Part shown: in pieces, positions 1-64,000 of the stretch
Position numbering within the stretch: the stretch's first letter is position 1
Layout of the letters: every line of letters begins with the position of its first letter
Assembly: GCF_003586285.1 (NCBI RefSeq)
Contig: NZ_QUBR01000001.1
Location: forward strand, 186,001-250,000
Direction: 5' to 3'
Length of the DNA stretch: 64,000 bases
DNA from: Aeromicrobium endophyticum
Lineage (GTDB): Bacteria; Actinomycetota; Actinomycetes; Propionibacteriales; Nocardioidaceae
The notes under the pieces: generated by a model
What the model was told of the DNA's origin: nothing
The model's database searches: none
The model's input: the letters and a program-made list of their open reading frames with translations, nothing else
Program-made: the position numbers and the translations under genes

Positions 1-754
1 CCGCGAGGTCGCCGAGGACGGGCCCGCCCGGAGCGTCCCAGTCGATGTCGTCGACGATGCGGACGCCGTGGCCGAGACGCTCGGCACCGCACCGCTGGAT
101 GGCCTGCCAGATGGACGGCAGCCCGAACGCCTCGCCCGCGTGGATCGTGAAGTGCGCGTTCTCGCGCCGCAGGTACTCGAACGCCTCGAGGTGCAGGATC
201 GGCGGGAAGCCGTCCTCGGCACCGGCGATGTCGAAGCCCGCGACGCCGCGTGAGCGGTACTCGACGGCGATCTCGGCGATCTCCATGCCGCGCTTGGCGT
301 GCCGCATCGCCGTGAGCAGCTGGCCCACCACGATGGGGTGACCCAGCGACTCGGCCTCGGCGCGGCCCGCGTCGATGCCGGCCTGGACGGCCTCGACGGC
401 CTCGCGCAGCGAGAGGCCGGCCGACTGGTGCTGCTCGGGCGCCCAGCGCAGCTCGGCGTAGACACACCCATCGGTGGCCAGGTCGACAACCGACTCCCGG
501 GCCACGCGTGCGAGGTCCTCGGGCCGCTGCATCACCGCGACGGTGTGGACGAAGGTCTCCAGGTAGCGCACCAGCGAGCCCGAGCTGGACGCCTCCTCGA
601 ACCACGCACCGAGCGCCTCGGCCCCCTCGGCCGGCAGGTCGTGACCGATCTCGTCGGCGATGTCGACGATCGTGGCGGGACGGACTCCACCGTCGAGGTG
701 CTCGTGGAGCGCGACCTTGGGGGCACGGGCGATCTGTTCGGTGGTGAGAGTCAT
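1..754 (-). CDS. add: Adenosine deaminase (3' end cut by window edge)
   Basis: Adenosine deaminase hydrolyses adenosine and deoxyadenosine to inosine and deoxyinosine in the cytosol. The first 251 residues are visible from the ATG at 754; the rest lies beyond the left edge. The zinc-binding HEHLDG motif (H17, H19), the IHAGE motif near residue 204 and RLGHG near residue 226 occur in the family order. The final Asp-Asp zinc and catalytic motif should lie outside the window. The gene is divergent from the LacI-type regulator 110 bases away and fits with cdd and deoA of the neighbouring nucleoside genes. An adenine deaminase is a less likely alternative. Confidence 0.93.
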
Positions 755-791
755 CGGGCCATCGTGGCACGGCGTGGTGACAGGCCCAGGC

Positions 792-820
792 TTGACTCCT
801 CGCGATCTTGTGACTACGGT
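792..820 (+). promoter_or_regulatory. Promoter of the lacI-rbs-deoC operon
   Basis: A -35-like TTGACT (792-797) and a -10-like TACGGT (815-820) are separated by exactly 17 bases. Transcription would begin near 826, just where the tandem operators start. This is a sequence match only. Confidence 0.5.
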
Positions 821-823
821 CAC

Positions 824-852
824 TGTCATCGATAACACTGGTATCGATAACA
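824..852. promoter_or_regulatory. Tandem LacI-family operators
   Basis: Two copies of ATCGATAACA lie at 828-837 and 843-852, 15 bases apart. Each sits in a near-palindrome centred on ATCGAT (824-837 and 839-852), the usual shape of a LacI-family operator with a central CG. They overlap the predicted transcription start and lie 13 bases before the regulator's ATG, so autoregulation of the operon is the simplest reading. Control of the divergent add gene is possible. Confidence 0.6.
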
Positions 853-864
853 GTTGAGGGAGAC

Positions 865-1899
865 ATGACCAACATCCAAGACGTGGCCAAGGCCGCAGGC
901 GTCTCGACGGCATCGGTGACCCGCTACCTCGCGGGCCAGACCATCCGTCGCGCCGACGCGGTGAAGCAGGCGATCGACGAGCTCGGCTACCGGCCCAGCC
1001 ACGTCGCGCGCAGCCTCAAGACCGGCCGCCACGACTCGATCGGCGTCATCGTGCCCGACATCTCGAACCCGTTCTTCGCCGCCCTCGTCAAGGGCGTCGA
1101 GCGGGAGATGCGGCCCCACGGCATGCAGGTCATCCTCGGCAACAGCGACGAGGACGCCGGCCGCGAGGAGGCCCTCGTCCGCGAGCTCTCCCAGCGCACC
1201 GACGGCATCATCATGGCGCCGCTCACCGAGAACGACGAGATCCCCCTCGCGCTGATGAAGACCGGCATCGCCCTGGTGTTCGTCGACCGCGACATCTCGT
1301 CGGGCCCCGACGTCGACCGCGTGCTGGTCGACAACGCCTCCGGCGTCCGTCAGGCCGTCGACCACCTGGTCGGTCTGGGCCACACGCGCATCGCCGCGAT
1401 CAGCGGACCGCTCGACTCGACCCCGGGCCGCATGCGCCACGAGGCCCTGCTGAGCAGCTTCGAGCACCACGGCATCGCCGCCGACGACTCGCTGCTGCGC
1501 ATCGGCGACTTCCGCGAGGCCAGCGGACGCGCCGCGATCCAGGAGATCTGGGCCGCTCCGCAGCGTCCGACCGCGGTGTTCGTGGCCAACAACCTGATGA
1601 CCACCGGCGCCCTGACGGCCCTGATGGAGATGGGTGTGCGAGTGCCGTCCGACCTGTCGGTCGTGGGCTTCGACGACCTGCCGCTCGCTGCCCTGCTCGA
1701 CCCGCCGCTGACCGTCATCGCGCGCCCCGACGTCGACCAAGGCGCCGCGGCCGCACGCCTGCTCGTCGAGCGCCTCGGCGAGCCGGGCCAGCCCTCCCCC
1801 GCACCCCACCCGACCCAGAGCCTCGTCCTGCCGGTCGAGCTCGTGGTCCGCGGCTCCACCATCGCCGCCCCCGCCCTCCCGGAAGGTTCCCCCGCATGA
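865..1899 (+). CDS. LacI-family transcriptional regulator
   Basis: A 344-residue LacI/GalR-family repressor. The N-terminal helix-turn-helix (residues 2-50, [20 protein letters not shown]) has the hinge region after it, and a periplasmic-binding-protein-like sugar domain follows ([13 protein letters not shown] near residue 55). The ATG at 865 is preceded by a purine-rich GAGGGAGA. It is the first gene of the operon and overlaps ribokinase by 4 bases, so it probably senses ribose, deoxyribose or a phosphate of these and represses its own operon through the tandem ATCGATAACA sites. The ligand is inferred from context only. Confidence 0.92.
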
Positions 1900-2879
1900 C
1901 CCCCGCTCCCCTCACGCCACGCCCCGCCGGCGTCCTCGTCATCGGCAGCATCACGGCCGACGTCACGTCGTTCTCCCAGCGCCTGCCCCACCCCGGCGAG
2001 ACGCTGCTGGGCGACGACCTGACGCTCGTGCTCGGCGGCAAGGGCGCCAACCAGGCCGTCGCGGCAGCCCTCGCGGGCGCCCCCACCCAGATGGTCGGCT
2101 GCGTCGGCACCGACGCGTTCCAGCCGCTCACCCTCGGCGGCCTGGCCGACCACGGCGTCGACGTCGAGGCCGTGCGCATCGTCGACGGCCCCACCGGCGT
2201 CGCCCACATCCGCGTCGACGCCTCGGGCGAGAACGACATCGTCATGGTGCCGCTGGCCAACAAGAGCCTGGGCCTGGCCGACGTGGACTCCGGGGTGGCC
2301 GGTGCCGCCGGACGCGCGTCGGTGCTGCTCACCCAGCTTGAGACCCCCCTCGACGTCATGCAGCACGCGGTCGCGTCGGCGCGGGCCGCCGGCATGACGG
2401 TCGTGCTCGACCCCGCTCCCGCCGCACCGCTCGACGACGCCGTGTGGGCCGGCATCGACATCGTCACCCCCAACGAGACCGAGGCCGCGACGCTCACCGG
2501 CATCGCGGTGGTCGACGTCGACTCCGCGATGCGGGCCGGACGGTGGTTCGTCGACCGGGGCGTCGGCCACGCCGTCGTCACGCTCGCGTCGCAGGGCGTC
2601 GTGGTCGTGAACGCCGACGGCGCGGTGCACCACGCGGCACCGAGCGTCGTCGCCGTCGACACCACGGCGGCCGGCGACGCCTTCGCCGGCTACCTCGGCG
2701 CCGGGCTCGCGGCCGGGCTGACGATCGATGCGGCCCTCCCCCGCGCCATGGCCGCCGGCGCGATCGCCGTCACCCGCCGCGGCGCGTCGCCCAGCCTCCC
2801 CGCGGGCGCCGACGTCGACGCCTTCCTGCTGACCGACCACACCGCCGCGACCACCCACGAGATCGGAACGACCCACTGA
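1896..2879 (+). CDS. rbsK: Ribokinase (PfkB family)
   Basis: A 327-residue PfkB-family sugar kinase, most likely ribokinase, which phosphorylates ribose at O5. The sugar-binding signature GGKGANQ (residues 47-53) and the C-terminal ATP/anion-hole motif TTAAGDAF (catalytic Asp261) are both present. It overlaps the regulator by ATGA and is followed directly by rbsD, a standard ribose gene order. Deoxyribose as an alternative substrate is possible because deoC lies in the same operon; I cannot separate these from sequence. Confidence 0.9.
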   Translation: MTPAPLTPRPAGVLVIGSITADVTSFSQRLPHPGETLLGDDLTLVLGGKGANQAVAAALAGAPTQMVGCVGTDAFQPLTLGGLADHGVDVEAVRIVDGPTGVAHIRVDASGENDIVMVPLANKSLGLADVDSGVAGAAGRASVLLTQLETPLDVMQHAVASARAAGMTVVLDPAPAAPLDDAVWAGIDIVTPNETEAATLTGIAVVDVDSAMRAGRWFVDRGVGHAVVTLASQGVVVVNADGAVHHAAPSVVAVDTTAAGDAFAGYLGAGLAAGLTIDAALPRAMAAGAIAVTRRGASPSLPAGADVDAFLLTDHTAATTHEIGTTH

Positions 2880-3283
2880 TGCGCAAGAACTCCTCCACCC
2901 TCAACGGGCAGCTGTCCCGGATCATCTCCGAGACCGGGCACACCGACCTGATCGTCGTCACCGACGCGGGCCTGCCGATCCCGCTCGGCGTCGAGCGCGT
3001 CGACCTCGCGGTCCGTCCCGGGCTGCCGTCGTTCCTCGACCTGCTCGACACCGTGCTCGACGAGATGGTCGTCGAGGGCGCGACGGTCTCCGAGGAGATC
3101 CGCGAGCACAGCCCCCAGCTGCTCGACCAGCTGGAGGCACGGCTGATCCCCCTCGGCGTGACGATCGAGTTCGTCCCTCACGTCGAGTTCAAGGCCGCCA
3201 CGCACGGTGCCCGCGCCGCTGTGCGGTCCGGCGAGTTCACGGCCTACGCCAACGTCATCCTGCACGCCGGCGTGGCGTACTGA
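2879..3283 (+). CDS. rbsD: D-ribose pyranase (RbsD/FucU family)
   Basis: A 134-residue RbsD/FucU mutarotase that interconverts pyranose and furanose forms of ribose, supplying the furanose used by ribokinase. The conserved N-terminal GHTD (catalytic His21), the internal FVPHVEFK and the C-terminal YANVILHAG are all seen. The start overlaps the rbsK stop by one base (TGATG), so a longer upstream frame is not needed. Its place between the kinase and the transporter supports a ribose-type substrate. Confidence 0.9.
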   Translation: MRKNSSTLNGQLSRIISETGHTDLIVVTDAGLPIPLGVERVDLAVRPGLPSFLDLLDTVLDEMVVEGATVSEEIREHSPQLLDQLEARLIPLGVTIEFVPHVEFKAATHGARAAVRSGEFTAYANVILHAGVAY

Positions 3284-3291
3284 GGCCCGCC

Positions 3292-4782
3292 ATGCGACTC
3301 CAGCTGAACGACATCCACAAGAGCTTCGGGGACACCCGGGTGCTCTCCGGCGTCGACCTCACGGTCGAGGGCGGCGAGGTCATCGCCCTGGTCGGCGAGA
3401 ACGGTGCCGGCAAGTCGACGCTGACGCGCGTCATCTCGGGCGCCTACCAGCCCGACCGTGGCCAGATCACGGTCGACGGCACGCCCGTCAGCCTCGACAC
3501 GCCGCAGGACGCCATGTCGCACGGGATCCAGGTGATCTACCAGGAGTTCCGGCAGAACATCTTCCCGCACCTCAGCGTCGCCGAAAACCTGTTCACCCTC
3601 GACGAGCAGGCCGAGTTCGGCCGCTTCTTCGTCAACAAGTCCAAGATGGCCGCCCGCGCCCGCGAGCTGCTCGAGCTCATCGGCCTCGACATCGACCCGA
3701 GCACGCCGGTCGACCGCCTGTCGGTCGCGCAGATGCAGATGCTCGAGATCGCCAAGACCGCCGGACACGACATGCGCCTGCTGATCCTCGACGAGCCCAC
3801 CGCGGCCCTCGACGAGCAGGAGTCCGAGCGGCTCTTCGAGCAGATCGAGCGCCTGCGGGCCTCCGGCGTGGCGATCGTCTACATCAGCCACCGGCTCGAG
3901 GAGGTCTTCCGCCTCTCGCAGCGGGTCGTCGTCCTGCGCAACGGCACCGTGGCGCTCGAGGCGCCCACCTCGTCGCTGACCGAGCGCGAGGTCGTCTCGG
4001 CCATGGTCGGCCGCACGATCGAGGACTTCTACCCCAAGGAGTCGCACGGACGCAGCGACGTCGTCCTGAGCTGCACCGGGCTCACCGGTGCCGACTTCTT
4101 CGAGGTGGGGCTGGACGTCCGCGCCGGCGAGGTGCTGGGCATCGGCGGCGTGTTCGGCTGCGGCAAGGGCAGCGTGCTGCGCGCCCTGTTCGGCCTGGTG
4201 CCGTCGGTCGCCGAGCACCTCTCGATCGCCGGCACCGACTTCACGCCCGCCAGCCCGGCGCGCGCCATCGACGCGGGCGTCGGCTACATCCCGCCCGATC
4301 GCCAGGCCGAGGGCCTGTGCCTGCAGCAGTCCGTGTCGGACAACATCTCGCTCGCGAGCCTCGACGGATTCACCACGGGCCCCTTCGTGAGCCGCGGGCG
4401 CGAGCGCGTCGCGACGCAGGAGGTCATCGACCAGCTGTCGATCCGCACCCGGTCCGGCACGTCCGAGGTGGGCACGCTGTCGGGCGGCAACCAGCAGAAG
4501 GCCCTGTTCGGTCGCTGGGTCATGACGGCCCCTCGCGTCCTGCTGATGGAGGAGCCCACCCGCGGCGTCGACGTCGGCGCCAAGGCCGAGATCTACCGCA
4601 TCATCAACGAGCAAGCCGCCCTGGGCGTCGCGATCATCCTCGTGTCGTCCGACCTTCCCGAGCTGGTCGCCATGTCCGACCGGCTCCTGGTGATGCGACA
4701 GGGCCGCGTCGTGGCCGAGCTCACCGACGACGACCTCAGCGAGCAGAAGCTGCTCGAACACGCATTGGAGAGTGCCTCATGA
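3292..4782 (+). CDS. rbsA: Sugar ABC transporter ATP-binding protein (RbsA type)
   Basis: A 496-residue double-ATPase of the RbsA/MglA carbohydrate transporter class. Domain 1 has Walker A GENGAGKST (35-43), an LSVAQ signature and Walker B LLILDEPTAAL. Domain 2 has a degenerate Walker A (GVFGCGKGS), the signature LSGGNQQK and Walker B LLMEEPTRGVD, the usual asymmetry of this family. It begins 8 bases after rbsD and overlaps the permease gene by ATGA. It would energise import at the inner face of the membrane. Confidence 0.92.
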   Translation: MRLQLNDIHKSFGDTRVLSGVDLTVEGGEVIALVGENGAGKSTLTRVISGAYQPDRGQITVDGTPVSLDTPQDAMSHGIQVIYQEFRQNIFPHLSVAENLFTLDEQAEFGRFFVNKSKMAARARELLELIGLDIDPSTPVDRLSVAQMQMLEIAKTAGHDMRLLILDEPTAALDEQESERLFEQIERLRASGVAIVYISHRLEEVFRLSQRVVVLRNGTVALEAPTSSLTEREVVSAMVGRTIEDFYPKESHGRSDVVLSCTGLTGADFFEVGLDVRAGEVLGIGGVFGCGKGSVLRALFGLVPSVAEHLSIAGTDFTPASPARAIDAGVGYIPPDRQAEGLCLQQSVSDNISLASLDGFTTGPFVSRGRERVATQEVIDQLSIRTRSGTSEVGTLSGGNQQKALFGRWVMTAPRVLLMEEPTRGVDVGAKAEIYRIINEQAALGVAIILVSSDLPELVAMSDRLLVMRQGRVVAELTDDDLSEQKLLEHALESAS

Positions 4783-5810
4783 AGTCCGCGATCACGTCCC
4801 TCAACCGCGAGCTGCGGGCGGTGTGGATGCTGCTGTTCGTCTGCGTCGTCCTGTTCATCGCGACACCGCTGTTCCTGACGGGCGACAACCTGCTCAACGT
4901 GCTGCTCGCGACCTCGGTCACGGCGCTGCTGGCGGCCGGTCAGACGTACGTCATCATCCTGGCCGAGATCGACCTGTCGGTCGGCGCGATCCTCGGCATC
5001 TCGAGCATCGTGACGGCCTTCGTGCTGCGCGACCAGCCCCTGGTCGTCGGCCTGCTGGCCGGCTGGGGCGTCGGCGCCGTCGCCGGGCTCGTCAACGGCC
5101 TGCTCGTGACGAAGCTGCGGATGCCCTCGTTCATCGCCACGCTCGCGATGATGTCGGTGCTCGCCGGGCTGACGCTGCAGTTCAGCCAGGGCAACCCCGT
5201 CTCGATCGACAACGGCGGCTTCATCGACATCGGCCAGTCGCGCGTGCTCGGCGTGCCGACCCCGGTCTGGATCATGCTCGCGAGCTTCGTCGTGTTCGGC
5301 GTGCTGCTGGCCCGCTCGCGCTTCGGCCGCCACGTCTACGCCGTCGGCGACAACGCCGACGCCGCCCGGCTCGCCGGCATCAACGTGCACCGCGTCAAGA
5401 TCCTCGCCTTCGTGATCAGCGGCGTGCTGTCGGCCACGGCCGGCTTCATCCTCGCCGCACGCCTCGGCACCGCTCAGCCCACGGCCGGCACCGGCCTCGA
5501 GCTCGCCGCGATCGCCGCCGTCATCATCGGCGGCACGAGCCTGGCGGGCGGACGCGGCGCACTGGCCGGGACGCTCATCGGCGCCCTGCTGCTCGGCGTC
5601 ATCGACAACGGACTCAACCTGCTGGACGTCTCGCCGTTCCTGCAGGGAGTCGTCAAGGGTCTCGTGATCCTCATCGCGATCTTCCTGGATCGCAACTCCG
5701 ATCGTGTCCGGGCGCTGGCGCGCCTGGTACGCCCCCCGCGAGGGCCTGGCTCGGGCACCCACGCAAGCACCGCAACGACATCACCCACCACCACTGGAGG
5801 AACCCCGTGA
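4779..5810 (+). CDS. rbsC: Sugar ABC transporter permease (RbsC type)
   Basis: A 343-residue BPD_transp_2-family permease with about eight to nine hydrophobic segments. Family motifs include the AEIDLSVGAILGISS stretch and a GRHVYAVGDNADAARLAGI loop near the middle, which in RbsC contacts the ATPase. Its ATG overlaps the stop of rbsA and its stop overlaps the GTG of the binding-protein gene, so ABC-permease-receptor form one translationally coupled unit. Confidence 0.92.
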   Translation: MKSAITSLNRELRAVWMLLFVCVVLFIATPLFLTGDNLLNVLLATSVTALLAAGQTYVIILAEIDLSVGAILGISSIVTAFVLRDQPLVVGLLAGWGVGAVAGLVNGLLVTKLRMPSFIATLAMMSVLAGLTLQFSQGNPVSIDNGGFIDIGQSRVLGVPTPVWIMLASFVVFGVLLARSRFGRHVYAVGDNADAARLAGINVHRVKILAFVISGVLSATAGFILAARLGTAQPTAGTGLELAAIAAVIIGGTSLAGGRGALAGTLIGALLLGVIDNGLNLLDVSPFLQGVVKGLVILIAIFLDRNSDRVRALARLVRPPRGPGSGTHASTATTSPTTTGGTP

Positions 5811-6811
5811 CCACATCCATCAAGACCGTCAAGAAGACCGCGGCCCTCGCCTCGGCGCTCGTGCTCGTCACCACCCTCGGGGCGTGCGGACGCGGCGGCG
5901 ACTCGGCCGGCGACGGCAAGGAGGCGGTGAAGGCGACCCTGGTCATCAGCACCCTGAACAACCCGTTCTTCGTCTCGGTCGCCGACGGCGCCAAGGAGGC
6001 CGCCAAGGAGGCCGGCGCGAAGCTCGACGTCCAGAACGCCAACAACAGCGACCAGACCGCGCTGAACGCCACGACCACGGCTCTGACCAAGAAGCCCGAC
6101 GTCCTGATCATCGACCCCGTCGGCAGCGAGTCGGGCGGCACCATGACCAAGTCGGCCAACGGGGCGGACGTTCCCGTCGTCGCCTTCGACCGCGAGCCCG
6201 ACAGCGGCGAGCTCGCCAGCTTCATCGGCTACGACGCGATCCAGGCCGGCCGCGAGGCCGCCAAGTCGCTCGCGGAGTCGATCGGCGAGAAGGGCAAGGT
6301 CGTCGAGATCCAGGGCATCTTGGGCACCAACGTCGCCCAGGACCGCAGCAAGGGCTTCAACGAGGGCATCGCCGCATACCCGAACATCCAGGTCGTGGCC
6401 AAGCAGGCCGCCGACTTCGACCGCGGCAAGGCGCTCGACGTCATGACCAACGTGCTGCAGGGCAACGCCGACATCGACGGCGTCTACGCCGCCAACGACG
6501 AGATGGCGCTCGGCGTCGTCGCGGCGCTCAAGTCGCGCAACCTCGCCGGCAAGGTCAAGGTCGTCGGCAACGACGGCATCGGTGACGCCCTGAAGGCCAT
6601 CGAGGACGGGACGATGTACTCGACCCACGCCGAGTCGCCGTTCGTGCTGGGCAAGAAGGTCGTCCAGCTCAGCCTCAAGGTGGCCGCAGGTGACACAGTG
6701 GAGAAGAACACCGTGCTCGAGGGCCAGCTGGTCACCAAGGACAAGGTCTCGACCTTCTGCACCTTCCTGACCGAGCAGGGCGACGCCTCGACCTGCAAGG
6801 ACATTGGCTGA
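5807..6811 (+). CDS. rbsB: Ribose-type substrate-binding lipoprotein
   Basis: A 334-residue periplasmic-binding-protein-like domain (Peripla_BP_4) anchored as a lipoprotein. The N-terminus has Lys residues, a hydrophobic stretch and lipobox LGAC with Cys27. The STLNNPFFVSVADGAKEAA start of the mature domain is characteristic of RbsB-like receptors. I chose the GTG at 5807 because a GGAGG lies 6-11 bases upstream and it overlaps the permease stop. It would capture ribose, deoxyribose or a related sugar outside the membrane for RbsAC. Confidence 0.92.
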   Translation: MTTSIKTVKKTAALASALVLVTTLGACGRGGDSAGDGKEAVKATLVISTLNNPFFVSVADGAKEAAKEAGAKLDVQNANNSDQTALNATTTALTKKPDVLIIDPVGSESGGTMTKSANGADVPVVAFDREPDSGELASFIGYDAIQAGREAAKSLAESIGEKGKVVEIQGILGTNVAQDRSKGFNEGIAAYPNIQVVAKQAADFDRGKALDVMTNVLQGNADIDGVYAANDEMALGVVAALKSRNLAGKVKVVGNDGIGDALKAIEDGTMYSTHAESPFVLGKKVVQLSLKVAAGDTVEKNTVLEGQLVTKDKVSTFCTFLTEQGDASTCKDIG

Positions 6812-6824
6812 TACTGAAGCCACC

Positions 6825-6855
6825 GGTGGCGGCGACCCCAGGGGTCGCCGCCACC
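6825..6855 (+). terminator. Strong stem-loop between rbsB and deoC
   Basis: A perfect 15-base inverted repeat (GGTGGCGGCGACCCC, 6825-6839, and its complement 6841-6855) with one central base starts 14 bases after the rbsB stop. It has no U-tract. In the middle of an operon it is more likely to stabilise the transporter mRNA or act as a partial terminator that lowers deoC and aldehyde dehydrogenase expression than to end transcription fully. Confidence 0.55.
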
Positions 6856-6863
6856 ACCGCCCG

Positions 6864-6898
6864 ACACCGTCCAGGAGACGCCCCACACCGTCCAGGAG
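6864..6898 (+). repeat. Direct repeat duplicating a ribosome-binding site
   Basis: ACACCGTCCAGGAG occurs at 6864-6877 and again at 6885-6898, 21 bases apart. The second copy carries the AGGAGG that serves deoC; the first carries an unused AGGAG. It looks like a recent short tandem duplication of the leader. Confidence 0.6.
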
Positions 6899-6906
6899 GA
6901 CATCCG

Positions 6907-7920
6907 ATGAGCGCGACACCCACCGCGTCCACACCGAGTGCGCCCACCCCCAGCGCACCCGTCCCCGCCTCGTCCGCCGACCTGCGGGTCTCGCTCGGCC
7001 TGACCGCCACCGACGGGGCCGCCCTGCGCAGCTTCCTGCACGGCCTGCCGGCCGTCGACCCGGTCGGGCTCGAGGCCCGCGCCGCGCAGCTCGCGAGCCG
7101 CTCGATCAAGAAGGACACCAAGCGCGCGCTGATCGATCTCGCGATCAGCATGGTCGACCTCACGACCCTCGAGGGCGCCGACACCCCCGGCAAGGTCCGG
7201 GCCCTGTGCCGCAAGGGCATCGCCCCCGACCGCGAGCACCCCGACACGCCGTCGGTAGCCGCCATCTGCGTCTACCCCGACCGCGTCGCGACCGCCGTCG
7301 AGGTGCTGAAGGGCACCGGCATCAAGGTCGCCTCCGTCGCGACCGCCTTCCCGGCCGGACGCTCCTCGCTCGAGGTCAAGGTCGCCGACACCCGCCTGGC
7401 CGTCGACGCCGGCGCCGACGAGATCGACATGGTCATCGACCGCGCCGCCTTCCTGGCCGGCGACTACTCGACCGTGTTCGAGCAGATCGCCGCCGTCAAG
7501 GACGCCTGCGGCGGCGCCCGTCTCAAGGTCATCCTCGAGACCGGCGAGCTCGGCACCTACGACAACGTCCGCCGCGCCTCGTGGCTCGCGCTGCTGGCCG
7601 GAGGCGACTTCATCAAGACCTCGACCGGCAAGATCGCCCCCGCCGCGACGCTGCCGGTCACCCAGGTGATGCTGCAGGCCGTGCGCGACCTGCACGACCT
7701 GACCGGCGTCCAGCGCGCCGTCAAGCCCGCCGGCGGCATCCGCACCACCAAGGACGCCATCGCCTACCTGGTGCTCGTGCACGAGGTGGCCGGGCCGCAG
7801 TGGCTCGACCCGCACTGGTTCCGCTTCGGCGCCTCCGGCGTGGTCAACGACCTCGTCATGCAGCGCCGCACCCAGCGCGACGGCCACTACTCAGGCGCCC
7901 GCTACGTGAGCGTCGACTGA
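6907..7920 (+). CDS. deoC: Deoxyribose-phosphate aldolase
   Basis: DeoC cleaves 2-deoxyribose-5-phosphate to acetaldehyde and glyceraldehyde-3-phosphate. The Schiff-base lysine lies in DFIKTSTGK (Lys237), and KPAGGIRTT and the GASG phosphate site follow. At 337 residues it is longer than the E. coli enzyme because of an N-terminal Pro/Ala/Ser-rich tail of about 20 residues plus a helical extension, as is usual in actinobacteria. The ATG at 6907 has AGGAGG 8-13 bases upstream; an in-frame upstream ATG at 6826 runs through the stem-loop and is less likely. It links thymidine phosphorylase products to central carbon flow. Confidence 0.95.
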   Translation: MSATPTASTPSAPTPSAPVPASSADLRVSLGLTATDGAALRSFLHGLPAVDPVGLEARAAQLASRSIKKDTKRALIDLAISMVDLTTLEGADTPGKVRALCRKGIAPDREHPDTPSVAAICVYPDRVATAVEVLKGTGIKVASVATAFPAGRSSLEVKVADTRLAVDAGADEIDMVIDRAAFLAGDYSTVFEQIAAVKDACGGARLKVILETGELGTYDNVRRASWLALLAGGDFIKTSTGKIAPAATLPVTQVMLQAVRDLHDLTGVQRAVKPAGGIRTTKDAIAYLVLVHEVAGPQWLDPHWFRFGASGVVNDLVMQRRTQRDGHYSGARYVSVD

Positions 7921-7946
7921 TCATGAACCAGGAGAACCCCACCAGC

Positions 7947-9401
7947 ATGGACATCGACCTGACCTACGCGCCCGCGCTCGAGTCGGCCGCGATCGGCGCG
8001 ATCAAGCCGCGCTACCAGATGTACCTCGACGGCGAGTTCGTCGATGGTCGCGGCGACGACATCGTCAGCATCAACCCCGCGACGCTCGAGCCCCTGACGA
8101 CCATCAGCTCGGCGTCCGTCGAGGACGTCGACCGCGCCGTCGCGGCTGCCCGCAAGGCCTTCGAGGGCCCGTGGTCGCGCATGGGCGGTGCCGAGCGCGG
8201 CAAGTACCTGTTCCGCATCGCCCGCGCGATCGCCGAGCGCTCGCGCGAGCTGGCCGTCGCCGAGTCGCTCGACAACGGCAAGCCGATCCGCGAGTCCCGC
8301 GACTTCGACGTGCCGACCGCCGCGCAGCACTTCTTCCACCACGCAGGCTGGGCCGACAAGCTCGGGCACCTCGGCTACGGCCCCGCTCCGCGTCCGCTGG
8401 GCGTGGCGGGCCAGGTCATCCCCTGGAACTTCCCGCTGCTGATGGCGGCCTGGAAGATCGCGCCGGCTCTCGCCGCGGGCAACACCGTGGTGCTCAAGCC
8501 CGCCGAGACCACCTCGGTGACGGCGCTCGTGCTGGCCGAGATCCTGGCCGACGCCGGGCTGCCGCCGGGCGTCGTCAACATCCTGCCCGGTGCGGGCGAC
8601 ATCGGGTCCGCGCTCGTCGGCCACGACGGCGTCGACAAGGTCGCCTTCACGGGCTCCACGCCGGTGGGCAAGCGTATCCAGTCCGAGCTCGCCGGCACCG
8701 GTCGCAAGCTGACCCTCGAGCTCGGCGGCAAGGGCGCGAACATCGTCTTCGCCGACGCCGCAGTCGACCAGGCCGTCGAGGGCATCGTCAACGGCGTGTT
8801 CTTCAACCAGGGCCAGGTGTGCTGCGCCGGCTCGCGCCTCATCGTGCAGGAGTCGATCGCCGACGAGTTCGTCGAGCGGCTCAAGAAGCGCGTCGAGACC
8901 CTGCGGGTCGGCGACCCGCTCGACAAGAACACCGACGTCGGCGCGGTCAACTCGCAGATGCAGTTCGACAAGATCACCCAGCTCTCCGAGGTGGGTGCCG
9001 ACGAGGGCGCGACGGCCTGGACCAGCAGCTGCCCGCTGCCCGAGAAGGGCTGGTTCGTCGCGCCGACGATCTTCACCGACGCCACCGCCTCGATGCGCAT
9101 CGCGCGCGAGGAGATCTTCGGTCCCGTGCTCACGACGCTGACCTTCCGCACCCCCGAGGAGGCGCTCGCCAAGGCCAACAACACGCCGTTCGGGCTGTCG
9201 GCCGGCGTGTGGACCGAGAAGGGGTCGCGCGCGATGGGCATGGCCGCCGGCCTGCGGGCCGGCGTCATCTGGGACAACACCTTCAACCGGTTCGACCCGA
9301 CGGCTGCCTTCGGCGGCTACGGCGAGTCCGGCTTCGGTCGCGAGGGTGGCCCGTCCGGCCTCGCGGCATATCTCGACACCGACGACGAGGGAGCACGCTG
9401 A
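7947..9401 (+). CDS. Aldehyde dehydrogenase
   Basis: A full-length NAD(P)-dependent aldehyde dehydrogenase of about 484 residues. The NAD-binding motif with VIPWNFPL, the general base Glu in LELGGKGAN, and the catalytic Cys in NQGQVCCAG (Cys292) are all present, and the C-terminal GFGREGG loop is intact. I start at ATG 7947 because AGGAG lies 12 bases upstream; ATG 7923, three bases after the deoC stop, would add eight residues. Right after deoC it probably oxidises acetaldehyde released from deoxyribose-phosphate, an inference from context. Confidence 0.9.
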   Translation: MDIDLTYAPALESAAIGAIKPRYQMYLDGEFVDGRGDDIVSINPATLEPLTTISSASVEDVDRAVAAARKAFEGPWSRMGGAERGKYLFRIARAIAERSRELAVAESLDNGKPIRESRDFDVPTAAQHFFHHAGWADKLGHLGYGPAPRPLGVAGQVIPWNFPLLMAAWKIAPALAAGNTVVLKPAETTSVTALVLAEILADAGLPPGVVNILPGAGDIGSALVGHDGVDKVAFTGSTPVGKRIQSELAGTGRKLTLELGGKGANIVFADAAVDQAVEGIVNGVFFNQGQVCCAGSRLIVQESIADEFVERLKKRVETLRVGDPLDKNTDVGAVNSQMQFDKITQLSEVGADEGATAWTSSCPLPEKGWFVAPTIFTDATASMRIAREEIFGPVLTTLTFRTPEEALAKANNTPFGLSAGVWTEKGSRAMGMAAGLRAGVIWDNTFNRFDPTAAFGGYGESGFGREGGPSGLAAYLDTDDEGAR

Positions 9402-10288
9402 TGGCGCGGCTGGCCGTGATCAAGACGTACAAGCTCTACGTGGGAGGTGCCTTCCCGCGATCGGAGTCGGGCCGCACCTACCAGGTTCGTGACGAGAAGG
9501 GAACGCTCATGGCCAATGCCGCCCTGGCATCTCGCAAGGACGCCCGCAACGCCGTCGTGGCCGCTCGTGCCGGCTTCGGCCGCTGGTCGGGGGCGACGCC
9601 CTACAACCGTGGCCAGGTGCTCTACCGCATCGCCGAGATGATGGAGGCACGGCGCAGCGAGCTGGTCGACCTGATCGTCTCGTCGCGAGGCCTGTCGGCC
9701 GCGCAGGCCCGGTCGGAGGTCGACGCGTCGATCGACCGCGTCGTCCACTTCGCCGGCTGGACCGACAAGCTGCCGGCGGTGTTCGGCGGCGCCAACGCCG
9801 TCTCCGGGCCCTACTTCAGCTACTCGGCGCCCGAGCCGTGCGGCGTCGTGGCCGTCGCGGCCCCCGACGAATCGCCGCTGCTGCCGCTCGTGTCGGTCGT
9901 GCTGCCGGCACTGGCCGCCGGCAACAGCGTCGTCGTGGTGGCCTCCGAGGCCGATCCGTGCGTGGCCGTCACGTTCGCCGAGATCCTGGCCACCAGCGAC
10001 GTCCCGGCCGGTGTCGTCAACGTGCTCACCGGACGCCACGGCGAGATCATGCCGTGGCTGGCGTCGCACGCCGACGTCGACGGTCTCGACCTCACGGGCG
10101 TCCCGGCCGCCGAGCGTCAGCAGCTCGAGGTCGCCGCCGCCCAGACCGTCACGCGGGTGCACGCGCCGCACCGGGCGCCCGACTTCACGGCGACGCCCGG
10201 CACCGCCCGCATGCGGGCCTTCCTCGAGACCAAGACCGTGTGGCACCCGGTCGGCGCGGTCTCGTTGACCGGCGGCTCGTCGTACTGA
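9401..10288 (+). CDS. Half-length aldehyde dehydrogenase paralogue without the catalytic cysteine domain
   Basis: A 295-residue protein matching only the N-terminal part of aldehyde dehydrogenases: ELYVGG-type start, an arginine-rich helix region, and the nucleotide-binding segment (GVVAVAAPDESPLLPL, LPALAAGNSVVVVA, DVPAGVVNVLTG). It then departs from the fold and ends in ETKTVWHPVG. There is no LELGG glutamate and no GQxC cysteine, so it should not be an aldehyde dehydrogenase by itself. It overlaps the preceding gene by TGATG and has normal codon use, so it is more likely a conserved partner or regulatory subunit than a decaying fragment. I recall similar tandem pairs beside deoC in other actinobacteria but could not check this. 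Confidence 0.8.
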   Translation: MARLAVIKTYKLYVGGAFPRSESGRTYQVRDEKGTLMANAALASRKDARNAVVAARAGFGRWSGATPYNRGQVLYRIAEMMEARRSELVDLIVSSRGLSAAQARSEVDASIDRVVHFAGWTDKLPAVFGGANAVSGPYFSYSAPEPCGVVAVAAPDESPLLPLVSVVLPALAAGNSVVVVASEADPCVAVTFAEILATSDVPAGVVNVLTGRHGEIMPWLASHADVDGLDLTGVPAAERQQLEVAAAQTVTRVHAPHRAPDFTATPGTARMRAFLETKTVWHPVGAVSLTGGSSY

Positions 10289-10312
10289 GCCGCTACCGCC
10301 TCGCCGGGACCG

Positions 10313-10768
10313 TCACGACGTCATGAGCAACGTGACGGTCTCGGCGACGCAGGCCGGCTTGTCGGTGCCGCGGATCTCGATGGTGTGCTGCAGCGTGACC
10401 TGCTGACCCTTCTCGATGTCGGTGACGTCGAGCATCGCGACGCTGCTGCGCACTTTCGACCTCACCGTCACGGGCGAGACGAACCGCACCTTGTTGAGGC
10501 CGTAGTTGACGCGCGCCATGTCGCCGGCGAAGGCGAACACCTGGGCGCCGAGGAACGGGATGAGCGACAGCGTGAGGTAGCCGTGGGCGATCGTCGCGCC
10601 GAACGGGCCGTCGGCCGCGCGCTCGGGGTCGACGTGGATCCACTGCCGGTCGCCGGTCGCGTCGGCGAACATGTCGATGCGATCCTGCGTGATGCCGATC
10701 CACTCGCTGACGCCGAGCTCCTCCCCCACTGCCGCGGCGATCTCGGTGCTGTCGTTGAACATGCGCAT
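10313..10768 (-). CDS. MaoC-like (R)-enoyl-CoA hydratase family protein
   Basis: A 151-residue single hot-dog-fold protein. The hydratase-2 motif is clear: FADATGDRQWIHVD with catalytic Asp40 and His45, followed by the GATIAHGYLTLSL helix. Such proteins hydrate trans-2-enoyl-CoA thioesters. It lies 9 bases after deoA on the same strand and converges on the aldehyde dehydrogenase operon 24 bases away. Its link to nucleoside use is unclear; it may just share the transcript. Confidence 0.88.
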   Translation of the reverse strand: MRMFNDSTEIAAAVGEELGVSEWIGITQDRIDMFADATGDRQWIHVDPERAADGPFGATIAHGYLTLSLIPFLGAQVFAFAGDMARVNYGLNKVRFVSPVTVRSKVRSSVAMLDVTDIEKGQQVTLQHTIEIRGTDKPACVAETVTLLMTS

Positions 10769-10777
10769 CGCTCGAAC

Positions 10778-12079
10778 CTAACCGATCCGGTCGAGGACCA
10801 CACCCGTCGTGCCGCCGAACGCCTCGCCGATGTCGTAACCGCCCTGCAGGGCCGCCACGGCGCGGTCGAACCGCTCGGGCGTGTCGGTGTGCAGCGTCAT
10901 GAGCGGCTGTCCGGCCGTGACGGCGTCGCCCGGCTTGGCGTGCATCACGACACCGGCCGCGACCTGCACCTGCTCGCCGGGCCGCGACCGGCCCGCGCCG
11001 AGGCGCCAGGCGGCGACGCCGACGCTCATGGCGTCGAGGCGCGTGAGGACGCCCGACGCGGGCGCCGTGACGACGTGGGTCTCCTTGGCCGTCGGCAGCG
11101 GGGCGTCGGGGTCGCCGCCCTGGGCCGAGATCATGCGCTTCCAGACGTCCATCGCCGCCCCGGAGGCCAGCACGTCGGCCGGGTCCTTGTCGTCGCGCCC
11201 GGCGGCGGCCAGCATCTCGCGGGCCAGCGCGACGGTCAGCTCGACGACGTCGGCGGGGCCACCACCGGAGAGCACCTCGACCGACTCGGCGACCTCGCAG
11301 GCGTTGCCGGCGGTGAGGCCGAGCGGCGTGGACATGTCGGTGAGCAGCGCGACGGTGCGCACACCGGCGTCGGTGCCGAGCGCCACCATGGTCTCGGCCA
11401 GCTCGCGGGCCTGCTCGAGATCCTTCATGAACGCACCGGTGCCGGCCTTGACGTCCAGCACCAGCGACCCCGTGCCCTCGGCGATCTTCTTGCTCATGAT
11501 CGAGCTGGCGATCAGGGGGATGGCCTCGACGGTGCCCGTGACGTCGCGCAGCGCGTAGAGCTTCTTGTCGGCCGGGGCCAGGCCCGCACCCGCAGCGCAG
11601 ATGACGGCACCGACGTCCTCGAGCTGCGCCATCATCTCGTCGTTGGTGAGCGCGGCGCGCCAGCCGGGGATGGCCTCGAGCTTGTCGAGCGTCCCGCCGG
11701 TGTGCCCTAGCCCGCGTCCGGACAGCTGCGGGACGGCGACGCCGCAGGCCGCCACCAACGGGGCGAGCGGCAGGGTGATCTTGTCGCCGACACCGCCGGT
11801 CGAGTGCTTGTCGGACGTCGGCCACGACAGCGACGAGAAGTCCATCCGCTCGCCGCTGGCGATCATCGCGGCCGTCCAGCGACTGATCTCGCGGCGGTCC
11901 ATGCCGTTGAGCAGGATCGCCATGGCCAGCGCGGCCATCTGCTCGTCGGCGACGACGCCGCGGGTGTAGGCGTCGACGACCCAGTCGATCTGGGGGTCGG
12001 TCAGGGCGTGCCGGTCGCGCTTGGCGGCGATGACCTCGACGGCGTCGAAGGCCTCGGTGCTGGTGGAGCCTGTGGTCAT
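10778..12079 (-). CDS. deoA: Thymidine phosphorylase
   Basis: A 433-residue pyrimidine-nucleoside phosphorylase that splits (deoxy)thymidine or (deoxy)uridine with phosphate into the base and (deoxy)ribose-1-phosphate. The family phosphate-binding signature KHSTGGVGDK is at residues 91-100, with the AGTGAFMKDLEQA region and the C-terminal barrel-sandwich domain complete. The ATG at 12079 has an AGG-rich leader 14 bases after the P450 stop. It works between Cdd (cytidine to uridine) and DeoC; a phosphopentomutase, needed to make deoxyribose-5-phosphate, is not in this window. Confidence 0.95.
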   Translation of the reverse strand: MTTGSTSTEAFDAVEVIAAKRDRHALTDPQIDWVVDAYTRGVVADEQMAALAMAILLNGMDRREISRWTAAMIASGERMDFSSLSWPTSDKHSTGGVGDKITLPLAPLVAACGVAVPQLSGRGLGHTGGTLDKLEAIPGWRAALTNDEMMAQLEDVGAVICAAGAGLAPADKKLYALRDVTGTVEAIPLIASSIMSKKIAEGTGSLVLDVKAGTGAFMKDLEQARELAETMVALGTDAGVRTVALLTDMSTPLGLTAGNACEVAESVEVLSGGGPADVVELTVALAREMLAAAGRDDKDPADVLASGAAMDVWKRMISAQGGDPDAPLPTAKETHVVTAPASGVLTRLDAMSVGVAAWRLGAGRSRPGEQVQVAAGVVMHAKPGDAVTAGQPLMTLHTDTPERFDRAVAALQGGYDIGEAFGGTTGVVLDRIG

Positions 12080-12093
12080 GGGGACCTCCGGGG

Positions 12094-13287
12094 TCAGGAA
12101 GAGACGGGGATGCTCTCGTAGCCGCGCAGCACCCAGGTCGGGCGACGCGGCGACTCCCCCGCCAGGGTGAGCGTGGGGAACCGGTCGAGCAGGGCACGGA
12201 TGCTGATCTGCAGCTCGAGGCGGGCCAGCGGGGCGCCCAGGCAGAAGTGCAGGCCCATGCCGAAGCCGACGTGGGGATTGGGGTCGCGGCCGACGTCGAA
12301 GACGTCGGCGTCCGTGAAGACCGCGGCGTCGCGGTTGGCCGAGCCCATCAGGCACGCGATCTTCTGGCCGGATTGCACCAGCTGGCCCGACACCTCGACG
12401 TCGGACGTCGCGGTGCGCTCGAACAGCTGCAGGGGCGCGTCGAAGCGGATGAGCTCCTCGAGCGCCGTCTCGACCGAGACCTCGCCCGACGTGAGGCAGG
12501 CCATCTGGTCGGGGTGCTCGAGCAGCGCGTGGAAGCCGTTGCCGAAGACGTTGACCGACGCCTCGTGCCCCGCGTTCAGCAGCAGGACGACCGAGGCCAC
12601 GAGCTCGTCGTCGCTGAGCTTCGAGCCCTCGTCGCGCGCCTCGATGAGATCGGTGATGAGATCGTCGCCCGGCGACGAGCGTCGCTGCTCGACGACACCG
12701 CGGACGTAGTCGGAGAACGCCGTGCTGGCCTCGATCGCCGCGGCCTTGGTGAGGGCGCCGACGCCCGGCTCGTACATGTGCACGATGGCCTGCGACCAGT
12801 CGCGCAGCTTCGCGTGGTCGTCGCGGGGCACGCCCAGCAGATCGGCGATGACGTACACCGGCATCGGCTCGGCGTAGTCGCCGAGCAGGTCGAACGTCTC
12901 GCCCGGGTCGCCCGGCAGGTCGGCGACCATCGAGGCCGCCAGCGCCTCGATGCGTGGCCGCATGCGCTCGACGTGCCCGCGGCCAAAGGCTGCCGCGACC
13001 AGGCGACGCAACCGCGTGTGCGTCGGGGGCTCGTTCTCCATCATCTGGTTGCGGTGCAGGGCGTTGAACGGCTCCATCTGCGAGGCCGGCTCCCAGTCGG
13101 TCCACAGGCGTCCGAACGCGCGGTTGCGCAGCACCTGGCTGACCGAGTCGTGCGTCGTGGCGAGCCACGTGCCCATCGGCTCGTGCCACAGCACCGGACC
13201 GCTCTCGCGCAGCGACGCCAGCACCGGGTAGGGATCGTCGATGAAGGCCGGAGCCCCGGGGTCGAGCTGCACGGCGTACTGCGTCAC
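12094..13287 (-). CDS. Cytochrome P450
   Basis: A 397-residue soluble bacterial P450. The haem-binding motif GFGMGLHFCLG (thiolate Cys349), the K-helix ExxR (Glu278-Arg281) and an I-helix AGHEAS (239-244) are visible. The I-helix normally reads AGxxT; here the oxygen-activating Thr position is Ala followed by Ser, so proton delivery may differ. The GTG start at 13287 overlaps the cdd stop by 4 bases, so it is translationally coupled in a nucleoside salvage operon. No ferredoxin or reductase gene lies nearby. The substrate is unknown. Confidence 0.92.
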   Translation of the reverse strand: MTQYAVQLDPGAPAFIDDPYPVLASLRESGPVLWHEPMGTWLATTHDSVSQVLRNRAFGRLWTDWEPASQMEPFNALHRNQMMENEPPTHTRLRRLVAAAFGRGHVERMRPRIEALAASMVADLPGDPGETFDLLGDYAEPMPVYVIADLLGVPRDDHAKLRDWSQAIVHMYEPGVGALTKAAAIEASTAFSDYVRGVVEQRRSSPGDDLITDLIEARDEGSKLSDDELVASVVLLLNAGHEASVNVFGNGFHALLEHPDQMACLTSGEVSVETALEELIRFDAPLQLFERTATSDVEVSGQLVQSGQKIACLMGSANRDAAVFTDADVFDVGRDPNPHVGFGMGLHFCLGAPLARLELQISIRALLDRFPTLTLAGESPRRPTWVLRGYESIPVSS

Positions 13288-13715
13288 TGTGCGAGGTCGC
13301 TCGCGTCGAAGGCGTCGGGCAGCACGTCGTTCATGGTCTTGACGCCGCTGGGCGTCATGAGCTGCATCTCGGGCCCGCCGTTCTCCCACAGCAGCTGGCG
13401 GCAGCGACCGCACGGCATCAGGGCCGCGCCCTGCGCGTCGACGCACGCCACCGCGACCAGACGACCGCCGCCGGTGGAGTGCAGCGCCGAGACCATGCCG
13501 CACTCGGCGCACAGCGCGACGCCGTAGGCGGCGTTCTCGACGTTGCAGCCGAGCACGACCCGGCCGTCGTCGACCAGGCCCGCGACACCCACCTTGTAGC
13601 CCGAGTACGGCGCGTAGGCGCGCCCCATCACCTCGGTGGCGTACTTGGTGAGGGCCGCCCAGTCGACCGGGTCGCCCGGACCGTTGATGCCCAGTGTTCC
13701 CACGCTCGTCGCCAT
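13284..13715 (-). CDS. cdd: Cytidine deaminase
   Basis: A 143-residue tetrameric-type, zinc-dependent cytidine deaminase converting (deoxy)cytidine to (deoxy)uridine. The catalytic CAE (Cys69-Glu71) follows CNVENAAYG, and PCGRC (101-105) supplies the other zinc ligands. The ATG at 13715 overlaps the upstream permease stop by one base and the gene overlaps the P450 start by four, so it sits inside a tightly coupled uptake and catabolism operon. Confidence 0.95.
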   Translation of the reverse strand: MATSVGTLGINGPGDPVDWAALTKYATEVMGRAYAPYSGYKVGVAGLVDDGRVVLGCNVENAAYGVALCAECGMVSALHSTGGGRLVAVACVDAQGAALMPCGRCRQLLWENGGPEMQLMTPSGVKTMNDVLPDAFDASDLAQ

Positions 13716-14953
13716 CAGCCAGCACTCCCTCGTCGATATGACTTGCCATCTGCGGCCGGCATGCGGAGTCGTTGAGATCCGAGCGCCAGCACGAACATCG
13801 TCGTGACGTACGGCGTCATGACCGTGAACTCGCGCGGCACGCTGTCGGTGAGCAGGAACCACGCCATGACGAGCGCCCCTGCCGCCGCGACGACGAGCGC
13901 ACCCTTGACCTGCTTGCGGCAGGCCCGCCAGGCCGCGAACATCAGCAGGCCGATCGCCACGAGCAGCAGCAGCGAGTGCACCGACTGGGTGTCGCGCAGG
14001 CGCAGGGAGTCGGTGTAGCCGAACGTCAGCGCGCCGGCCAGCAGACCGCCGGGGCGCCAGTTGCCGAAGATCATCGCCGCGAGGCCGATGTAGCCGCGAC
14101 CGCCGGTCTGCCCCGTGCTGAAGCCGCTGGACGCCACCAGGGCCAGGAAGCCGCCGCCGATGCCGGCCAGGGCTCCCGAGATGAGCACCGCGACGTACTT
14201 GTAGAGGTACACGTTGACGCCGAGCGTCTCGGCGGCCTGCGGGTTCTCACCGCACGAGCGCAGGCGCAGGCCGAACGAGGTGCGCCACAGCACGAGGGCC
14301 GAGATGATCACGAGCGCGAAGATCAGCAGGCTCAGCGTCGAGATGTTCGTCGTCAGCGCCTGGATGACCGAGGCGACGTCGGAGACGAAGAACCAGTGCT
14401 GGTCGGAGATCGTGTTGGCCAGGTCGGAGACGCCCGGGATCGTGACCTGCGCCGGAGCCTCGAGCCCGTTGAGCTGGCGGGGACCGCCGCCCTCGTACTC
14501 GGGGAAGACCGCCTCGGCGAGGTACGTCGCGGCGCCGGCACCGATCAGGTTGATCGCGACGCCCGACACGATGTGGTCGACGCCGAACGTGACCGTCGCG
14601 ATGGCGTGCAGCAGGCCACCGACGAGGCCCAGCAGAGCAGCACCGAGGATGCCGACCCATGGGCCGTAGTGGTAGGTGAAGAACGCCGCGCCCCACGTGC
14701 CGAGGATCATCTGGCCCTCGAGGCCGATGTTGACGACGCCGGCGCGCTCGGCCCACAGACCGCCCAGCGCCGCGGCGAGGATCGGGCACGTCGCGATGAT
14801 GGCCGCGCGGATCGTGCCGGCGCCCGTCAGGTCGTCGGTGTCGGTGATGATGCGCACGAACGACACCACGCCGATGCCGATCAGGCCGATGTAGAGCCAG
14901 CTCTTGGTGAGCCGCTCGACGATCGTGCTCCGCTGCGCGGTCGCGGCGCTCAT
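13715..14953 (-). CDS. Nucleoside ABC transporter permease (second subunit, NupQ-like)
   Basis: A 412-residue BPD_transp_2-family permease with about nine to ten membrane segments. The AERAGVVNIGLEGQMILG segment is the hallmark of the permeases that pair with BmpA/NupN lipoproteins, and LRSCGENPQAAETLGVNV is the coupling-helix region. It overlaps the partner permease by 4 bases and cdd by one. With the ATPase and BmpA it should form a purine/pyrimidine nucleoside importer, as for NupNOPQ of Bacillus subtilis. Confidence 0.9.
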   Translation of the reverse strand: MSAATAQRSTIVERLTKSWLYIGLIGIGVVSFVRIITDTDDLTGAGTIRAAIIATCPILAAALGGLWAERAGVVNIGLEGQMILGTWGAAFFTYHYGPWVGILGAALLGLVGGLLHAIATVTFGVDHIVSGVAINLIGAGAATYLAEAVFPEYEGGGPRQLNGLEAPAQVTIPGVSDLANTISDQHWFFVSDVASVIQALTTNISTLSLLIFALVIISALVLWRTSFGLRLRSCGENPQAAETLGVNVYLYKYVAVLISGALAGIGGGFLALVASSGFSTGQTGGRGYIGLAAMIFGNWRPGGLLAGALTFGYTDSLRLRDTQSVHSLLLLVAIGLLMFAAWRACRKQVKGALVVAAAGALVMAWFLLTDSVPREFTVMTPYVTTMFVLALGSQRLRMPAADGKSYRRGSAG

Positions 14954-16038
14954 GCCGTCGCTCCCGTCGTGGCGGTCAGCTCACGGCTGACCGCTCGTTG
15001 CTCGAGGCGCGTGCGCCAGCGGCGCACCACCTCGTAGGTGACGACGACCGCCAGCACGGCGACTCCCTGGGTGATCTGGACGATGCTCGGCGACACGTCG
15101 GTGCCGAACGTGAGGTCGTTGGACTTGACCGAGAGGAAGGCGAACAGCAGGGCGCCGAACAGCATGCCGATCGGACGGTTGCGGCCGAGCAGCGCCACGG
15201 CGATGCCGAGGAAGCCCAGGCCGACCTGGAAGGACGTGCCGTAGTTGCGCGCGCCGCCGAACAGCGCCGGCATCCAGATCAGACCTGCGACGGCACCTGA
15301 CAGCATCATCGAGATCACGATCATCCGCTTGGGGTTGATGCCGCTGGCGAGGGCGGCGCTCTCGGACTGGCCGCTGGCCCGCAGGTCGAAGCCGAAGCGC
15401 GTCTTGTTGAGCAGCGCCCAGAAGCCGACGCCGACCAGCACCGCGACGATGGCCAGCGCCCAGATGTCGCCGTCGCGGTCCTCGAACGGCGACCATCCGC
15501 CGAGCGTGGTGCCCGAGGGCAGGTTCTTGGTGTGGACGCTGTTGCCCTCCTTGACCCCGTAGTTGTTGAGGAAGTAGCCGACCAGCGTCACGGCGATCGC
15601 GTTGAGCATGATCGTCGAGATGACCTCGCTGACGCCGCGCGTGGCGCGCAGGACGCCCGCGATGCCGGCCCAGGCAGCGCCGACGACCATCGCCACGACG
15701 AGCGAGGCGGCCACGTTGGCGAACCCGCCGAGGTACGCGGCACCGGCGAACGTCGCGGCCGAGAAGGAGGCGATCGTGTACTGACCCTCGAGGCCGATGT
15801 TGAACAGCCCCATGCGGAAGCCGATCGCCGCGGCGACCGCGGCGATGTAGATCATCGCGGTCTGGTTGACGATGTCGACGCGCAGGCGCGGCTTGGGCAC
15901 CTCGAACATCGTCGACCAGAACTCGCCCGGCGAGCTGCCCACCGCGGCGATGACCAGGGTCGTCACGAGGATGCTGAGCACGATGGCGATGGCGGGTGCC
16001 AGCAACGCCAGACCCACCGACTTCAGACGGCCGTTCAT
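14950..16038 (-). CDS. Nucleoside ABC transporter permease (first subunit, NupP-like)
   Basis: A 362-residue membrane permease paired with the preceding one. It has about eight to nine hydrophobic segments, the FRMGLFNIGLEGQYTIAS signature, and the coupling motif LRASGQSESAALASGI. The ATG at 16038 overlaps the ATPase stop by 4 bases. Two non-identical permeases plus one double ATPase is the standard layout of BmpA-type nucleoside importers. Confidence 0.9.
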   Translation of the reverse strand: MNGRLKSVGLALLAPAIAIVLSILVTTLVIAAVGSSPGEFWSTMFEVPKPRLRVDIVNQTAMIYIAAVAAAIGFRMGLFNIGLEGQYTIASFSAATFAGAAYLGGFANVAASLVVAMVVGAAWAGIAGVLRATRGVSEVISTIMLNAIAVTLVGYFLNNYGVKEGNSVHTKNLPSGTTLGGWSPFEDRDGDIWALAIVAVLVGVGFWALLNKTRFGFDLRASGQSESAALASGINPKRMIVISMMLSGAVAGLIWMPALFGGARNYGTSFQVGLGFLGIAVALLGRNRPIGMLFGALLFAFLSVKSNDLTFGTDVSPSIVQITQGVAVLAVVVTYEVVRRWRTRLEQRAVSRELTATTGATA

Positions 16039-17543
16039 GCCGCCCCTCCTGTCATCGCGGTACCGAGGTCTTGCGGGGTGACGCTCGACGGATCGAAGGT
16101 GCCGACGAAGCGTCCGCGGAGGATGACCTGGATGGTGTCGGACAGGCCGATCAGCTCGTCGAGGTCGGCCGAGACCAGCAGCACGGCCAGCCCGTTGCGA
16201 CGGGCGCGCTTGATGTGGTCCCAGATCGCCGCCTGCGCGCCGACGTCGACGCCGCGGGTGGGGTGCGAGGCGATGAGCAGCACGGGGTCGCCGCTCATCT
16301 CGCGTCCGACGATCAGCTTCTGCTGGTTGCCGCCCGACAGAGCCCGCGAGGGGGTGTCGATGCCGGGCGCGCGGACGTCGTAGTCGGCCACGATGCGCTC
16401 GGTGTCCTTGCGGGCACCCTTGCGGTTGATCCACATGCCCTTCGAGCTCGGCGGACGTGTCTGGTGGCCCAGGATGCGGTTCTCCCACAGCGGCGCGTCG
16501 AGCAGCAGGCCGTGGCGGTGGCGGTCCTCGGGGATGTAGCCGATGCCGGCCTCGCGCAGCTGCCGCGTGTGCCAGTGGGTGACGTCCTGGTCGCCGAGCA
16601 TGATGCGACCGGACGTCGGGATGCGCATGCCCATGATGGTCTCGACCAGCTCGGCCTGGCCGTTGCCCTCGACGCCGGCGATGCCCAGCACCTCGCCCCG
16701 GCGGATGGTCAGCGACAGGTCGGTCAGCAGGTTGCGGCCGAACTCGTCGGTGAGGGTGACGTCGCTCAGCGACAGCTGAACGGTGTCGGTGACCGTCGAC
16801 TCCTCGGTCTCGGGCGACGGCAGCTCGGAGCCGACCATCAGCTCGGCCAGCTCGTGCTTGGTGGCAGTGGCCGGGTCAGCGGTGCCGACCGTGGTGCCGC
16901 GGCGCATGACCGTGATGTCGTCGGCGATCGCGAGCACCTCGTCGAGCTTGTGCGAGATGAACAGCACCGAGTTGCCGGCGGCCTTGAGCTCGCGCAGGTT
17001 CTCGAACAGTGCGTCGACCTCTTGCGGCACGAGCACCGCGGTGGGCTCGTCGAGGATGATGATGCGAGCGCCGCGATACAGCACCTTGGCGATCTCGAGG
17101 CGCTGACGGGCGGCGACGCCGAGCTTCTCGACCAGCACGTCGGGGTCGAGGTCGAAGCCGAAGCGCTCGGAGATGCGGCGGATCTCGGTGCGGGCCCCGT
17201 CGCCGATGCCGTGCAGCTTCTCGGCACCGAGCACCATGTTCTCGAGCACCGTGAGGTTGTCGGCCAGCATGAAGTGCTGGAACACCATGCCCACGCCGGC
17301 CTCGATGGCCTCGGTCGGCGACTTCAGCACGACCTGCTTGCCCTCGATCGTGATGGTGCCGTCGTCGGGACGCTGGACCCCGTACAGGATCTTCATCAGC
17401 GTCGACTTGCCGGCGCCGTTCTCGCCGATCAGGGCGTGGACGGTCCCCGGCCGGATGGTGACGTCGACGTCGTGGTTGGCGACGACACCGGGAAATCGTT
17501 TGCCGATCCCCCGCAGCTGAACCGCATCGACCTCTGACGGCAC
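16035..17543 (-). CDS. Nucleoside ABC transporter ATP-binding protein (NupO-like)
   Basis: A 502-residue tandem ATPase. Walker A of domain 1 is GENGAGKST (40-48) and Walker B reads IIILDEPTAVL; domain 2 has AGVEGNGQAEL in place of a full Walker A, the signature LSGGNQQK and the Walker B-like region ending in HPTRGVDVGAQ. I place the start at GTG 17543 because AGGGAG ends 5 bases before it; the in-frame GTG at 17549 directly abuts that ribosome-binding site. It lies downstream of bmpA behind a strong stem-loop. Confidence 0.92.
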   Translation of the reverse strand: MPSEVDAVQLRGIGKRFPGVVANHDVDVTIRPGTVHALIGENGAGKSTLMKILYGVQRPDDGTITIEGKQVVLKSPTEAIEAGVGMVFQHFMLADNLTVLENMVLGAEKLHGIGDGARTEIRRISERFGFDLDPDVLVEKLGVAARQRLEIAKVLYRGARIIILDEPTAVLVPQEVDALFENLRELKAAGNSVLFISHKLDEVLAIADDITVMRRGTTVGTADPATATKHELAELMVGSELPSPETEESTVTDTVQLSLSDVTLTDEFGRNLLTDLSLTIRRGEVLGIAGVEGNGQAELVETIMGMRIPTSGRIMLGDQDVTHWHTRQLREAGIGYIPEDRHRHGLLLDAPLWENRILGHQTRPPSSKGMWINRKGARKDTERIVADYDVRAPGIDTPSRALSGGNQQKLIVGREMSGDPVLLIASHPTRGVDVGAQAAIWDHIKRARRNGLAVLLVSADLDELIGLSDTIQVILRGRFVGTFDPSSVTPQDLGTAMTGGAA

Positions 17544-17593
17544 GGACACTCCCTACGTACGACACTCGTGGCGGACCTGGGTCCTGGACGGAA

Positions 17594-17640
17594 AGGACGA
17601 ACCTGGGCTAGACGCTACCGCGCCAGCCCAGGTTCGTCCT
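17594..17640 (-). terminator. Stem-loop between bmpA and the transporter ATPase
   Basis: A perfect 16-base inverted repeat (AGGACGAACCTGGGCT, 17594-17609, with its complement at 17625-17640) and a 15-base loop lie 27 bases after the bmpA stop. No T-run follows. In a co-directional operon it is best read as an attenuator or mRNA stabiliser that keeps the receptor in excess over the membrane subunits. Confidence 0.6.
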
Positions 17641-17667
17641 GGGGCGTTGCTGGTGCTGCTGGTGGTG

Positions 17668-18750
17668 CTACGGCTTCGTGGGGACCTTGATGTCGCCCGC
17701 GATGATCTTGGCCTTGTAGTCGTCGATCGTCGTGGTGAGACCGTCGATGGCCGTCTTGTTGGCCGTGGAGTAGCCGACACCGTCCTGCTTCAGGTCGTAC
17801 GTCACGAAGCTGGTCAGCGGCTTGCCCGCGTCGACCGACTTGGCGAAGTCGTACGTCGCGACGTCGACGCGCTTGAGCATCGAGGTCAGGATGAACGGCT
17901 TCTGCTCGGCCGTGGCGGTGAGGTACTGGTCGGAGTCGACACCGATCGCCCAGTTGCCCTCGCCGGCCTCGACAGCGGCGTCGAAGACGCCCGAGCCCGA
18001 GCCGCCGGCTGCGTGGTAGACCACGTCGGCGCCCTTGTCGAACTCGCCCGCCGCGGCGGCCTTGCCACCGGCCGGGTCACCGAAGCCCTTGAGGTCGGAC
18101 TCCTGGATGTAGGCGACCTCGACCTTGATGTCGGGCTTGGCGGCCTTGGCGCCCGCGGTGTAGCCCGCCTCGAACTTCTGGATCAGCTCGTTGTTGACGC
18201 CGCCCACGAAGCCGATCGTGCCGGACTTGCTCTTCTCGGCAGCGGCGACGCCGACGAGGAAGGAGCCCTCCTGCTCGGCGAAGCCGAGGTAGGCCACGTT
18301 CTCGTTGGCCTGGTCGTCGGGGTCGAAGCCGTCGATGACCGCGAAGTTGACCTCGGGGAAGTCGGGCGCGACGGCGTTGACCGACTCGCTGTAGGCGAAG
18401 CCGACGCCCACGATGGCGGTGGCGCCGTTCTCGGCCATGTTGCGCAGGCGGTCCTCACGGGCCGACTCGGCCTCGCCGTCGGTCGCCTCGCCCTCGATGC
18501 AGGTGGCGTCGAACTCGCCGACGGCCTTCTCCAGGCCCGCGTAGGCCGAGTCGTTGAACGAGCGGTCGCCGCGTCCGCCGACGTCGTACGCCAGGCCGAT
18601 CTTGGGTCCGTCGCCGTCAGCGGTCTTGCAGACATCGTCGCCGGCAGCGGGCTTGTCGCCTCCGCCACCCTTGCTGTCGCTGCCTCCGCAGCCCGCCAGA
18701 GCGAGCGCGGCCACAGCTGCGACAGCGGAAAGCTTGGTCAATCGACGCAA
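17668..18750 (-). CDS. bmpA: BmpA-family nucleoside-binding lipoprotein
   Basis: A 360-residue BMP-family extracellular receptor. The signal peptide has Arg-Arg-Leu-Thr-Lys, a hydrophobic core and lipobox LAGC (Cys21), then a Gly/Ser linker. The mature part has the IGLAYDVGGRGDRSFNDSAY motif typical of BmpA/Med/PnrA purine-nucleoside receptors and VGVGFAYSESV. I chose the TTG at 18750 because GAGGAGG lies just upstream; the longer frame to 18786 puts Pro/Tyr residues before the signal peptide. It heads the importer operon, and a GCCGGG-AAG-CCCGGC hairpin (18770-18784) sits in its leader. Confidence 0.9.
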   Translation of the reverse strand: MRRLTKLSAVAAVAALALAGCGGSDSKGGGGDKPAAGDDVCKTADGDGPKIGLAYDVGGRGDRSFNDSAYAGLEKAVGEFDATCIEGEATDGEAESAREDRLRNMAENGATAIVGVGFAYSESVNAVAPDFPEVNFAVIDGFDPDDQANENVAYLGFAEQEGSFLVGVAAAEKSKSGTIGFVGGVNNELIQKFEAGYTAGAKAAKPDIKVEVAYIQESDLKGFGDPAGGKAAAAGEFDKGADVVYHAAGGSGSGVFDAAVEAGEGNWAIGVDSDQYLTATAEQKPFILTSMLKRVDVATYDFAKSVDAGKPLTSFVTYDLKQDGVGYSTANKTAIDGLTTTIDDYKAKIIAGDIKVPTKP

Positions 18751-18892
18751 AATTCCTCCTCGGTACGGAGCCGGGAAGCCCGGCACTCGTGACAGACCCT
18801 AGTGTCCGATCACGCCGTTCGGCAGGCCGTCGCGGGGATTGCCGGGCGCTGTAACCGTATCTTCACCGAAGTACGCGAGATGGTTGCCCGCG

Positions 18893-20065
18893 TCAGCTGA
18901 CGGCAGCCAGCGCGAGCACCTTGGCGCCCACGGCGATCGCGCGCTCGTCGACGCGGAGGTTGCCCTGGTGCAGGTCGTAGGTGGGCCCGTCGGGCGTGCG
19001 GGTGCCGAGGCGTCCCATCGAGCCGGGCACGGCCTCGACGTACCAGGCGAAGTCCTCGCCGCCGAGGCTCTGGGCGGTCGACGCCACTCCCCCGGGGCCC
19101 ACCGCCTGCGAGACGGCCCGGCGCAGGATCTCGGTGGCCCCGAAGTCGTTGACGACCGGCGGGACGCCGCGCACGTACGTGACGTCGGCGCTGACGCCGA
19201 AGGGCTCGATGATGTCGCTGATCAGCCCGCGCACGAGGTGCTCGGCCTGGTGCCAGGCGGCGGCGTCGAGCATCCGCAGCGTGCCGCTGAGCTCGCCCGT
19301 GGACGGGATGACGTTGGCGGCGTTGCCCGAGCGGATCTGGCCCCACACCATGCTGGCCCCGGCCCGCGGGTCGAAGCGTCGCGACAGCACGGCCGGCAGC
19401 TGCGTGAGCAGGCTGCCGAGGGCGTAGGTCAGGTCCTCGGTGAGGTGGGGCCGCGAGGTGTGCCCGCCGCGACCGCTGAGGTGCACCGTGATGTGGTCGG
19501 ACGCACCGGTGATCGGCCCCTCGCGCAGGCCAACCTGGCCGACGTCGAGCGACGGGTCGCAGTGCAGCGCGAAGATGCGCGAGACGCCCTTGAGCGCGCC
19601 GGCCGCCAGCAGCTTGAGGGCGCCACCGGGCATGACCTCCTCGGCGGGCTGGAAGATCAGCCGCACCCTCACGGGCAGCCGGTGCTCGGCGTGGGCGTCG
19701 GCGAGGGCCACGGCCGCGCCGAGCAGCGCCGACACGTGGACGTCGTGGCCGCACGAGTGCGACACCCCGGGGACGGTGGACTTCCAAGGGTCCTGCGACG
19801 TCTCGATCACCGGCAGGGCGTCGAGGTCGGCGCGCAGCGCGACGATAGGCCCCTCGTCGGGACCGATCTCGGCCATCAACCCCGTGCCCTCGAACCGCTC
19901 GTACGGGATGCCGATCTTGTCCATCCACATCGCGACGACGTCGGTCGTGCGCTCCTCGTGCCACGACAGCTCGGGGTAGGAGTGCAGGTCGCGGCGCACC
20001 TCGATCAGGTCGGGGGTGACCACGTCGATGGAACGGGCGAGCGACTCGACGAGGGACGTGGACAT
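18893..20065 (-). CDS. M20-family amidohydrolase
   Basis: A 390-residue M20D-type metal-dependent amidohydrolase (peptidase dimerisation domain in the middle, roughly residues 180-290). Expected metal ligands are seen: SCGHDVH (Cys105, His107), AEE (142-143) and ALHCD (His168). Family members hydrolyse N-acyl amino acids, indole-3-acetyl amino acids or similar amides; the exact substrate cannot be told. It follows the XRE regulator gene by 4 bases on the same strand. About 140 bases without a gene separate it from bmpA and hold only the bmpA promoter region. Confidence 0.85.
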   Translation of the reverse strand: MSTSLVESLARSIDVVTPDLIEVRRDLHSYPELSWHEERTTDVVAMWMDKIGIPYERFEGTGLMAEIGPDEGPIVALRADLDALPVIETSQDPWKSTVPGVSHSCGHDVHVSALLGAAVALADAHAEHRLPVRVRLIFQPAEEVMPGGALKLLAAGALKGVSRIFALHCDPSLDVGQVGLREGPITGASDHITVHLSGRGGHTSRPHLTEDLTYALGSLLTQLPAVLSRRFDPRAGASMVWGQIRSGNAANVIPSTGELSGTLRMLDAAAWHQAEHLVRGLISDIIEPFGVSADVTYVRGVPPVVNDFGATEILRRAVSQAVGPGGVASTAQSLGGEDFAWYVEAVPGSMGRLGTRTPDGPTYDLHQGNLRVDERAIAVGAKVLALAAVS

Positions 20066-20069
20066 TCCC

Positions 20070-20378
20070 TCAGGTTAGCCCGCTCCGCGGCGACACGCGC
20101 CGGCTCGTCGCTCCGTGGGACGCCTCCGCCACCTCGCGGGGCCTCATCTCGGCCCACACCTCGTCCAGCGAGATGCCGAGGACGTCCGCGATCGCCGCCA
20201 CGGTCGGGAAGGCCGGCGTGGCGACACGTCCGGTCTCGATCTTGCGGAGCGTCTCGGGCGAGACGTCGGCGGCCAGGGCGACGTCGAGCATCGACCGGTC
20301 GGCGCGGGCTCGGCGCAGGAAGGCTCCGAGCCGGCGTCCACGGTCGATCTCGGCTGGGGTGAGCGGCAGGCGGACCAT
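20070..20378 (-). CDS. XRE-family helix-turn-helix regulator
   Basis: A 102-residue protein with a Cro/CI-type helix-turn-helix (about residues 28-75: SMLDVALAADVSPETLRKIE, then FPTVAAIADVLGISLDEVW). It lies directly before the amidohydrolase and divergently from a methionine aminopeptidase, with CCGGTAT repeats in the 67-base gap. A TACTAT -10-like box ends only 10 bases before its ATG, so the mRNA may be nearly leaderless. Target and ligand are unknown. Confidence 0.85.
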   Translation of the reverse strand: MVRLPLTPAEIDRGRRLGAFLRRARADRSMLDVALAADVSPETLRKIETGRVATPAFPTVAAIADVLGISLDEVWAEMRPREVAEASHGATSRRVSPRSGLT

Positions 20379-20388
20379 GAGGCCAATG

Positions 20389-20418
20389 ATAGTACCGGTA
20401 TGACATGGCCGGTATAGT
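20389..20418. promoter_or_regulatory. Divergent xre/map promoter with repeated operator half-sites
   Basis: CCGGTAT occurs twice in direct orientation (20395-20401 and 20409-20415), 14 bases apart; the first sits within the palindrome TACCGGTA. A -10-like TATAGT (20413-20418) points toward map, and TACTAT on the minus strand (complement of 20389-20394) points toward xre. The repeats overlap both boxes, as expected if the XRE protein controls both genes. Confidence 0.45.
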
Positions 20419-20445
20419 TATTGCTCACCCACGAGAGGCGACACC

Positions 20446-21228
20446 GTGATCGAGATCCTGAGCCCGGCACAGCTCCCCGGCGCCCGCGCCGCCGGACGTC
20501 TGGTCGGCCGCATCCTCGAGACCCTGCGCCGGCGCACCGTGGCGGGGACCAACCTGCTCGAGATCGACGAGTGGGCCCGCACGATGATCGACGACGCCGG
20601 GGCGGTCTCGTGCTACGTCGACTACGCGCCGTCGTTCGGTCGGGGGCCGTTCGGCCACCACATCTGCACCGCGGTCAACGACGCGGTGCTGCACGGCCTC
20701 CCCCACGACCGGGCCCTGGCGGACGGCGACCTGCTGACGCTCGACCTGGCCGTGGTGCTCGACGGCATCGCCGCCGACTCCGCGCTGAGCTTCGTCGTCG
20801 GACCGACGCGTCCGCCCGAGTGCCTCGCCCTGATCGACGTCACCGAGAGGGCGCTCGCGGCCGCGATTGCGACCGTCAGGCCGGGTGCACGCATCGGCGA
20901 CCTGTCGCACGCGATCGGGGAGGTGCTGCTCGGCGACGGCTACCGCGTCAACCTGCAGTTCGGCGGGCATGGCATCGGCTCGACGATGCACCAGGACCCG
21001 CACGTCGCCAACACGGGCCGTCCGGGTCGCGGCTACCGCCTGCGGCCGGGGCTGCTGCTGGCCCTCGAGCCGTGGGTCATGGCCGACGCCGACGAGCTCG
21101 TCACCGATCCCGACGGATGGACCCTCCGCAGCGCCACCGGGTGCCTGACGGCCCACAGCGAGCACACGGTCGCCGTCACCGAAAACGGCGTGGAGGTCCT
21201 GACGCTGCGACCCGACGTGCTCGAGTAG
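20446..21228 (+). CDS. map: Type I methionine aminopeptidase (probable second copy)
   Basis: A 260-residue type I methionine aminopeptidase, which removes the initiator Met from nascent proteins. The five metal ligands are present with the family spacing: Asp100, Asp111, His175, Glu208 and Glu239. The short length and lack of an N-terminal zinc-finger extension match simple type I enzymes. Start is the GTG at 20446 behind GAGAGG. It is not near secY/adk, the usual housekeeping site, and is divergent from an XRE regulator, so I infer an accessory copy. Confidence 0.9.
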   Translation: MIEILSPAQLPGARAAGRLVGRILETLRRRTVAGTNLLEIDEWARTMIDDAGAVSCYVDYAPSFGRGPFGHHICTAVNDAVLHGLPHDRALADGDLLTLDLAVVLDGIAADSALSFVVGPTRPPECLALIDVTERALAAAIATVRPGARIGDLSHAIGEVLLGDGYRVNLQFGGHGIGSTMHQDPHVANTGRPGRGYRLRPGLLLALEPWVMADADELVTDPDGWTLRSATGCLTAHSEHTVAVTENGVEVLTLRPDVLE

Positions 21229-21233
21229 CGGCG

Positions 21234-21668
21234 TCAGGCGCTGCGCTCGAGCGACGCGCGGATCTGCTCGACCGTCTCGTCGGCCAGCGCCGAGAGCTTG
21301 GGCTTGACGACGAAGGGGGCCAGGTACTTGACGAGGCCGCGGAACTCGAAGTCGGCGCGGTAGCGGATCTGCGTGCGGTCGCCGTCGCGCGTGAACGTCA
21401 TCGAGTCGGTCGCGGTGGACTGCGCGTTGGTGCCGCGGGCCGAGAAGAACGTCGGCCGGTCGTGGCCGATCGTCTCATACGTCAGCTCGACCTCGCGGCC
21501 GGCGAACCGAGACGTGTTGGCGTAGGTGGTGCCAAGACCGCCGTCGCCGCCCGTGCGGCGGGTGTCGATGGTGCCCGGGTCCCACTCGTTGGTGTTCTCG
21601 AAGTCGCTGAGGTAGTCGAAGACGTCCTCAATCGACCGTGACACCGTGAAGGTCCGCTCGACGTGCAT
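21234..21668 (-). CDS. SRPBCC-family protein (polyketide cyclase/dehydrase-like)
   Basis: A 144-residue START/Bet v1-like protein. The N-terminal HVERTFTVSRSIEDVFDYLSD and FENTNEWDPGTIDTRR segments are typical of the SRPBCC fold, which forms a deep pocket for hydrophobic ligands. The ATG at 21668 has GGAGGAAT just upstream and lies within the 3' end of the MFS gene, a 41-base overlap, so the two are co-transcribed. Ligand unknown. Confidence 0.85.
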   Translation of the reverse strand: MHVERTFTVSRSIEDVFDYLSDFENTNEWDPGTIDTRRTGGDGGLGTTYANTSRFAGREVELTYETIGHDRPTFFSARGTNAQSTATDSMTFTRDGDRTQIRYRADFEFRGLVKYLAPFVVKPKLSALADETVEQIRASLERSA

Positions 21669-22926
21669 TCCTCCACCGTAGGTCGCGCAGGGCGCGCCGC
21701 AACTCCTCGCGCTCGGCGTCCTGGGTGTGGAAGAACCACGCGGTCGCCGCGGCGATGCCCAGCAGCGTCACGCCGCCTCCGCCCAGCAGCATCCACCGGG
21801 CGCCGAAGGTCTGCCCGACCCAGCCCACCAGCGGTGCACCGACCGGCGTGCCGCCCATGAAGACCATCAGGTAGAGCGCGGCGACCCGTCCGCGCATCAT
21901 CGGGCTGGCCGTCATCTGGATCGTGGCGTTCGCCGACGTGACCATCGTGAGCGCGCACAGGCCGAGCACCGGCAGCACCGCGGCGAAGGTGACGTAGGTG
22001 GGCATGAGGCCCGCGACGATCTCGGTGACGCTGAAGGCGGCACCGGCGAGCACCACGAACCGCAGGCGCGGTCGGGCGCGGCGCGCGGCCATCAACGCAC
22101 CGACCAGGGAGCCGAGCGCCATGATCGAGGCGAGGATGCCGTACTCGCCGGCCCCCTTGCCGAAGACCTGGGTGGCCATCAGGGCGCTGGTCATCTGGAA
22201 GTTCATGCCGAACGTTCCGACGAAGAACACGCACGTGAGGATCAGGACGAGGTCGGGCCGCGACCGCACGTACGTGATGCCGTCGCGGACCGCGTGCTTG
22301 CGCGTGCCGGTGACCTCGGACGGGGTGAGCCGCCGCGGGTCGAGCAGCTGCAGCGACGTCAGCACCGCGAGATAGCTCACCGCGTTGACCAGGATGACCC
22401 AGCCCGCCGCGCGCACGCCCGAGCCGAGAGCGGCGATCAGCAGTCCGGCGACGGCCGGGCCGATCATGCGCGCGAGGTTGAACGAGGCCGAGTTCAGGCC
22501 GACCGCGTTGGCGAGGTCCTTCGGGCCGACGATCTCGACCACGAACGACTGGCGGGCCGGGGCGTCGAAGGCCGTCCCGACGCCGAAGACGAAGGCCAGG
22601 ACGAACACCTGCCACGTCTGCACGACGCCGGTGACCGCCAGGATGCCCAGCAGCAGGGCGGGCACGGCCATGGCCACCTGGGTGAACCTCAGCACCGTCC
22701 GCTTGGGCACGCGGTCGGCGACGACGCCCGCGATCGGCGAGAACAGCAGGGCCGGCAGCAGCTGCAGGCCCGTCGTGATGCCGAGTGCGGTGCCGCTGTC
22801 GGTGAGCTGCAGCACCAGCCAGTCCTGACCGATGCGCTGCATCCAGGTGCCGGTGTTGGAGACGATCGCGCCGAGGATGTAGATGCGGTAGTTGCGCACC
22901 GCCAGGGCACTGAACGTGGGGCTCAC
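21628..22926 (-). CDS. MFS transporter (EntS/multidrug-like, 12 TM)
   Basis: A 432-residue major facilitator with about twelve hydrophobic segments. The N-terminal ALAVRNYRIYILGAIVSNTG and GVVADRVPKRTVLR loop match the EntS-like MFS_3 exporters. It starts at a GTG overlapping the MarR gene stop by 4 bases, so a MarR-controlled efflux role is likely. The last about 15 residues overlap the SRPBCC gene in another frame. The exported compound is unknown. Confidence 0.88.
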   Translation of the reverse strand: MSPTFSALAVRNYRIYILGAIVSNTGTWMQRIGQDWLVLQLTDSGTALGITTGLQLLPALLFSPIAGVVADRVPKRTVLRFTQVAMAVPALLLGILAVTGVVQTWQVFVLAFVFGVGTAFDAPARQSFVVEIVGPKDLANAVGLNSASFNLARMIGPAVAGLLIAALGSGVRAAGWVILVNAVSYLAVLTSLQLLDPRRLTPSEVTGTRKHAVRDGITYVRSRPDLVLILTCVFFVGTFGMNFQMTSALMATQVFGKGAGEYGILASIMALGSLVGALMAARRARPRLRFVVLAGAAFSVTEIVAGLMPTYVTFAAVLPVLGLCALTMVTSANATIQMTASPMMRGRVAALYLMVFMGGTPVGAPLVGWVGQTFGARWMLLGGGGVTLLGIAAATAWFFHTQDAEREELRRALRDLRWRNARRADLHGVTVD

Positions 22927-23333
22927 AGGCCGGACAGCCGTTCCATCAGCGCGGCAGCCTCCTTCAGGGTCCGGCGCTCGGCGGGGGTCAGCTCGGTGAG
23001 CCGGTGCGACAGCCAGAGGTCGCGGCGGCTGCGCTCCTCGGCCAGCACGGCCTCACCGCGCTCGGAGACCGCCATCAGCACCTGCCGCCCGTCGTCGGGG
23101 TGCGGCGAGCGGGTCGCCATGCCGGCATCGACCAGCGACGTCAGCGTGCGGGTGATCGACGGCGGCTGCACGCGCTCGAGGGCCGCGATGGCGCTCGGGG
23201 TGGCTTCGCCGAGCTGCCGGATCGCGCCGAGCACCGACATCTGGGTGGGCGTGAGGTCGCTGTGGCGCTCCTGGCGGAGACGGCGGTTGAGACGCGCCAC
23301 CGCACGCGCGATCTGGTGGGCATCCGTGGGCAT
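22923..23333 (-). CDS. MarR-family transcriptional regulator
   Basis: A 136-residue MarR protein with a winged helix (LTPTQMSVLGAI, TPSAIAALERVQPPSITRTL, then the wing HPDDGRQVLMAVS). It is first in a MarR-MFS-SRPBCC operon, and a perfect 10-base-arm inverted repeat lies 4 bases before its ATG, making autorepression and control of the exporter probable. The inducing ligand is unknown. Confidence 0.92.
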   Translation of the reverse strand: MPTDAHQIARAVARLNRRLRQERHSDLTPTQMSVLGAIRQLGEATPSAIAALERVQPPSITRTLTSLVDAGMATRSPHPDDGRQVLMAVSERGEAVLAEERSRRDLWLSHRLTELTPAERRTLKEAAALMERLSGL

Positions 23334-23336
23334 ATC

Positions 23337-23364
23337 GTTAGCATAGCAAATTACCTATGCTAAC
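23337..23364. promoter_or_regulatory. MarR operator (perfect inverted repeat)
   Basis: GTTAGCATAG (23337-23346) and CTATGCTAAC (23355-23364) form a perfect inverted repeat with an 8-base AT-rich spacer. It is far more AT-rich than its surroundings and touches the marR start, so bound MarR would block transcription or initiation. Confidence 0.75.
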
Positions 23365-23371
23365 CAAATCG

Positions 23372-24166
23372 TCATCCCAGGCGCTCGTGGAGGAAGGCGA
23401 CGACCCGGTCGCGGGCGGCCATGGCCTCGTTGCCCTCCCGCACCTCGTGCGTGAGCACCGAGTGCGCGCCCTTGGAGAAGCCCCCGGCGTTGCCCTCGGA
23501 CGAGTCGAGCTCGATGACCTCGAAGGCGTCACCCAGGTGCTGGCTCAGCGCGGCGAACCGCCGGGGCGAGACCGCCTTGTCCTCGCTGAACCGCAGGCCC
23601 ATGACGCACAGGCCGTCGTCGGCGACCCGCCGCTTGATCGTCTGCAGCTCGTCGGGCGACAGGCCGACATCGGCCTGCCTGGCACCGCCGACCGGGAACG
23701 GCACCGACGGCTGGCTCATGACGGGCGCCGTCACGGAGTCGTCGACGGCGGCCGCGAGCGCGAACCCGCCCGTGAAGCACATGCCGATGACGCCGACGCC
23801 GGATCCGGGAGTACGTCCGTCGAGGTCGCGGGCCACGGCGCGCAGGAACCCGCTGATGGGCCTGGCCGAGCGCGTCGCGAACGCCCGGAACTCCGACGAC
23901 ACGCACAGCCGCGCCACCACGCCGGCCGTGTAGCCGGCCGACATCTCGCGGCCCGGTGTGCCGAACGGCGACGGCACCACCACGGTGAAGCCTTGGTCGA
24001 CGAGGTGGTCGGCCAGGCCCAGCACCTCCGGCGTCAGGCCCGGGATCTCGGGGATCACGACGACACCGGGCCCGCTGCCCTTCTCGTAGCAGTCGTGGGT
24101 GAGCCCGCCGCCCGTGAACGACGACACCACCCACCCCTCGAGCGAGGACGTGGGTGGTGAAGTCAT
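23372..24166 (-). CDS. Dienelactone hydrolase family protein
   Basis: A 264-residue alpha/beta hydrolase of the dienelactone hydrolase family. The nucleophile lies in GMCFTGG (Cys130, Cys rather than Ser as in true DLH) and the C-terminal His in SKGAHSVLTHE. These enzymes open lactones such as 4-carboxymethylenebut-2-enolide, but many members have other ester substrates. The gene reads toward the MarR operator region, with only 7 bases between its stop and the palindrome. Confidence 0.87.
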   Translation of the reverse strand: MTSPPTSSLEGWVVSSFTGGGLTHDCYEKGSGPGVVVIPEIPGLTPEVLGLADHLVDQGFTVVVPSPFGTPGREMSAGYTAGVVARLCVSSEFRAFATRSARPISGFLRAVARDLDGRTPGSGVGVIGMCFTGGFALAAAVDDSVTAPVMSQPSVPFPVGGARQADVGLSPDELQTIKRRVADDGLCVMGLRFSEDKAVSPRRFAALSQHLGDAFEVIELDSSEGNAGGFSKGAHSVLTHEVREGNEAMAARDRVVAFLHERLG

Positions 24167-24248
24167 GCAGCGAGCGTAGACGCGTCGGCCTTCCTTCGCC
24201 CGCGCACCGACCATGGGTCGAGCGAGCGCAGCGAGTGAAGACAGGCGC

Positions 24249-24301
24249 CCAGGCGAAGCCTGGCCGCTGTGAGGTACGAACAGCGGATGCGGCGAAGCCG
24301 C
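24249..24301. repeat. Intergenic palindromes downstream of sdhB
   Basis: CCAGGC-GAA-GCCTGG (24249-24263) and GCGGC-GAA-GCCGC (24289-24301) are two short hairpins with the same GAA loop in the 140-base gap after sdhB. A second GCGGC-GAA-GCCGC is at 36600-36612. They may serve as terminators for sdhCAB and belong to a dispersed intergenic repeat family. Confidence 0.5.
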
Positions 24302-24306
24302 GCGCC

Positions 24307-25049
24307 CTACGCCTTGCCCTTGGCGAGCGCTCCGAGGAGGTCGCGGTTGAGGCGGCTGATGGTGTCGAGCGGGATGCCCTTGGGGCACGACGAGGTGCAC
24401 TCGCCGATGTTGGTGCAGCCGCCGAAGCCCTCGTGGTCGTGCTGCTCGATCATGCCGATGACGCGGGAGTCGCGCTCGGGCTGACCCTGCGGCAGCAGCC
24501 CCAGGTGCGTGATCTTGGCCGCCGTGAACAGCATGCCCGAGCCGTTGGGGCACGCCGCGACGCAGGCGCCGCAGCCGATGCAGGTGGCGGACTCGAACGC
24601 GTGGTCGGCGTCCTCCTTCGGCACCGGCAGGTTGTTGGCCTCGGGCGCCGAACCGGTCGGCGCGGAGATGAAGCCGCCGGCCTGGATGATGCGGTCGAAC
24701 GCACCGCGGTCGACGACGAGGTCCTTGACGACCGGGAAGGCTCCCGCGCGCCACGGCTCGATGTCGATGACGGCACCGTCCTCGAAGCTGCGCATGTGCA
24801 GCTGGCACGTCGTGGTGGTCTGCGGCCCGTGGGCCTGACCGTTGATGACGACGCCGCACGCCCCGCAGATGCCCTCGCGGCAGTCGTGGTCGAAGGCGAT
24901 CGGGTCGTCACCGCTCAGCGTCAGCTGCTCGTTGAGGACGTCGAGCATCTCCAGGAACGACATGTGCTCACTGACGTTCTCAACGCCGTACGTGACCATC
25001 TTGCCCTTGTCGTCGGCGTTCTTCTGACGCCACACACGCACGGTGATGT

Positions 25050-25053
<4 letters not shown>
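24307..25053 (-). CDS. sdhB: Succinate dehydrogenase/fumarate reductase iron-sulfur subunit
   Basis: A 248-residue iron-sulfur subunit that passes electrons from FAD to the membrane quinone site. The [2Fe-2S] ligands are Cys58, Cys63, Cys66 and Cys83; [12 protein letters not shown] gives the [4Fe-4S] ligands, and [14 protein letters not shown] the [3Fe-4S] site. The GTG start at 25053 overlaps the sdhA stop by 4 bases. Last gene of sdhCAB. Confidence 0.96.
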
Positions 25054-27010
<1,957 letters not shown>

Positions 27011-27014
<4 letters not shown>

Positions 27015-27733
27015 GATCCAGCTCCGAAGAAGAAGATGGCGAAGGGGACGGTCAGGAAGCCGCCGGCGATGATGACGGCCAGGCCGATCGAGACCGCGGT
27101 GATGCGCGACGACTTGCGCGTCGAGCTGTGGTTCTGGCCCAGGGTGGTCAGGGCGCTCCAGAAGCCGTGGGCGAGGTGGAAGCCCACCGCGACGAGGCCG
27201 ATCGTGTAGAGCAGGACGACCCACCAGATCTCGAAGCCGTTGACGACGCGGTCGTACTTGCTGTCGGAGGCGCCGCCGGGCGAGAGCCAGTTGGGCAGCA
27301 TCTGCGCGACGTGGCCGATGATGAACAGCAGCAGGATGATGCCGCCCCACCGCATCGTGAACGAGGCGTAGCTGCGCTGGACACCGGTCTTGTTCTGCTT
27401 GGTGTGGTAGCGCGTGTTGCCGACGAAGCCGGCCGCCGCCTTGTTGCGCCGCCACAGCGTGACCGCCGCGTAGACGTGGACGACCAGTGCCGCGGTGAGG
27501 ACGACCCGGATGATCCAGAGGGCGCCCTCGTGAGGCAGGTACGGGTAGAGGATGTCGTCGAGACCCTCGAGGTAGTGGTCGAACTTGTCGCGGCCCTGGA
27601 AGAACTTCAGGTTGCCGTACATGTGGACCAGCAGGTAGCCGAGCATGATGAGCCCCGACACCGCCATCGAATACTTCAGGGCGACGGTCGAGCGCTTCGC
27701 CGACGGCCGCTTCACAGTTTGGGTAGTTGCCAC
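27011..27733 (-). CDS. sdhC: Succinate dehydrogenase cytochrome b subunit
   Basis: A 240-residue membrane anchor with five hydrophobic segments and several membrane histidines ([35 protein letters not shown]) that can ligate two haem b groups. This is the one-subunit anchor type. GTG 27733 is preferred because a TACTGT -10-like box ends exactly 6 bases before it, which would give a leaderless mRNA; GTG 27739 would add two residues but overlaps nothing useful. No ribosome-binding site is visible for either. Confidence 0.92.
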
Positions 27734-27739
27734 GATCAC

Positions 27740-27745
27740 ACAGTA
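27740..27745 (-). promoter_or_regulatory. -10 box of sdhCAB, leaderless start
   Basis: TACTGT on the minus strand lies 6 bases before GTG 27733, placing the first transcribed base at or beside the start codon. The -35 match is poor, so an activator (the divergent LysR) may be needed. Confidence 0.4.
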
Positions 27746-27789
27746 GGTCGCTTCGACGATTCGCGCTAAGTCTTGTTGAGGGCAACCTT

Positions 27790-27806
27790 CATAGCCAACG
27801 GCTATG
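27790..27806. promoter_or_regulatory. LysR-type operator between sdhC and lysR gene
   Basis: CATAGCC-AAC-GGCTATG is a perfect 17-base palindrome containing the T-N11-A core expected for LysR regulators. It overlaps the probable -10 (TATGAC, 27803-27808) of the regulator gene and lies about 45 bases before the sdhC -10, the usual place for an activation site. Confidence 0.6.
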
Positions 27807-27819
27807 ACACACTGATCGT

Positions 27820-28725
27820 GTGCAGATCCACCAGCTCACCTACTTCGTCGCCGTCGCCCGCACCCGGCACTTCACCCGGGCCGCCGACCTGACCGGCGTG
27901 TCGCAGCCGACGCTCTCGAAGCAGATCCGCGTGCTCGAGAACTCGCTCGGCACTCCCCTGTTCGTCCGGCACCGCGGCGGCATCGAGCTGACCAGCGCGG
28001 GCGAGGCGCTGCTCCCGCACGCCCAGCGCATCCTGATCGACGTCGAGAGCGCCGAGCGCACGGTGCACGAGGTCGCCAGCCTGCGGCGCGGACGGGTGCG
28101 GCTCGGTGCCACCCCCTCGTTGTGCGACGGCCTGCTGCCGCGGGCGCTGACCCGCTTCCACGAGATGTACCCCGGTATCGACCTCGAGGTCCAGGAGGCG
28201 GGCTCGCGCCTGCTCACGCGCGAGCTCGCGCAAGGACGCATCGACGTCGCGCTGCTGATCATCCCGCTGCACAGCGACGAGCCCGACATCGAGACGACTC
28301 CCGTGCTGAGAGAGCGTCTGGTGCTGGCCAGCCCCCCGGGCTCCGACGCTCCCGAGCACATGGACGTCGGCGACCTGCGCGACCTGCCGCTCGTGATGTT
28401 CCGCGAGGGCTACGACCTGCGCGACGTCACGCTGCGAGCCTGCGCCCAGGCCGGGTTCGAGCCGCGGCTGGCGGTCGAGGGCGGCGAGATGTCGGCGGTA
28501 CTGCGCTTCGTCGAGGCAGGCCTCGGTCACGCCGTGGTGCCCAGCATGGTGCTGTCGGCCCGTCCGCAGCTGCGGTCGTCGCAGCTCGGCAACCCGCCGC
28601 TCGACCGGGTCATCGCGCTGGCGCACCGCAGCTCCGAGGCGCTGCCGCTGGCGGCCCAGGCGTTCAAGGCCGAGCTGCTCGACCACCTGACGACCTTCGC
28701 CGACGGCGACCTCGACCTGGTCTGA
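27820..28725 (+). CDS. LysR-family regulator divergent from sdhCAB
   Basis: A 301-residue LysR protein: winged helix at residues 1-60 (HFTRAADLTGVSQPTLSKQI) and a substrate-binding domain after it. The GTG start at 27820 lies about 11 bases past a TATGAC -10-like box, leaving a very short leader. Divergent placement and a shared palindrome suggest that it controls sdhCAB and itself; the effector may be a TCA intermediate, which is inference. Confidence 0.92.
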   Translation: MQIHQLTYFVAVARTRHFTRAADLTGVSQPTLSKQIRVLENSLGTPLFVRHRGGIELTSAGEALLPHAQRILIDVESAERTVHEVASLRRGRVRLGATPSLCDGLLPRALTRFHEMYPGIDLEVQEAGSRLLTRELAQGRIDVALLIIPLHSDEPDIETTPVLRERLVLASPPGSDAPEHMDVGDLRDLPLVMFREGYDLRDVTLRACAQAGFEPRLAVEGGEMSAVLRFVEAGLGHAVVPSMVLSARPQLRSSQLGNPPLDRVIALAHRSSEALPLAAQAFKAELLDHLTTFADGDLDLV

Positions 28726-28734
28726 GCCCGTCGG

Positions 28735-29247
28735 TCAGCGACCGAGGGAGAAGGCCTGCTGCGGGACCCAGCCGGACTCGTCCTGGTGGTGGTAGAGGGC
28801 GAACTCGCTGACGGTGAACTCGCACTCGAAGTCGGCCAGCTCCTCGTAGGCACGGTCGAGGCTCGGGTCGTCGAGGTTGTGCGCGACCGTCACGTGCGGG
28901 TGGTACGGAAACTCCGGCTCGGGGCTGTCGAGGGCGTCTCGGACGCACTTGGCCAGCATCTCGGTGTAGGAGATGCCCTCGCTGACGGCGACGAACACGA
29001 CGGGCGAGACCGGGCGGAACGTGCCGGTGCCACGCAGCCGCATCGGGAACGGGGGCAGGGCCGTCGAGGCGCGCTCGAGGGAGTCGCGGACGATCTCGAG
29101 CTCGGCGTCGGCGACGTCGGTGGGCGGCATCAGCGTGACGTGGCTGGGGATCGTCTCGGCCATCGGGTCACCGAACTCGGCCCGCTTCTCCCGCAGCATC
29201 GACCCATACGGATCGGGGACCGGGATCGCGACGCCGATGATCGTCAC
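28735..29247 (-). CDS. 2'-5' RNA ligase family protein (2H phosphoesterase)
   Basis: A 170-residue 2H phosphoesterase with the two signature tetrapeptides HVTL (in [10 protein letters not shown], about residue 36) and HVTV (in [10 protein letters not shown]). Such enzymes act on 2',5' or cyclic 2',3' phosphodiesters in RNA. The GTG start overlaps the trpS stop by 4 bases, so the two genes are coupled. It converges with the LysR gene 9 bases away. Confidence 0.87.
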
Positions 29248-30263
29248 GGGCGGACGCCCCGCACGAACCCGGAGCGCTCGTACACCAGGTCGAGCGTGGT
29301 GGCGGCGACCTCACGCGCCCGCTCGGCGCCCTGGGCGAGGACGCGGTCGAGCTCGGCGCGATCGTCGAGCAGCTCACGGGTTCGGTCGCCGAAGGCGCCG
29401 ACGAACTCGGCCAGCAGGTCGCCGAGGGCAACCTTCAGGTGCCCGTACTGACGTCCCTCGAACTCCTCGACGATGGCCTCGACCGGGTCGCCCGTGAGCG
29501 CGGAGTAGATCGACAGCAGGTTCGAGATGCCGGGCTTCTCGTCACGATCGAACGCGATGACGCTGCCCGAGTCGGTGACGGCGGACCGCAGCTTCTTGGC
29601 GACCTGCTTGGGGGTGTCGGTCAGGTCGACGACGCCGGCGTGCGACTGGTTGGAGCCGCTCATCTTCTTGGTCGGGTCCTGCAGGTCGTAGATCTTCGCG
29701 GTGGCCTTGACGATGTGCGGCTCGGGGACCGTGAACGTCTCGCCGAAGCGGTGGTTGAACCGCTGCGCCAGGGTGCGGGTCAGCTCGACGTGCTGGCGCT
29801 GGTCCTCGCCGACCGGCACCTTGTCGGCCTGGTAGAGCAGGATGTCGGCGGCCATCAGGATCGGGTAGGTGAACAGGCCCACGCTCGACGAGTCCTGCCC
29901 GCCCTTGGCGCTCTTGTCCTTGAACTGCGTCATGCGGCTGGCCTCGCCGTAGCCCGTGATGCCGCCCAGCACCCAGGCGAGCTGCGCGTGCTCGGGCACG
30001 TGGCTCTGGACGAACAGGGCGCTACGCTCGGGGTCGACGCCGGCGGCCAGGAACTGGGCCGCCGCGATGTACGTGCGCTCGCGCAGCAGGGCGGGGTCGT
30101 ACTCGACGGTGATGGCGTGCAGGTCGGGCACGAAGTAGAACGCCTCGAACTCGTCCTGCAGGGCGACCCACTGCTTGAACGCGCCGAAGTAGTTGCCCAG
30201 GTGGTACGAGTCGGCCGTGGGCTGGGCCCCGGACAGCACGCGTGGTCGGCGTTCAGCAGGCAT
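29244..30263 (-). CDS. trpS: Tryptophanyl-tRNA synthetase
   Basis: A 339-residue class I synthetase that charges tRNA-Trp. The HIGH-type motif is YHLGN (20-24) and the KMSKS-type loop is KMSGS (200-204). The sequence [18 protein letters not shown] contains the family's Trp-recognition region. It starts at ATG 30263. The 143-base gap to galK holds divergent promoters and no convincing gene. Confidence 0.95.
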
Positions 30264-30406
30264 GCGGACGATTCTGCCAGCCGGTCCGAGCCGTACCGTG
30301 TGCGCATGCCCGATCGCATCTCGGACGACGTCGACACGGCCGCGACGATGCCGCTCGAGGTGGATGGAGCGATTCACGTGCCGCGAGCATCGGTAGTGTC
30401 ACGCAC

Positions 30407-31528
30407 GTGACTGACGTGTGCCGGTGGGACGTGCCCGGCCGGGTGAACCTGATCGGCGAGCACCTCGACTACAACGGCGGGCCGGTGCTGCCGCTGGCCA
30501 TCGACCGCAGCGTGACGGTCAAGGCCCGCGCACGCGACGACGGCGCGGTCAACGTCTGGAGCGACCTGCCCGACGCGAGCAAGGTCTCGTTCGCGACGAC
30601 GGTCCAGCCCGGCGACGTCGACGGGTGGGCCACGTACGTCGCGGGCACGATCTGGAGCCTCGCCGAGCGCGACCTGACGATCCCCGGCGCCGACCTGGTC
30701 ATCGAGTCGCGGCTGCCCTCGGGAGCAGGCCTGTCGTCGTCGGCGGCCACGACGTGCGGAGTCGCCTCGGCGCTCGACGAGCTGTTCGGGCTGGGCCTCG
30801 ACACCGCCGAGGTGGCACTCGTCGCACAACGGGCCGAGGCCGGATTCGTCGGCGCACCCGTCGGGCTCATGGACCAGCTGGCCGTGCTGCACGGCACCGC
30901 CGGCCACGCCGTCCTGATCGACACCGCCGTCACGCCCCACACCACCAGGCCCGTCGCTCTCGGGTGGGAGGCGGACGGCCTGGTGCTGGCCGTCATCGCC
31001 ACGGGGGCCCACCACGCCCTCGCCGACGGCGAGTACGCCGCACGCCGCGAGGAGTGCGAGCGGGCCGCCGCCGAGCTGGGTCTGGAGTGGCTGGCGCAGG
31101 CAGGCCTCGACGCCACCGTGATGCTGGCCGACGAGACGCTCAAGGCTCGCACCCGCCACGTGCTCACCGAGACCGCTCGGGTGCGCAGCGCCGTCACGGC
31201 GGTCGGCCGCCGGGCCTGGCCGCAGCTCGGCACGATCCTGACGGCGTCGCACGCCTCGCTGCGTGACGACTTCGAGGTCAGCTGCCCCGAGCTCGACGTC
31301 GCCGTCGAGGCCGCGCTCGAGGCCGGGGCCCTCGGTGCCCGCATGACCGGCGGCGGGTTCGGCGGCAGCGCGATCGCGCTCGTCGAGCCCGACAAGGTGC
31401 AGGCGCTGCGCGAACGCGTCGAGTCGCGCTATGCGCTGCACCAGTGGTCTCGCCCCGAGGTCTTCGTCGTGCACGCCGCGGACGGCGCCCACCGGGTGCC
31501 GGCGCCGGGTGCCAGACTGGACGGGTGA
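30407..31528 (+). CDS. galK: Galactokinase (GHMP kinase)
   Basis: A 373-residue GHMP kinase. The galactokinase signature GRVNLIGEHLDYNGG is at about residues 10-24, the ATP-binding LPSGAGLSSSAA near residue 100, and the third motif MTGGGFGGSAI near the C-terminus. The N-terminus is shorter than in most galactokinases, with about ten residues before the signature, but upstream in-frame sequence lacks hydrophobic or family features. It overlaps pheA by 4 bases. galT and galE are not nearby. Confidence 0.9.
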   Translation: MTDVCRWDVPGRVNLIGEHLDYNGGPVLPLAIDRSVTVKARARDDGAVNVWSDLPDASKVSFATTVQPGDVDGWATYVAGTIWSLAERDLTIPGADLVIESRLPSGAGLSSSAATTCGVASALDELFGLGLDTAEVALVAQRAEAGFVGAPVGLMDQLAVLHGTAGHAVLIDTAVTPHTTRPVALGWEADGLVLAVIATGAHHALADGEYAARREECERAAAELGLEWLAQAGLDATVMLADETLKARTRHVLTETARVRSAVTAVGRRAWPQLGTILTASHASLRDDFEVSCPELDVAVEAALEAGALGARMTGGGFGGSAIALVEPDKVQALRERVESRYALHQWSRPEVFVVHAADGAHRVPAPGARLDG

Positions 31529-32373
31529 CCTCTCGACGTATCGCCTACCAGGGCGAGCCCGGCGCCAACTCCGACATGGTGTGCCAGCAGCACTACCCCG
31601 ACTGTCAGACCGTGCCGTGCGCGTCGTTCGAGGACGTCTTCGCCGCCGTGAGCGGGGGCGAGGCCGATCTCGCGATGATCCCGATCGACAACTCGATCGC
31701 CGGACGCGTCGCCGACATCCACCACTTCCTGCCCACGTCGGGCCTGCACATCGTCGCCGAGCACTTCCTGCGCATCCAGTTCAGCCTGCTGGGCGTGCCC
31801 GGCGCGACCCTCGACACGATCAGGACGGTGCACAGCCACGTCCACGCGCTGGGCCAGTGCCGCAAGATCATCCGCGAGTACGGGCTCACGACCGTCATCT
31901 CGGGCGACACGGCCGGCGCGGCCCGCGAGATCTCCGAGGCCGGCGACGTCACGCAGGCCGCGATCTCGCCGCCGCTGGCCGCGAAGATCTACGGCCTCGA
32001 CGTGCTGGCGTCCGACATCGAGGACGAGGAGCACAACACGACGCGCTTCGTCGTGCTGTCGCGCGAGCCCCGGCGGGCCGAGGCCGGACGCGGGCCCGTC
32101 GTCACGAGCTTCGTGTTCAACGTCCGCAACCTGCCCGCCGCGCTCTACAAGGCCCTGGGCGGATTCGCCACCAACGGCGTCAACATGACCAAGCTCGAGA
32201 GCTACATGGTCGACGGCACCTTCACCGGCGCCACGCAGTTCCTCGCCGAGGTCGACGGGCATCCCGACGACGTGCCGGTCGCCCGTGCGCTCGAGGAGCT
32301 GGCGTTCTTCACGACCGACGTCACGATGCTCGGGGTGTACCCGGCAGATCCGTCCCGCGCCTCGACGCGATGA
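31525..32373 (+). CDS. pheA: Prephenate dehydratase with ACT domain
   Basis: A 282-residue bifunctional-in-regulation enzyme converting prephenate to phenylpyruvate in phenylalanine synthesis. The catalytic domain contains the TRF motif (173-175), and an ACT domain (about 193-270: ALYKALGGFATNGVNMTKLESY region) carries the phenylalanine-binding ESYM-type site. GTG 31525 overlaps the galK stop. Coupled to both galK upstream and a GNAT gene downstream by 4-base overlaps. Confidence 0.94.
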   Translation: MTSRRIAYQGEPGANSDMVCQQHYPDCQTVPCASFEDVFAAVSGGEADLAMIPIDNSIAGRVADIHHFLPTSGLHIVAEHFLRIQFSLLGVPGATLDTIRTVHSHVHALGQCRKIIREYGLTTVISGDTAGAAREISEAGDVTQAAISPPLAAKIYGLDVLASDIEDEEHNTTRFVVLSREPRRAEAGRGPVVTSFVFNVRNLPAALYKALGGFATNGVNMTKLESYMVDGTFTGATQFLAEVDGHPDDVPVARALEELAFFTTDVTMLGVYPADPSRASTR

Positions 32374-33479
32374 GGTGGCCGCTGGTGGTCCCCGTCCTCA
32401 GTGACGGGGAGGTGACGATCCGTGCGCACGTGCCCGGCGACGTCGACGGGCTGCTCGAGATGGCCAACGATGCCGAGATGGTCCGCTGGACCGCGATCCC
32501 TGCGCCGCACACCCGGGCCATGAGCGAGCAGTTCGCGTTCACGATCATCCCTCGGGGCTGGGAGGACGGCACGCACCGCGGCTGGGCGATCGAAGCCGTG
32601 GACGACGACGGGCGCGCGCGCTTCGCGGGCAACGTCGACATCCGCCAGAAGCCCATCGCCGACATCGGCTTCGCCCTGCACCCGTGGGCTCGCGGGCGCG
32701 GCATCATGGCCCGCGCGGTGCGACTGGCCGTCGACTGGGCGCTGACCGAGGGCGGCGTCGAGATCGTGCACTGGCGCTCGCACGTCGGCAACGAGCCGTC
32801 GCTGCGGGTCGCCCACGCCACGGGGTTCACCCTGCACGGGACCACCCCCGGCATGCTGCTCGAGCGCGGTCAGGTGCTGGACGCGTGGACGGGCTCCATC
32901 CGCTTCGGCGACGCACCCTACGCACGGACGCCGTGGGCCGAGTCGCCGACGCTGGAGTCGGACCGCCTGCGGCTGCGGCGATTCACCCAGGCCGATCTGC
33001 CCCGCATCGCCGAGGCCTGCTCCGACCCGGTCTCGCGGCACTTCCTGTCGGCGCTCCCCCAGCCCTACACGACCGCCACGGCTCGCGCCTACGTCGACGA
33101 CTGCCTGTGGCAGGCGGCGACCGGTGCCAAGGCCACCTGGGCGATCGCCGACCGCACCACCGACCAGCTGCTCGGCAACATCGCGGTGATGGACCTGCTG
33201 GGGCTGGCCGGCGACCACGGCGAGATCGGCTACTGGCTGCACCCGGACGCCCGCGGTCGCGGTCTCATGACCGAGGCCACCCGCATGGTCGTGGCGCACG
33301 CCCTCGACCCGGACGGCCTCGACCGCCGCAGGCTGGCCCTGTATGCCGCCGTCGACAACCCCGCCAGCAACGCCGTCGCCGTGGCCGCGGGATTCGACCG
33401 GTTCGGCACGCAGCGCGTCGCCGAGCGGTTGGGCGACGGATCGTTCGACGACCTGAACGGCTACGAGCTCGTCCGCTGA
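32370..33479 (+). CDS. Tandem GNAT acetyltransferase (two RimJ/RimL-like domains)
   Basis: A 369-residue protein with two GNAT domains in a row. Domain 1 (about 10-180) has ALHPWARGRGIMARAV as its acetyl-CoA loop; domain 2 (about 190-369) has GYWLHPDARGRGLMTEAT. Both keep the RGRG pyrophosphate-binding signature, so both may be active. Substrates could be ribosomal-protein N-termini or small amines; not determinable. ATG 32370 overlaps the pheA stop. Confidence 0.88.
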   Translation: MRWPLVVPVLSDGEVTIRAHVPGDVDGLLEMANDAEMVRWTAIPAPHTRAMSEQFAFTIIPRGWEDGTHRGWAIEAVDDDGRARFAGNVDIRQKPIADIGFALHPWARGRGIMARAVRLAVDWALTEGGVEIVHWRSHVGNEPSLRVAHATGFTLHGTTPGMLLERGQVLDAWTGSIRFGDAPYARTPWAESPTLESDRLRLRRFTQADLPRIAEACSDPVSRHFLSALPQPYTTATARAYVDDCLWQAATGAKATWAIADRTTDQLLGNIAVMDLLGLAGDHGEIGYWLHPDARGRGLMTEATRMVVAHALDPDGLDRRRLALYAAVDNPASNAVAVAAGFDRFGTQRVAERLGDGSFDDLNGYELVR

Positions 33480-33485
33480 CGTCCT

Positions 33486-33502
33486 GCGGGGCGGAGCCCC
33501 GC
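33486..33502 (+). terminator. Terminator-like hairpin after the GNAT gene
   Basis: GCGGGGC-GGA-GCCCCGC, a 7-base perfect stem with a 3-base loop, starts 6 bases after the stop codon. No U-tract follows, as is common in actinobacteria. It ends the galK-pheA-GNAT unit before the PadR promoter. Confidence 0.55.
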
Positions 33503-33547
33503 CTCGGCGCCGGCCGACCCCGATTCTGTCGCCCGTCACGACGACAG

Positions 33548-33588
33548 TTGCGTCGTGCGACGAATCTGCATATATTCCAACTGGAATA
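33548..33588 (+). promoter_or_regulatory. PadR promoter with overlapping palindromic operator
   Basis: TTGCGT (33548-33553) and TATATT (33571-33576) are spaced by 17 bases. TATTCCA-AC-TGGAATA (33573-33588) is a palindrome overlapping the -10 box, so PadR binding there would occlude RNA polymerase. An AAGGAGG ribosome-binding site follows at about 33604-33610. Confidence 0.7.
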
Positions 33589-33614
33589 GTTCGGACGGAG
33601 CATAAGGAGGACAC

Positions 33615-34181
33615 ATGACATTGAAGCCGCTCGGCGTCGCCGCGCTCGCGCTCCTGGCCGAGAGGCCCATGCACCCGTACGAGATGTACCAGCTGCTGCT
33701 GGAACGCCACGAGGACCGGATGGTCAAGGTGCGTCCCGGCTCGCTCTACCACGCGGTCGAGCGACTCCACGCCGACGAGCTCGTCGAGGTCACCGGCACC
33801 GAGCGCGAGGGCAACCGGCCCGAGCGCACCACCTATGCGCTGACGGAGCAGGGGCGGACGGCCCTCCGGCAGCGCGTCACCGAGCTCCTCACGACCCCCG
33901 TCCGCGAGTACCCCCTGTTCACGCACGCCCTCAGCGAGGCCCACAACCTCCCCGCCCACGAGGCGGTCAGCGCCTTCACGACGTATGCCGACCACCTCGA
34001 CCACGAGATCGCCGAGCTCGGCGGTCTGCTCGACGCAGCCCGCGCACGCGGCGCCGAGGAGACCTACCTCCTGGGCGGCGACTACCTGCTGCACAGCACC
34101 ACGGCCCAGCGCGACTGGATCCGTACCCTCATCACCCGCATCGAGACCAAGGACTTCACATGGCAACCCGACAACCCGTGA
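33615..34181 (+). CDS. PadR-family transcriptional regulator
   Basis: A 188-residue PadR protein with the N-terminal winged helix (PLGVAALALLAERPMHPYEMYQ, PGSLYHAVERL, YALTEQGR) and a C-terminal helical dimerisation domain (Vir_act_alpha_C type). It precedes and overlaps an efflux-pump gene by 22 bases, the typical layout for PadR control of multidrug pumps. A palindrome in its promoter suggests autorepression. Confidence 0.92.
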   Translation: MTLKPLGVAALALLAERPMHPYEMYQLLLERHEDRMVKVRPGSLYHAVERLHADELVEVTGTEREGNRPERTTYALTEQGRTALRQRVTELLTTPVREYPLFTHALSEAHNLPAHEAVSAFTTYADHLDHEIAELGGLLDAARARGAEETYLLGGDYLLHSTTAQRDWIRTLITRIETKDFTWQPDNP

Positions 34182-35683
34182 GCACCGACCTGCCTCCCAC
34201 CTACAACCCGTGGCCCGCCCTCTGGGCCATGGTCATCGGCTTCTTCATGATCCTCGTCGACAACACGATCGTGTCGGTCGCGACGCCTGCGATCCGCGAC
34301 GACCTCGGCACCGACTACAACTCGGTCATCTGGGTCACGAGCGCCTACCTGCTCGCGTACGCCGTGCCGCTGCTCGTGACCGGGCGACTGGGTGACCGCT
34401 TCGGCCCCAAGAACATGTACCTGCTGGGCCTCACGATCTTCACGCTCGCCTCGCTGTGGTGCGGCCTGACGGGATCGATCGAGATGCTCATCGTCGCCCG
34501 CGTCGTCCAGGGCTTCGGTGCCGCACTCATCACTCCGCAGACCATGGCCGTCATCACCCGCACCTTCCCCGCCGCCAAGCGCGGCGGCGCGATGGCGCTG
34601 TGGGGCGCGACGGCCGGTGTCGCGACGCTCGTCGGTCCGATCCTCGGCGGCGTGCTCGTCGACGGGCTGGGCTGGGAGTGGATCTTCATCGTCAACGTCC
34701 CCGTCGGCATCATCGGCTTCATCCTGGCCGTGCGCCTCGTGCCGGTGCTCCCGACGCACTCCCACTCCTTCGACTGGCTCGGCGTCGCCCTCAGCGGCAT
34801 CGGCGTGTTCCTCGTGGTGTTCGGCATCCAGGAGGGTGAGAAGTACGACTGGGGCACCATCACCGGAGCCATCAGCGTCCCGCTGCTGATCGCCGGCGGC
34901 GTGATCGTCTTCGGTCTCTTCATCTGGTGGCAGAGCCGCATCAAGGCCGAGCCGCTCGTGCCGCTCGGCCTGTTCCGCGACCGCAACTTCTCGCTCGGCA
35001 ACGCCGGCATCGCGCTGGTGTCGCTCGCGATCACGTCGATGTCGCTGCCGTTCTTCTTCTACGCCCAGGGCGTGCGCGGCTGGAGCCCCACCGAGTCGGC
35101 GCTGCTCATGGCACCCATGGCGGTCGTCCTGATGGCGCTGTCACCGCTCGTCGGCAAGCTCGTCGACCGCACGCACCCGCGCAACATCACGCTCGTCGGG
35201 TTCGGCACGGCCGCGATCGCCATGTTCTGGCTGTCGCAGCTCATCGCGCCCGACACGAAGGTCTGGATGTTGTGCCTGCCGATGGCCCTGTTCGGCATCT
35301 CCAACGCCTGCCTGTGGGCGCCCTTGAGCGCCACCGCCACGCGCAACCTGCCGATGGCCTCGGCCGGATCGGGCGCCGGCGTCTACAACACGACGCGCCA
35401 GATCGGTGCCGTGCTGGGCAGCGCGGCGATCGCCGCCCTCATCCAGGCACGTCTGACGGCCAACGGGCTCGCGGGCGCCACCGAGGCCGGTCAGGGTGCG
35501 AGCGGTCCGATGCCCGCCCCGGTGCAGACCGCGTTCTCCGACGCGATGTCCCAGACGCTCTACCTGCCGGTCGTCGCGTTCGCCGTCGGCATCGTCCTGG
35601 TGCTGTTCCTGGCCAAGCCGACGCACGCAGGCCACGGCGGGGCCCGGTCCGCTGCCACGTCGGAGCCCTTCGCGGCGTCCTGA
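34160..35683 (+). CDS. DHA2-family MFS drug exporter (14 TM)
   Basis: A 507-residue EmrB/QacA-type exporter with about fourteen hydrophobic segments. Typical motifs include FFMILVDNTIVSVATPAI in helix 1, LLVTGRLGDRFGPKNMYL in loop 2-3, and GPILGGVLVD (motif C of exporters). Its first 22 bases lie within the PadR gene, so it is translationally coupled and probably induced by a PadR ligand. The substrate is likely a toxic amphiphile; no more can be said. Confidence 0.92.
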   Translation: MATRQPVSTDLPPTYNPWPALWAMVIGFFMILVDNTIVSVATPAIRDDLGTDYNSVIWVTSAYLLAYAVPLLVTGRLGDRFGPKNMYLLGLTIFTLASLWCGLTGSIEMLIVARVVQGFGAALITPQTMAVITRTFPAAKRGGAMALWGATAGVATLVGPILGGVLVDGLGWEWIFIVNVPVGIIGFILAVRLVPVLPTHSHSFDWLGVALSGIGVFLVVFGIQEGEKYDWGTITGAISVPLLIAGGVIVFGLFIWWQSRIKAEPLVPLGLFRDRNFSLGNAGIALVSLAITSMSLPFFFYAQGVRGWSPTESALLMAPMAVVLMALSPLVGKLVDRTHPRNITLVGFGTAAIAMFWLSQLIAPDTKVWMLCLPMALFGISNACLWAPLSATATRNLPMASAGSGAGVYNTTRQIGAVLGSAAIAALIQARLTANGLAGATEAGQGASGPMPAPVQTAFSDAMSQTLYLPVVAFAVGIVLVLFLAKPTHAGHGGARSAATSEPFAAS

Positions 35684-35717
35684 TCGAGGGGCACCCGTCC
35701 TCTCCTAGAGTGGGCGG

Positions 35718-36563
35718 GTGCCCTCGACGTTCATCCTGACCCTGTCCTGCCCCGACCGACCCGGCCTGGTCTACGCCGTGACCCGGTGGATCGCCGAGTC
35801 CGGCGGCAACCTGCTCGACAGCCAGCAGTTCAGCGACACGACGGACGGCGAGTTCTTCCTGCGGGTGCACTTCGACGTCGTCGTCCCCCGCTCGCTCGAC
35901 GAGGTGCGAAGCGGCTTCGACGCGGTGGCCGCCGAGCACGACATGACCTACCGCCTCGTGGTGGCCGAGCAGCCGCTGCGGGCGCTCGTCATGGTCTCGA
36001 AGGAGGGCCACTGCCTCAACGACCTGCTCTACCGGCAGAGCGCGGGCGCCCTCAACATCGAGATCCCGGCGATCGTGTCGAACCACCGCGACCTCGAGCG
36101 CCTCGCCTCGTCGTACGAGGTCCCGTTCCACCACGTGCCCGCCGGCGACAAGCCGGCCGCCGAGGCCCGGCTGCTCGAGCTGGTGACCGAGCTGGACGTC
36201 GACCTGGTGGTGCTGGCCCGCTACATGCAGATCCTGTCGGACGACCTGTGCCGCAGCCTCGACGGACGCGCCATCAACATCCACCACAGCTTCCTGCCGA
36301 GCTTCAAGGGCGCCCGGCCCTACCAGCAGGCCCACGACCGCGGCGTCAAGCTCATCGGCGCCACGGCCCACTACGTCACGGCCGACCTCGACGAGGGGCC
36401 CATCATCGAGCAGGGCGTGCTGCGCGTCGATCACCGGCGCACGGCCGCCGACCTGGCCCGCGCCGGCCGCGACGTCGAGGCCCAGACCCTGTCACGGGCC
36501 GTGCAGCTGCACGCCGAGTCGCGCGTGCTCCTCAACGGCGCCCGCACCGTCGTGTTCGACTGA
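35718..36563 (+). CDS. purU: Formyltetrahydrofolate deformylase
   Basis: A 281-residue enzyme hydrolysing 10-formyl-THF to formate and THF. An N-terminal ACT domain (residues 3-80) is followed by the formyltransferase-like domain with NIHHSFLPSFKGARPY (catalytic Asn/His) and GATAHYVTADLDEGPI (catalytic Asp). The ACT domain separates it from PurN. GTG 35718 is the first usable start. It stands alone and converges on ppk2. Confidence 0.94.
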   Translation: MPSTFILTLSCPDRPGLVYAVTRWIAESGGNLLDSQQFSDTTDGEFFLRVHFDVVVPRSLDEVRSGFDAVAAEHDMTYRLVVAEQPLRALVMVSKEGHCLNDLLYRQSAGALNIEIPAIVSNHRDLERLASSYEVPFHHVPAGDKPAAEARLLELVTELDVDLVVLARYMQILSDDLCRSLDGRAINIHHSFLPSFKGARPYQQAHDRGVKLIGATAHYVTADLDEGPIIEQGVLRVDHRRTAADLARAGRDVEAQTLSRAVQLHAESRVLLNGARTVVFD

Positions 36564-36599
36564 GGCGAGCGAGCGGCCCGAGATCAGGTTGAGCGTGAC

Positions 36600-36649
36600 G
36601 CGGCGAAGCCGCCCGCCTGTCGAGACCCGGTGAGCCATCAGGCCCGGGT
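36600..36649. repeat. Intergenic palindromes between purU and ppk2
   Basis: GCGGC-GAA-GCCGC (36600-36612) is identical to the hairpin at 24289-24301. ACCCGG (36625-36630) pairs with CCGGGT (36644-36649). Lying between two converging genes, they could act as a bidirectional terminator. Confidence 0.5.
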
Positions 36650-36671
36650 GGTTTCGAGCCTCGGCCAGCGA

Positions 36672-37577
36672 CTAGTCCGCCGCGTCCTTGAAGATCTCGG
36701 CGGCCGGCCCGACGATGAGCGGATCGGCCTCGGTCACGATCTCGTCGTCGCGGTTGTCGTAGTCGAACTGCGACAGCACGTGACGCATCGCCTCGACCCG
36801 CGCGCGCTTCTTGTCATTGCTCTTGACGACCGTCCACGGCGCGTCAGGCGTGTCGGTCAGGGTGAACATCGCCTCCTTCGCCGCGGTGTAGGCCTCCCAC
36901 TTGTCGAGCGACTCCAGGTCCATCGGCGACAGCTTCCACTGCCGCACCGGGTCGACCTGGCGGATCGCGAAGCGGGTGCGCTGCTCGGCCGACGACACCG
37001 AGAACCAGAACTTGACCAGGTGGACGCCATCGCCCACGAGCATCCGCTCGAACTGCGGCACCTGCCGCATGAACTCGCCGTACTGCTCGTCGGTGCAGAA
37101 GCCCATGACCCGCTCGACGCCGGCCCGGTTGTACCAGGAGCGGTCGAACATGACGATCTCGCCGGCGGCCGGCAGGTGCTGCACGTACCGCTGGAAGTAC
37201 CACTGGGTCGACTCGCGCTCGCTGGGCTTCTCCAGCGCGACGACGCGAGCGCCGCGGGGGTTGAGGTGCTCGGTGAACCGCTTGATCGTGCCGCCCTTGC
37301 CGGCCGCGTCCCGGCCCTCGAAGACGACCACCAGCCGCTCGCCGCGGGTCTTGATCCAGTTCTGCAGCTTGAGCAGCTCGATCTGCAGCAGCCGCTTCTG
37401 CAGGTCGTACTCGCGCACGTCCATGCGGGAGCCGTACGGGTAGCCCTCCCGCCAGGTGTCGACGGGACGTCCGCTGGTGTCGAGCAGGAGCGGGTCGTCG
37501 TCGTCCACGTCCACCACGGTGTAACCGTGCAGCTTGGCCAGGTCGATGCCGGTGGGTGCCAGGAAGTCGGTGCTCAC
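36672..37577 (-). CDS. ppk2: Polyphosphate kinase 2
   Basis: A 301-residue PPK2-family enzyme that transfers phosphate between polyphosphate and nucleoside diphosphates or monophosphates. The Walker A-like GRDAAGKGG (88-96), the lid-adjacent RGARVVALEKPSERE and the Walker B-like MFDRSWYNRAGVERVMGF are conserved. GTG 37577 gives the expected PPK2 length; the frame extends further upstream without family features. Transcribed toward purU. Confidence 0.93.
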   Translation of the reverse strand: MSTDFLAPTGIDLAKLHGYTVVDVDDDDPLLLDTSGRPVDTWREGYPYGSRMDVREYDLQKRLLQIELLKLQNWIKTRGERLVVVFEGRDAAGKGGTIKRFTEHLNPRGARVVALEKPSERESTQWYFQRYVQHLPAAGEIVMFDRSWYNRAGVERVMGFCTDEQYGEFMRQVPQFERMLVGDGVHLVKFWFSVSSAEQRTRFAIRQVDPVRQWKLSPMDLESLDKWEAYTAAKEAMFTLTDTPDAPWTVVKSNDKKRARVEAMRHVLSQFDYDNRDDEIVTEADPLIVGPAAEIFKDAAD

Positions 37578-37699
37578 GCTGGGAGCGTAGGCAGGCCGCG
37601 TGAACTGCCGGTGAACGAGCTCGTCGGGCGCGATCAGGCCCCTCCCCCTAGGCTCGAGGTTCGTGCCGAGAGGCAGCCGCACGCAACGAGAGGGACCAC

Positions 37700-38326
37700 G
37701 TGCTCGACGGGGTCAACGACGTCATCCTCGACCTGGCCGGGTCCCCGTGGGTGTACCTGGTGGTGTTCGCGTTCGTCGCGGTCGACGCGTTCGTGCCGCC
37801 CGTCCCCAGCGAGTCGGCGCTCGTCGCGCTCGCCGCGGTCTCGGTGTCGTCGGGCGACCCCGACCTCCTGCTGCTCGGACTCGTCGCGGTCGCCGGCGCG
37901 CTGGTCGGCGACAACACCGCCTACGGCATCGGACGGCGGCTGGGCACCGACCGGTTCGCGATCCTGCGCAAGCCCAAGGCCGTCGAGCTCATCGAGCGCG
38001 CCGAGCGCGAGCTCGACAAGAGAGCCGCCACGTTGATCCTCACGGCCCGGTACATCCCCGTCGGACGCGTCGCGGTCAACGTCACCGCCGGTGCGACCCG
38101 GTTCCCGTACCGGCGCTTCCTGCCCCTGGCCGTGCTGGCGGCGGTCTCGTGGGCCGCCTACAACATCGGCATCGGGGTCGTGGCGGGCTCGTGGGTGCGT
38201 GACAACCCGTTGCTGGGTGCGGCTGCGGCCATCGTCTTCGCGCTGATCGTGGGGGTCGTGATCGACAAGATCATGGCTCGGCACCGTCAGTCGTCTCAGG
38301 ATGCGTCGGATCGTCCCACATCCTGA
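37700..38326 (+). CDS. DedA-family membrane protein
   Basis: A 208-residue DedA/VTT-domain protein. The motif FVPPVPSESALVALAA near residue 30 and the R-Y-I-P-x-G-R segment (TARYIPVGRVAVNVTAG) are characteristic of the family, linked to lipid carrier recycling and membrane homeostasis. About four to five hydrophobic segments are seen. Starts at GTG 37700; divergent from ppk2 with 122 bases between. Confidence 0.87.
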   Translation: MLDGVNDVILDLAGSPWVYLVVFAFVAVDAFVPPVPSESALVALAAVSVSSGDPDLLLLGLVAVAGALVGDNTAYGIGRRLGTDRFAILRKPKAVELIERAERELDKRAATLILTARYIPVGRVAVNVTAGATRFPYRRFLPLAVLAAVSWAAYNIGIGVVAGSWVRDNPLLGAAAAIVFALIVGVVIDKIMARHRQSSQDASDRPTS

Positions 38327-38332
38327 GATGTG
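38317..38332 (+). terminator. Small hairpin at the end of the DedA gene
   Basis: CACATC-CTGA-GATGTG overlaps the DedA stop codon and lies immediately before the sulfate-transport promoter. It could be a weak terminator or an operator; a 6-base stem without a U-tract is not decisive. Confidence 0.3.
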
Positions 38333-38361
38333 TTCGGACGGTCTCCCGGCTCACCTAGTTT
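38333..38361 (+). promoter_or_regulatory. Possible promoter of the sulfate transport operon
   Basis: TTCGGA (38333-38338) and TAGTTT (38356-38361) are 17 bases apart. GGTCTC (38340-38345) and GAGACC (38362-38367) form an inverted repeat around the -10 box, a candidate operator. Confidence 0.4.
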
Positions 38362-38409
38362 GAGACCCGGAGCGCGCACGGTGGCGTGCCCTGGACCCGA
38401 GGAAGCACC

Positions 38410-39444
38410 ATGAGGATCTTCTCCCGCACGAGCATCGCGACGGCCGTCGCCGTATCCGTGAGCGCAGCGGTGCTGGGCGCCTGCGGCGGAGGCAGCGACA
38501 CGGCCGGTGGCTCCACGCAGCTGTCGCTCGTCGCGTACTCCGTGCCCAAGGCGGCCGACGGCGCCCTCGAGAAGGCATTCGCGAAGACGGCCGACGGCAA
38601 GGGCGTGACCTTCAAGGAGTCGTACGGCGCGTCGGGCGACCAGAGCCGGGCCGTCGTCAGCGGCTTGAAGGCCGACATCACCCACTTCTCGCTGACGCCC
38701 GACACCACGCGCCTCGTCGACAAGGGCCTCGTCGCCAAGGACTGGGACCAGACCTCGACCAAGGGCATCCTGTCGACGTCCGTCGTGTCGATCATCGTGC
38801 GCAAGGGCAACCCCAAGAACATCCAGTCGTTCGCCGACCTGGCCAAGCCCGGCATCGGCATCGTGACCCCGAACCCCGGCTCCTCGGGATCGGCGCGCTG
38901 GAACATCCTCGCGGCCTACCAGGAGCAGATCGCCAACGGCGCCAGCGAGGCCGACGCCGAGGCCTACCTGAAGAAGGTGTTCGCCAACGTCAAGGCGCTG
39001 CCGGGCAGCGGACGCGACGCCACGACCGCCTTCCAGGGCGGCACCGGCGACGTGCTGCTGTCGTACGAGAACGAGGCGATCTTCGCGCGCCAGCAGGGCG
39101 AGGACATCGACTACGTCATCCCGAAGAAGAACCTCCTGATCCAGAACCCGGGTGCCGTCACGACCAAGGCCCCTGCGGCCGCCAAGAAGTTCCTGGCGTT
39201 CGGCGAGAGCGCCGCGGGCCAGAAGATCTTCGCGCAGCACGGCTTCCGGCCCGTCGAGGGCGTCAGCGGCGTCGACATCGGCGACGTCAAGGGTGCCAAC
39301 GACCCGTCCGACCCCTTCCCGGCGATCGACGACCTGGCCACGATCGACGAGACCTTCGGCGGCTGGGAGGCCACCAACAAGAAGTTCTTCGACGAGAACG
39401 ACGGCATCATCACCAAGATCATCGCGGCGTCCGGCAAGTCGTGA
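38410..39444 (+). CDS. Sulfate/thiosulfate-binding lipoprotein
   Basis: A 344-residue receptor of the Sbp/CysP family. The signal peptide ends in lipobox LGAC followed by GGGSD. The mature start LSLVAYSVPKAADGALEKAF and the VVSIIVRKGNPKNIQSFADLAKPGI, TPNPGSSGSARWN and GTGDVLLSYENEA stretches are diagnostic of sulfate receptors. ATG 38410 has GAGGAAG upstream. It overlaps the first permease gene by 4 bases. Confidence 0.93.
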   Translation: MRIFSRTSIATAVAVSVSAAVLGACGGGSDTAGGSTQLSLVAYSVPKAADGALEKAFAKTADGKGVTFKESYGASGDQSRAVVSGLKADITHFSLTPDTTRLVDKGLVAKDWDQTSTKGILSTSVVSIIVRKGNPKNIQSFADLAKPGIGIVTPNPGSSGSARWNILAAYQEQIANGASEADAEAYLKKVFANVKALPGSGRDATTAFQGGTGDVLLSYENEAIFARQQGEDIDYVIPKKNLLIQNPGAVTTKAPAAAKKFLAFGESAAGQKIFAQHGFRPVEGVSGVDIGDVKGANDPSDPFPAIDDLATIDETFGGWEATNKKFFDENDGIITKIIAASGKS

Positions 39445-40286
39445 CGGTCGACGCACCCCTGGCTCCGGGCACCGCGCGCAAGCGCCGTGCCCGGAGCCGC
39501 ACCACCCTGACGCGATCCTCGGGCCTCGGCCTGGGCATCGCGTTGACGTGGTTCAGCCTGCTCGTCCTGATCCCCCTGTGCCTCGTCGTGATCCAGTCCG
39601 TCGACGGCGGGTGGGAGACGTTCCGGCAGACGCTGACCAACCCGCAGACCGCGGCGGCCCTGCGTCTCACGGTCCTGCAGGCGGTGTACGTGACCGCGAT
39701 CAACGTGGGGATGGGCACCCTGATCGCCTGGGTGCTGGTCCGCGACTCGTTCCCGGGCAAGCGCCTGCTCGAGGTCGTCATCGACATCCCGTTCGCCCTG
39801 CCCACGATCGTCGCCGGCCTGGTGCTGCTGAGCCTCTACGGGCCCGACAGCCCCCTGGGCATCAACGTGGCCAACACCGGCCGATCGGTCTTCCTGGCCC
39901 TGCTGTTCGTGACCCTGCCGTTCGTCGTCCGCACCGTGCAGCCCGTGCTGATGGAGCTCGACCGAGACGTCGAGGAGGCCGCCGCCTCGCTCGGCGCCAG
40001 CCGCTTCACGACGCTGCGCCGCATCATCCTGCCGAGCCTCGCACCCGCCATCACCGCCGGCGCGGCCCTGTCGTTCGCCCGCGGCATCAGCGAGTACGGA
40101 TCGCTCGTGCTGCTCTCGGGCAACCTGCCGCTCAAGACCGAGGTCGCCTCGGTGCGCATCCTGACGTACATCGAGAACGGCAACGAGGCCGCCGCGGCGT
40201 CCGTCGCCACGATCCTGCTGCTGGTGGCCCTGGCCGCGATCGTCCTGCTGCAGGTCCTGTCGAGCCGGGTGGCGCGCCGTGGCTAG
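39441..40286 (+). CDS. cysT: Sulfate ABC transporter permease CysT
   Basis: A 281-residue BPD_transp_1 permease with about six hydrophobic segments. The EAA loop reads EEAAASLGASRFTTLRRIILPSL, which contacts the ATPase. SFARGISEYGSLVLLSGN is typical of CysT/CysU. GTG 39441 overlaps the receptor stop; the 3' end overlaps cysW by 8 bases. Confidence 0.92.
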   Translation: MTVDAPLAPGTARKRRARSRTTLTRSSGLGLGIALTWFSLLVLIPLCLVVIQSVDGGWETFRQTLTNPQTAAALRLTVLQAVYVTAINVGMGTLIAWVLVRDSFPGKRLLEVVIDIPFALPTIVAGLVLLSLYGPDSPLGINVANTGRSVFLALLFVTLPFVVRTVQPVLMELDRDVEEAAASLGASRFTTLRRIILPSLAPAITAGAALSFARGISEYGSLVLLSGNLPLKTEVASVRILTYIENGNEAAAASVATILLLVALAAIVLLQVLSSRVARRG

Positions 40287-41109
40287 CCGCCTCGCCCAGC
40301 CGAAGACCGCCGGCACCTACGTCCGCCGGCTGTTCGTGATCGGCTACCTGTTCCTGCTCGTGATCTGGCCCGTCGCGCTCGTCGTCCAGAAGACGTTCGA
40401 CGGCGGCCTCGACAACCTGCAGACGGCCCTGTCCGATCCCGTCGTCACCGACGCGCTCCAGCTGACCGTCGTCGTGGCCCTGTGGGCCGTCGCGATCAAC
40501 ACCGTCTTCGGCGTCGGCATCTCGCTGCTGCTGGTGCGCTACGAGTTCCCGGGACGTCGCGTCCTGTCCGCCCTGATCGACCTGCCGCTGTCGGTCTCCC
40601 CCGTCGTGGTCGGACTGGCCCTGCTGCTGGCCTACGGCGGCACGAACGGCACCTTCGGCCCCGCCCTGGAGGACGCCGGCCTGCAGATCGCCTTCGCGAC
40701 GCCCGGCATCGTCCTGGCGACGGCGTTCGTCAGCCTGCCGCTCGTGATCCGCGAGATCGTCCCCGTCCTGCACGAGATCGGCACCGAGCAGGAGCAGGCC
40801 GCCAAGAGCCTGGGTGCCGGCCCGTGGCAGACGTTCTGGCGCATCACGCTGCCGTCGATCAAGTGGGCCCTGGTCTACGGCGTCGTGCTGAGCCTGGCCC
40901 GTGCCCTCGGCGAGTTCGGCGCGGTCAAGGTCGTGTCGGGCAACATCGCCCAGCAGACCCAGACGGCCACGCTGGTCGTCGAGGAGAAGTACCAGGACTT
41001 CGAGCAGGGATCGGCGTACGCGACCTCGTTCCTGCTCGCACTGATCGCGGTCGCGGCGCTCGTCGTCGTGACCATCCTTCGACCCAAGGACGATATTGAT
41101 GGGGATTGA
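40279..41109 (+). CDS. cysW: Sulfate ABC transporter permease CysW
   Basis: A 276-residue permease partner of CysT. The EAA loop is EQAAKSLGAGPWQTFWRITL and the C-terminal RALGEFGAVKVVSGNIAQQT is a CysW hallmark. It starts at GTG 40279 within the end of cysT and is followed 6 bases later by cysA. Confidence 0.92.
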   Translation: MASRLAQPKTAGTYVRRLFVIGYLFLLVIWPVALVVQKTFDGGLDNLQTALSDPVVTDALQLTVVVALWAVAINTVFGVGISLLLVRYEFPGRRVLSALIDLPLSVSPVVVGLALLLAYGGTNGTFGPALEDAGLQIAFATPGIVLATAFVSLPLVIREIVPVLHEIGTEQEQAAKSLGAGPWQTFWRITLPSIKWALVYGVVLSLARALGEFGAVKVVSGNIAQQTQTATLVVEEKYQDFEQGSAYATSFLLALIAVAALVVVTILRPKDDIDGD

Positions 41110-41115
41110 GTACTG

Positions 41116-42084
41116 ATGGGGATTGAGATCCGCGGCGTCAACAAGAACTTCGGTGACTTCGTCGCCCTGCAGGACATCGACCTGAGCATCCCCAGCGGGC
41201 AGCTGACGGCGCTGCTCGGTCCCAGCGGAGGCGGCAAGTCGACGCTGCTGCGCATCATCGCGGGCCTGGAGTCGTCCGACAGCGGCACGATCGAGATCGA
41301 GGGCCTCGACGCGACGGGGCTGCCGGCGCAGAAGCGCAACGTGGGCTTCGTGTTCCAGCACTACGCCGCTTTCAAGCACATGACGGTCGCCAAGAACGTG
41401 GCCTTCGGGCTCGAGATCCGCAAGAAGCCCAAGGACGAGGTCAAGCGCCGGGTCGCCGAGCTGCTGCGCCTCGTGCACCTCGAGCAGTTCTCGCACCGTC
41501 TGCCGTCGCAGCTGTCGGGCGGCCAGCGCCAGCGGATGGCGCTGGCCCGCGCGTTGGCCATCGAGCCCAGCGTGCTGCTGCTCGACGAGCCCTTCGGCGC
41601 TCTCGACGCCAAGGTGCGCAAGGAGCTGCGCGAGTGGCTGCGACGGCTGCACGACGAGGTGCACGTGACGACGGTGTTCGTGACCCACGACCAGGAGGAG
41701 GCCCTCGAGGTGTCCGACAACCTGGTCGTCATCAACGAGGGACGCATCGAGCAGATCGGCACGCCGGACGACCTCTACGACCGTCCCGCGAGCGAGTTCG
41801 TGCTGTCGTTCCTCGGCCCGGTCACCCGTCTGGGCGACAAGCTCATCCGGCCCCACGACATCGACATCACCCGGTACGAGCACGCCGCGACCGCGACCGG
41901 CCGCATCACCCGCTGGACGCGCGTGGGGTTCGAGATCCGCCTCGAGGTGACCCCCGACGACGTGCTGCACCCCGATCCGGTGCAGGTCATCGTGACCCGT
42001 ACCGAGGCCACGGCCCTGCAGCTGCACGAGGGCGCGCAGGTGTGGCTGCGCCCACGGGCGGGCGCCGAGTCGGTCGTCAGCTGA
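41116..42084 (+). CDS. cysA: Sulfate ABC transporter ATPase CysA
   Basis: A 322-residue ATPase with Walker [10 protein letters not shown] (35-43), signature [15 protein letters not shown], Walker [13 protein letters not shown] and the D-loop after it. A C-terminal TOBE-like regulatory domain (from about residue 240, [13 protein letters not shown]) is shorter than in enterobacterial CysA. It begins 6 bases after cysW at MGIEIRG. It meets the opposite-strand MFS gene tail to tail with an 8-base overlap. Confidence 0.94.
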
Positions 42085-43303
42085 CGGACGCCTCGAGCGG
42101 CTCGGCCGTCACGCCGGCCGAGCGGCGCTGGTATGCGACACCGCCCAGGAAGATCACCAGGCCGAGGCTCGCCAGCACGACGCCCACCCAGCTCGTGGCG
42201 CGGTAGCCGTAGCCGGCCGAGATGATCACCGAGCCGAAGAAGGCACCCAGCCCGTTGGCGATGTTGAGGGCCGAGTGGTTGAGTGCCGCGCCCAGCATCT
42301 GCGCGTCACCGGCGGCGTCCATGAGCCGGACCTGCAGGTTGATGGCCACGACCGACCCGAGGGCGCCGACCGCCAGCACCAGCAGCAGCGCCGGCACGAC
42401 GTACGACGCCGTGAAGTAGAAGGCGACCAGCACGACCACCGTGGCAACGAACCCGCCGATGATCGAGCGCTCGACGTCCCAGTCGGCCAGGAGGCCCGCG
42501 GCCCACGACCCGAGCACCGACCCGATGCCGAACGCCAGCGTGAACACCGCGATCCACCCCTCGGAGAGGTCGATGTCCTGGGTGACGATCGGCGCGATGT
42601 AGCTGTACATCGCGAACAACCCGCCGAAGCCGACCATGCCCGCCGACACCGCGAACAGCACCTGCGGACGCTTGAGCGCCGACAGCTCACCGCGCAGGGA
42701 GGCCTCGGTGTTGGCCGGCGAGTGAGGGACGAACAGCAGGATCATCACCGCGGCGGCGATGGCGATGACCAGCACGGCCCAGTAGGCGCTACGCCATCCG
42801 AGGTGCTGACCGAGCAGCGTGCTGGCCGGCACCCCGGCGACGGTCGCGACCGACAGGCCCAGCATCACCGAGCTGATCGCCCGTCCGCGCAGCTCGGGCC
42901 GCACCAGCGACGCCGCGAGCAGCGACGCGACACCGAAGTAGGCGCCGTGCGGCAGACCCGCCACGAAGCGGGCCACCATCACGGGCAGGTAGCCGCTCGA
43001 CACCGCGGTGATCGCGTTGCCGATGCCCAGGGCCAGGATCAGGCCGATCGCCAGCTCCTTCTTCGGGAGCCGGGCACCCAGCGACACGATGACGGGGGCG
43101 CCGACGACCACGCCGAACGCGTACGCCGTGATGATGTGGCCCGTCTCGGCATTCGTCCGGTGGATCCCGTCGGCGATCTCCTCGAGCAGGCCCATCGTCA
43201 TGAACTCCGTCGTGCCGATCGCGAACCCGCCGAGGGCGAGCGCGACCAGGGCCAGCGACACGTGTCGGGTGCGCGGGCGGGGGGTCGTCTCTGCGGCAGT
43301 CAC
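42077..43303 (-). CDS. MFS transporter (AraJ/YdhP-like DHA1, 12 TM)
   Basis: A 408-residue DHA1 exporter with twelve hydrophobic segments. [20 protein letters not shown] in helix 1 and [12 protein letters not shown] followed by [10 protein letters not shown] are characteristic of the AraJ/YdhP/CmlR subgroup. GTG 43303 is chosen over the upstream TTG at 43315, which would add four residues. No regulator is adjacent. Substrate unknown, probably sugars or drugs. Confidence 0.88.
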
Positions 43304-43385
43304 GTCACCATTCAAGTGCCTGGGCGCGACAAACCTTCCATCGAGCGCCTGCGGGCTCGGTCACACCGGGCGACGCAGCGACCCG

Positions 43386-44075
43386 CTAGCGCACCTTCTT
43401 GGTAGCGCGGCTGGTCGCCGTCACCGTGGGGTAGCCGCTGCGGACGGCCGACACCCGCAGGGTGATCTTCTTCCTGCGGTCCTTCTTGGTGAGCTGGTAG
43501 GACGTCTTGGTCGCCTTGGGGATCTTCTTGCCGTTGCGCAGCCACTGGTACCTGAACGAGTGACCAGGGGCGGTCCACCGGCCCTTGGAGCGCACCGAGA
43601 GCCGCTTGCCGACCTTGGCCGTGCCCTTGACGGTCGGCGCCTTGGTGTTGACCGCCGGGACGATCGCCGCGGGGGCGGGTGCGGGCGCCGCACCCGAGCC
43701 GCCCGCCGCCGGCGGGGACACCGCCTGCGCCGGGCCCACCTCGAGAGGGGTGGACGACGAGTCGCCCTGCTCGTCGCCCATGCGCACCCGCTCGACGACG
43801 ACGAGGGTGTGGTCGAGGTCGGCTTCGGTCGGGACGTACGTGGCCTGGCGGCTGAGCACGTCGCCCTCGCCGTCGCGCAGCCACTCGAACGTGTCGCTGT
43901 CGGGGGTGGCGCCCCAGTCGGCGCCCACCGCGGTGAGCTCGGACCCGACTGCCGGAGTGCCCGAGACGGTGACCTGCGGCACGCCGGCGCTCACCGCCTG
44001 CTGCGTGGCGGAAGGACCGACGAGCAGGGCCACGACGACCCCGATCGTCCCGAGCGCACCAACGAGCTTCTTCAC
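43386..44075 (-). CDS. Exported protein with two Ig-like repeats
   Basis: A 229-residue secreted protein: Sec signal peptide (MKKLVGALGTIGVVVALLVG) probably cleaved around residue 30, a first beta-rich domain (about 34-115, VTVSGTPAVGSELTAVG with FEWLRDGEGD), an Ala/Pro linker, and a second (about 148-229, VKGTAKVGKRLSVRSKG with YQWLRNGKKIPKAT, YQLTKKD). The W-x-R-[DN]-G pattern marks tandem repeats found in actinobacterial surface proteins. The second domain is strikingly Lys/Arg-rich. It has no cell-wall anchor. Function unknown. Confidence 0.82.
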   Translation of the reverse strand: MKKLVGALGTIGVVVALLVGPSATQQAVSAGVPQVTVSGTPAVGSELTAVGADWGATPDSDTFEWLRDGEGDVLSRQATYVPTEADLDHTLVVVERVRMGDEQGDSSSTPLEVGPAQAVSPPAAGGSGAAPAPAPAAIVPAVNTKAPTVKGTAKVGKRLSVRSKGRWTAPGHSFRYQWLRNGKKIPKATKTSYQLTKKDRRKKITLRVSAVRSGYPTVTATSRATKKVR

Positions 44076-44126
44076 GAGCCACCTTCATCCACGACGCGTC
44101 TGTCGCCGGCGGTCACGTCACGATCC

Positions 44127-44154
44127 GGCCGGCACCTGTGCAGAGGTGCCGGCC
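44127..44154 (-). terminator. Terminator of icd
   Basis: GGCCGGCACCT (44127-44137) pairs perfectly with AGGTGCCGGCC (44144-44154) over a 6-base loop, 20 bases after the icd stop on the minus strand. No U-run, as usual for actinobacteria. Confidence 0.7.
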
Positions 44155-44173
44155 GGGGCTTCATGACGCGAGA

Positions 44174-46399
<2,226 letters not shown>

Positions 46400-46442
46400 G
46401 GGTGCGGCAGCTCCTACGTGTGGATGCCCGACTGATCCCATC

Positions 46443-46491
46443 GGGACGGGCGTCCCGTCGGGACGGGTGAGAAATCTTTTGACATCAAGAT
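46443..46491. promoter_or_regulatory. Palindromes in the icd/catalase divergent promoter region
   Basis: GGGACG-GG-CGTCCC (46443-46456) and the overlapping CGTCCCGTCGGGACG (46451-46465) could form alternative hairpins in the icd leader. Next to them lies the only AT-rich patch here, ATCTTTTGACATCAAGAT (46474-46491), an imperfect palindrome with a TTGACA inside. I read it as a regulator site serving icd, the catalase, or both. Confidence 0.45.
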
Positions 46492-46616
46492 AACCCACCC
46501 CTCGGGGTCGGACGCGGCCCGTCGTCGAGGTTTCCGGAGGGAGGAGGGGTGAGGTGCACGTCACTGGGTACGGCGACGTCCCACTCTCCCCGCGACGCCT
46601 TCTCGAAGGAGCCTCC

Positions 46617-48212
46617 ATGGCCAGCACCGTGCCCCAACCGTCCGACGAGACCTCGGTCGCGACCTCACCGACGCCCGAGGCACAGGAGGGCTCGCACACC
46701 ATGACGGGCGCCCCCGCGCCATCCGACCGCAACTCGCTGACGCTTGGGGCGGACGGCCCGATCCTGCTGCACGACGTCCACATGGTCGAGCAGATGGCGC
46801 ACTTCAACCGCGAGCGGGTGCCCGAGCGCAACGTCCACGCCAAGGGGTCAGGCGCCTTCGGGCGCTTCGAGACCACCGAGGACGTCTCGCAGTACACCAA
46901 GGCCGCGCTGTTCCAGCCCGGAGTCACGACCGACATGCTCGCCCGTTTCTCGACCGTCGCCGGCGAGCTCGGCAGCCCCGACACGTGGCGCGACCCCCGC
47001 GGCTTCTCGCTGAAGTTCTACACGACCGAGGGCAACTACGACCTCGTCGGCAACAACACCCCCGTCTTCTTCATCCGCGACACGATGAAGTTCCCGCACT
47101 TCATCCGCTCCCAGAAGCGCCGCGGCGGCACGGGGCTGCGCGACAACAACATGCAGTGGGACTTCTGGAGCCTCAACCCCGAGTCGGCCCACCAGGTCAC
47201 GTACCTGATGGGCGATCGCGGCATCCCGAAGACGTACCGGCACATGAACGGCTACGGCTCGCACACCTTCATGTGGATCAACGCCGAGGGCACGCGGTCG
47301 TGGGTCAAGTACCACTTTCACTCCGACCAGGGTGTGGAGGGACTGAGCGGCGCGGATGCCGAGCGCATCGCCGGCCAGGACGCGGACTTCCACCGACGCG
47401 ACCTCATGGAGTCGATCGACCGCGGCGACTTCCCGTCGTGGACCTTGTCGGTCCAGGTCATGCCGTACGAGGACGCCACGACCTACCGCATCAATCCCTT
47501 CGACCTGACCAAGACGTGGTCGCACGCCGACTACCCGCTCATCAAGGTCGGGACGATGACGCTCGACCGGAACCCCGACAACTTCTTCGCCCAGATCGAG
47601 CAGGCGGCCTTCGAGCCGTCCTCCGTGGTGCCCGGCATCGGCTTCTCCCCCGACAAGATGCTGCTCGGGCGGGTGCTGTCGTACGCCGACGCGCACCGCT
47701 ACCGGATCGGGCCGAACTACCACCAGCTTCCCGTCAACCGGCACCGCGTCGAGGGCGCCAACACGTATACGTTCGATGGTCCGATGGCGTACGACCACAC
47801 GGGCGACGCCCCCGTGTACGCGCCCAACTCGATGGGGCGCGGGTACGCCGACCAGACCGGCCCCTCGGAGGAGGGGTGGGAGGCCGACGGGCAGATGGTG
47901 CGCTCGGCGTACACGCTGCGCGAGGACGACGACGACTTCTCGCAGGCCGGCGCGCTGGTTCGCGAGGTCTGGGACGACCAGCAGCGCGACGACTTCGTCG
48001 CGACCGTCACGGGGCACCTGCTGGGCGGCGTCGAGGGAGAGGTGCTCGAGCGGGCGTTCGACTACTGGAAGCACGTCGACGCGGAGACGGGGGGCCGCAT
48101 CGAGGAGGCCACGCGGGCCGGCGCCGGGGCCCCCAACCCCGGCGGGGACGACGATGCCGCCAAGGAGGCTGCATCCGATCCCGTGGTGGAGGACTCCACG
48201 CACGCGGGCTGA
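46617..48212 (+). CDS. Catalase (haem)
   Basis: A 531-residue monofunctional haem catalase that dismutates hydrogen peroxide. The distal His lies in [16 protein letters not shown] (His74), the distal Asn in [13 protein letters not shown] (about 148), and the proximal haem Tyr in [20 protein letters not shown] ends 5 bases before ATG 46617, which I prefer to the GTG at 46554. A Gly/Ala/Asp-rich tail of about 40 residues follows the core. It precedes the MNIO gene set on the same strand. Confidence 0.94.
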
Positions 48213-48221
48213 CCGCCGCGC

Positions 48222-48251
48222 GGGTCCCCCGACGACGGGGATCGACGACCC
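48222..48251 (+). terminator. Possible catalase terminator
   Basis: GGGTC (48222-48226) pairs with GACCC (48247-48251) around an inner CCCC/GGGG stem. The structure starts 9 bases after the catalase stop. Weak, with an interrupted stem. Confidence 0.35.
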
Positions 48252-48377
48252 GGGCACCGCTACTGGCTCGTAGAGCGAGGCACCTGCTTCCACGCCGGGC
48301 GTGCGTGTGGGACGATCTGTGTCACACGTCACGTCAACGGCGACGGACTCCGGTTCATCTCGATCCTGGAGGTTCTC

Positions 48378-48662
48378 ATGGTCACAGCAGCTGTCCTCAC
48401 CGGCGTCGCACTCGCCCTCGCGGGCTTGGCGTGGTGGGCCTTCTTCACCCCTGACCAGTCCGGTCGGCCGGGACGGACCGGCCGTCGCGCCGGCCGCTAC
48501 GGCGCCATGGGCGGGGGCGGCACCTACTTCGGCTCCAGCGGCGGTGGCAGCGGGACCGGCGGCACCCACCACTCCTGCGGAGGCGGCCACTCCTGTGGTG
48601 GCGGCACCAGCTGCGGCGGAGGTGGAGGCTGCGGCGGCGGAGGATGTGGCGGCGGCAGCTGA
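48378..48662 (+). CDS. Small membrane-anchored peptide with Gly/Cys-repeat tail (possible RiPP precursor)
   Basis: A 94-residue protein of three parts: one hydrophobic segment (residues 3-23), a basic linker (RPGRTGRRAGRYG) and a Gly-rich tail. The tail has five cysteines at 67, 73, 79, 85 and 90, that is, spacings of 6, 6, 6 and 5, each set in glycines with Ser or His nearby (HHSCGGG, HSCGGG, TSCGGG). TGGAGG lies 6 bases before ATG 48378. The stop overlaps the start of the DUF692/MNIO gene (TGATG). MNIO enzymes modify cysteines of ribosomal peptides in the studied cases, so this is the natural candidate substrate; a plain Gly-rich membrane protein is the alternative. Confidence 0.75.
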   Translation: MVTAAVLTGVALALAGLAWWAFFTPDQSGRPGRTGRRAGRYGAMGGGGTYFGSSGGGSGTGGTHHSCGGGHSCGGGTSCGGGGGCGGGGCGGGS

Positions 48663-49540
48663 TGCCGCTCTCCCCCGTCGCCGGGCTGGGCGTCGGTGCC
48701 GGCTGGCGGCCGTCGGTCGCCGACGACCTCCTCGACCTGGCGCGCGAGGGGATGACGTTCTCCGAGGTCGTCGCCGAGAACGTCCGACCCGGTGATCTGC
48801 CACCCCTGCTCGTCGAGGCGCTGCGTGCAGGGCTCACGGTCGTGCCGCACGGCGTGACGCTGGGCCTGGCCGGCGGAACGCCTCCGGACCCTGCCCGCCT
48901 CCACCACCTCGCCGCGCTCGCCGCCGCCACGGGCTCACCGCTCGTGAGCGAGCACGTCGCGTTCGTCCGTGCCGGGCCCGCCACGGACGGCACCGACGAG
49001 CTGCACGCCGACGTGCTCGAGGCCGGTCATCTGGTTCCGGCGGCCCGCACGTCCGACGCGCTGGCCGTGCTGGTCGACAACGTGCGGCTCGCCCAGCGAG
49101 CCCTGCCGGTGCCACTCGCGCTCGAGAACATCGCCGCGACGCTCTCGTGGCCCGAGACATCGATGGACGAAGCCGATTTCCTGACCGCCCTGACCGAGGC
49201 GACGGGGTGCCTGTTCCTGCTCGACGTCGCCAACCTGCACGCGACGTGCTCGGCGCTCGGGGGCGATCCCCGCGACCTGCTCGACCGCATGCCGCTCGAC
49301 CACGTCGCCTACGTGCACGTCGCCGGCGGGTTCACCGACCCCCAAGGGGTCTACTGGGACACCCACGCGCACGACATGACCGACGACGTCCTGCACCTGC
49401 TGACCTACGTGGTCGGGCTCCTCGGCCCGGCCGGTCCGCCGGTGCTGCTCGAGCGCGACACCGACGTCGACGGGGCGGTCGTCCGGGCCGAGCTCCGGCG
49501 CGTCCGGCACGCCGTCGCCGGTGCGGCGGTCCGGGCATGA
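48662..49540 (+). CDS. DUF692 / MNIO-family enzyme (multinuclear non-haem iron oxidase)
   Basis: A 292-residue TIM-barrel protein of the MbnB/TglH (UPF0276, DUF692) family. Conserved metal-site motifs are all present: VVAEN (Glu39), PHGVTLGLAGG (His63), SEHVAF (His98), LALENI (Glu145), LLDVANLHA (Asp178, Asn181, His183), VHVAGGF (His209), WDTHAHD (Asp223, His225, His227) and LLERDTD (Glu254). Studied relatives use two or three irons to rearrange or cleave peptidyl cysteines (methanobactin, thiaglutamate). It overlaps the Cys-rich peptide gene by 1 base and the downstream partner by 4, so the three act together. The product is unknown. Confidence 0.9.
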   Translation: MPLSPVAGLGVGAGWRPSVADDLLDLAREGMTFSEVVAENVRPGDLPPLLVEALRAGLTVVPHGVTLGLAGGTPPDPARLHHLAALAAATGSPLVSEHVAFVRAGPATDGTDELHADVLEAGHLVPAARTSDALAVLVDNVRLAQRALPVPLALENIAATLSWPETSMDEADFLTALTEATGCLFLLDVANLHATCSALGGDPRDLLDRMPLDHVAYVHVAGGFTDPQGVYWDTHAHDMTDDVLHLLTYVVGLLGPAGPPVLLERDTDVDGAVVRAELRRVRHAVAGAAVRA

Positions 49541-49989
49541 GCCGCCGCGAGCTGCAGCAGCGGCAGGAGCTCGTGCTCGGGGCGCTGCTGCGCGGCGAGG
49601 TGCCGGACGGCTTCGACCCACGGTCGGCCGGGCTCACCGTGCGGGTGCTGCGCGTCAAGCGCCGCAGCGACGCTCTCGAGGCGGTGCCGGCACTCGTCGA
49701 GGTCGAGCACCTGGCCGAGCGCTTCGACCGCTGGGCCACCGCCCACCCGCGCACGGGGTGCGCCCACGACGACGTCGTCGACTTCGTGACCGACGACGAC
49801 GGGGTGCTGCCCGAGCCGTTCGCGTCGATCCGGTCGGTCGAGCGGGTGTACCGCCGCCGGGCACGCTGGGGGCGCGACCGGCGGGCGGGAGCGCGTCCCT
49901 GGGTGCTGGCCACCGGCCCCCGCGTCTGGCATCTGGGCCCGCGCGTCGCCCCGACGAGTCCTCCGGGCACGTCTGCGCTAGTTTCGTAA
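49537..49989 (+). CDS. SCO6045-like small protein, probable MNIO partner
   Basis: A 150-residue basic protein. Its N-terminal [16 protein letters not shown] and [12 protein letters not shown] pattern (RQxxLVxAL...G.xPxGFD) matches a domain I associate with actinobacterial DUF692 neighbours (SCO6045-like); I could not verify this by search. A Val/Leu/Arg-rich region and a second basic helix ([15 protein letters not shown]) follow. MNIO enzymes commonly need a partner that binds the leader peptide (MbnC, TglI), and this gene holds that position with a 4-base overlap. The partner role is inferred. Confidence 0.7.
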
Positions 49990-50035
49990 GTGTTGCCCGT
50001 CACTTTCTGCAGCGTCGCCGAAGGAGAACACACTC

Positions 50036-51025
50036 GTGAGCACATCCCCCGTCAAGGTCGCCGTCACCGGTGCCGCCGGTCAGATCGGCTACAGCCTGCT
50101 CTTCCGCCTCGCCAGCGGCGCCCTGCTCGGCCCCGACACGCCCGTCCAGCTGCGCCTGCTCGAGATCACGCCGGCGCTCAAGGCCCTCGAGGGTGTCGTG
50201 ATGGAGCTCGACGACTGCGCGTTCCCGACGCTCGACTCGGTCGAGATCGGCGACGACCCGAACCACATCTTCGACGGCGTCAACCTGGCCCTGCTCGTCG
50301 GCGCGCGCCCGCGCACCAAGGGGATGGAGCGCGGTGACCTGCTCTCGGCCAACGGCGCGATCTTCACCGGCCAGGGCAAGGCCCTCAACGACCACGCCGC
50401 CGACGACGTCCGCATCGGCGTGACCGGCAACCCGGCCAACACCAACGCGCTCATCGCGATGAGCAACGCACCCGACATCCCGCGCGAGCGCTTCTCGGCG
50501 CTGACCCGGCTCGACCACAACCGGGCCATGTCGCAGCTGGCGACCAAGACCGGCTCGAAGGTCACCGACATCAAGAAGCTGACGATCTGGGGCAACCACT
50601 CGGCCACCCAGTACCCCGACATCTTCCACGCCGAGATCGGTGGCCAGAACGCGGCCGAGGTCGTCGGCGACCAGGGCTGGATCGCCGACACGTTCATCCC
50701 AACGGTCGCGCAGCGCGGCGCCGCCATCATTGAGGCGCGCGGCGCGTCGTCGGCCGCGTCCGCGGCCTCGGCGACGATCGACGCAGCGCGCACCTGGCTC
50801 ACGGGCACGCCCGAGGGCGACTGGGCCTCGATGGCGGTCTGCTCCGACGGCTCGTACGACATCCCCGAGGGACTGATCTACTCGTTCCCCGTCACGACGT
50901 CGAACGGCGAGTGGCAGATCGTGCAGGGCCTCGAGATCGACGAGTTCTCCCGCGGCAAGATGGACGCCACCGCGCAGGAGCTCATCGAGGAGCGCGACGC
51001 CGTCAAGGAGCTCGGCCTCATCTGA
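50036..51025 (+). CDS. mdh: Malate dehydrogenase
   Basis: A 329-residue NAD-dependent malate dehydrogenase of the TCA cycle. The nucleotide-binding [12 protein letters not shown] (about 12-23), [15 protein letters not shown] (substrate Arg and mobile loop), TRLDHNRA and the catalytic [12 protein letters not shown] (His) are seen. GTG 50036 has AAGGAGAA at good spacing. A TAGTTT -10-like box lies inside the end of the upstream gene, so it probably has its own promoter. Confidence 0.96.
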
Positions 51026-51053
51026 GCCTCCCCGCCCCGCGGGCCGGTCCGGG

Positions 51054-51329
51054 TCAGCCGGGCTGGTTGGGGATCAGGATCGGCAGCACGATCAGCGCGG
51101 TGCCCAGCAGCGACATCCACACGACGTCGAAGACCTTGCCGCGCACGCGCAGCATCCCGGTGTGGTCGATCGGGACCACCACGCGGGCGAGTGCCCCGGC
51201 GACGAAGGCCATGCCGATGGCACCGATGCCCAGACGCCACTGGCCGGCTCCGACCAGCGCAAGACCGACGACGACCGCGAGCAGCTGCAGCAGGTAGAAC
51301 TGCGACCCCCGGCTGCGCGGCGCCTTCAC
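51054..51329 (-). CDS. DUF3017 small membrane protein
   Basis: A 91-residue protein with three hydrophobic segments (about 11-28, 32-50, 68-86) and a short basic N-terminus. Its size, topology and place directly after folD (10 bases) match the actinobacterial DUF3017 family. GTG 51329 start. Function unknown. Confidence 0.8.
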   Translation of the reverse strand: MKAPRSRGSQFYLLQLLAVVVGLALVGAGQWRLGIGAIGMAFVAGALARVVVPIDHTGMLRVRGKVFDVVWMSLLGTALIVLPILIPNQPG

Positions 51330-51339
51330 CGACGGTGCC

Positions 51340-52191
51340 TCACGGGTTCAGGCGCTCGGCAGTGTCGACGACATTGGCCAGCAGCAGGGCACGGGTCATG
51401 GGTCCGACGCCGCCAGGATTGGGCGAGACCCACCCGGCGACCTCGTAGGCGGCCGGATCGACGTCACCGACGATGCCGTTCTCGTCACGGCTGACACCCA
51501 CGTCGAGCAGCGCGGCCCCGGGCTTGACCATGTCGGCCGAGATGATGCCTGGGACGCCGGCCGCCGCGATCACGATGTCGGCCCGGCGCACCTCGGCGGC
51601 CAGGTCGGTGGTGCCGGTGTGGCACAGCGTCACGGTCGCGTTCTCGCTGCGCCGCGTGAGCAGCAGACCCATCGGACGTCCGACGGTGATGCCGCGGCCC
51701 ACCACGACGACGTGCTGACCGGCGATCGGGACGTCGTGGCGACGCAGGAGCTCGATGATGCCGCGGGGCGTGCACGGCAGCGGGGCCTGCTTGCCGAGCA
51801 CGAGCCACCCGAGGTTGGTGGGGTGCAGGCCGTCGGCGTCCTTGAGCGGGTCGATGCGGCCGATCGCGGCGTTCTCGTCGAGTCCCTTGGGCAGCGGGAG
51901 CTGGAGGATGTAGCCGGTGCAGGTCGGATCGGCGTTGAGCCGGTCGATCGCGGCCTCGACCTCGGCCTGGGTCGCGGTCTCGGGCAGGTCGACGCGGATC
52001 GACTCGATGCCGACCTCCGCGCAGTCGCGGTGCTTTCCGGCCACGTACCACTGGCTGCCGGGGTCGTTGCCGACGAGGATCGTGCCGAGACCCGGCACCA
52101 CGCCCTGGGCGCGCAGGGCGGTCACCCGCTCGCGGAGCTCGCTCTTGATCGCGGCAGCGGCCGCCTTGCCGTCGAGGATCTGCGCAGTCAC
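51340..52191 (-). CDS. folD: Methylenetetrahydrofolate dehydrogenase/cyclohydrolase
   Basis: A 283-residue FolD, bifunctional 5,10-methylene-THF dehydrogenase and methenyl-THF cyclohydrolase. The [14 protein letters not shown] region carries the catalytic Lys, [10 protein letters not shown] and [17 protein letters not shown] (NADP site) are typical. GTG 52191. Upstream, divergent TetR. It supplies the formyl-THF used by PurN and PurH nearby and by PurU's opposing reaction. Confidence 0.95.
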
Positions 52192-52236
52192 GAGTCGAGT
52201 CTTTCACGTCCGCGCAGGCGTCTGGCGCAGGGCGCA

Positions 52237-52260
52237 TAGACTTCTCCCTGACGGGCGTCA
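52237..52260 (+). promoter_or_regulatory. TetR-gene promoter and operator
   Basis: A -10-like TAGACT (52237-52242) is followed directly by the palindrome TGACG-GG-CGTCA (52249-52260), at the expected transcription start. It could be the autoregulatory site. The gap also carries the folD promoter on the other strand. Confidence 0.4.
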
Positions 52261-52314
52261 CCGGGGGGATCCCACCGCGCACGACGGCACGCCCAGACCT
52301 CCGGAAGGACCCCG

Positions 52315-52962
52315 ATGGCCATTCGCGCCCAGCTCACCCAGGAGCGCAGCCGTCTGCGCCGTGAGGAGCTGCTGGCGGCGGCGATCGCCCTCTTCGCCGA
52401 GGGAGGCGCCCGCGCCATCACCCACCGCGCCGTGGCCGCCCGAGCAGGGTTGCCATCGGCCACGACGACGTACTACTTCGAGTCGATCGACGAGCTGATC
52501 CGCGAGGCGCTCGGCGCCCACGTCACCCGGTGGAGCAGCGAGCTGGACGCCCTCGCCTCGGTCGAGATGAGCACGGCCGTGAGCCTCGACGACACCGCCG
52601 CGTTCATCTCGAGCATCTTCGCCGCGCGCGGGCCCGAGGTCGCCGCAACAGAGGTGTCGATCTTCCTCGCCGCCGCGCGCGACCCCCAGCTGCACGACGT
52701 CGCCGGAGATGCCCTGCGGTCGATCGAGCGGCTGGCCGACGTCCTGCTCGCCCAGGTCGGGGTCACCGATGCCGCCGACGTCGCCGCGGCCATGGTCGCG
52801 CTCATCGCCGGCACGGCACTGCGGCGCCAGTCGGGCCTGTACTCCGAGCAGGACGAGGCACGATTCCTCGCCATGGCGCTGCGCAGCCTCGTCGCGGCCT
52901 ACGCGCTGGGGCCGGAGGCCGTCGCCTCGGCGATCGACAGCCTGGGCACGGCGACGGCATGA
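52315..52962 (+). CDS. TetR-family regulator
   Basis: A 215-residue TetR protein. The N-terminal helix-turn-helix (LLAAAIALFAEGGARAITHR, VAARAGLPSATTTYYF) is followed by a helical ligand domain. It overlaps the YbaK-like gene by ATGA and is divergent from folD. Targets are unknown; a palindrome at 52249-52260 may be its operator. Confidence 0.9.
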   Translation: MAIRAQLTQERSRLRREELLAAAIALFAEGGARAITHRAVAARAGLPSATTTYYFESIDELIREALGAHVTRWSSELDALASVEMSTAVSLDDTAAFISSIFAARGPEVAATEVSIFLAAARDPQLHDVAGDALRSIERLADVLLAQVGVTDAADVAAAMVALIAGTALRRQSGLYSEQDEARFLAMALRSLVAAYALGPEAVASAIDSLGTATA

Positions 52963-53498
52963 CCCCCACGCTGGGCGCGCTGCCACTCGAGCCCTACCGG
53001 CCCGACCTGGTCGCGCCGCCCGTCGCGACGCTGCTGTCGGCGTCCGAGCTGGCCGCCCGCGCCTACGTCGCCGAGATCGACCCCGCCCTCGCCGACACGC
53101 AGGCGCTCAACGACGCCTTCGGTCTCGACGCCGATCTCGGCGCCAACTGCGTTGTCGTGATGGGCCGCCGCGGCGCCGACGAGCGTCCCGCTGCGTGCGT
53201 CGTGCTCTCGAGCACGCGAGCCGACGTCAACGGCTTGGTGCGCCGCACCCTCGACGTCCGCAAGTGCTCGTTCGCCCCGCAGGACTGGGCCGTCTCCCAG
53301 ACCGGCATGGAGCACGGCGGCATCACGCCGGTCGGCCTGCCCGAGGCCTGGCCGATCCTCGTCGACCGCGCCGTCACGCAGCAGGCCTGGGTGGTGGTGG
53401 GCAGTGGCCTGCGCCGGTCCAAGCTCGTGCTGCCCGGGGCGGTGCTCGGCCAGCTGCCCGGCGTCGTGGTGCTCGACGGGCTCGGCACCCCCGCCTAG
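52959..53498 (+). CDS. YbaK/EbsC-family aminoacyl-tRNA deacylase
   Basis: A 179-residue protein of the YbaK/ProX trans-editing family, which removes wrong amino acids from tRNA. The region LGANCVVVMGRR, the strand LSSTRADVNGLVRRTL, and the glycine-rich GMEHGGITPVGLP with the conserved GI-x-P loop match. Lys and Asp positions are less clear than in classical YbaK, so substrate is open. Co-transcribed with tetR, with a 4-base overlap. Confidence 0.83.
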   Translation: MTPTLGALPLEPYRPDLVAPPVATLLSASELAARAYVAEIDPALADTQALNDAFGLDADLGANCVVVMGRRGADERPAACVVLSSTRADVNGLVRRTLDVRKCSFAPQDWAVSQTGMEHGGITPVGLPEAWPILVDRAVTQQAWVVVGSGLRRSKLVLPGAVLGQLPGVVVLDGLGTPA

Positions 53499-53503
53499 CG
53501 CGG

Positions 53504-54406
53504 TCAGACCGGCGGGGCGGTCTCGACCGGGGCACGGTGCGCGATCGCCAGCCACACGACCGCCGCCAGCACGAGCAGCCCCCCGACCGCCTGCAGGGCC
53601 GTGAGCGACTCCGAGAGCAGCCAGGTGGCCAGCCCGACCGTCACGACGGGCTCGAGCGTCGACAGCACCGAGGTTGCGGTCGGGCCGAGCCGCGCCATGC
53701 CGCCGAAGAAGGCCAGGATCGCGACGACCGTGCAGATCAGGGCGATCGCCAGCAGCGTGCCCCACCCGCTGCCGGACGACGGGAAGGCCGCCGGACGCCC
53801 GATCACCGCCAGCACCGCGACGACCGCGCCGCACACCACGGCCGCCGCGACGCAGACGATCGTCGACACCGCGACGACGTCCATGCCGCCCGTCACGACC
53901 GACCCGACCGTGATGTAGATCGAGTAGACGACCGCCGCACCGACGCCCAGGGCGATGCCGAGCGGCCGTCCCGATCCCCCTCCGACGACGAGGGCCGTGC
54001 CGACGAGGGCCAGCACCAGCGCAGCCGCGGTCACGAGCGCGATCCGCTCGCCCAGGAAGACCGCCGCCAGCACCGCCACGAAGGCCGGGAACAGGTAGAG
54101 CAGCAAGGCCACGAGGCTGGCCTGGGCGTGCTCGAGGGCCAGGAAGTAGCAGTACGACTGGCCCACGTAGCCGACGCCGCCCATCGCCGCGACGGGCAGG
54201 CACCTGCGCAGCGGTGGCACGGCGACGCCCCGCACCCGCATGACACCGATCAGCACGACCGCCGCCAGCGCGAACCGGACGAAGACCAGCGCCGGGGTGT
54301 CGACGCCGTCGTCCTGGGCCCACACCCCGAAGATCGCCATCGACCCGAACGCCGCGGCCGACAGCGCCACCAGCAGGGCGCCGGTCAGGCGCGCGGTGGC
54401 GGGCAT
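53504..54406 (-). CDS. EamA-family (DMT) transporter
   Basis: A 300-residue drug/metabolite transporter with ten hydrophobic segments in two EamA repeats (1-140 and 150-290). Repeat signatures include FVRFALAAVVLIGV and STLEPVVTVGLATWLLSE. It follows purH by 7 bases on the same strand, so it may share that transcript. Substrate unknown. Confidence 0.87.
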   Translation of the reverse strand: MPATARLTGALLVALSAAAFGSMAIFGVWAQDDGVDTPALVFVRFALAAVVLIGVMRVRGVAVPPLRRCLPVAAMGGVGYVGQSYCYFLALEHAQASLVALLLYLFPAFVAVLAAVFLGERIALVTAAALVLALVGTALVVGGGSGRPLGIALGVGAAVVYSIYITVGSVVTGGMDVVAVSTIVCVAAAVVCGAVVAVLAVIGRPAAFPSSGSGWGTLLAIALICTVVAILAFFGGMARLGPTATSVLSTLEPVVTVGLATWLLSESLTALQAVGGLLVLAAVVWLAIAHRAPVETAPPV

Positions 54407-54413
54407 CGAGGTG

Positions 54414-55973
54414 TCAGTGGAAGAAGTGCCGCGTGCCGGTGAAGTACATCGTGACGCCGGCGGCCTGCGCCGCGGCGATCGACTCGTCGTCGCGCACCGA
54501 TCCGCCCGGCTGCACGACCGCCTTCACCCCGGCGTCGAGCAGCACCTGCAGGCCGTCGGCGAACGGGAAGAACGCGTCGGACGCGGCGACCGAGCCGGTC
54601 GCCCGCTCGGCACCGGCCCGCTCGACCGCGAGACGGCACGAGTCGACCCGGTTGACCTGGCCCATGCCGACGCCGACCGAGGCACCGTCCTTGGCCAGCA
54701 GGATCGCGTTGGACTTGACGGCGCGCGAGGCGGTCCACGCGAAGGCCAGGTCGGCGAGGGTCGAGCTGTCGGCGGGCTCGCCGGCCGCGAGCGTCCACGA
54801 CGAGGGAGCGTCGCCCTCGGCGTCGACGTGGTCGCGCTCCTGGGCCAGCTCGCCGCCCGAGATGCCGCGGAACTCGTACGGGGTCACCTGCTCGTCGGCG
54901 GCGCAGCGCAGGATGCGGATGTTCTTCTTGCCCTGCAGCACCTCGACGGCGCCGGGCTCGTAGTCGGGCGCGACGATGACCTCGGTGAAGACCTCGGCGA
55001 CCTGCTCGGCCATCTGCACGCTGACCGGACGGTTGCTGGCGATGACGCCGCCGAAGGCCGAGACGGGATCGCACGCGTGCGCCCGGGCGTGGGCCTGCGC
55101 GATGTCGGCGCCGACCGCGATGCCGCAGGGATTGGCGTGCTTGATGATCGCGACGGCCGGATCGGCGAAGTCGTACGCGGCCCGGCGCGCGGCATCGGTG
55201 TCGACGTAGTTGTTGTACGACATCTCCTTGCCGTGCAGCTGCTCGGCGGCGGCCAGTCCGCCGGTGCCGTCGGAGTACAGGGCGGCCTGCTGGTGCGGGT
55301 TCTCGCCGTAGCGCAGGACGGCCTGGCGGGTCAGCGTCGAGCCGCCGAACTCGGGCCATCCGCCGTCACCGGCATAGTCGCCGGCGAACCACGACGCGAC
55401 GGTGACGTCGTACGCGGCCGTGTGCGCGAACGCCTGGGCGGCCAGCTGCTTGCGCTGCTGCAGGGTGAAGCCGCCGCCCGACAGGGCCGCGCGCACGTCG
55501 TCGTACGCCGAGGGCGACACGACGACCGCGACGCTCGGGTGGTTCTTGGCGGCCGCGCGGACCATCGACGGCCCACCGATGTCGATCTGCTCGACGCACT
55601 CGTCGGGGGTGGCGCCCGAGGCGACGGTCTCGCGGAACGGGTAGAGGTTGACGATCACGAGGTCGAAGGGCTCGATCTCGAGGTCGGCCAGCTGGGCGAC
55701 GTGGTCGTCGAGGCGCAGGTCGGCGAGGATGCCCGCGTGCACGCGGGGGTGCAACGTCTTGACCCGCCCGTCGAGGCACTCGGGGAAGCCCGTCAGCTGC
55801 TCGACCGGGGTCACGGGCACGCCGGCGGCCTCGATGGTCTTGGCCGTCGAGCCCGTGGACACGATCGACACCCCGGCAGCGTGCAGATCGGACGCGAGCT
55901 GCTCGAGCCCGGTCTTGTCGTAGACCGAGACGAGGGCGCGGCGCAGCGGACGGGTGGTGGCGGTGTCGGTCAT
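54414..55973 (-). CDS. purH: Bifunctional AICAR transformylase/IMP cyclohydrolase
   Basis: A 519-residue enzyme for the last two steps of IMP synthesis. The N-terminal MGS-like IMP cyclohydrolase domain (1-195: [37 protein letters not shown]) is followed by the formyltransferase domain with [21 protein letters not shown] (the catalytic Lys-His pair) and [14 protein letters not shown] 55973 overlaps purN by 4 bases. Confidence 0.96.
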
Positions 55974-56629
55974 GCGGGTCCTTGGTCGTTGGCTGGTCTG
56001 CCGAGCCGGACGGCACGGTCGTCGATGTGGAAGTCGTGGCGCGCCAGGGTGCCGACCCACTCGACCAGCATGGCGCGCTCGCTGGTCTTGATGCGCTCGT
56101 GCAGCGCGGCCTCGTCGTCGGTGTCGAGCACCGGCACCGCCACCTGGGCGACGATCGGGCCCGTGTCGACGCCGGCGTCGACGACGAAGAGCGTGGCGCC
56201 GGTGACCTTGACGCCGTAGGCGAGGGCGTCGCGGGGTCCGTGCATGCCCGGGAACGAGGGGGACAGGGCGGGATGGGTGTTGAGCGTGCGCCCGCCGAAC
56301 AGGGCCAGGAAGGCCGGTCCGGTCAGCTTCATGAAGCCTGCCAGCACCACCAGGTCGGGCTCGCGCGCCGCGACCCGCTCGGCCAGCGCGACGTCCCAGG
56401 CCGCCCGGTCGTCGAACTGCGACGTCCGCAGCACGAACGTCTCGATGCCGTGCCGCTCGGCGCGGGCCAGACCCTCGATTCCGTCGCGATCGGCGCCGAC
56501 CGCGACGATGTCGACGCCGTAGTCAGGCTCCGTCGACGCGTCGATCAGCGCCTGCAGGTTGGTGCCGCTTCCAGAGACGAGCACGACCAGGCGCGCTGGT
56601 GTCCGAGGGGCGGGAGGCACGGCCACCAC
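55970..56629 (-). CDS. purN: Phosphoribosylglycinamide formyltransferase
   Basis: A 219-residue GART enzyme using 10-formyl-THF. The substrate loop GSGTNLQAL (residues 20-28), the active-site [15 protein letters not shown] (Asn, His) and GVDTGPIV (Asp) are seen. GTG codons at 56629, 56626 and 56620 are all possible starts, without a clear ribosome-binding site. Any of them lies inside the DUF6350 gene, a roughly 100-base overlap in another frame. Purine pathway pair with purH. Confidence 0.93.
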
Positions 56630-57737
56630 GATAGTGGGACAGTGCGGCGCCCAGCGCGCCGCCCAGTGCCATGACGGGCACGACGACGAGCAGCGGTGTC
56701 AGCAGGGGCGGACCGGCGTCGGCCAGGAGCCCCGGCCCGATCGCGCCACCGGACAGGCCGACCAGCACGCCGAGCCCGAATCCGCCGAGTGCGCCGGCGG
56801 CGGCGCCGAGGGTCAGGCGCGGAACCAGGCCGTCGCGCTCGACCGGTCCGAGGCGCCATCCGCTGACGACGCCGGCCAGCAGCGGCACCAGACCCAGGAC
56901 GAACACCCAGTCGGGGAACTCCCCTGGCTCGGGCAGGGCGGCCAGCAGCGGGAAGCCCGGCACCTGACCGAGCTGTGAGCCGGTCAGGTCGACGCTCGTG
57001 CCCGTGCCGATCGCGAACCCGGGGCCGATGAGCGCGGACGCCGTCCACAGCACGAGCGTCGGCACGGCCAGCACCGAACCGATCGCGAGGGCCACGCCCC
57101 CGCCGACGCCCGGGTCGAGCAGCGCCCAGAGGTCGCCGGCCCGATCGACGCTCGTGACCAGCAGCACCGTCACGACGATCGCGGCAGCGCCCAGCACGAC
57201 GAGCGCGCCCGGCACGGCGGCCCGCACCACGGCGCGGACGTCCGCGGGGGTCGTGAACCACCAGCGGTCGCCGTCGCCGTGCCGCTGGACCGTTCCCCAC
57301 ATGGCACCGAGACCCCCGACGACGAAGCCCGCGGCGGCCGAGCGGACGACCGAGGTGTGCACGTCACCGACGTTGGTCGCCGCCGACGCGATCGCGGCGA
57401 TGGCACCGAAGGCCCCGGCCGCCGAGGCCGCGAACGCCGCGTGCTCCTCGAGCGGATCGGCGACGACCCACACCGCGGCGCGGGCGACCAGGGCGATGCA
57501 CAGCAGCGTTGCGCCGACGGGGATCAGGCCGATCGAGACGTTGCCCGCCTCGATGCCCGACCCGAGCGCGACCAGCCACGTGCGGATCGTGGTGCGTGCC
57601 AGGGGGCCCGGCTCCACGCCGGACGGTCCCCGCGCGATCAGGACGACGACCGCGGCCACCGTCCACGACAGGATCGCCGCGACGACGGCGGTGAGGAAGG
57701 CAGGCCGCAGGTAGGAGGTCTCAGCAGGCGCGGGCAC
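56523..57737 (-). CDS. DUF6350 membrane protein
   Basis: A 404-residue integral membrane protein with about nine to ten hydrophobic segments and Gly/Ala-rich loops. It matches in size, layout and place before purN the DUF6350 family of actinobacteria. GTG 57737 has GGGAGG 8 bases upstream, preferred over longer frames. The C-terminal about 35 residues are encoded over the purN start. Function unknown. Confidence 0.82.
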   Translation of the reverse strand: MPAPAETSYLRPAFLTAVVAAILSWTVAAVVVLIARGPSGVEPGPLARTTIRTWLVALGSGIEAGNVSIGLIPVGATLLCIALVARAAVWVVADPLEEHAAFAASAAGAFGAIAAIASAATNVGDVHTSVVRSAAAGFVVGGLGAMWGTVQRHGDGDRWWFTTPADVRAVVRAAVPGALVVLGAAAIVVTVLLVTSVDRAGDLWALLDPGVGGGVALAIGSVLAVPTLVLWTASALIGPGFAIGTGTSVDLTGSQLGQVPGFPLLAALPEPGEFPDWVFVLGLVPLLAGVVSGWRLGPVERDGLVPRLTLGAAAGALGGFGLGVLVGLSGGAIGPGLLADAGPPLLTPLLVVVPVMALGGALGAALSHYRGGRASRPSDTSAPGRARLWKRHQPAGADRRVDGA

Positions 57738-57813
57738 CGGTTCATCCTCCCTGTAAAGTTGCCGCGTTGCACGAAGGCACGCTGGCACGCCCGACGTCGA
57801 AGGAGGCTGGATC

Positions 57814-59628
57814 ATGACTCGCGTCGACGAGTTCAACAGCTTCTACTCCTCCACCTTCCGCGATGCCGTGCAGGTCACGTACGCGCTGTGCGGCGACCGG
57901 CAGGTGGCCCTCGAGTCCACGGTCGACGCCTACCGTCGCGCGTGGCGCGACTGGTCCAAGATCCGCGACCGGCACCCGCTGTCGTACGTGCGCAACGAGG
58001 CCTGGAAGATCACGGGCCTCAGCCGCGGCGCCCACCCGCTGCGCCGGCGTCACGAAGAGGACAGCGACACCGAGCTGCTCTCCGCCCTGCACGACCTGCC
58101 CGTCGACGACCGCCGCCTGATCGTCCTCATGACGCTCGGCAACACCGATCTCGAAGAGGCGTCGCGCGAGGTCGGTCAGCCGGCCGAGGAGGGCATCGAG
58201 AACGTCACGACGGCCCTCGCGACGCTCGAGACCAAGCTCGGCGAGGGCATCGACGCCATCGAGCGCCGCATGCACGCGCTGTCGTCGGCCACCGACGCGC
58301 TCGACATGCCCCCCGCCGGCGACGTCCGCACCGCGGCCCGGCGCGGACGACGGCGCAACACCGTGCTGCTGGTCGCCGCGGCGATCGCCCTGATCCTGGG
58401 CGGCGGGCTGGTGGCCACCGACGGTGACGCGCTCGCCACCAGCGGCGACCTGCCCCGCCGCGAGAAGATCGGTGCCGAGCGACCCGACGTCGTCCTCGAC
58501 GCCCAGAAGATCGACGCCGGCAACCTGCTCGCGCCCAAGCAGCTCGCGACGCTCGACGGCACCCGCACCTGGACGACCGCGAGCACCGACGACGACGTCA
58601 CCAACAAGACCCCGTACGCGACCTGCCCCACCAAGCGGTTCGCCGACTCCGACCCGCTCAAGGTGTTCGTGCGCACCTTCAACGGCGACGGCCCGGGCAA
58701 TGCGCGCGTCGCCCAGGCGATCGAGGTCTCCCGCAGCGACAGGGTCGCCACCGAGGCCTACCAGCGCCTCGTGCAGTGGTACTCCGACTGCGAGCACCCC
58801 CGCACCCAGCTCGTCGCGTCCTACACCGTCAAGCGACCGTTCGGCGACTTCCAGATCCTGTCGCTGCGGTCCAACCGCTCCCCCGAGCGCTCCTTCACCG
58901 TCGGCTTCAGCCACTCCGGCACCATCACCAGCACCCTCGTCCACGAGGTCGACGGCCCCACCGGGCCCAGCATCGAGTCGTTCGCGCAGACGCTCGACGA
59001 CTCGGTCTCCAAGGTCTGCAAGGACAGCGGCGGCCGCTGCTCCGACGCCATCGAGGTGCTGCCGTCCGATCCTCCCCCGACGACCGAGGCGCCCTCGTTC
59101 CTCGGCATCGTCGACCTGCCTCCCATCGCGGCGATCGACAAGGTCTGGGCGGGCACCGACTTCCCGGCGCAGACCAACCCCGCAGCCACCCAGTGCGACA
59201 CGGCCTCGTTCACCGGCAGCTCGGTCAAGAAGGCGGGTTCGCGCGTCTACGTGCTCTACGAGGCCACCGAGCTGCCGCCGGAGTTCGGCGTCGCCGAGAC
59301 CACAGCCCGGTTCACGTCCGCCACGAAGGCCAAGGACTTCGTCGCCAAGCTCTCGCGGCGCATCGACGGCTGCAAGGACAAGATCCTGTCCGCCGGCGTC
59401 GACCAGAAGAGCAAGGTCTCGGTGCCCGATGCGTCCGGCACGGTCTGGCGGGTCGGCTTCGAGGTCGAGGGCGACAAGAAGGTCTACTACCGCACCGCGA
59501 TCGTCCGGCGCGGCGCCGACGTCGCGCAGGTGACCTTCACGCCGGCCGGTGAGTACGACATCTCGCAGGACGCCTTCAAGGCCATCGCCGAGCGCGCCGC
59601 CACCCGCCTGAAGTACGCCACCGACTGA
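57814..59628 (+). CDS. Sigma-factor-like/transmembrane/exported-domain fusion protein
   Basis: A 604-residue protein. Residues 1-150 resemble an ECF sigma factor: a region-2-like helix set (RDAVQVTYALCGDRQVALES, DAYRRAWRDWSKI) and a region-4-like part (LHDLPVDDRRLIVLMTLG, EEASREVGQP). A basic stretch and one membrane span (about 182-203) follow. The outside part has two similar halves, each with two or more cysteines (about 271, 325; 400, 409; 461, 520), reminiscent of PknH-type sensor domains. AAGGAGG precedes the ATG. It is divergent from DUF6350. The sigma part may be non-functional; function unknown. Confidence 0.8.
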   Translation: MTRVDEFNSFYSSTFRDAVQVTYALCGDRQVALESTVDAYRRAWRDWSKIRDRHPLSYVRNEAWKITGLSRGAHPLRRRHEEDSDTELLSALHDLPVDDRRLIVLMTLGNTDLEEASREVGQPAEEGIENVTTALATLETKLGEGIDAIERRMHALSSATDALDMPPAGDVRTAARRGRRRNTVLLVAAAIALILGGGLVATDGDALATSGDLPRREKIGAERPDVVLDAQKIDAGNLLAPKQLATLDGTRTWTTASTDDDVTNKTPYATCPTKRFADSDPLKVFVRTFNGDGPGNARVAQAIEVSRSDRVATEAYQRLVQWYSDCEHPRTQLVASYTVKRPFGDFQILSLRSNRSPERSFTVGFSHSGTITSTLVHEVDGPTGPSIESFAQTLDDSVSKVCKDSGGRCSDAIEVLPSDPPPTTEAPSFLGIVDLPPIAAIDKVWAGTDFPAQTNPAATQCDTASFTGSSVKKAGSRVYVLYEATELPPEFGVAETTARFTSATKAKDFVAKLSRRIDGCKDKILSAGVDQKSKVSVPDASGTVWRVGFEVEGDKKVYYRTAIVRRGADVAQVTFTPAGEYDISQDAFKAIAERAATRLKYATD

Positions 59629-59646
59629 CGACCGCCCGCACATGAG

Positions 59647-59742
59647 CTGAGGAGTCGGCGTTGCGGCCCTCCGACGAGCTCGAAGACTGACGCACGCCTC
59701 AGGATGACTGGGCTTGTCGGAGGGCCGCAACAGACTCGTCAG
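59647..59742. repeat. Long inverted repeat between convergent genes
   Basis: A perfect 16-base pair (GTTGCGGCCCTCCGAC at 59660-59675 and its complement at 59716-59731) is extended outward by AGTC/GACT and CTGA/TCAG, giving a 96-base element with about 40 bases inside. It lies downstream of the sigma-like fusion gene and of sucD. It may be a small non-autonomous mobile element or a structured terminator. Confidence 0.6.
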
Positions 59743-59759
59743 CGCACGCAGGAACGACG

Positions 59760-59787
59760 AAGCCCCACCACATCAGTGGTGGGGCTT
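59760..59787. terminator. Terminator of sucCD
   Basis: AAGCCCCACCAC-ATCA-GTGGTGGGGCTT, a perfect 12-base stem with a 4-base loop, lies 15 bases after the sucD stop. The A/T ends give a short U-run on both strands, so it may work for both converging transcripts. Confidence 0.85.
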
Positions 59788-59801
59788 CGTCGAGCTGAGT
59801 C

Positions 59802-60698
59802 CTACAGACCCTTCAGGATCTCGCGCATGAGCTCGGCAGTCTCGGACGGCGTCTTGCCGACCTTGACCCCGGCGGCCTCGAGGGCCTCCTTCTTGCCCTG
59901 TGCGGTGCCCGCACCGTCGGACACGATGGCGCCGGCGTGGCCCATCGTCTTGCCCTCGGGAGCGGTGAAGCCCGCGACGTAGCCGACGACCGGCTTGGTC
60001 ACGTGCTCCTTGATGTAGGCCGCGGCCTTCTCCTCCGCGTCACCGCCGATCTCGCCGATCATCACGATCGCCGTGGTGTCGGGGTCGGCCTCGAACGCCT
60101 CGAGGGCGTCGATGTGCGTCGTGCCGATGATCGGGTCTCCGCCGATGCCGATGGCGGTCGAGAAGCCGAAGTCGCGCAGCTCGAACATCATCTGGTAGGT
60201 CAGCGTGCCCGACTTCGACACCAGGCCGATGGGGCCCTTGCCCGCGATGTTGGCCGGCGTGATGCCCGCCAGCGCCTCGCCCGGCGTGATGATGCCGGGG
60301 CAGTTCGGGCCGATGATGCGCGTCTTCTTGCCCTGGGCGTAGGCCCAGAACTCGGCGCTGTCCTGCACCGGCACGCCCTCGGTGATGATGACGAGCAGAC
60401 CGATCTCGGCATCGATCGCCTCGACGACGGCATCCTTGGTGAACGCCGGCGGCACGAAGGCGACCGACACGTCGGCGCCGGTCTTCTCGATCGCCTCGGC
60501 GACCGAGCCGAACACGGGCAGCTCGACCTCGGCGCCGGAGGCGTCGGTGTGGGTGACCGTGGTGCCGGCCTTGCGGGCGTTGACGCCACCGACGACCTGG
60601 GTGCCGGCGGCGAGCATGCGAGCGGTGTGCTTGGAGCCCTCGCCGCCGGTGATGCCCTGGACGATGACCTTGGAGTCCTTGTTCAGATAGATCGACAT
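59802..60698 (-). CDS. sucD: Succinyl-CoA synthetase, alpha subunit
   Basis: A 298-residue ADP- or GDP-forming alpha subunit. The CoA-binding [15 protein letters not shown] near the N-terminus, [13 protein letters not shown] in the middle, and the phosphohistidine in GHAGAIV near residue 245 are present. Starts 10 bases after sucC and ends before a strong terminator. Confidence 0.96.
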
Positions 60699-60708
60699 GT
60701 CAGCCCCT

Positions 60709-61875
60709 TCAGCCGTTCGCCAGCTCGGCGGCCTTGTCGGCCGCGCCGTCCATGGTGTCCACCTGAGTCACGAGCGGGTGGTTGAGCTCGTCGAGGATCG
60801 CGCGTCCCTCGTCGACGTTGTTGCCGTCGAGGCGCACGACCAGCGGCTTGGACGCCTCGGAGCCGAGCAGCTCGAGCGCGCCCTTGATGCCGTTGGCGAC
60901 CGCGTCGCACGACGTGATGCCGCCGAAGACGTTGACGAAGACGCTCTTGACCTGCGGGTCGTTGAGGATGACGTCGAGACCGTTGGCCATGACCTCGGCC
61001 GACGCTCCTCCGCCGATGTCGAGGAAGTTGGCGGGCTTGACGTTGCCGTGCTTCTCGCCGGCGTACGCCACGACGTCGAGGGTGCTCATGACGAGCCCCG
61101 CGCCGTTGCCGATGATGCCGACCTCACCGTCGAGCTTGACGTAGTTGAGGCCCTTGGCCTTGGCCTTGGCCTCGAGGGGGTCGGCCTCCTCGTGGATGAC
61201 GAAGTCCTCGTGCTCGGGGTGGCGCACCTCGGAGGCGTTCTCGTCGAGCGAGACCTTGCCGTCGAGAGCCTCGAGCTTGTCGCCCTCGAGGCGTGCCAGC
61301 GGGTTGACCTCGACCAGCGTCGCGTCCTCCTCGACGAACACCTTCCAGAGAGCCTGGACCATGGCCACGGCCTGGTCGGCGAGCTCGGCCGGGAACTTGG
61401 CCTCCTCGACGATCGCGCGGGCCTTCGCCTCGTCGACGCCGGTGCCGGCGTCGATCGGGATCTGGCGCACGGCCTCGGGGTTGGTCTTGGCGACCTCTTC
61501 GATCTCGACACCGCCCTCGACGCTCGCGATGCAGAGGTAGCTGCGGTTGGAACGGTCGAGCAGGAAGGAGAAGTAGTACTCCTCGACGGGCGGCGTCGCC
61601 GGCGTGACGAGCACGCGGTTGACGGTCAGGCCCTTGATCTCCATGCCGAGGATGTTGGAGGCGTGCTCGAAGGCCTCGTCGGCCGTCTTCGCGAGCTTGA
61701 CGCCGCCGGCCTTGCCGCGACCGCCGGCCTTGACCTGTGCCTTGATGACGGTCACGCCACCGATCTGCTCGGCGGCTGCCTTGGCCTCTTCGGCGGTCTG
61801 CACGACGACGCCGAGCGTCGTCGCGACGCCATGCTTGGCGAAGAGCTCCTTCGCCTGGTATTCCATCAGATCCAC
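60709..61875 (-). CDS. sucC: Succinyl-CoA synthetase, beta subunit
   Basis: A 388-residue ATP-grasp subunit that makes succinate and ATP (or GTP) from succinyl-CoA. [14 protein letters not shown] at the start, [16 protein letters not shown] (nucleotide site) and [17 protein letters not shown] with VFGGITSCD (alpha-interface loop) are typical. GTG 61875 has AAGGA 11 bases upstream; ATG 61866 would drop three residues. Operon sucC-sucD. Confidence 0.96.
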
Positions 61876-61950
61876 GGTGGTGTCCGTCCTTGGGTTGGAG
61901 TTCTGCCCTGGTCGGGTCCGGCAGGAGGCCGCCACGAACAGGCCGTTGCG

Positions 61951-61975
61951 ACTGTATCCGTTAACGCGATGTTAA
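61951..61975 (-). promoter_or_regulatory. sucCD promoter and inverted repeat
   Basis: TACAGT on the minus strand (complement of 61951-61956) is a -10-like box. TTAAC-GCGAT-GTTAA (61961-61975) lies just upstream over the spacer and -35 area, a possible regulator site. Confidence 0.4.
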
Positions 61976-61990
61976 GTCGCGTCGGTTACG

Positions 61991-62248
61991 TCACACCGCG
62001 GGCTCGACGGTGATGTCGCCGGCCCCCAGCGCGTGCAACGCGTCTCTCACCCGTTGCGCGTCGGACGAGCCCGCGTCGACGACGACCCGCACGGCGTCCT
62101 CGGCGACGGCCGTGGCCGCCAGCTGCTCGGGCGACTGGCGTCCGCCGACGAACACGATCTCGTGGCCTTCGTCGCGCAGACGCCGGGCGATCGTCCGGGC
62201 ACCGGTGTCGTCGCCCGCGGATCCCACCACGATGCGATCAGCCGCCAT
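61991..62248 (-). CDS. Small B12-binding-domain-like protein lacking the cobalt-ligand histidine
   Basis: An 85-residue protein resembling the Rossmann-like cobalamin-binding domain of methylmalonyl-CoA mutase: a first strand IVVGSAGDDTGARTIARRL, then EGHEIVFVGGRQSPEQLAATAV and a final acidic strand. The D-x-H-x-x-G motif that ligates cobalt is replaced (GDDTGA), so base-off/His-on B12 binding is not expected. ATG 62248 gives the compact form; an upstream ATG (62266) adds six residues. Role unknown. Confidence 0.7.
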   Translation of the reverse strand: MAADRIVVGSAGDDTGARTIARRLRDEGHEIVFVGGRQSPEQLAATAVAEDAVRVVVDAGSSDAQRVRDALHALGAGDITVEPAV

Positions 62249-62325
62249 GGGCCGATCGTGCCACACGTGAGTGCTGTCACACGAAGCGGCGATCTGCCAC
62301 GGGACCGACGTCCCGACCTCACCCA

Positions 62326-62337
62326 GAATTCGAATTC
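62326..62337. promoter_or_regulatory. AT-rich palindrome upstream of the M23 peptidase gene
   Basis: GAATTCGAATTC is a perfect 12-base palindrome in very GC-rich DNA, about 70 bases before the start. A -10-like TAGTCT follows at about 62364-62369, so it lies near the -35 region as a possible binding site. Confidence 0.4.
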
Positions 62338-62406
62338 GGTTTCTCTGGAGGCCGATCCTCGGCTAGTCTCGTGAGGTCCTGTCGTCGCCTCTTGGAGGTC
62401 ATCTGC

Positions 62407-63192
62407 GTGTCATCGTCTGCGCCTAAACGCCGACTCGACCATCGCTCGCAGACCCCTTCCCGGGCCGCGGGCAAGCGAGTCGCCCAGCGTCGTCGCAGCC
62501 GTGCTCGCTCGCTGACCCCCACCCCGGCCATGGCCGGCGCGTTCGCGCTCATCCTCGCCGCCTTCGGGTCTGCGGTCGTCGGCAACGCCACCGATGCCAA
62601 CTCGCTCAAGGCCGACCGTTACCAGACGGTCAACCAGACCTACACCCGCGCCGACGAGCCCAGCGCCGACGTCAGCCGCAGCTTCGATCGAGCCGCCTTC
62701 AGCAAGCAGGCCACCGCGCAGGCGCAGCAGAAGATCGCCGCCAACGAGCAGCTCACGGCCGCCGTCGGCAAGGAAGCCAAGAAGATCGAGCTCAACAAGT
62801 GGGTCCTCCCGGTCACCGGGTACCACCTGACCGCGCGGTTCGGCCAGCGCAGCGGGCTCTGGTCGACCGTCCACACGGGCCTCGACTTCGCCGGTCCGTC
62901 CGGCTCGACGATCGTCTCGGTCGCGGCCGGCACCGTCGTCTCCACCGGCTACGAGGGTGCCTACGGCAACCGCACGATCATCCAGCTCAACGACGGCACC
63001 GAGATCTGGTACTGCCACCAGAGCCAGTTCGGCGTCAAGGTCGGCGAGCAGGTCACGCCGGGCCAGCCCATCGGCTTCACGGGGTCGACCGGCAACGTCA
63101 CCGGCCCCCACCTGCACCTTGAGGTGCACCCGGCCGGCGGCGCACCCGTCGACCCGTACGGCGAGCTCATCAAGCACGACGTCACCCCGTAA
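62407..63192 (+). CDS. M23-family (LytM-like) metallopeptidase
   Basis: A 261-residue membrane-anchored or exported peptidoglycan endopeptidase. A long basic N-terminus (residues 1-38, many Arg/Lys) precedes one hydrophobic segment (about 41-60). After a helical linker comes the M23 domain with zinc ligands His156, Asp160 (HTGLD) and His237 (HLHLEV, His235 as base). GGAGG lies 8 bases before GTG 62407. It probably cleaves peptide cross-links during growth or division. No c-di-AMP riboswitch is visible upstream. Confidence 0.92.
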   Translation: MSSSAPKRRLDHRSQTPSRAAGKRVAQRRRSRARSLTPTPAMAGAFALILAAFGSAVVGNATDANSLKADRYQTVNQTYTRADEPSADVSRSFDRAAFSKQATAQAQQKIAANEQLTAAVGKEAKKIELNKWVLPVTGYHLTARFGQRSGLWSTVHTGLDFAGPSGSTIVSVAAGTVVSTGYEGAYGNRTIIQLNDGTEIWYCHQSQFGVKVGEQVTPGQPIGFTGSTGNVTGPHLHLEVHPAGGAPVDPYGELIKHDVTP

Positions 63193-63198
63193 CCCCCG

Positions 63199-63222
63199 GC
63201 GTCCTCGCCATCCGGCGGACGC
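63199..63222 (+). terminator. Possible terminator of the M23 gene
   Basis: GCGTCC (63199-63204) and GGACGC (63217-63222) with a 12-base loop start 6 bases after the stop codon. GGCGCC-GAC-GGCGCC further on (63297-63311) is another short hairpin. Both are weak. The rest of the 184-base gap shows nothing else. Confidence 0.3.
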
Positions 63223-63376
63223 ACCCCGCGATGTGTGACGCTCTGCACTCGTTGATGCTGATCACCGGGGCGATCCGTCACATATCCCGATCCACAGGCG
63301 CCGACGGCGCCGCTCTTGTCCACAGCGCCCCCTGAGCGCATGGCGTCGAGGACACCGGGGCGAGCACGGTGCTTGC

Positions 63377-64000
63377 ATGAGTCGACCGCGTCCCGTCCCT
63401 GCCGAGCTGCGCTCTGCGGCTTTCACAGCCGATCGGGCTGCGGCCCTGGGCGTCACGCGGCGGATGTTGCAGGGCTCCTCGTACACGATGGTGCACCGCG
63501 GCGTCTATGCGTGGACGAACCTGCCGCGAACCCTGGCGGTGATGGTGGGTGCCGACCTGCTCGTCCTCCCCCCAGATGCGTGCGTGAGCCATGTGACCGC
63601 GCTGCACTGGTACGGCGTGACCGTCGGAGCGAGCCCGCTGCGCCACTACTCGACCAACACCACGTCGCAGACCCGCCTCAGCGGCGTGCAGCTGCACCGG
63701 CGCCGCGGTCGCCTGTCGTCACGGATCGTGCATGGCGTCCCTGTGCTCGGTCCCGATCGGACGCTCGTCGACTGCGCCACGCAGCTGAACCCGCACGACC
63801 TCGTCCGCGCAGGCGACTGGTTGGTGCGGCTCGGGCTGACGGACCCGGACGTGCTGCGGACGTACGCCCGCGAGAGGCACCTCGACGGGGTGGTGCTGGC
63901 ACGACGCACCACTCCCCTCGTGCGGTCGCGAGTTGACTCGGTCAAGGAGACCGATGTCCGGCTCGTGCTGGTGGCGAGCGGACTGCCCGAGCCCGAGGTC
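63377..64000 (+). CDS. AbiEi-antitoxin-like / DUF559-type protein (3' end cut by window edge)
   Basis: The first 208 residues of a protein that runs off the right edge. The N-terminal RSAAFTADRAAALGVTRRML and SSYTMVHRGVYAW resemble the winged helix of AbiEi-type antitoxins, followed by a middle region (CVSHVTALHWYGV, VHGVPVLGPDRTLVDCA) common in actinobacterial proteins that end in a Vsr-like DUF559 nuclease fold. The start of such a C-terminal part (VKETDVRLVLVASGLPEPEV) is visible. Alone it is not a toxin-antitoxin pair. Confidence 0.65.
   Translation, partial: MSRPRPVPAELRSAAFTADRAAALGVTRRMLQGSSYTMVHRGVYAWTNLPRTLAVMVGADLLVLPPDACVSHVTALHWYGVTVGASPLRHYSTNTTSQTRLSGVQLHRRRGRLSSRIVHGVPVLGPDRTLVDCATQLNPHDLVRAGDWLVRLGLTDPDVLRTYARERHLDGVVLARRTTPLVRSRVDSVKETDVRLVLVASGLPEPEV

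Follow-up and report, generated by a model that had tools for sequence, protein, structure and literature searches.

MNIOs hold a mixed-valent diiron centre that binds the cysteine thiolate of the substrate, usually with the help of a partner protein (PMC13419390). They install thiooxazoles in copper-binding peptides, and peptides carrying thiooxazoles bind copper (PMC13097082). In the literature covered, MNIO products are mostly secreted, periplasmic or lipid-anchored. A survey by Antoine et al. (2025, PMC12452194) described MNIO systems with TIGR04222 membrane proteins, which occur mostly in Actinomycetota, carry cysteine-rich Gly/Ser tails and are accompanied by PME-type 2 partners. In our study we analyzed a locus of Aeromicrobium endophyticum that resembles these systems in several respects but encodes a much shorter peptide.

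The window, by which we mean the whole analyzed stretch of 64,000 nucleotides, contains what is probably a compact three-gene MNIO system with the peptide as probable substrate, a little-described relative of the known metal-binding peptide systems. On the forward strand, a gene for a probable precursor peptide of 94 aa (48378..48662) is followed by the gene of an MNIO/DUF692 enzyme of 292 aa (48662..49540) and by that of a partner protein of 150 aa (49537..49989). The peptide reading frame is the one given in a preliminary description of this DNA, which had also reported that the three frames are joined by overlaps of one and four bases. All frames were recovered at these positions; the peptide/MNIO junction reads TGATG with a 1-base overlap at 48662, and the MNIO/partner junction reads ATGA with a 4-base overlap at 49537-49540. 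In one annotated locus of the short-peptide type both the peptide and the partner are labelled 'hypothetical protein'. Our best explanation, to which we give an even chance, is a compact MNIO-dependent modified-peptide system in which the peptide tail would lie in the cytosol and serve as a membrane-tethered soft-metal trap.

The identity of the enzyme follows from its family match, its conserved site residues and its position in the tree. It matches PF05114 over residues 10-284 with E = 4e-62 (210 bits against a curated cut-off of 25), and the BufB model gave a score of 150 bits against a cut-off of 310 bits. The enzyme was aligned with 3BWW, which is closely related to HvfB and has its D and H numbered one lower than HvfB. 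Through this alignment, residues N191, D233 and H235 were found to be the counterparts of HvfB N175, D242 and H244, whose mutation abolished activity (PMC13419390). All three are invariant across 24 aligned MNIOs. The same applies to E39, H63, H98, E155, D188, H219 and E264, which align with identical residues in 3BWW. Some of these latter positions presumably bind iron. The earlier assignment as a DUF692/MNIO enzyme with the expected metal-site residues was thus corroborated by both the profile match and the conserved site.

The tree was calculated by a quick method with SH-aLRT support only, and same-genome copies were omitted. In this tree the MNIOs of the short-peptide loci form one clade (38 rows, 33 of them with a peptide; SH-aLRT 98), and the sister group comprises 28 of the 29 TIGR04222 MNIO rows (SH-aLRT 81), counting L045, which was labelled TIGR04222-type by similarity with the TIGR04222 gene itself unseen. 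The MNIO of the window lies outside the TIGR04222-associated clade and within its sister. The MNIO of L053 is a distant exception in the tree and yet is accompanied by the same kind of peptide and partner. The rows L018 and L041 are identical and L043, L044 and L054 nearly so; the record of L043 is titled Kitasatospora arboriphila, while its MNIO is almost identical to that of Williamsia muralis, and the record is perhaps mislabelled or contaminated.

Profile searches detected MNIO, partner and peptide (E at most 1e-14 for the peptide) in the same six of 49 Aeromicrobium genomes. The chance of hitting the same six of 49 is 7e-8 per gene pair, a value that is descriptive only, since the genes lie side by side in genomes that are themselves related. 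Weak peptide matches in four further Aeromicrobium genomes (G013, G017, G034 and G045; E 5e-4 to 7e-3) were counted as chance. In a sample of the family, own genus included, MNIO relatives were present in 20 of 294 genomes, and a scan of public genomes yielded 33 named MNIO relatives, among which those of Aeromicrobium are closest. A peptide of the same design is encoded beside the MNIO in 28 of these 33 relatives and the partner in 29. Aeromicrobium has the gene order peptide-MNIO-partner. In Nocardioides, Williamsia, Nakamurella, Metallococcus and Flexivirga the arrangement is MNIO-partner-peptide(s), and most Tsukamurella loci show MNIO-peptide-partner. Since the linkage has been kept despite three gene orders, the three genes appear to act together. 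The co-occurrence of MNIO homologues with peptide and partner, which the preliminary description had proposed as a check, therefore holds within the genus and across three arrangements, and together with the kept linkage it supports the proposal of a three-gene system with the peptide as probable substrate. We consider it very likely that the peptide is indeed modified by the MNIO.

Several observations were nevertheless counted against our best explanation. Five of the 38 MNIO clade rows, all from the Nocardioides part of the tree, lacked both peptide and partner within the stretch covered, and the restriction to six of 49 Aeromicrobium genomes means that the role of the operon is dispensable. 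The MNIO-only rows belong to a Nocardioides subclade (L014, L018/L041, L019 and L032); L015 and L046 of the same subclade have kept a small helix-plus-Cys peptide while the partner is absent, which also counts against our explanation. Rows without an adjacent peptide and peptide-bearing loci without a partner would fit a peptide that is not the substrate but anchors the enzyme complex in the membrane or regulates it, with the MNIO modifying something else. We regard this as quite unlikely, as the cysteine tails persist while helix and linker drift, which outside Aeromicrobium is partly a selection effect. Moreover, 10 of the 33 loci carry two tandem peptides that differ in sequence, as would be the case if one enzyme had several substrates.

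The peptide of the window comprises one N-terminal hydrophobic helix (about residues 3-23), an Arg-rich juxtamembrane stretch (30-40), the residues YF, a Gly-rich linker, His-His and a tail with five cysteines. Translation confirmed the cysteines at 67, 73, 79, 85 and 90 (codons 48576-48647) that had been noted before; their spacings are 6, 6, 6 and 5. A common plan was found in an alignment of 38 peptides of 67-121 aa, in which a short helix at the N-terminus is followed by an Arg-rich stretch, then by a linker rich in Gly that usually contains an aromatic residue, often by His, and finally by a Gly/Ser/Cys tail. This alignment omits near copies (L009, L012 and L054) and two peptides found later (L015 and L091), and for L028, L031, L042, L047 and L050 the start codon was set manually. 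His is present in the tail of 32 of the 38 peptides. The number of tail cysteines ranges from 3 to 8, and 113 of 133 Cys-Cys intervals span 4-7 residues. The cysteines, described earlier as 'periodic', are thus plentiful and loosely spaced but do not follow a strict repeat.

In Aeromicrobium the gene before the MNIO was chosen by position alone, and all six peptides obtained in this way have a Cys tail with 3-5 cysteines. Homologues near an MNIO lacking conserved cysteines, which the preliminary description had named as evidence against its proposal, were therefore not encountered in this genus. The corresponding result outside Aeromicrobium carries less weight: Cys tails are present there as well, but the peptides were selected by a script for a hydrophobic stretch plus a stretch rich in Gly/Ser that contains no fewer than 2-3 Cys, so that the presence of cysteines in every peptide is partly given by construction. 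Besides, the three forward frames just 3' of the MNIO were read without a Cys filter in L014, L015, L018, L019, L032 and L041, which revealed one two-Cys peptide, at L015. Cys-rich proteins were also seen next to MNIOs of more distant loci. A Cys-rich frame of 174 aa from a distant member of the phylum (L084:28-552) lies 5' of an MNIO with a DUF2063-matching partner. Outside Actinomycetota, in a member of the Polyangiaceae (Myxococcota), a large, apparently multi-pass protein with a Cys tail (L051:2997-3998) is encoded directly 5' of the MNIO.

The orientation of the peptide in the membrane is of special interest, as the preliminary description had placed its cysteines 'at the cell surface'. 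None of the 38 peptides has K or R before the helix, whereas 3-11 such residues (mean 5.9) follow it; in L050 an upstream start would place two Arg before the helix. As a control we used five signal-peptide precursors encoded 5' of bufferin-type MNIOs, a sixth locus (L098) having yielded none. Four of the five have K/R before the hydrophobic stretch, L099 being the exception. Based on the charge bias and the positive-inside rule, the peptides are predicted to adopt an N-out/C-in orientation with the Cys tail in the cytosol, where MNIO and partner are located, and we judge a cytosolic tail to be likely. A Sec signal peptide was judged absent in 38 of 38 peptides by charge only. The placement at the cell surface is hence contradicted by the predicted topology.

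The same modified peptide could also be inserted N-in and C-out, in which case its tail would act as a metal trap in the envelope like bufferins or lipid-anchored captophorins. Published precedents point in this direction, as MNIO products of the bufferin type and those with a lipid anchor undergo export (PMC12452194, PMC12636315) and the authors of the survey put the TIGR04222 tails in the periplasm (PMC12452194), which we counted against the cytosolic reading. An outside tail nevertheless seems unlikely to us, because the complete lack of K/R before the helix is unlike the n-region of a signal peptide. For the TIGR04222 proteins themselves, of which 11 were usable after 14 loci and L094 had been tried, the charges favour an N-out start and three helices ending inside; in L123 and L127 a fourth hydrophobic stretch would put the tail outside.

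For the partner protein of 150 residues, no credible Pfam or NCBIfam family was found in a profile scan. When 28 partners were scanned at E up to 1, DUF2063 did not appear and weak matches to four other families were obtained (best E 0.066), and hhalign of the partner against an alignment of five DUF2063-type proteins gave a probability of 0.2 percent. An assignment as DUF2063 (PME-type 1) is therefore unsupported by profile match or hhalign probability. An AlphaFold model of the partner (mean pLDDT 91) is rich in helices with a short C-terminal beta part, and a Foldseek search of the PDB with this model, in which similarity to NGO1945 (3dee) or TglI was of interest, gave nothing better than E = 3.3. 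The lack of a fold match, like that of a profile match to DUF2063, was counted against our best explanation. A profile of the partners from short-peptide loci matches 21 of the 22 fetched TIGR04222 loci showing an MNIO. Likewise, the partner encoded beside TIGR04222 in Tsukamurella tyrosinosolvens (L092), which has 61 aa, aligns with the window-type partner. Judged by these profile matches, the partner belongs to the same family as the partners of the TIGR04222-MNIO clusters and is PME-type 2-like. Matches to MNIO and partner fall in one open frame in L049:3959-5383, in L045 and in 15 of the 21 TIGR04222 loci with both (e.g. L103, L109 and L112-L114), which suggests natural MNIO-partner fusions.

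In the Aeromicrobium loci with both sides read, the operon is located between the genes of a monomeric isocitrate dehydrogenase and a malate dehydrogenase. Before it, the window has a catalase gene, two of the other loci have a major-intrinsic-protein gene, one has an unassigned short frame and two have no gene; the identities of the catalase, both dehydrogenases and the major intrinsic protein were confirmed by Pfam. The catalase had been taken as a hint of oxidative or metal stress, and lying directly 5' in the window it would suit a redox or peroxide-handling module in which the tail thiols are functional and the MNIO modification tunes them. However, the five other Aeromicrobium loci have no catalase gene in this position. 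The catalase neighbour is incidental, the earlier hint is lost, and we hold such a module to be very improbable.

More generally, no Pfam family had more than four members among 65 neighbour frames from 16 loci, considering the best 25 of 63 families listed. These frames, picked by base composition, represent 65 of 71; omitted were three isocitrate dehydrogenase, partner or short Aeromicrobium frames as well as redundant ones elsewhere. The four-member families are a nucleoside transporter, an aminotransferase, a succinyltransferase and TetR, the first three of which reflect synteny in Tsukamurella, to which four syntenic loci of the 16 belong. Within the same best 25 families, no exporter, peptidase, immunity or metal gene recurred beside the operon across genera; the nucleoside transporter occurs in the Tsukamurella loci, and matches to an M20 peptidase and to MMPL in two each. 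As no neighbour family recurs, the trio looks self-contained. No copper gene was recognized beside the operon, which we counted against our best explanation.

The neighbourhood also bears on whether the peptide might be a RiPP precursor from which a Cys core is released for export as an antibiotic or toxin. A YxzE-like putative bacteriocin model matches 11 of the 38 peptides at E up to 1 (best 8.8e-7), and a heterocycloanthracin model shows a weak match to one (E = 1.2). These matches look like an effect of Gly/Cys composition on low-complexity models, and the hits of the peptides to YxzE, GRP and lectin were put down to composition. Together with the lack of a common exporter, peptidase or immunity gene across genera among the best 25 of 63 families, this makes an antibiotic or toxin hardly probable at all.

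Upstream of the peptide gene, the ribosome-binding site GGAGG (48368..48372, forward strand) is invariant in six aligned Aeromicrobium upstream regions. A promoter-like pattern on the same strand (48287..48317) consists of CTTCC at 48287-48291, TG at 48308-48309 and ACGATC at 48312-48317, and its columns are invariant in six of six regions. A scan for sigma-70-type promoters and a terminator scan gave no match at the locus, so that a promoter function of the conserved pattern would be our inference from its conservation. Between these features lies the leader element ACGTCAACGGCGACGGACTCC (48331..48351, forward strand), a possible operator with a CGTC-N6-GACG dyad. It is recognizable in all six operon-bearing Aeromicrobium loci, with loop changes in L024 and L025. 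In its own genome it has one exact copy and matches two further places at 2 and 3 mismatches, while the reversed control pattern gave none. RNA folds of the leader were no better than those of shuffled sequences in the four of six leaders folded, and Rfam showed nothing at gathering score in 46000-51500. Because RNA folding gives a leader structure no support, a protein-binding site is the likelier reading of ACGTCAACGGCGACGGACTCC.

The conserved trio, the enzyme and partner families, the Cys tail, the single helix and the charge bias are read directly from the sequences; for orientation, substrate status, chemistry, metal and physiological role we infer the following. The peptide would insert with its N-terminus out and leave the Gly/Ser/His/Cys tail in the cytosol, where the partner would present it to the diiron MNIO. 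The enzyme would then bind a Cys thiolate, activate O2 and oxidise the Cys residues, most likely by a four-electron route leading to 5-thiooxazole-like ligands. The mature peptide would stay in the membrane as a flexible multidentate soft-metal trap or relay at the inner face, most likely for Cu(I). That the product on the tail cysteines is a thiooxazole has in our view slightly less than an even chance, and copper as the metal bound is possible but somewhat less probable than that. More tentatively still, the loci may represent an unnamed MNIO clade of never-exported N-out/C-in single-helix peptides, whose thiooxazole tail would be a cytosol-facing copper buffer or relay and perhaps supply membrane cuproenzymes or exporters. 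If true, the substrate would be anchored by a helix and its modified tail would lie on the side of the enzyme, so that the range of MNIO chemistry would come to include permanent membrane proteins and the handling of metals at the inner membrane face.

Compared with bufferins, oxazolins and captophorins, which have DUF2282 or EGKCG precursors, a BufB/HvfB MNIO and a DUF2063 partner, the system shares a short operon of MNIO, partner and Cys-rich precursor as well as several cysteines as possible targets. However, the window-type peptide has no signal-peptide-like N-terminus, no DUF2282 and no EGKCG motif, and its partner has no DUF2063 match. With the lipid-anchored DybA and NedA (PMC12636315) it shares an MNIO product retained at the membrane, but these are lipoproteins matured by signal peptidase II, whereas the helix of the window-type peptide is apparently not cleaved and its tail is predicted to be cytosolic. 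The survey further lists adjamnio-V, very small proteins of unassigned structure encoded right after MNIOs (PMC12452194), and compared by description only this group could include the Tsukamurella-type peptides directly 3' of the MNIO. In the literature searched, we found no paper linking DUF692 with Aeromicrobium and, in main texts without supplementary files, no description of short peptides of this kind. The preliminary description had considered a membrane-tethered substrate unusual; this is partly superseded, since TIGR04222 membrane proteins with Cys-rich tails next to MNIOs (PMC12452194) and lipid-anchored MNIO peptides (PMC12636315) have already been published.

The closest likeness is to the TIGR04222-MNIO systems, of which we collected 30 loci as the best of 68 matching genomes among 197 searched; in eight of them the short fetched stretch lacked an MNIO, and these are outside the tree. 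TIGR04222 matches were also obtained in 13 of the 49 Aeromicrobium genomes, one above the cut-off. The Aeromicrobium proteins of L055, L064 and L065 were rejected as part of the operon, since they are about 607-610 aa long, have Cys-free Gly tails and are unrelated; two of them have a LemA gene as neighbour, confirmed by Pfam in the case of L064 only. In T. tyrosinosolvens an annotated TIGR04222 protein of 643 aa (L092:7034-8965) looks like two units, the first of which ends in an Arg-rich tail as if a Gly/Cys repeat were read in another frame.

Both kinds of system occur in Actinomycetota and combine a membrane protein lacking a Sec signal peptide with a Gly/Ser/Cys-rich C-terminal tail. Some TIGR04222 tails even resemble the window type, with an aromatic residue, Gly-Gly, His and then Cys-Gly repeats (e.g. 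L089 and L124). They differ in that the TIGR04222 domain of 229 positions is absent in the window-type peptides, TIGR04222 not being among the families listed for the 38 peptides down to E = 8.6, in that one helix replaces a multi-pass protein and in that the window-type systems show three gene orders. Moreover, T. tyrosinosolvens NCTC13231 carries one short-peptide and one TIGR04222 system. The MNIO sister clades, the shared partner family and this coexistence therefore argue for a miniature sister system and not for a broken TIGR04222 gene. With a peptide of about 90 residues and a single helix, it would be a far simpler test case for MNIO chemistry in Actinomycetota than the multi-pass TIGR04222 proteins.
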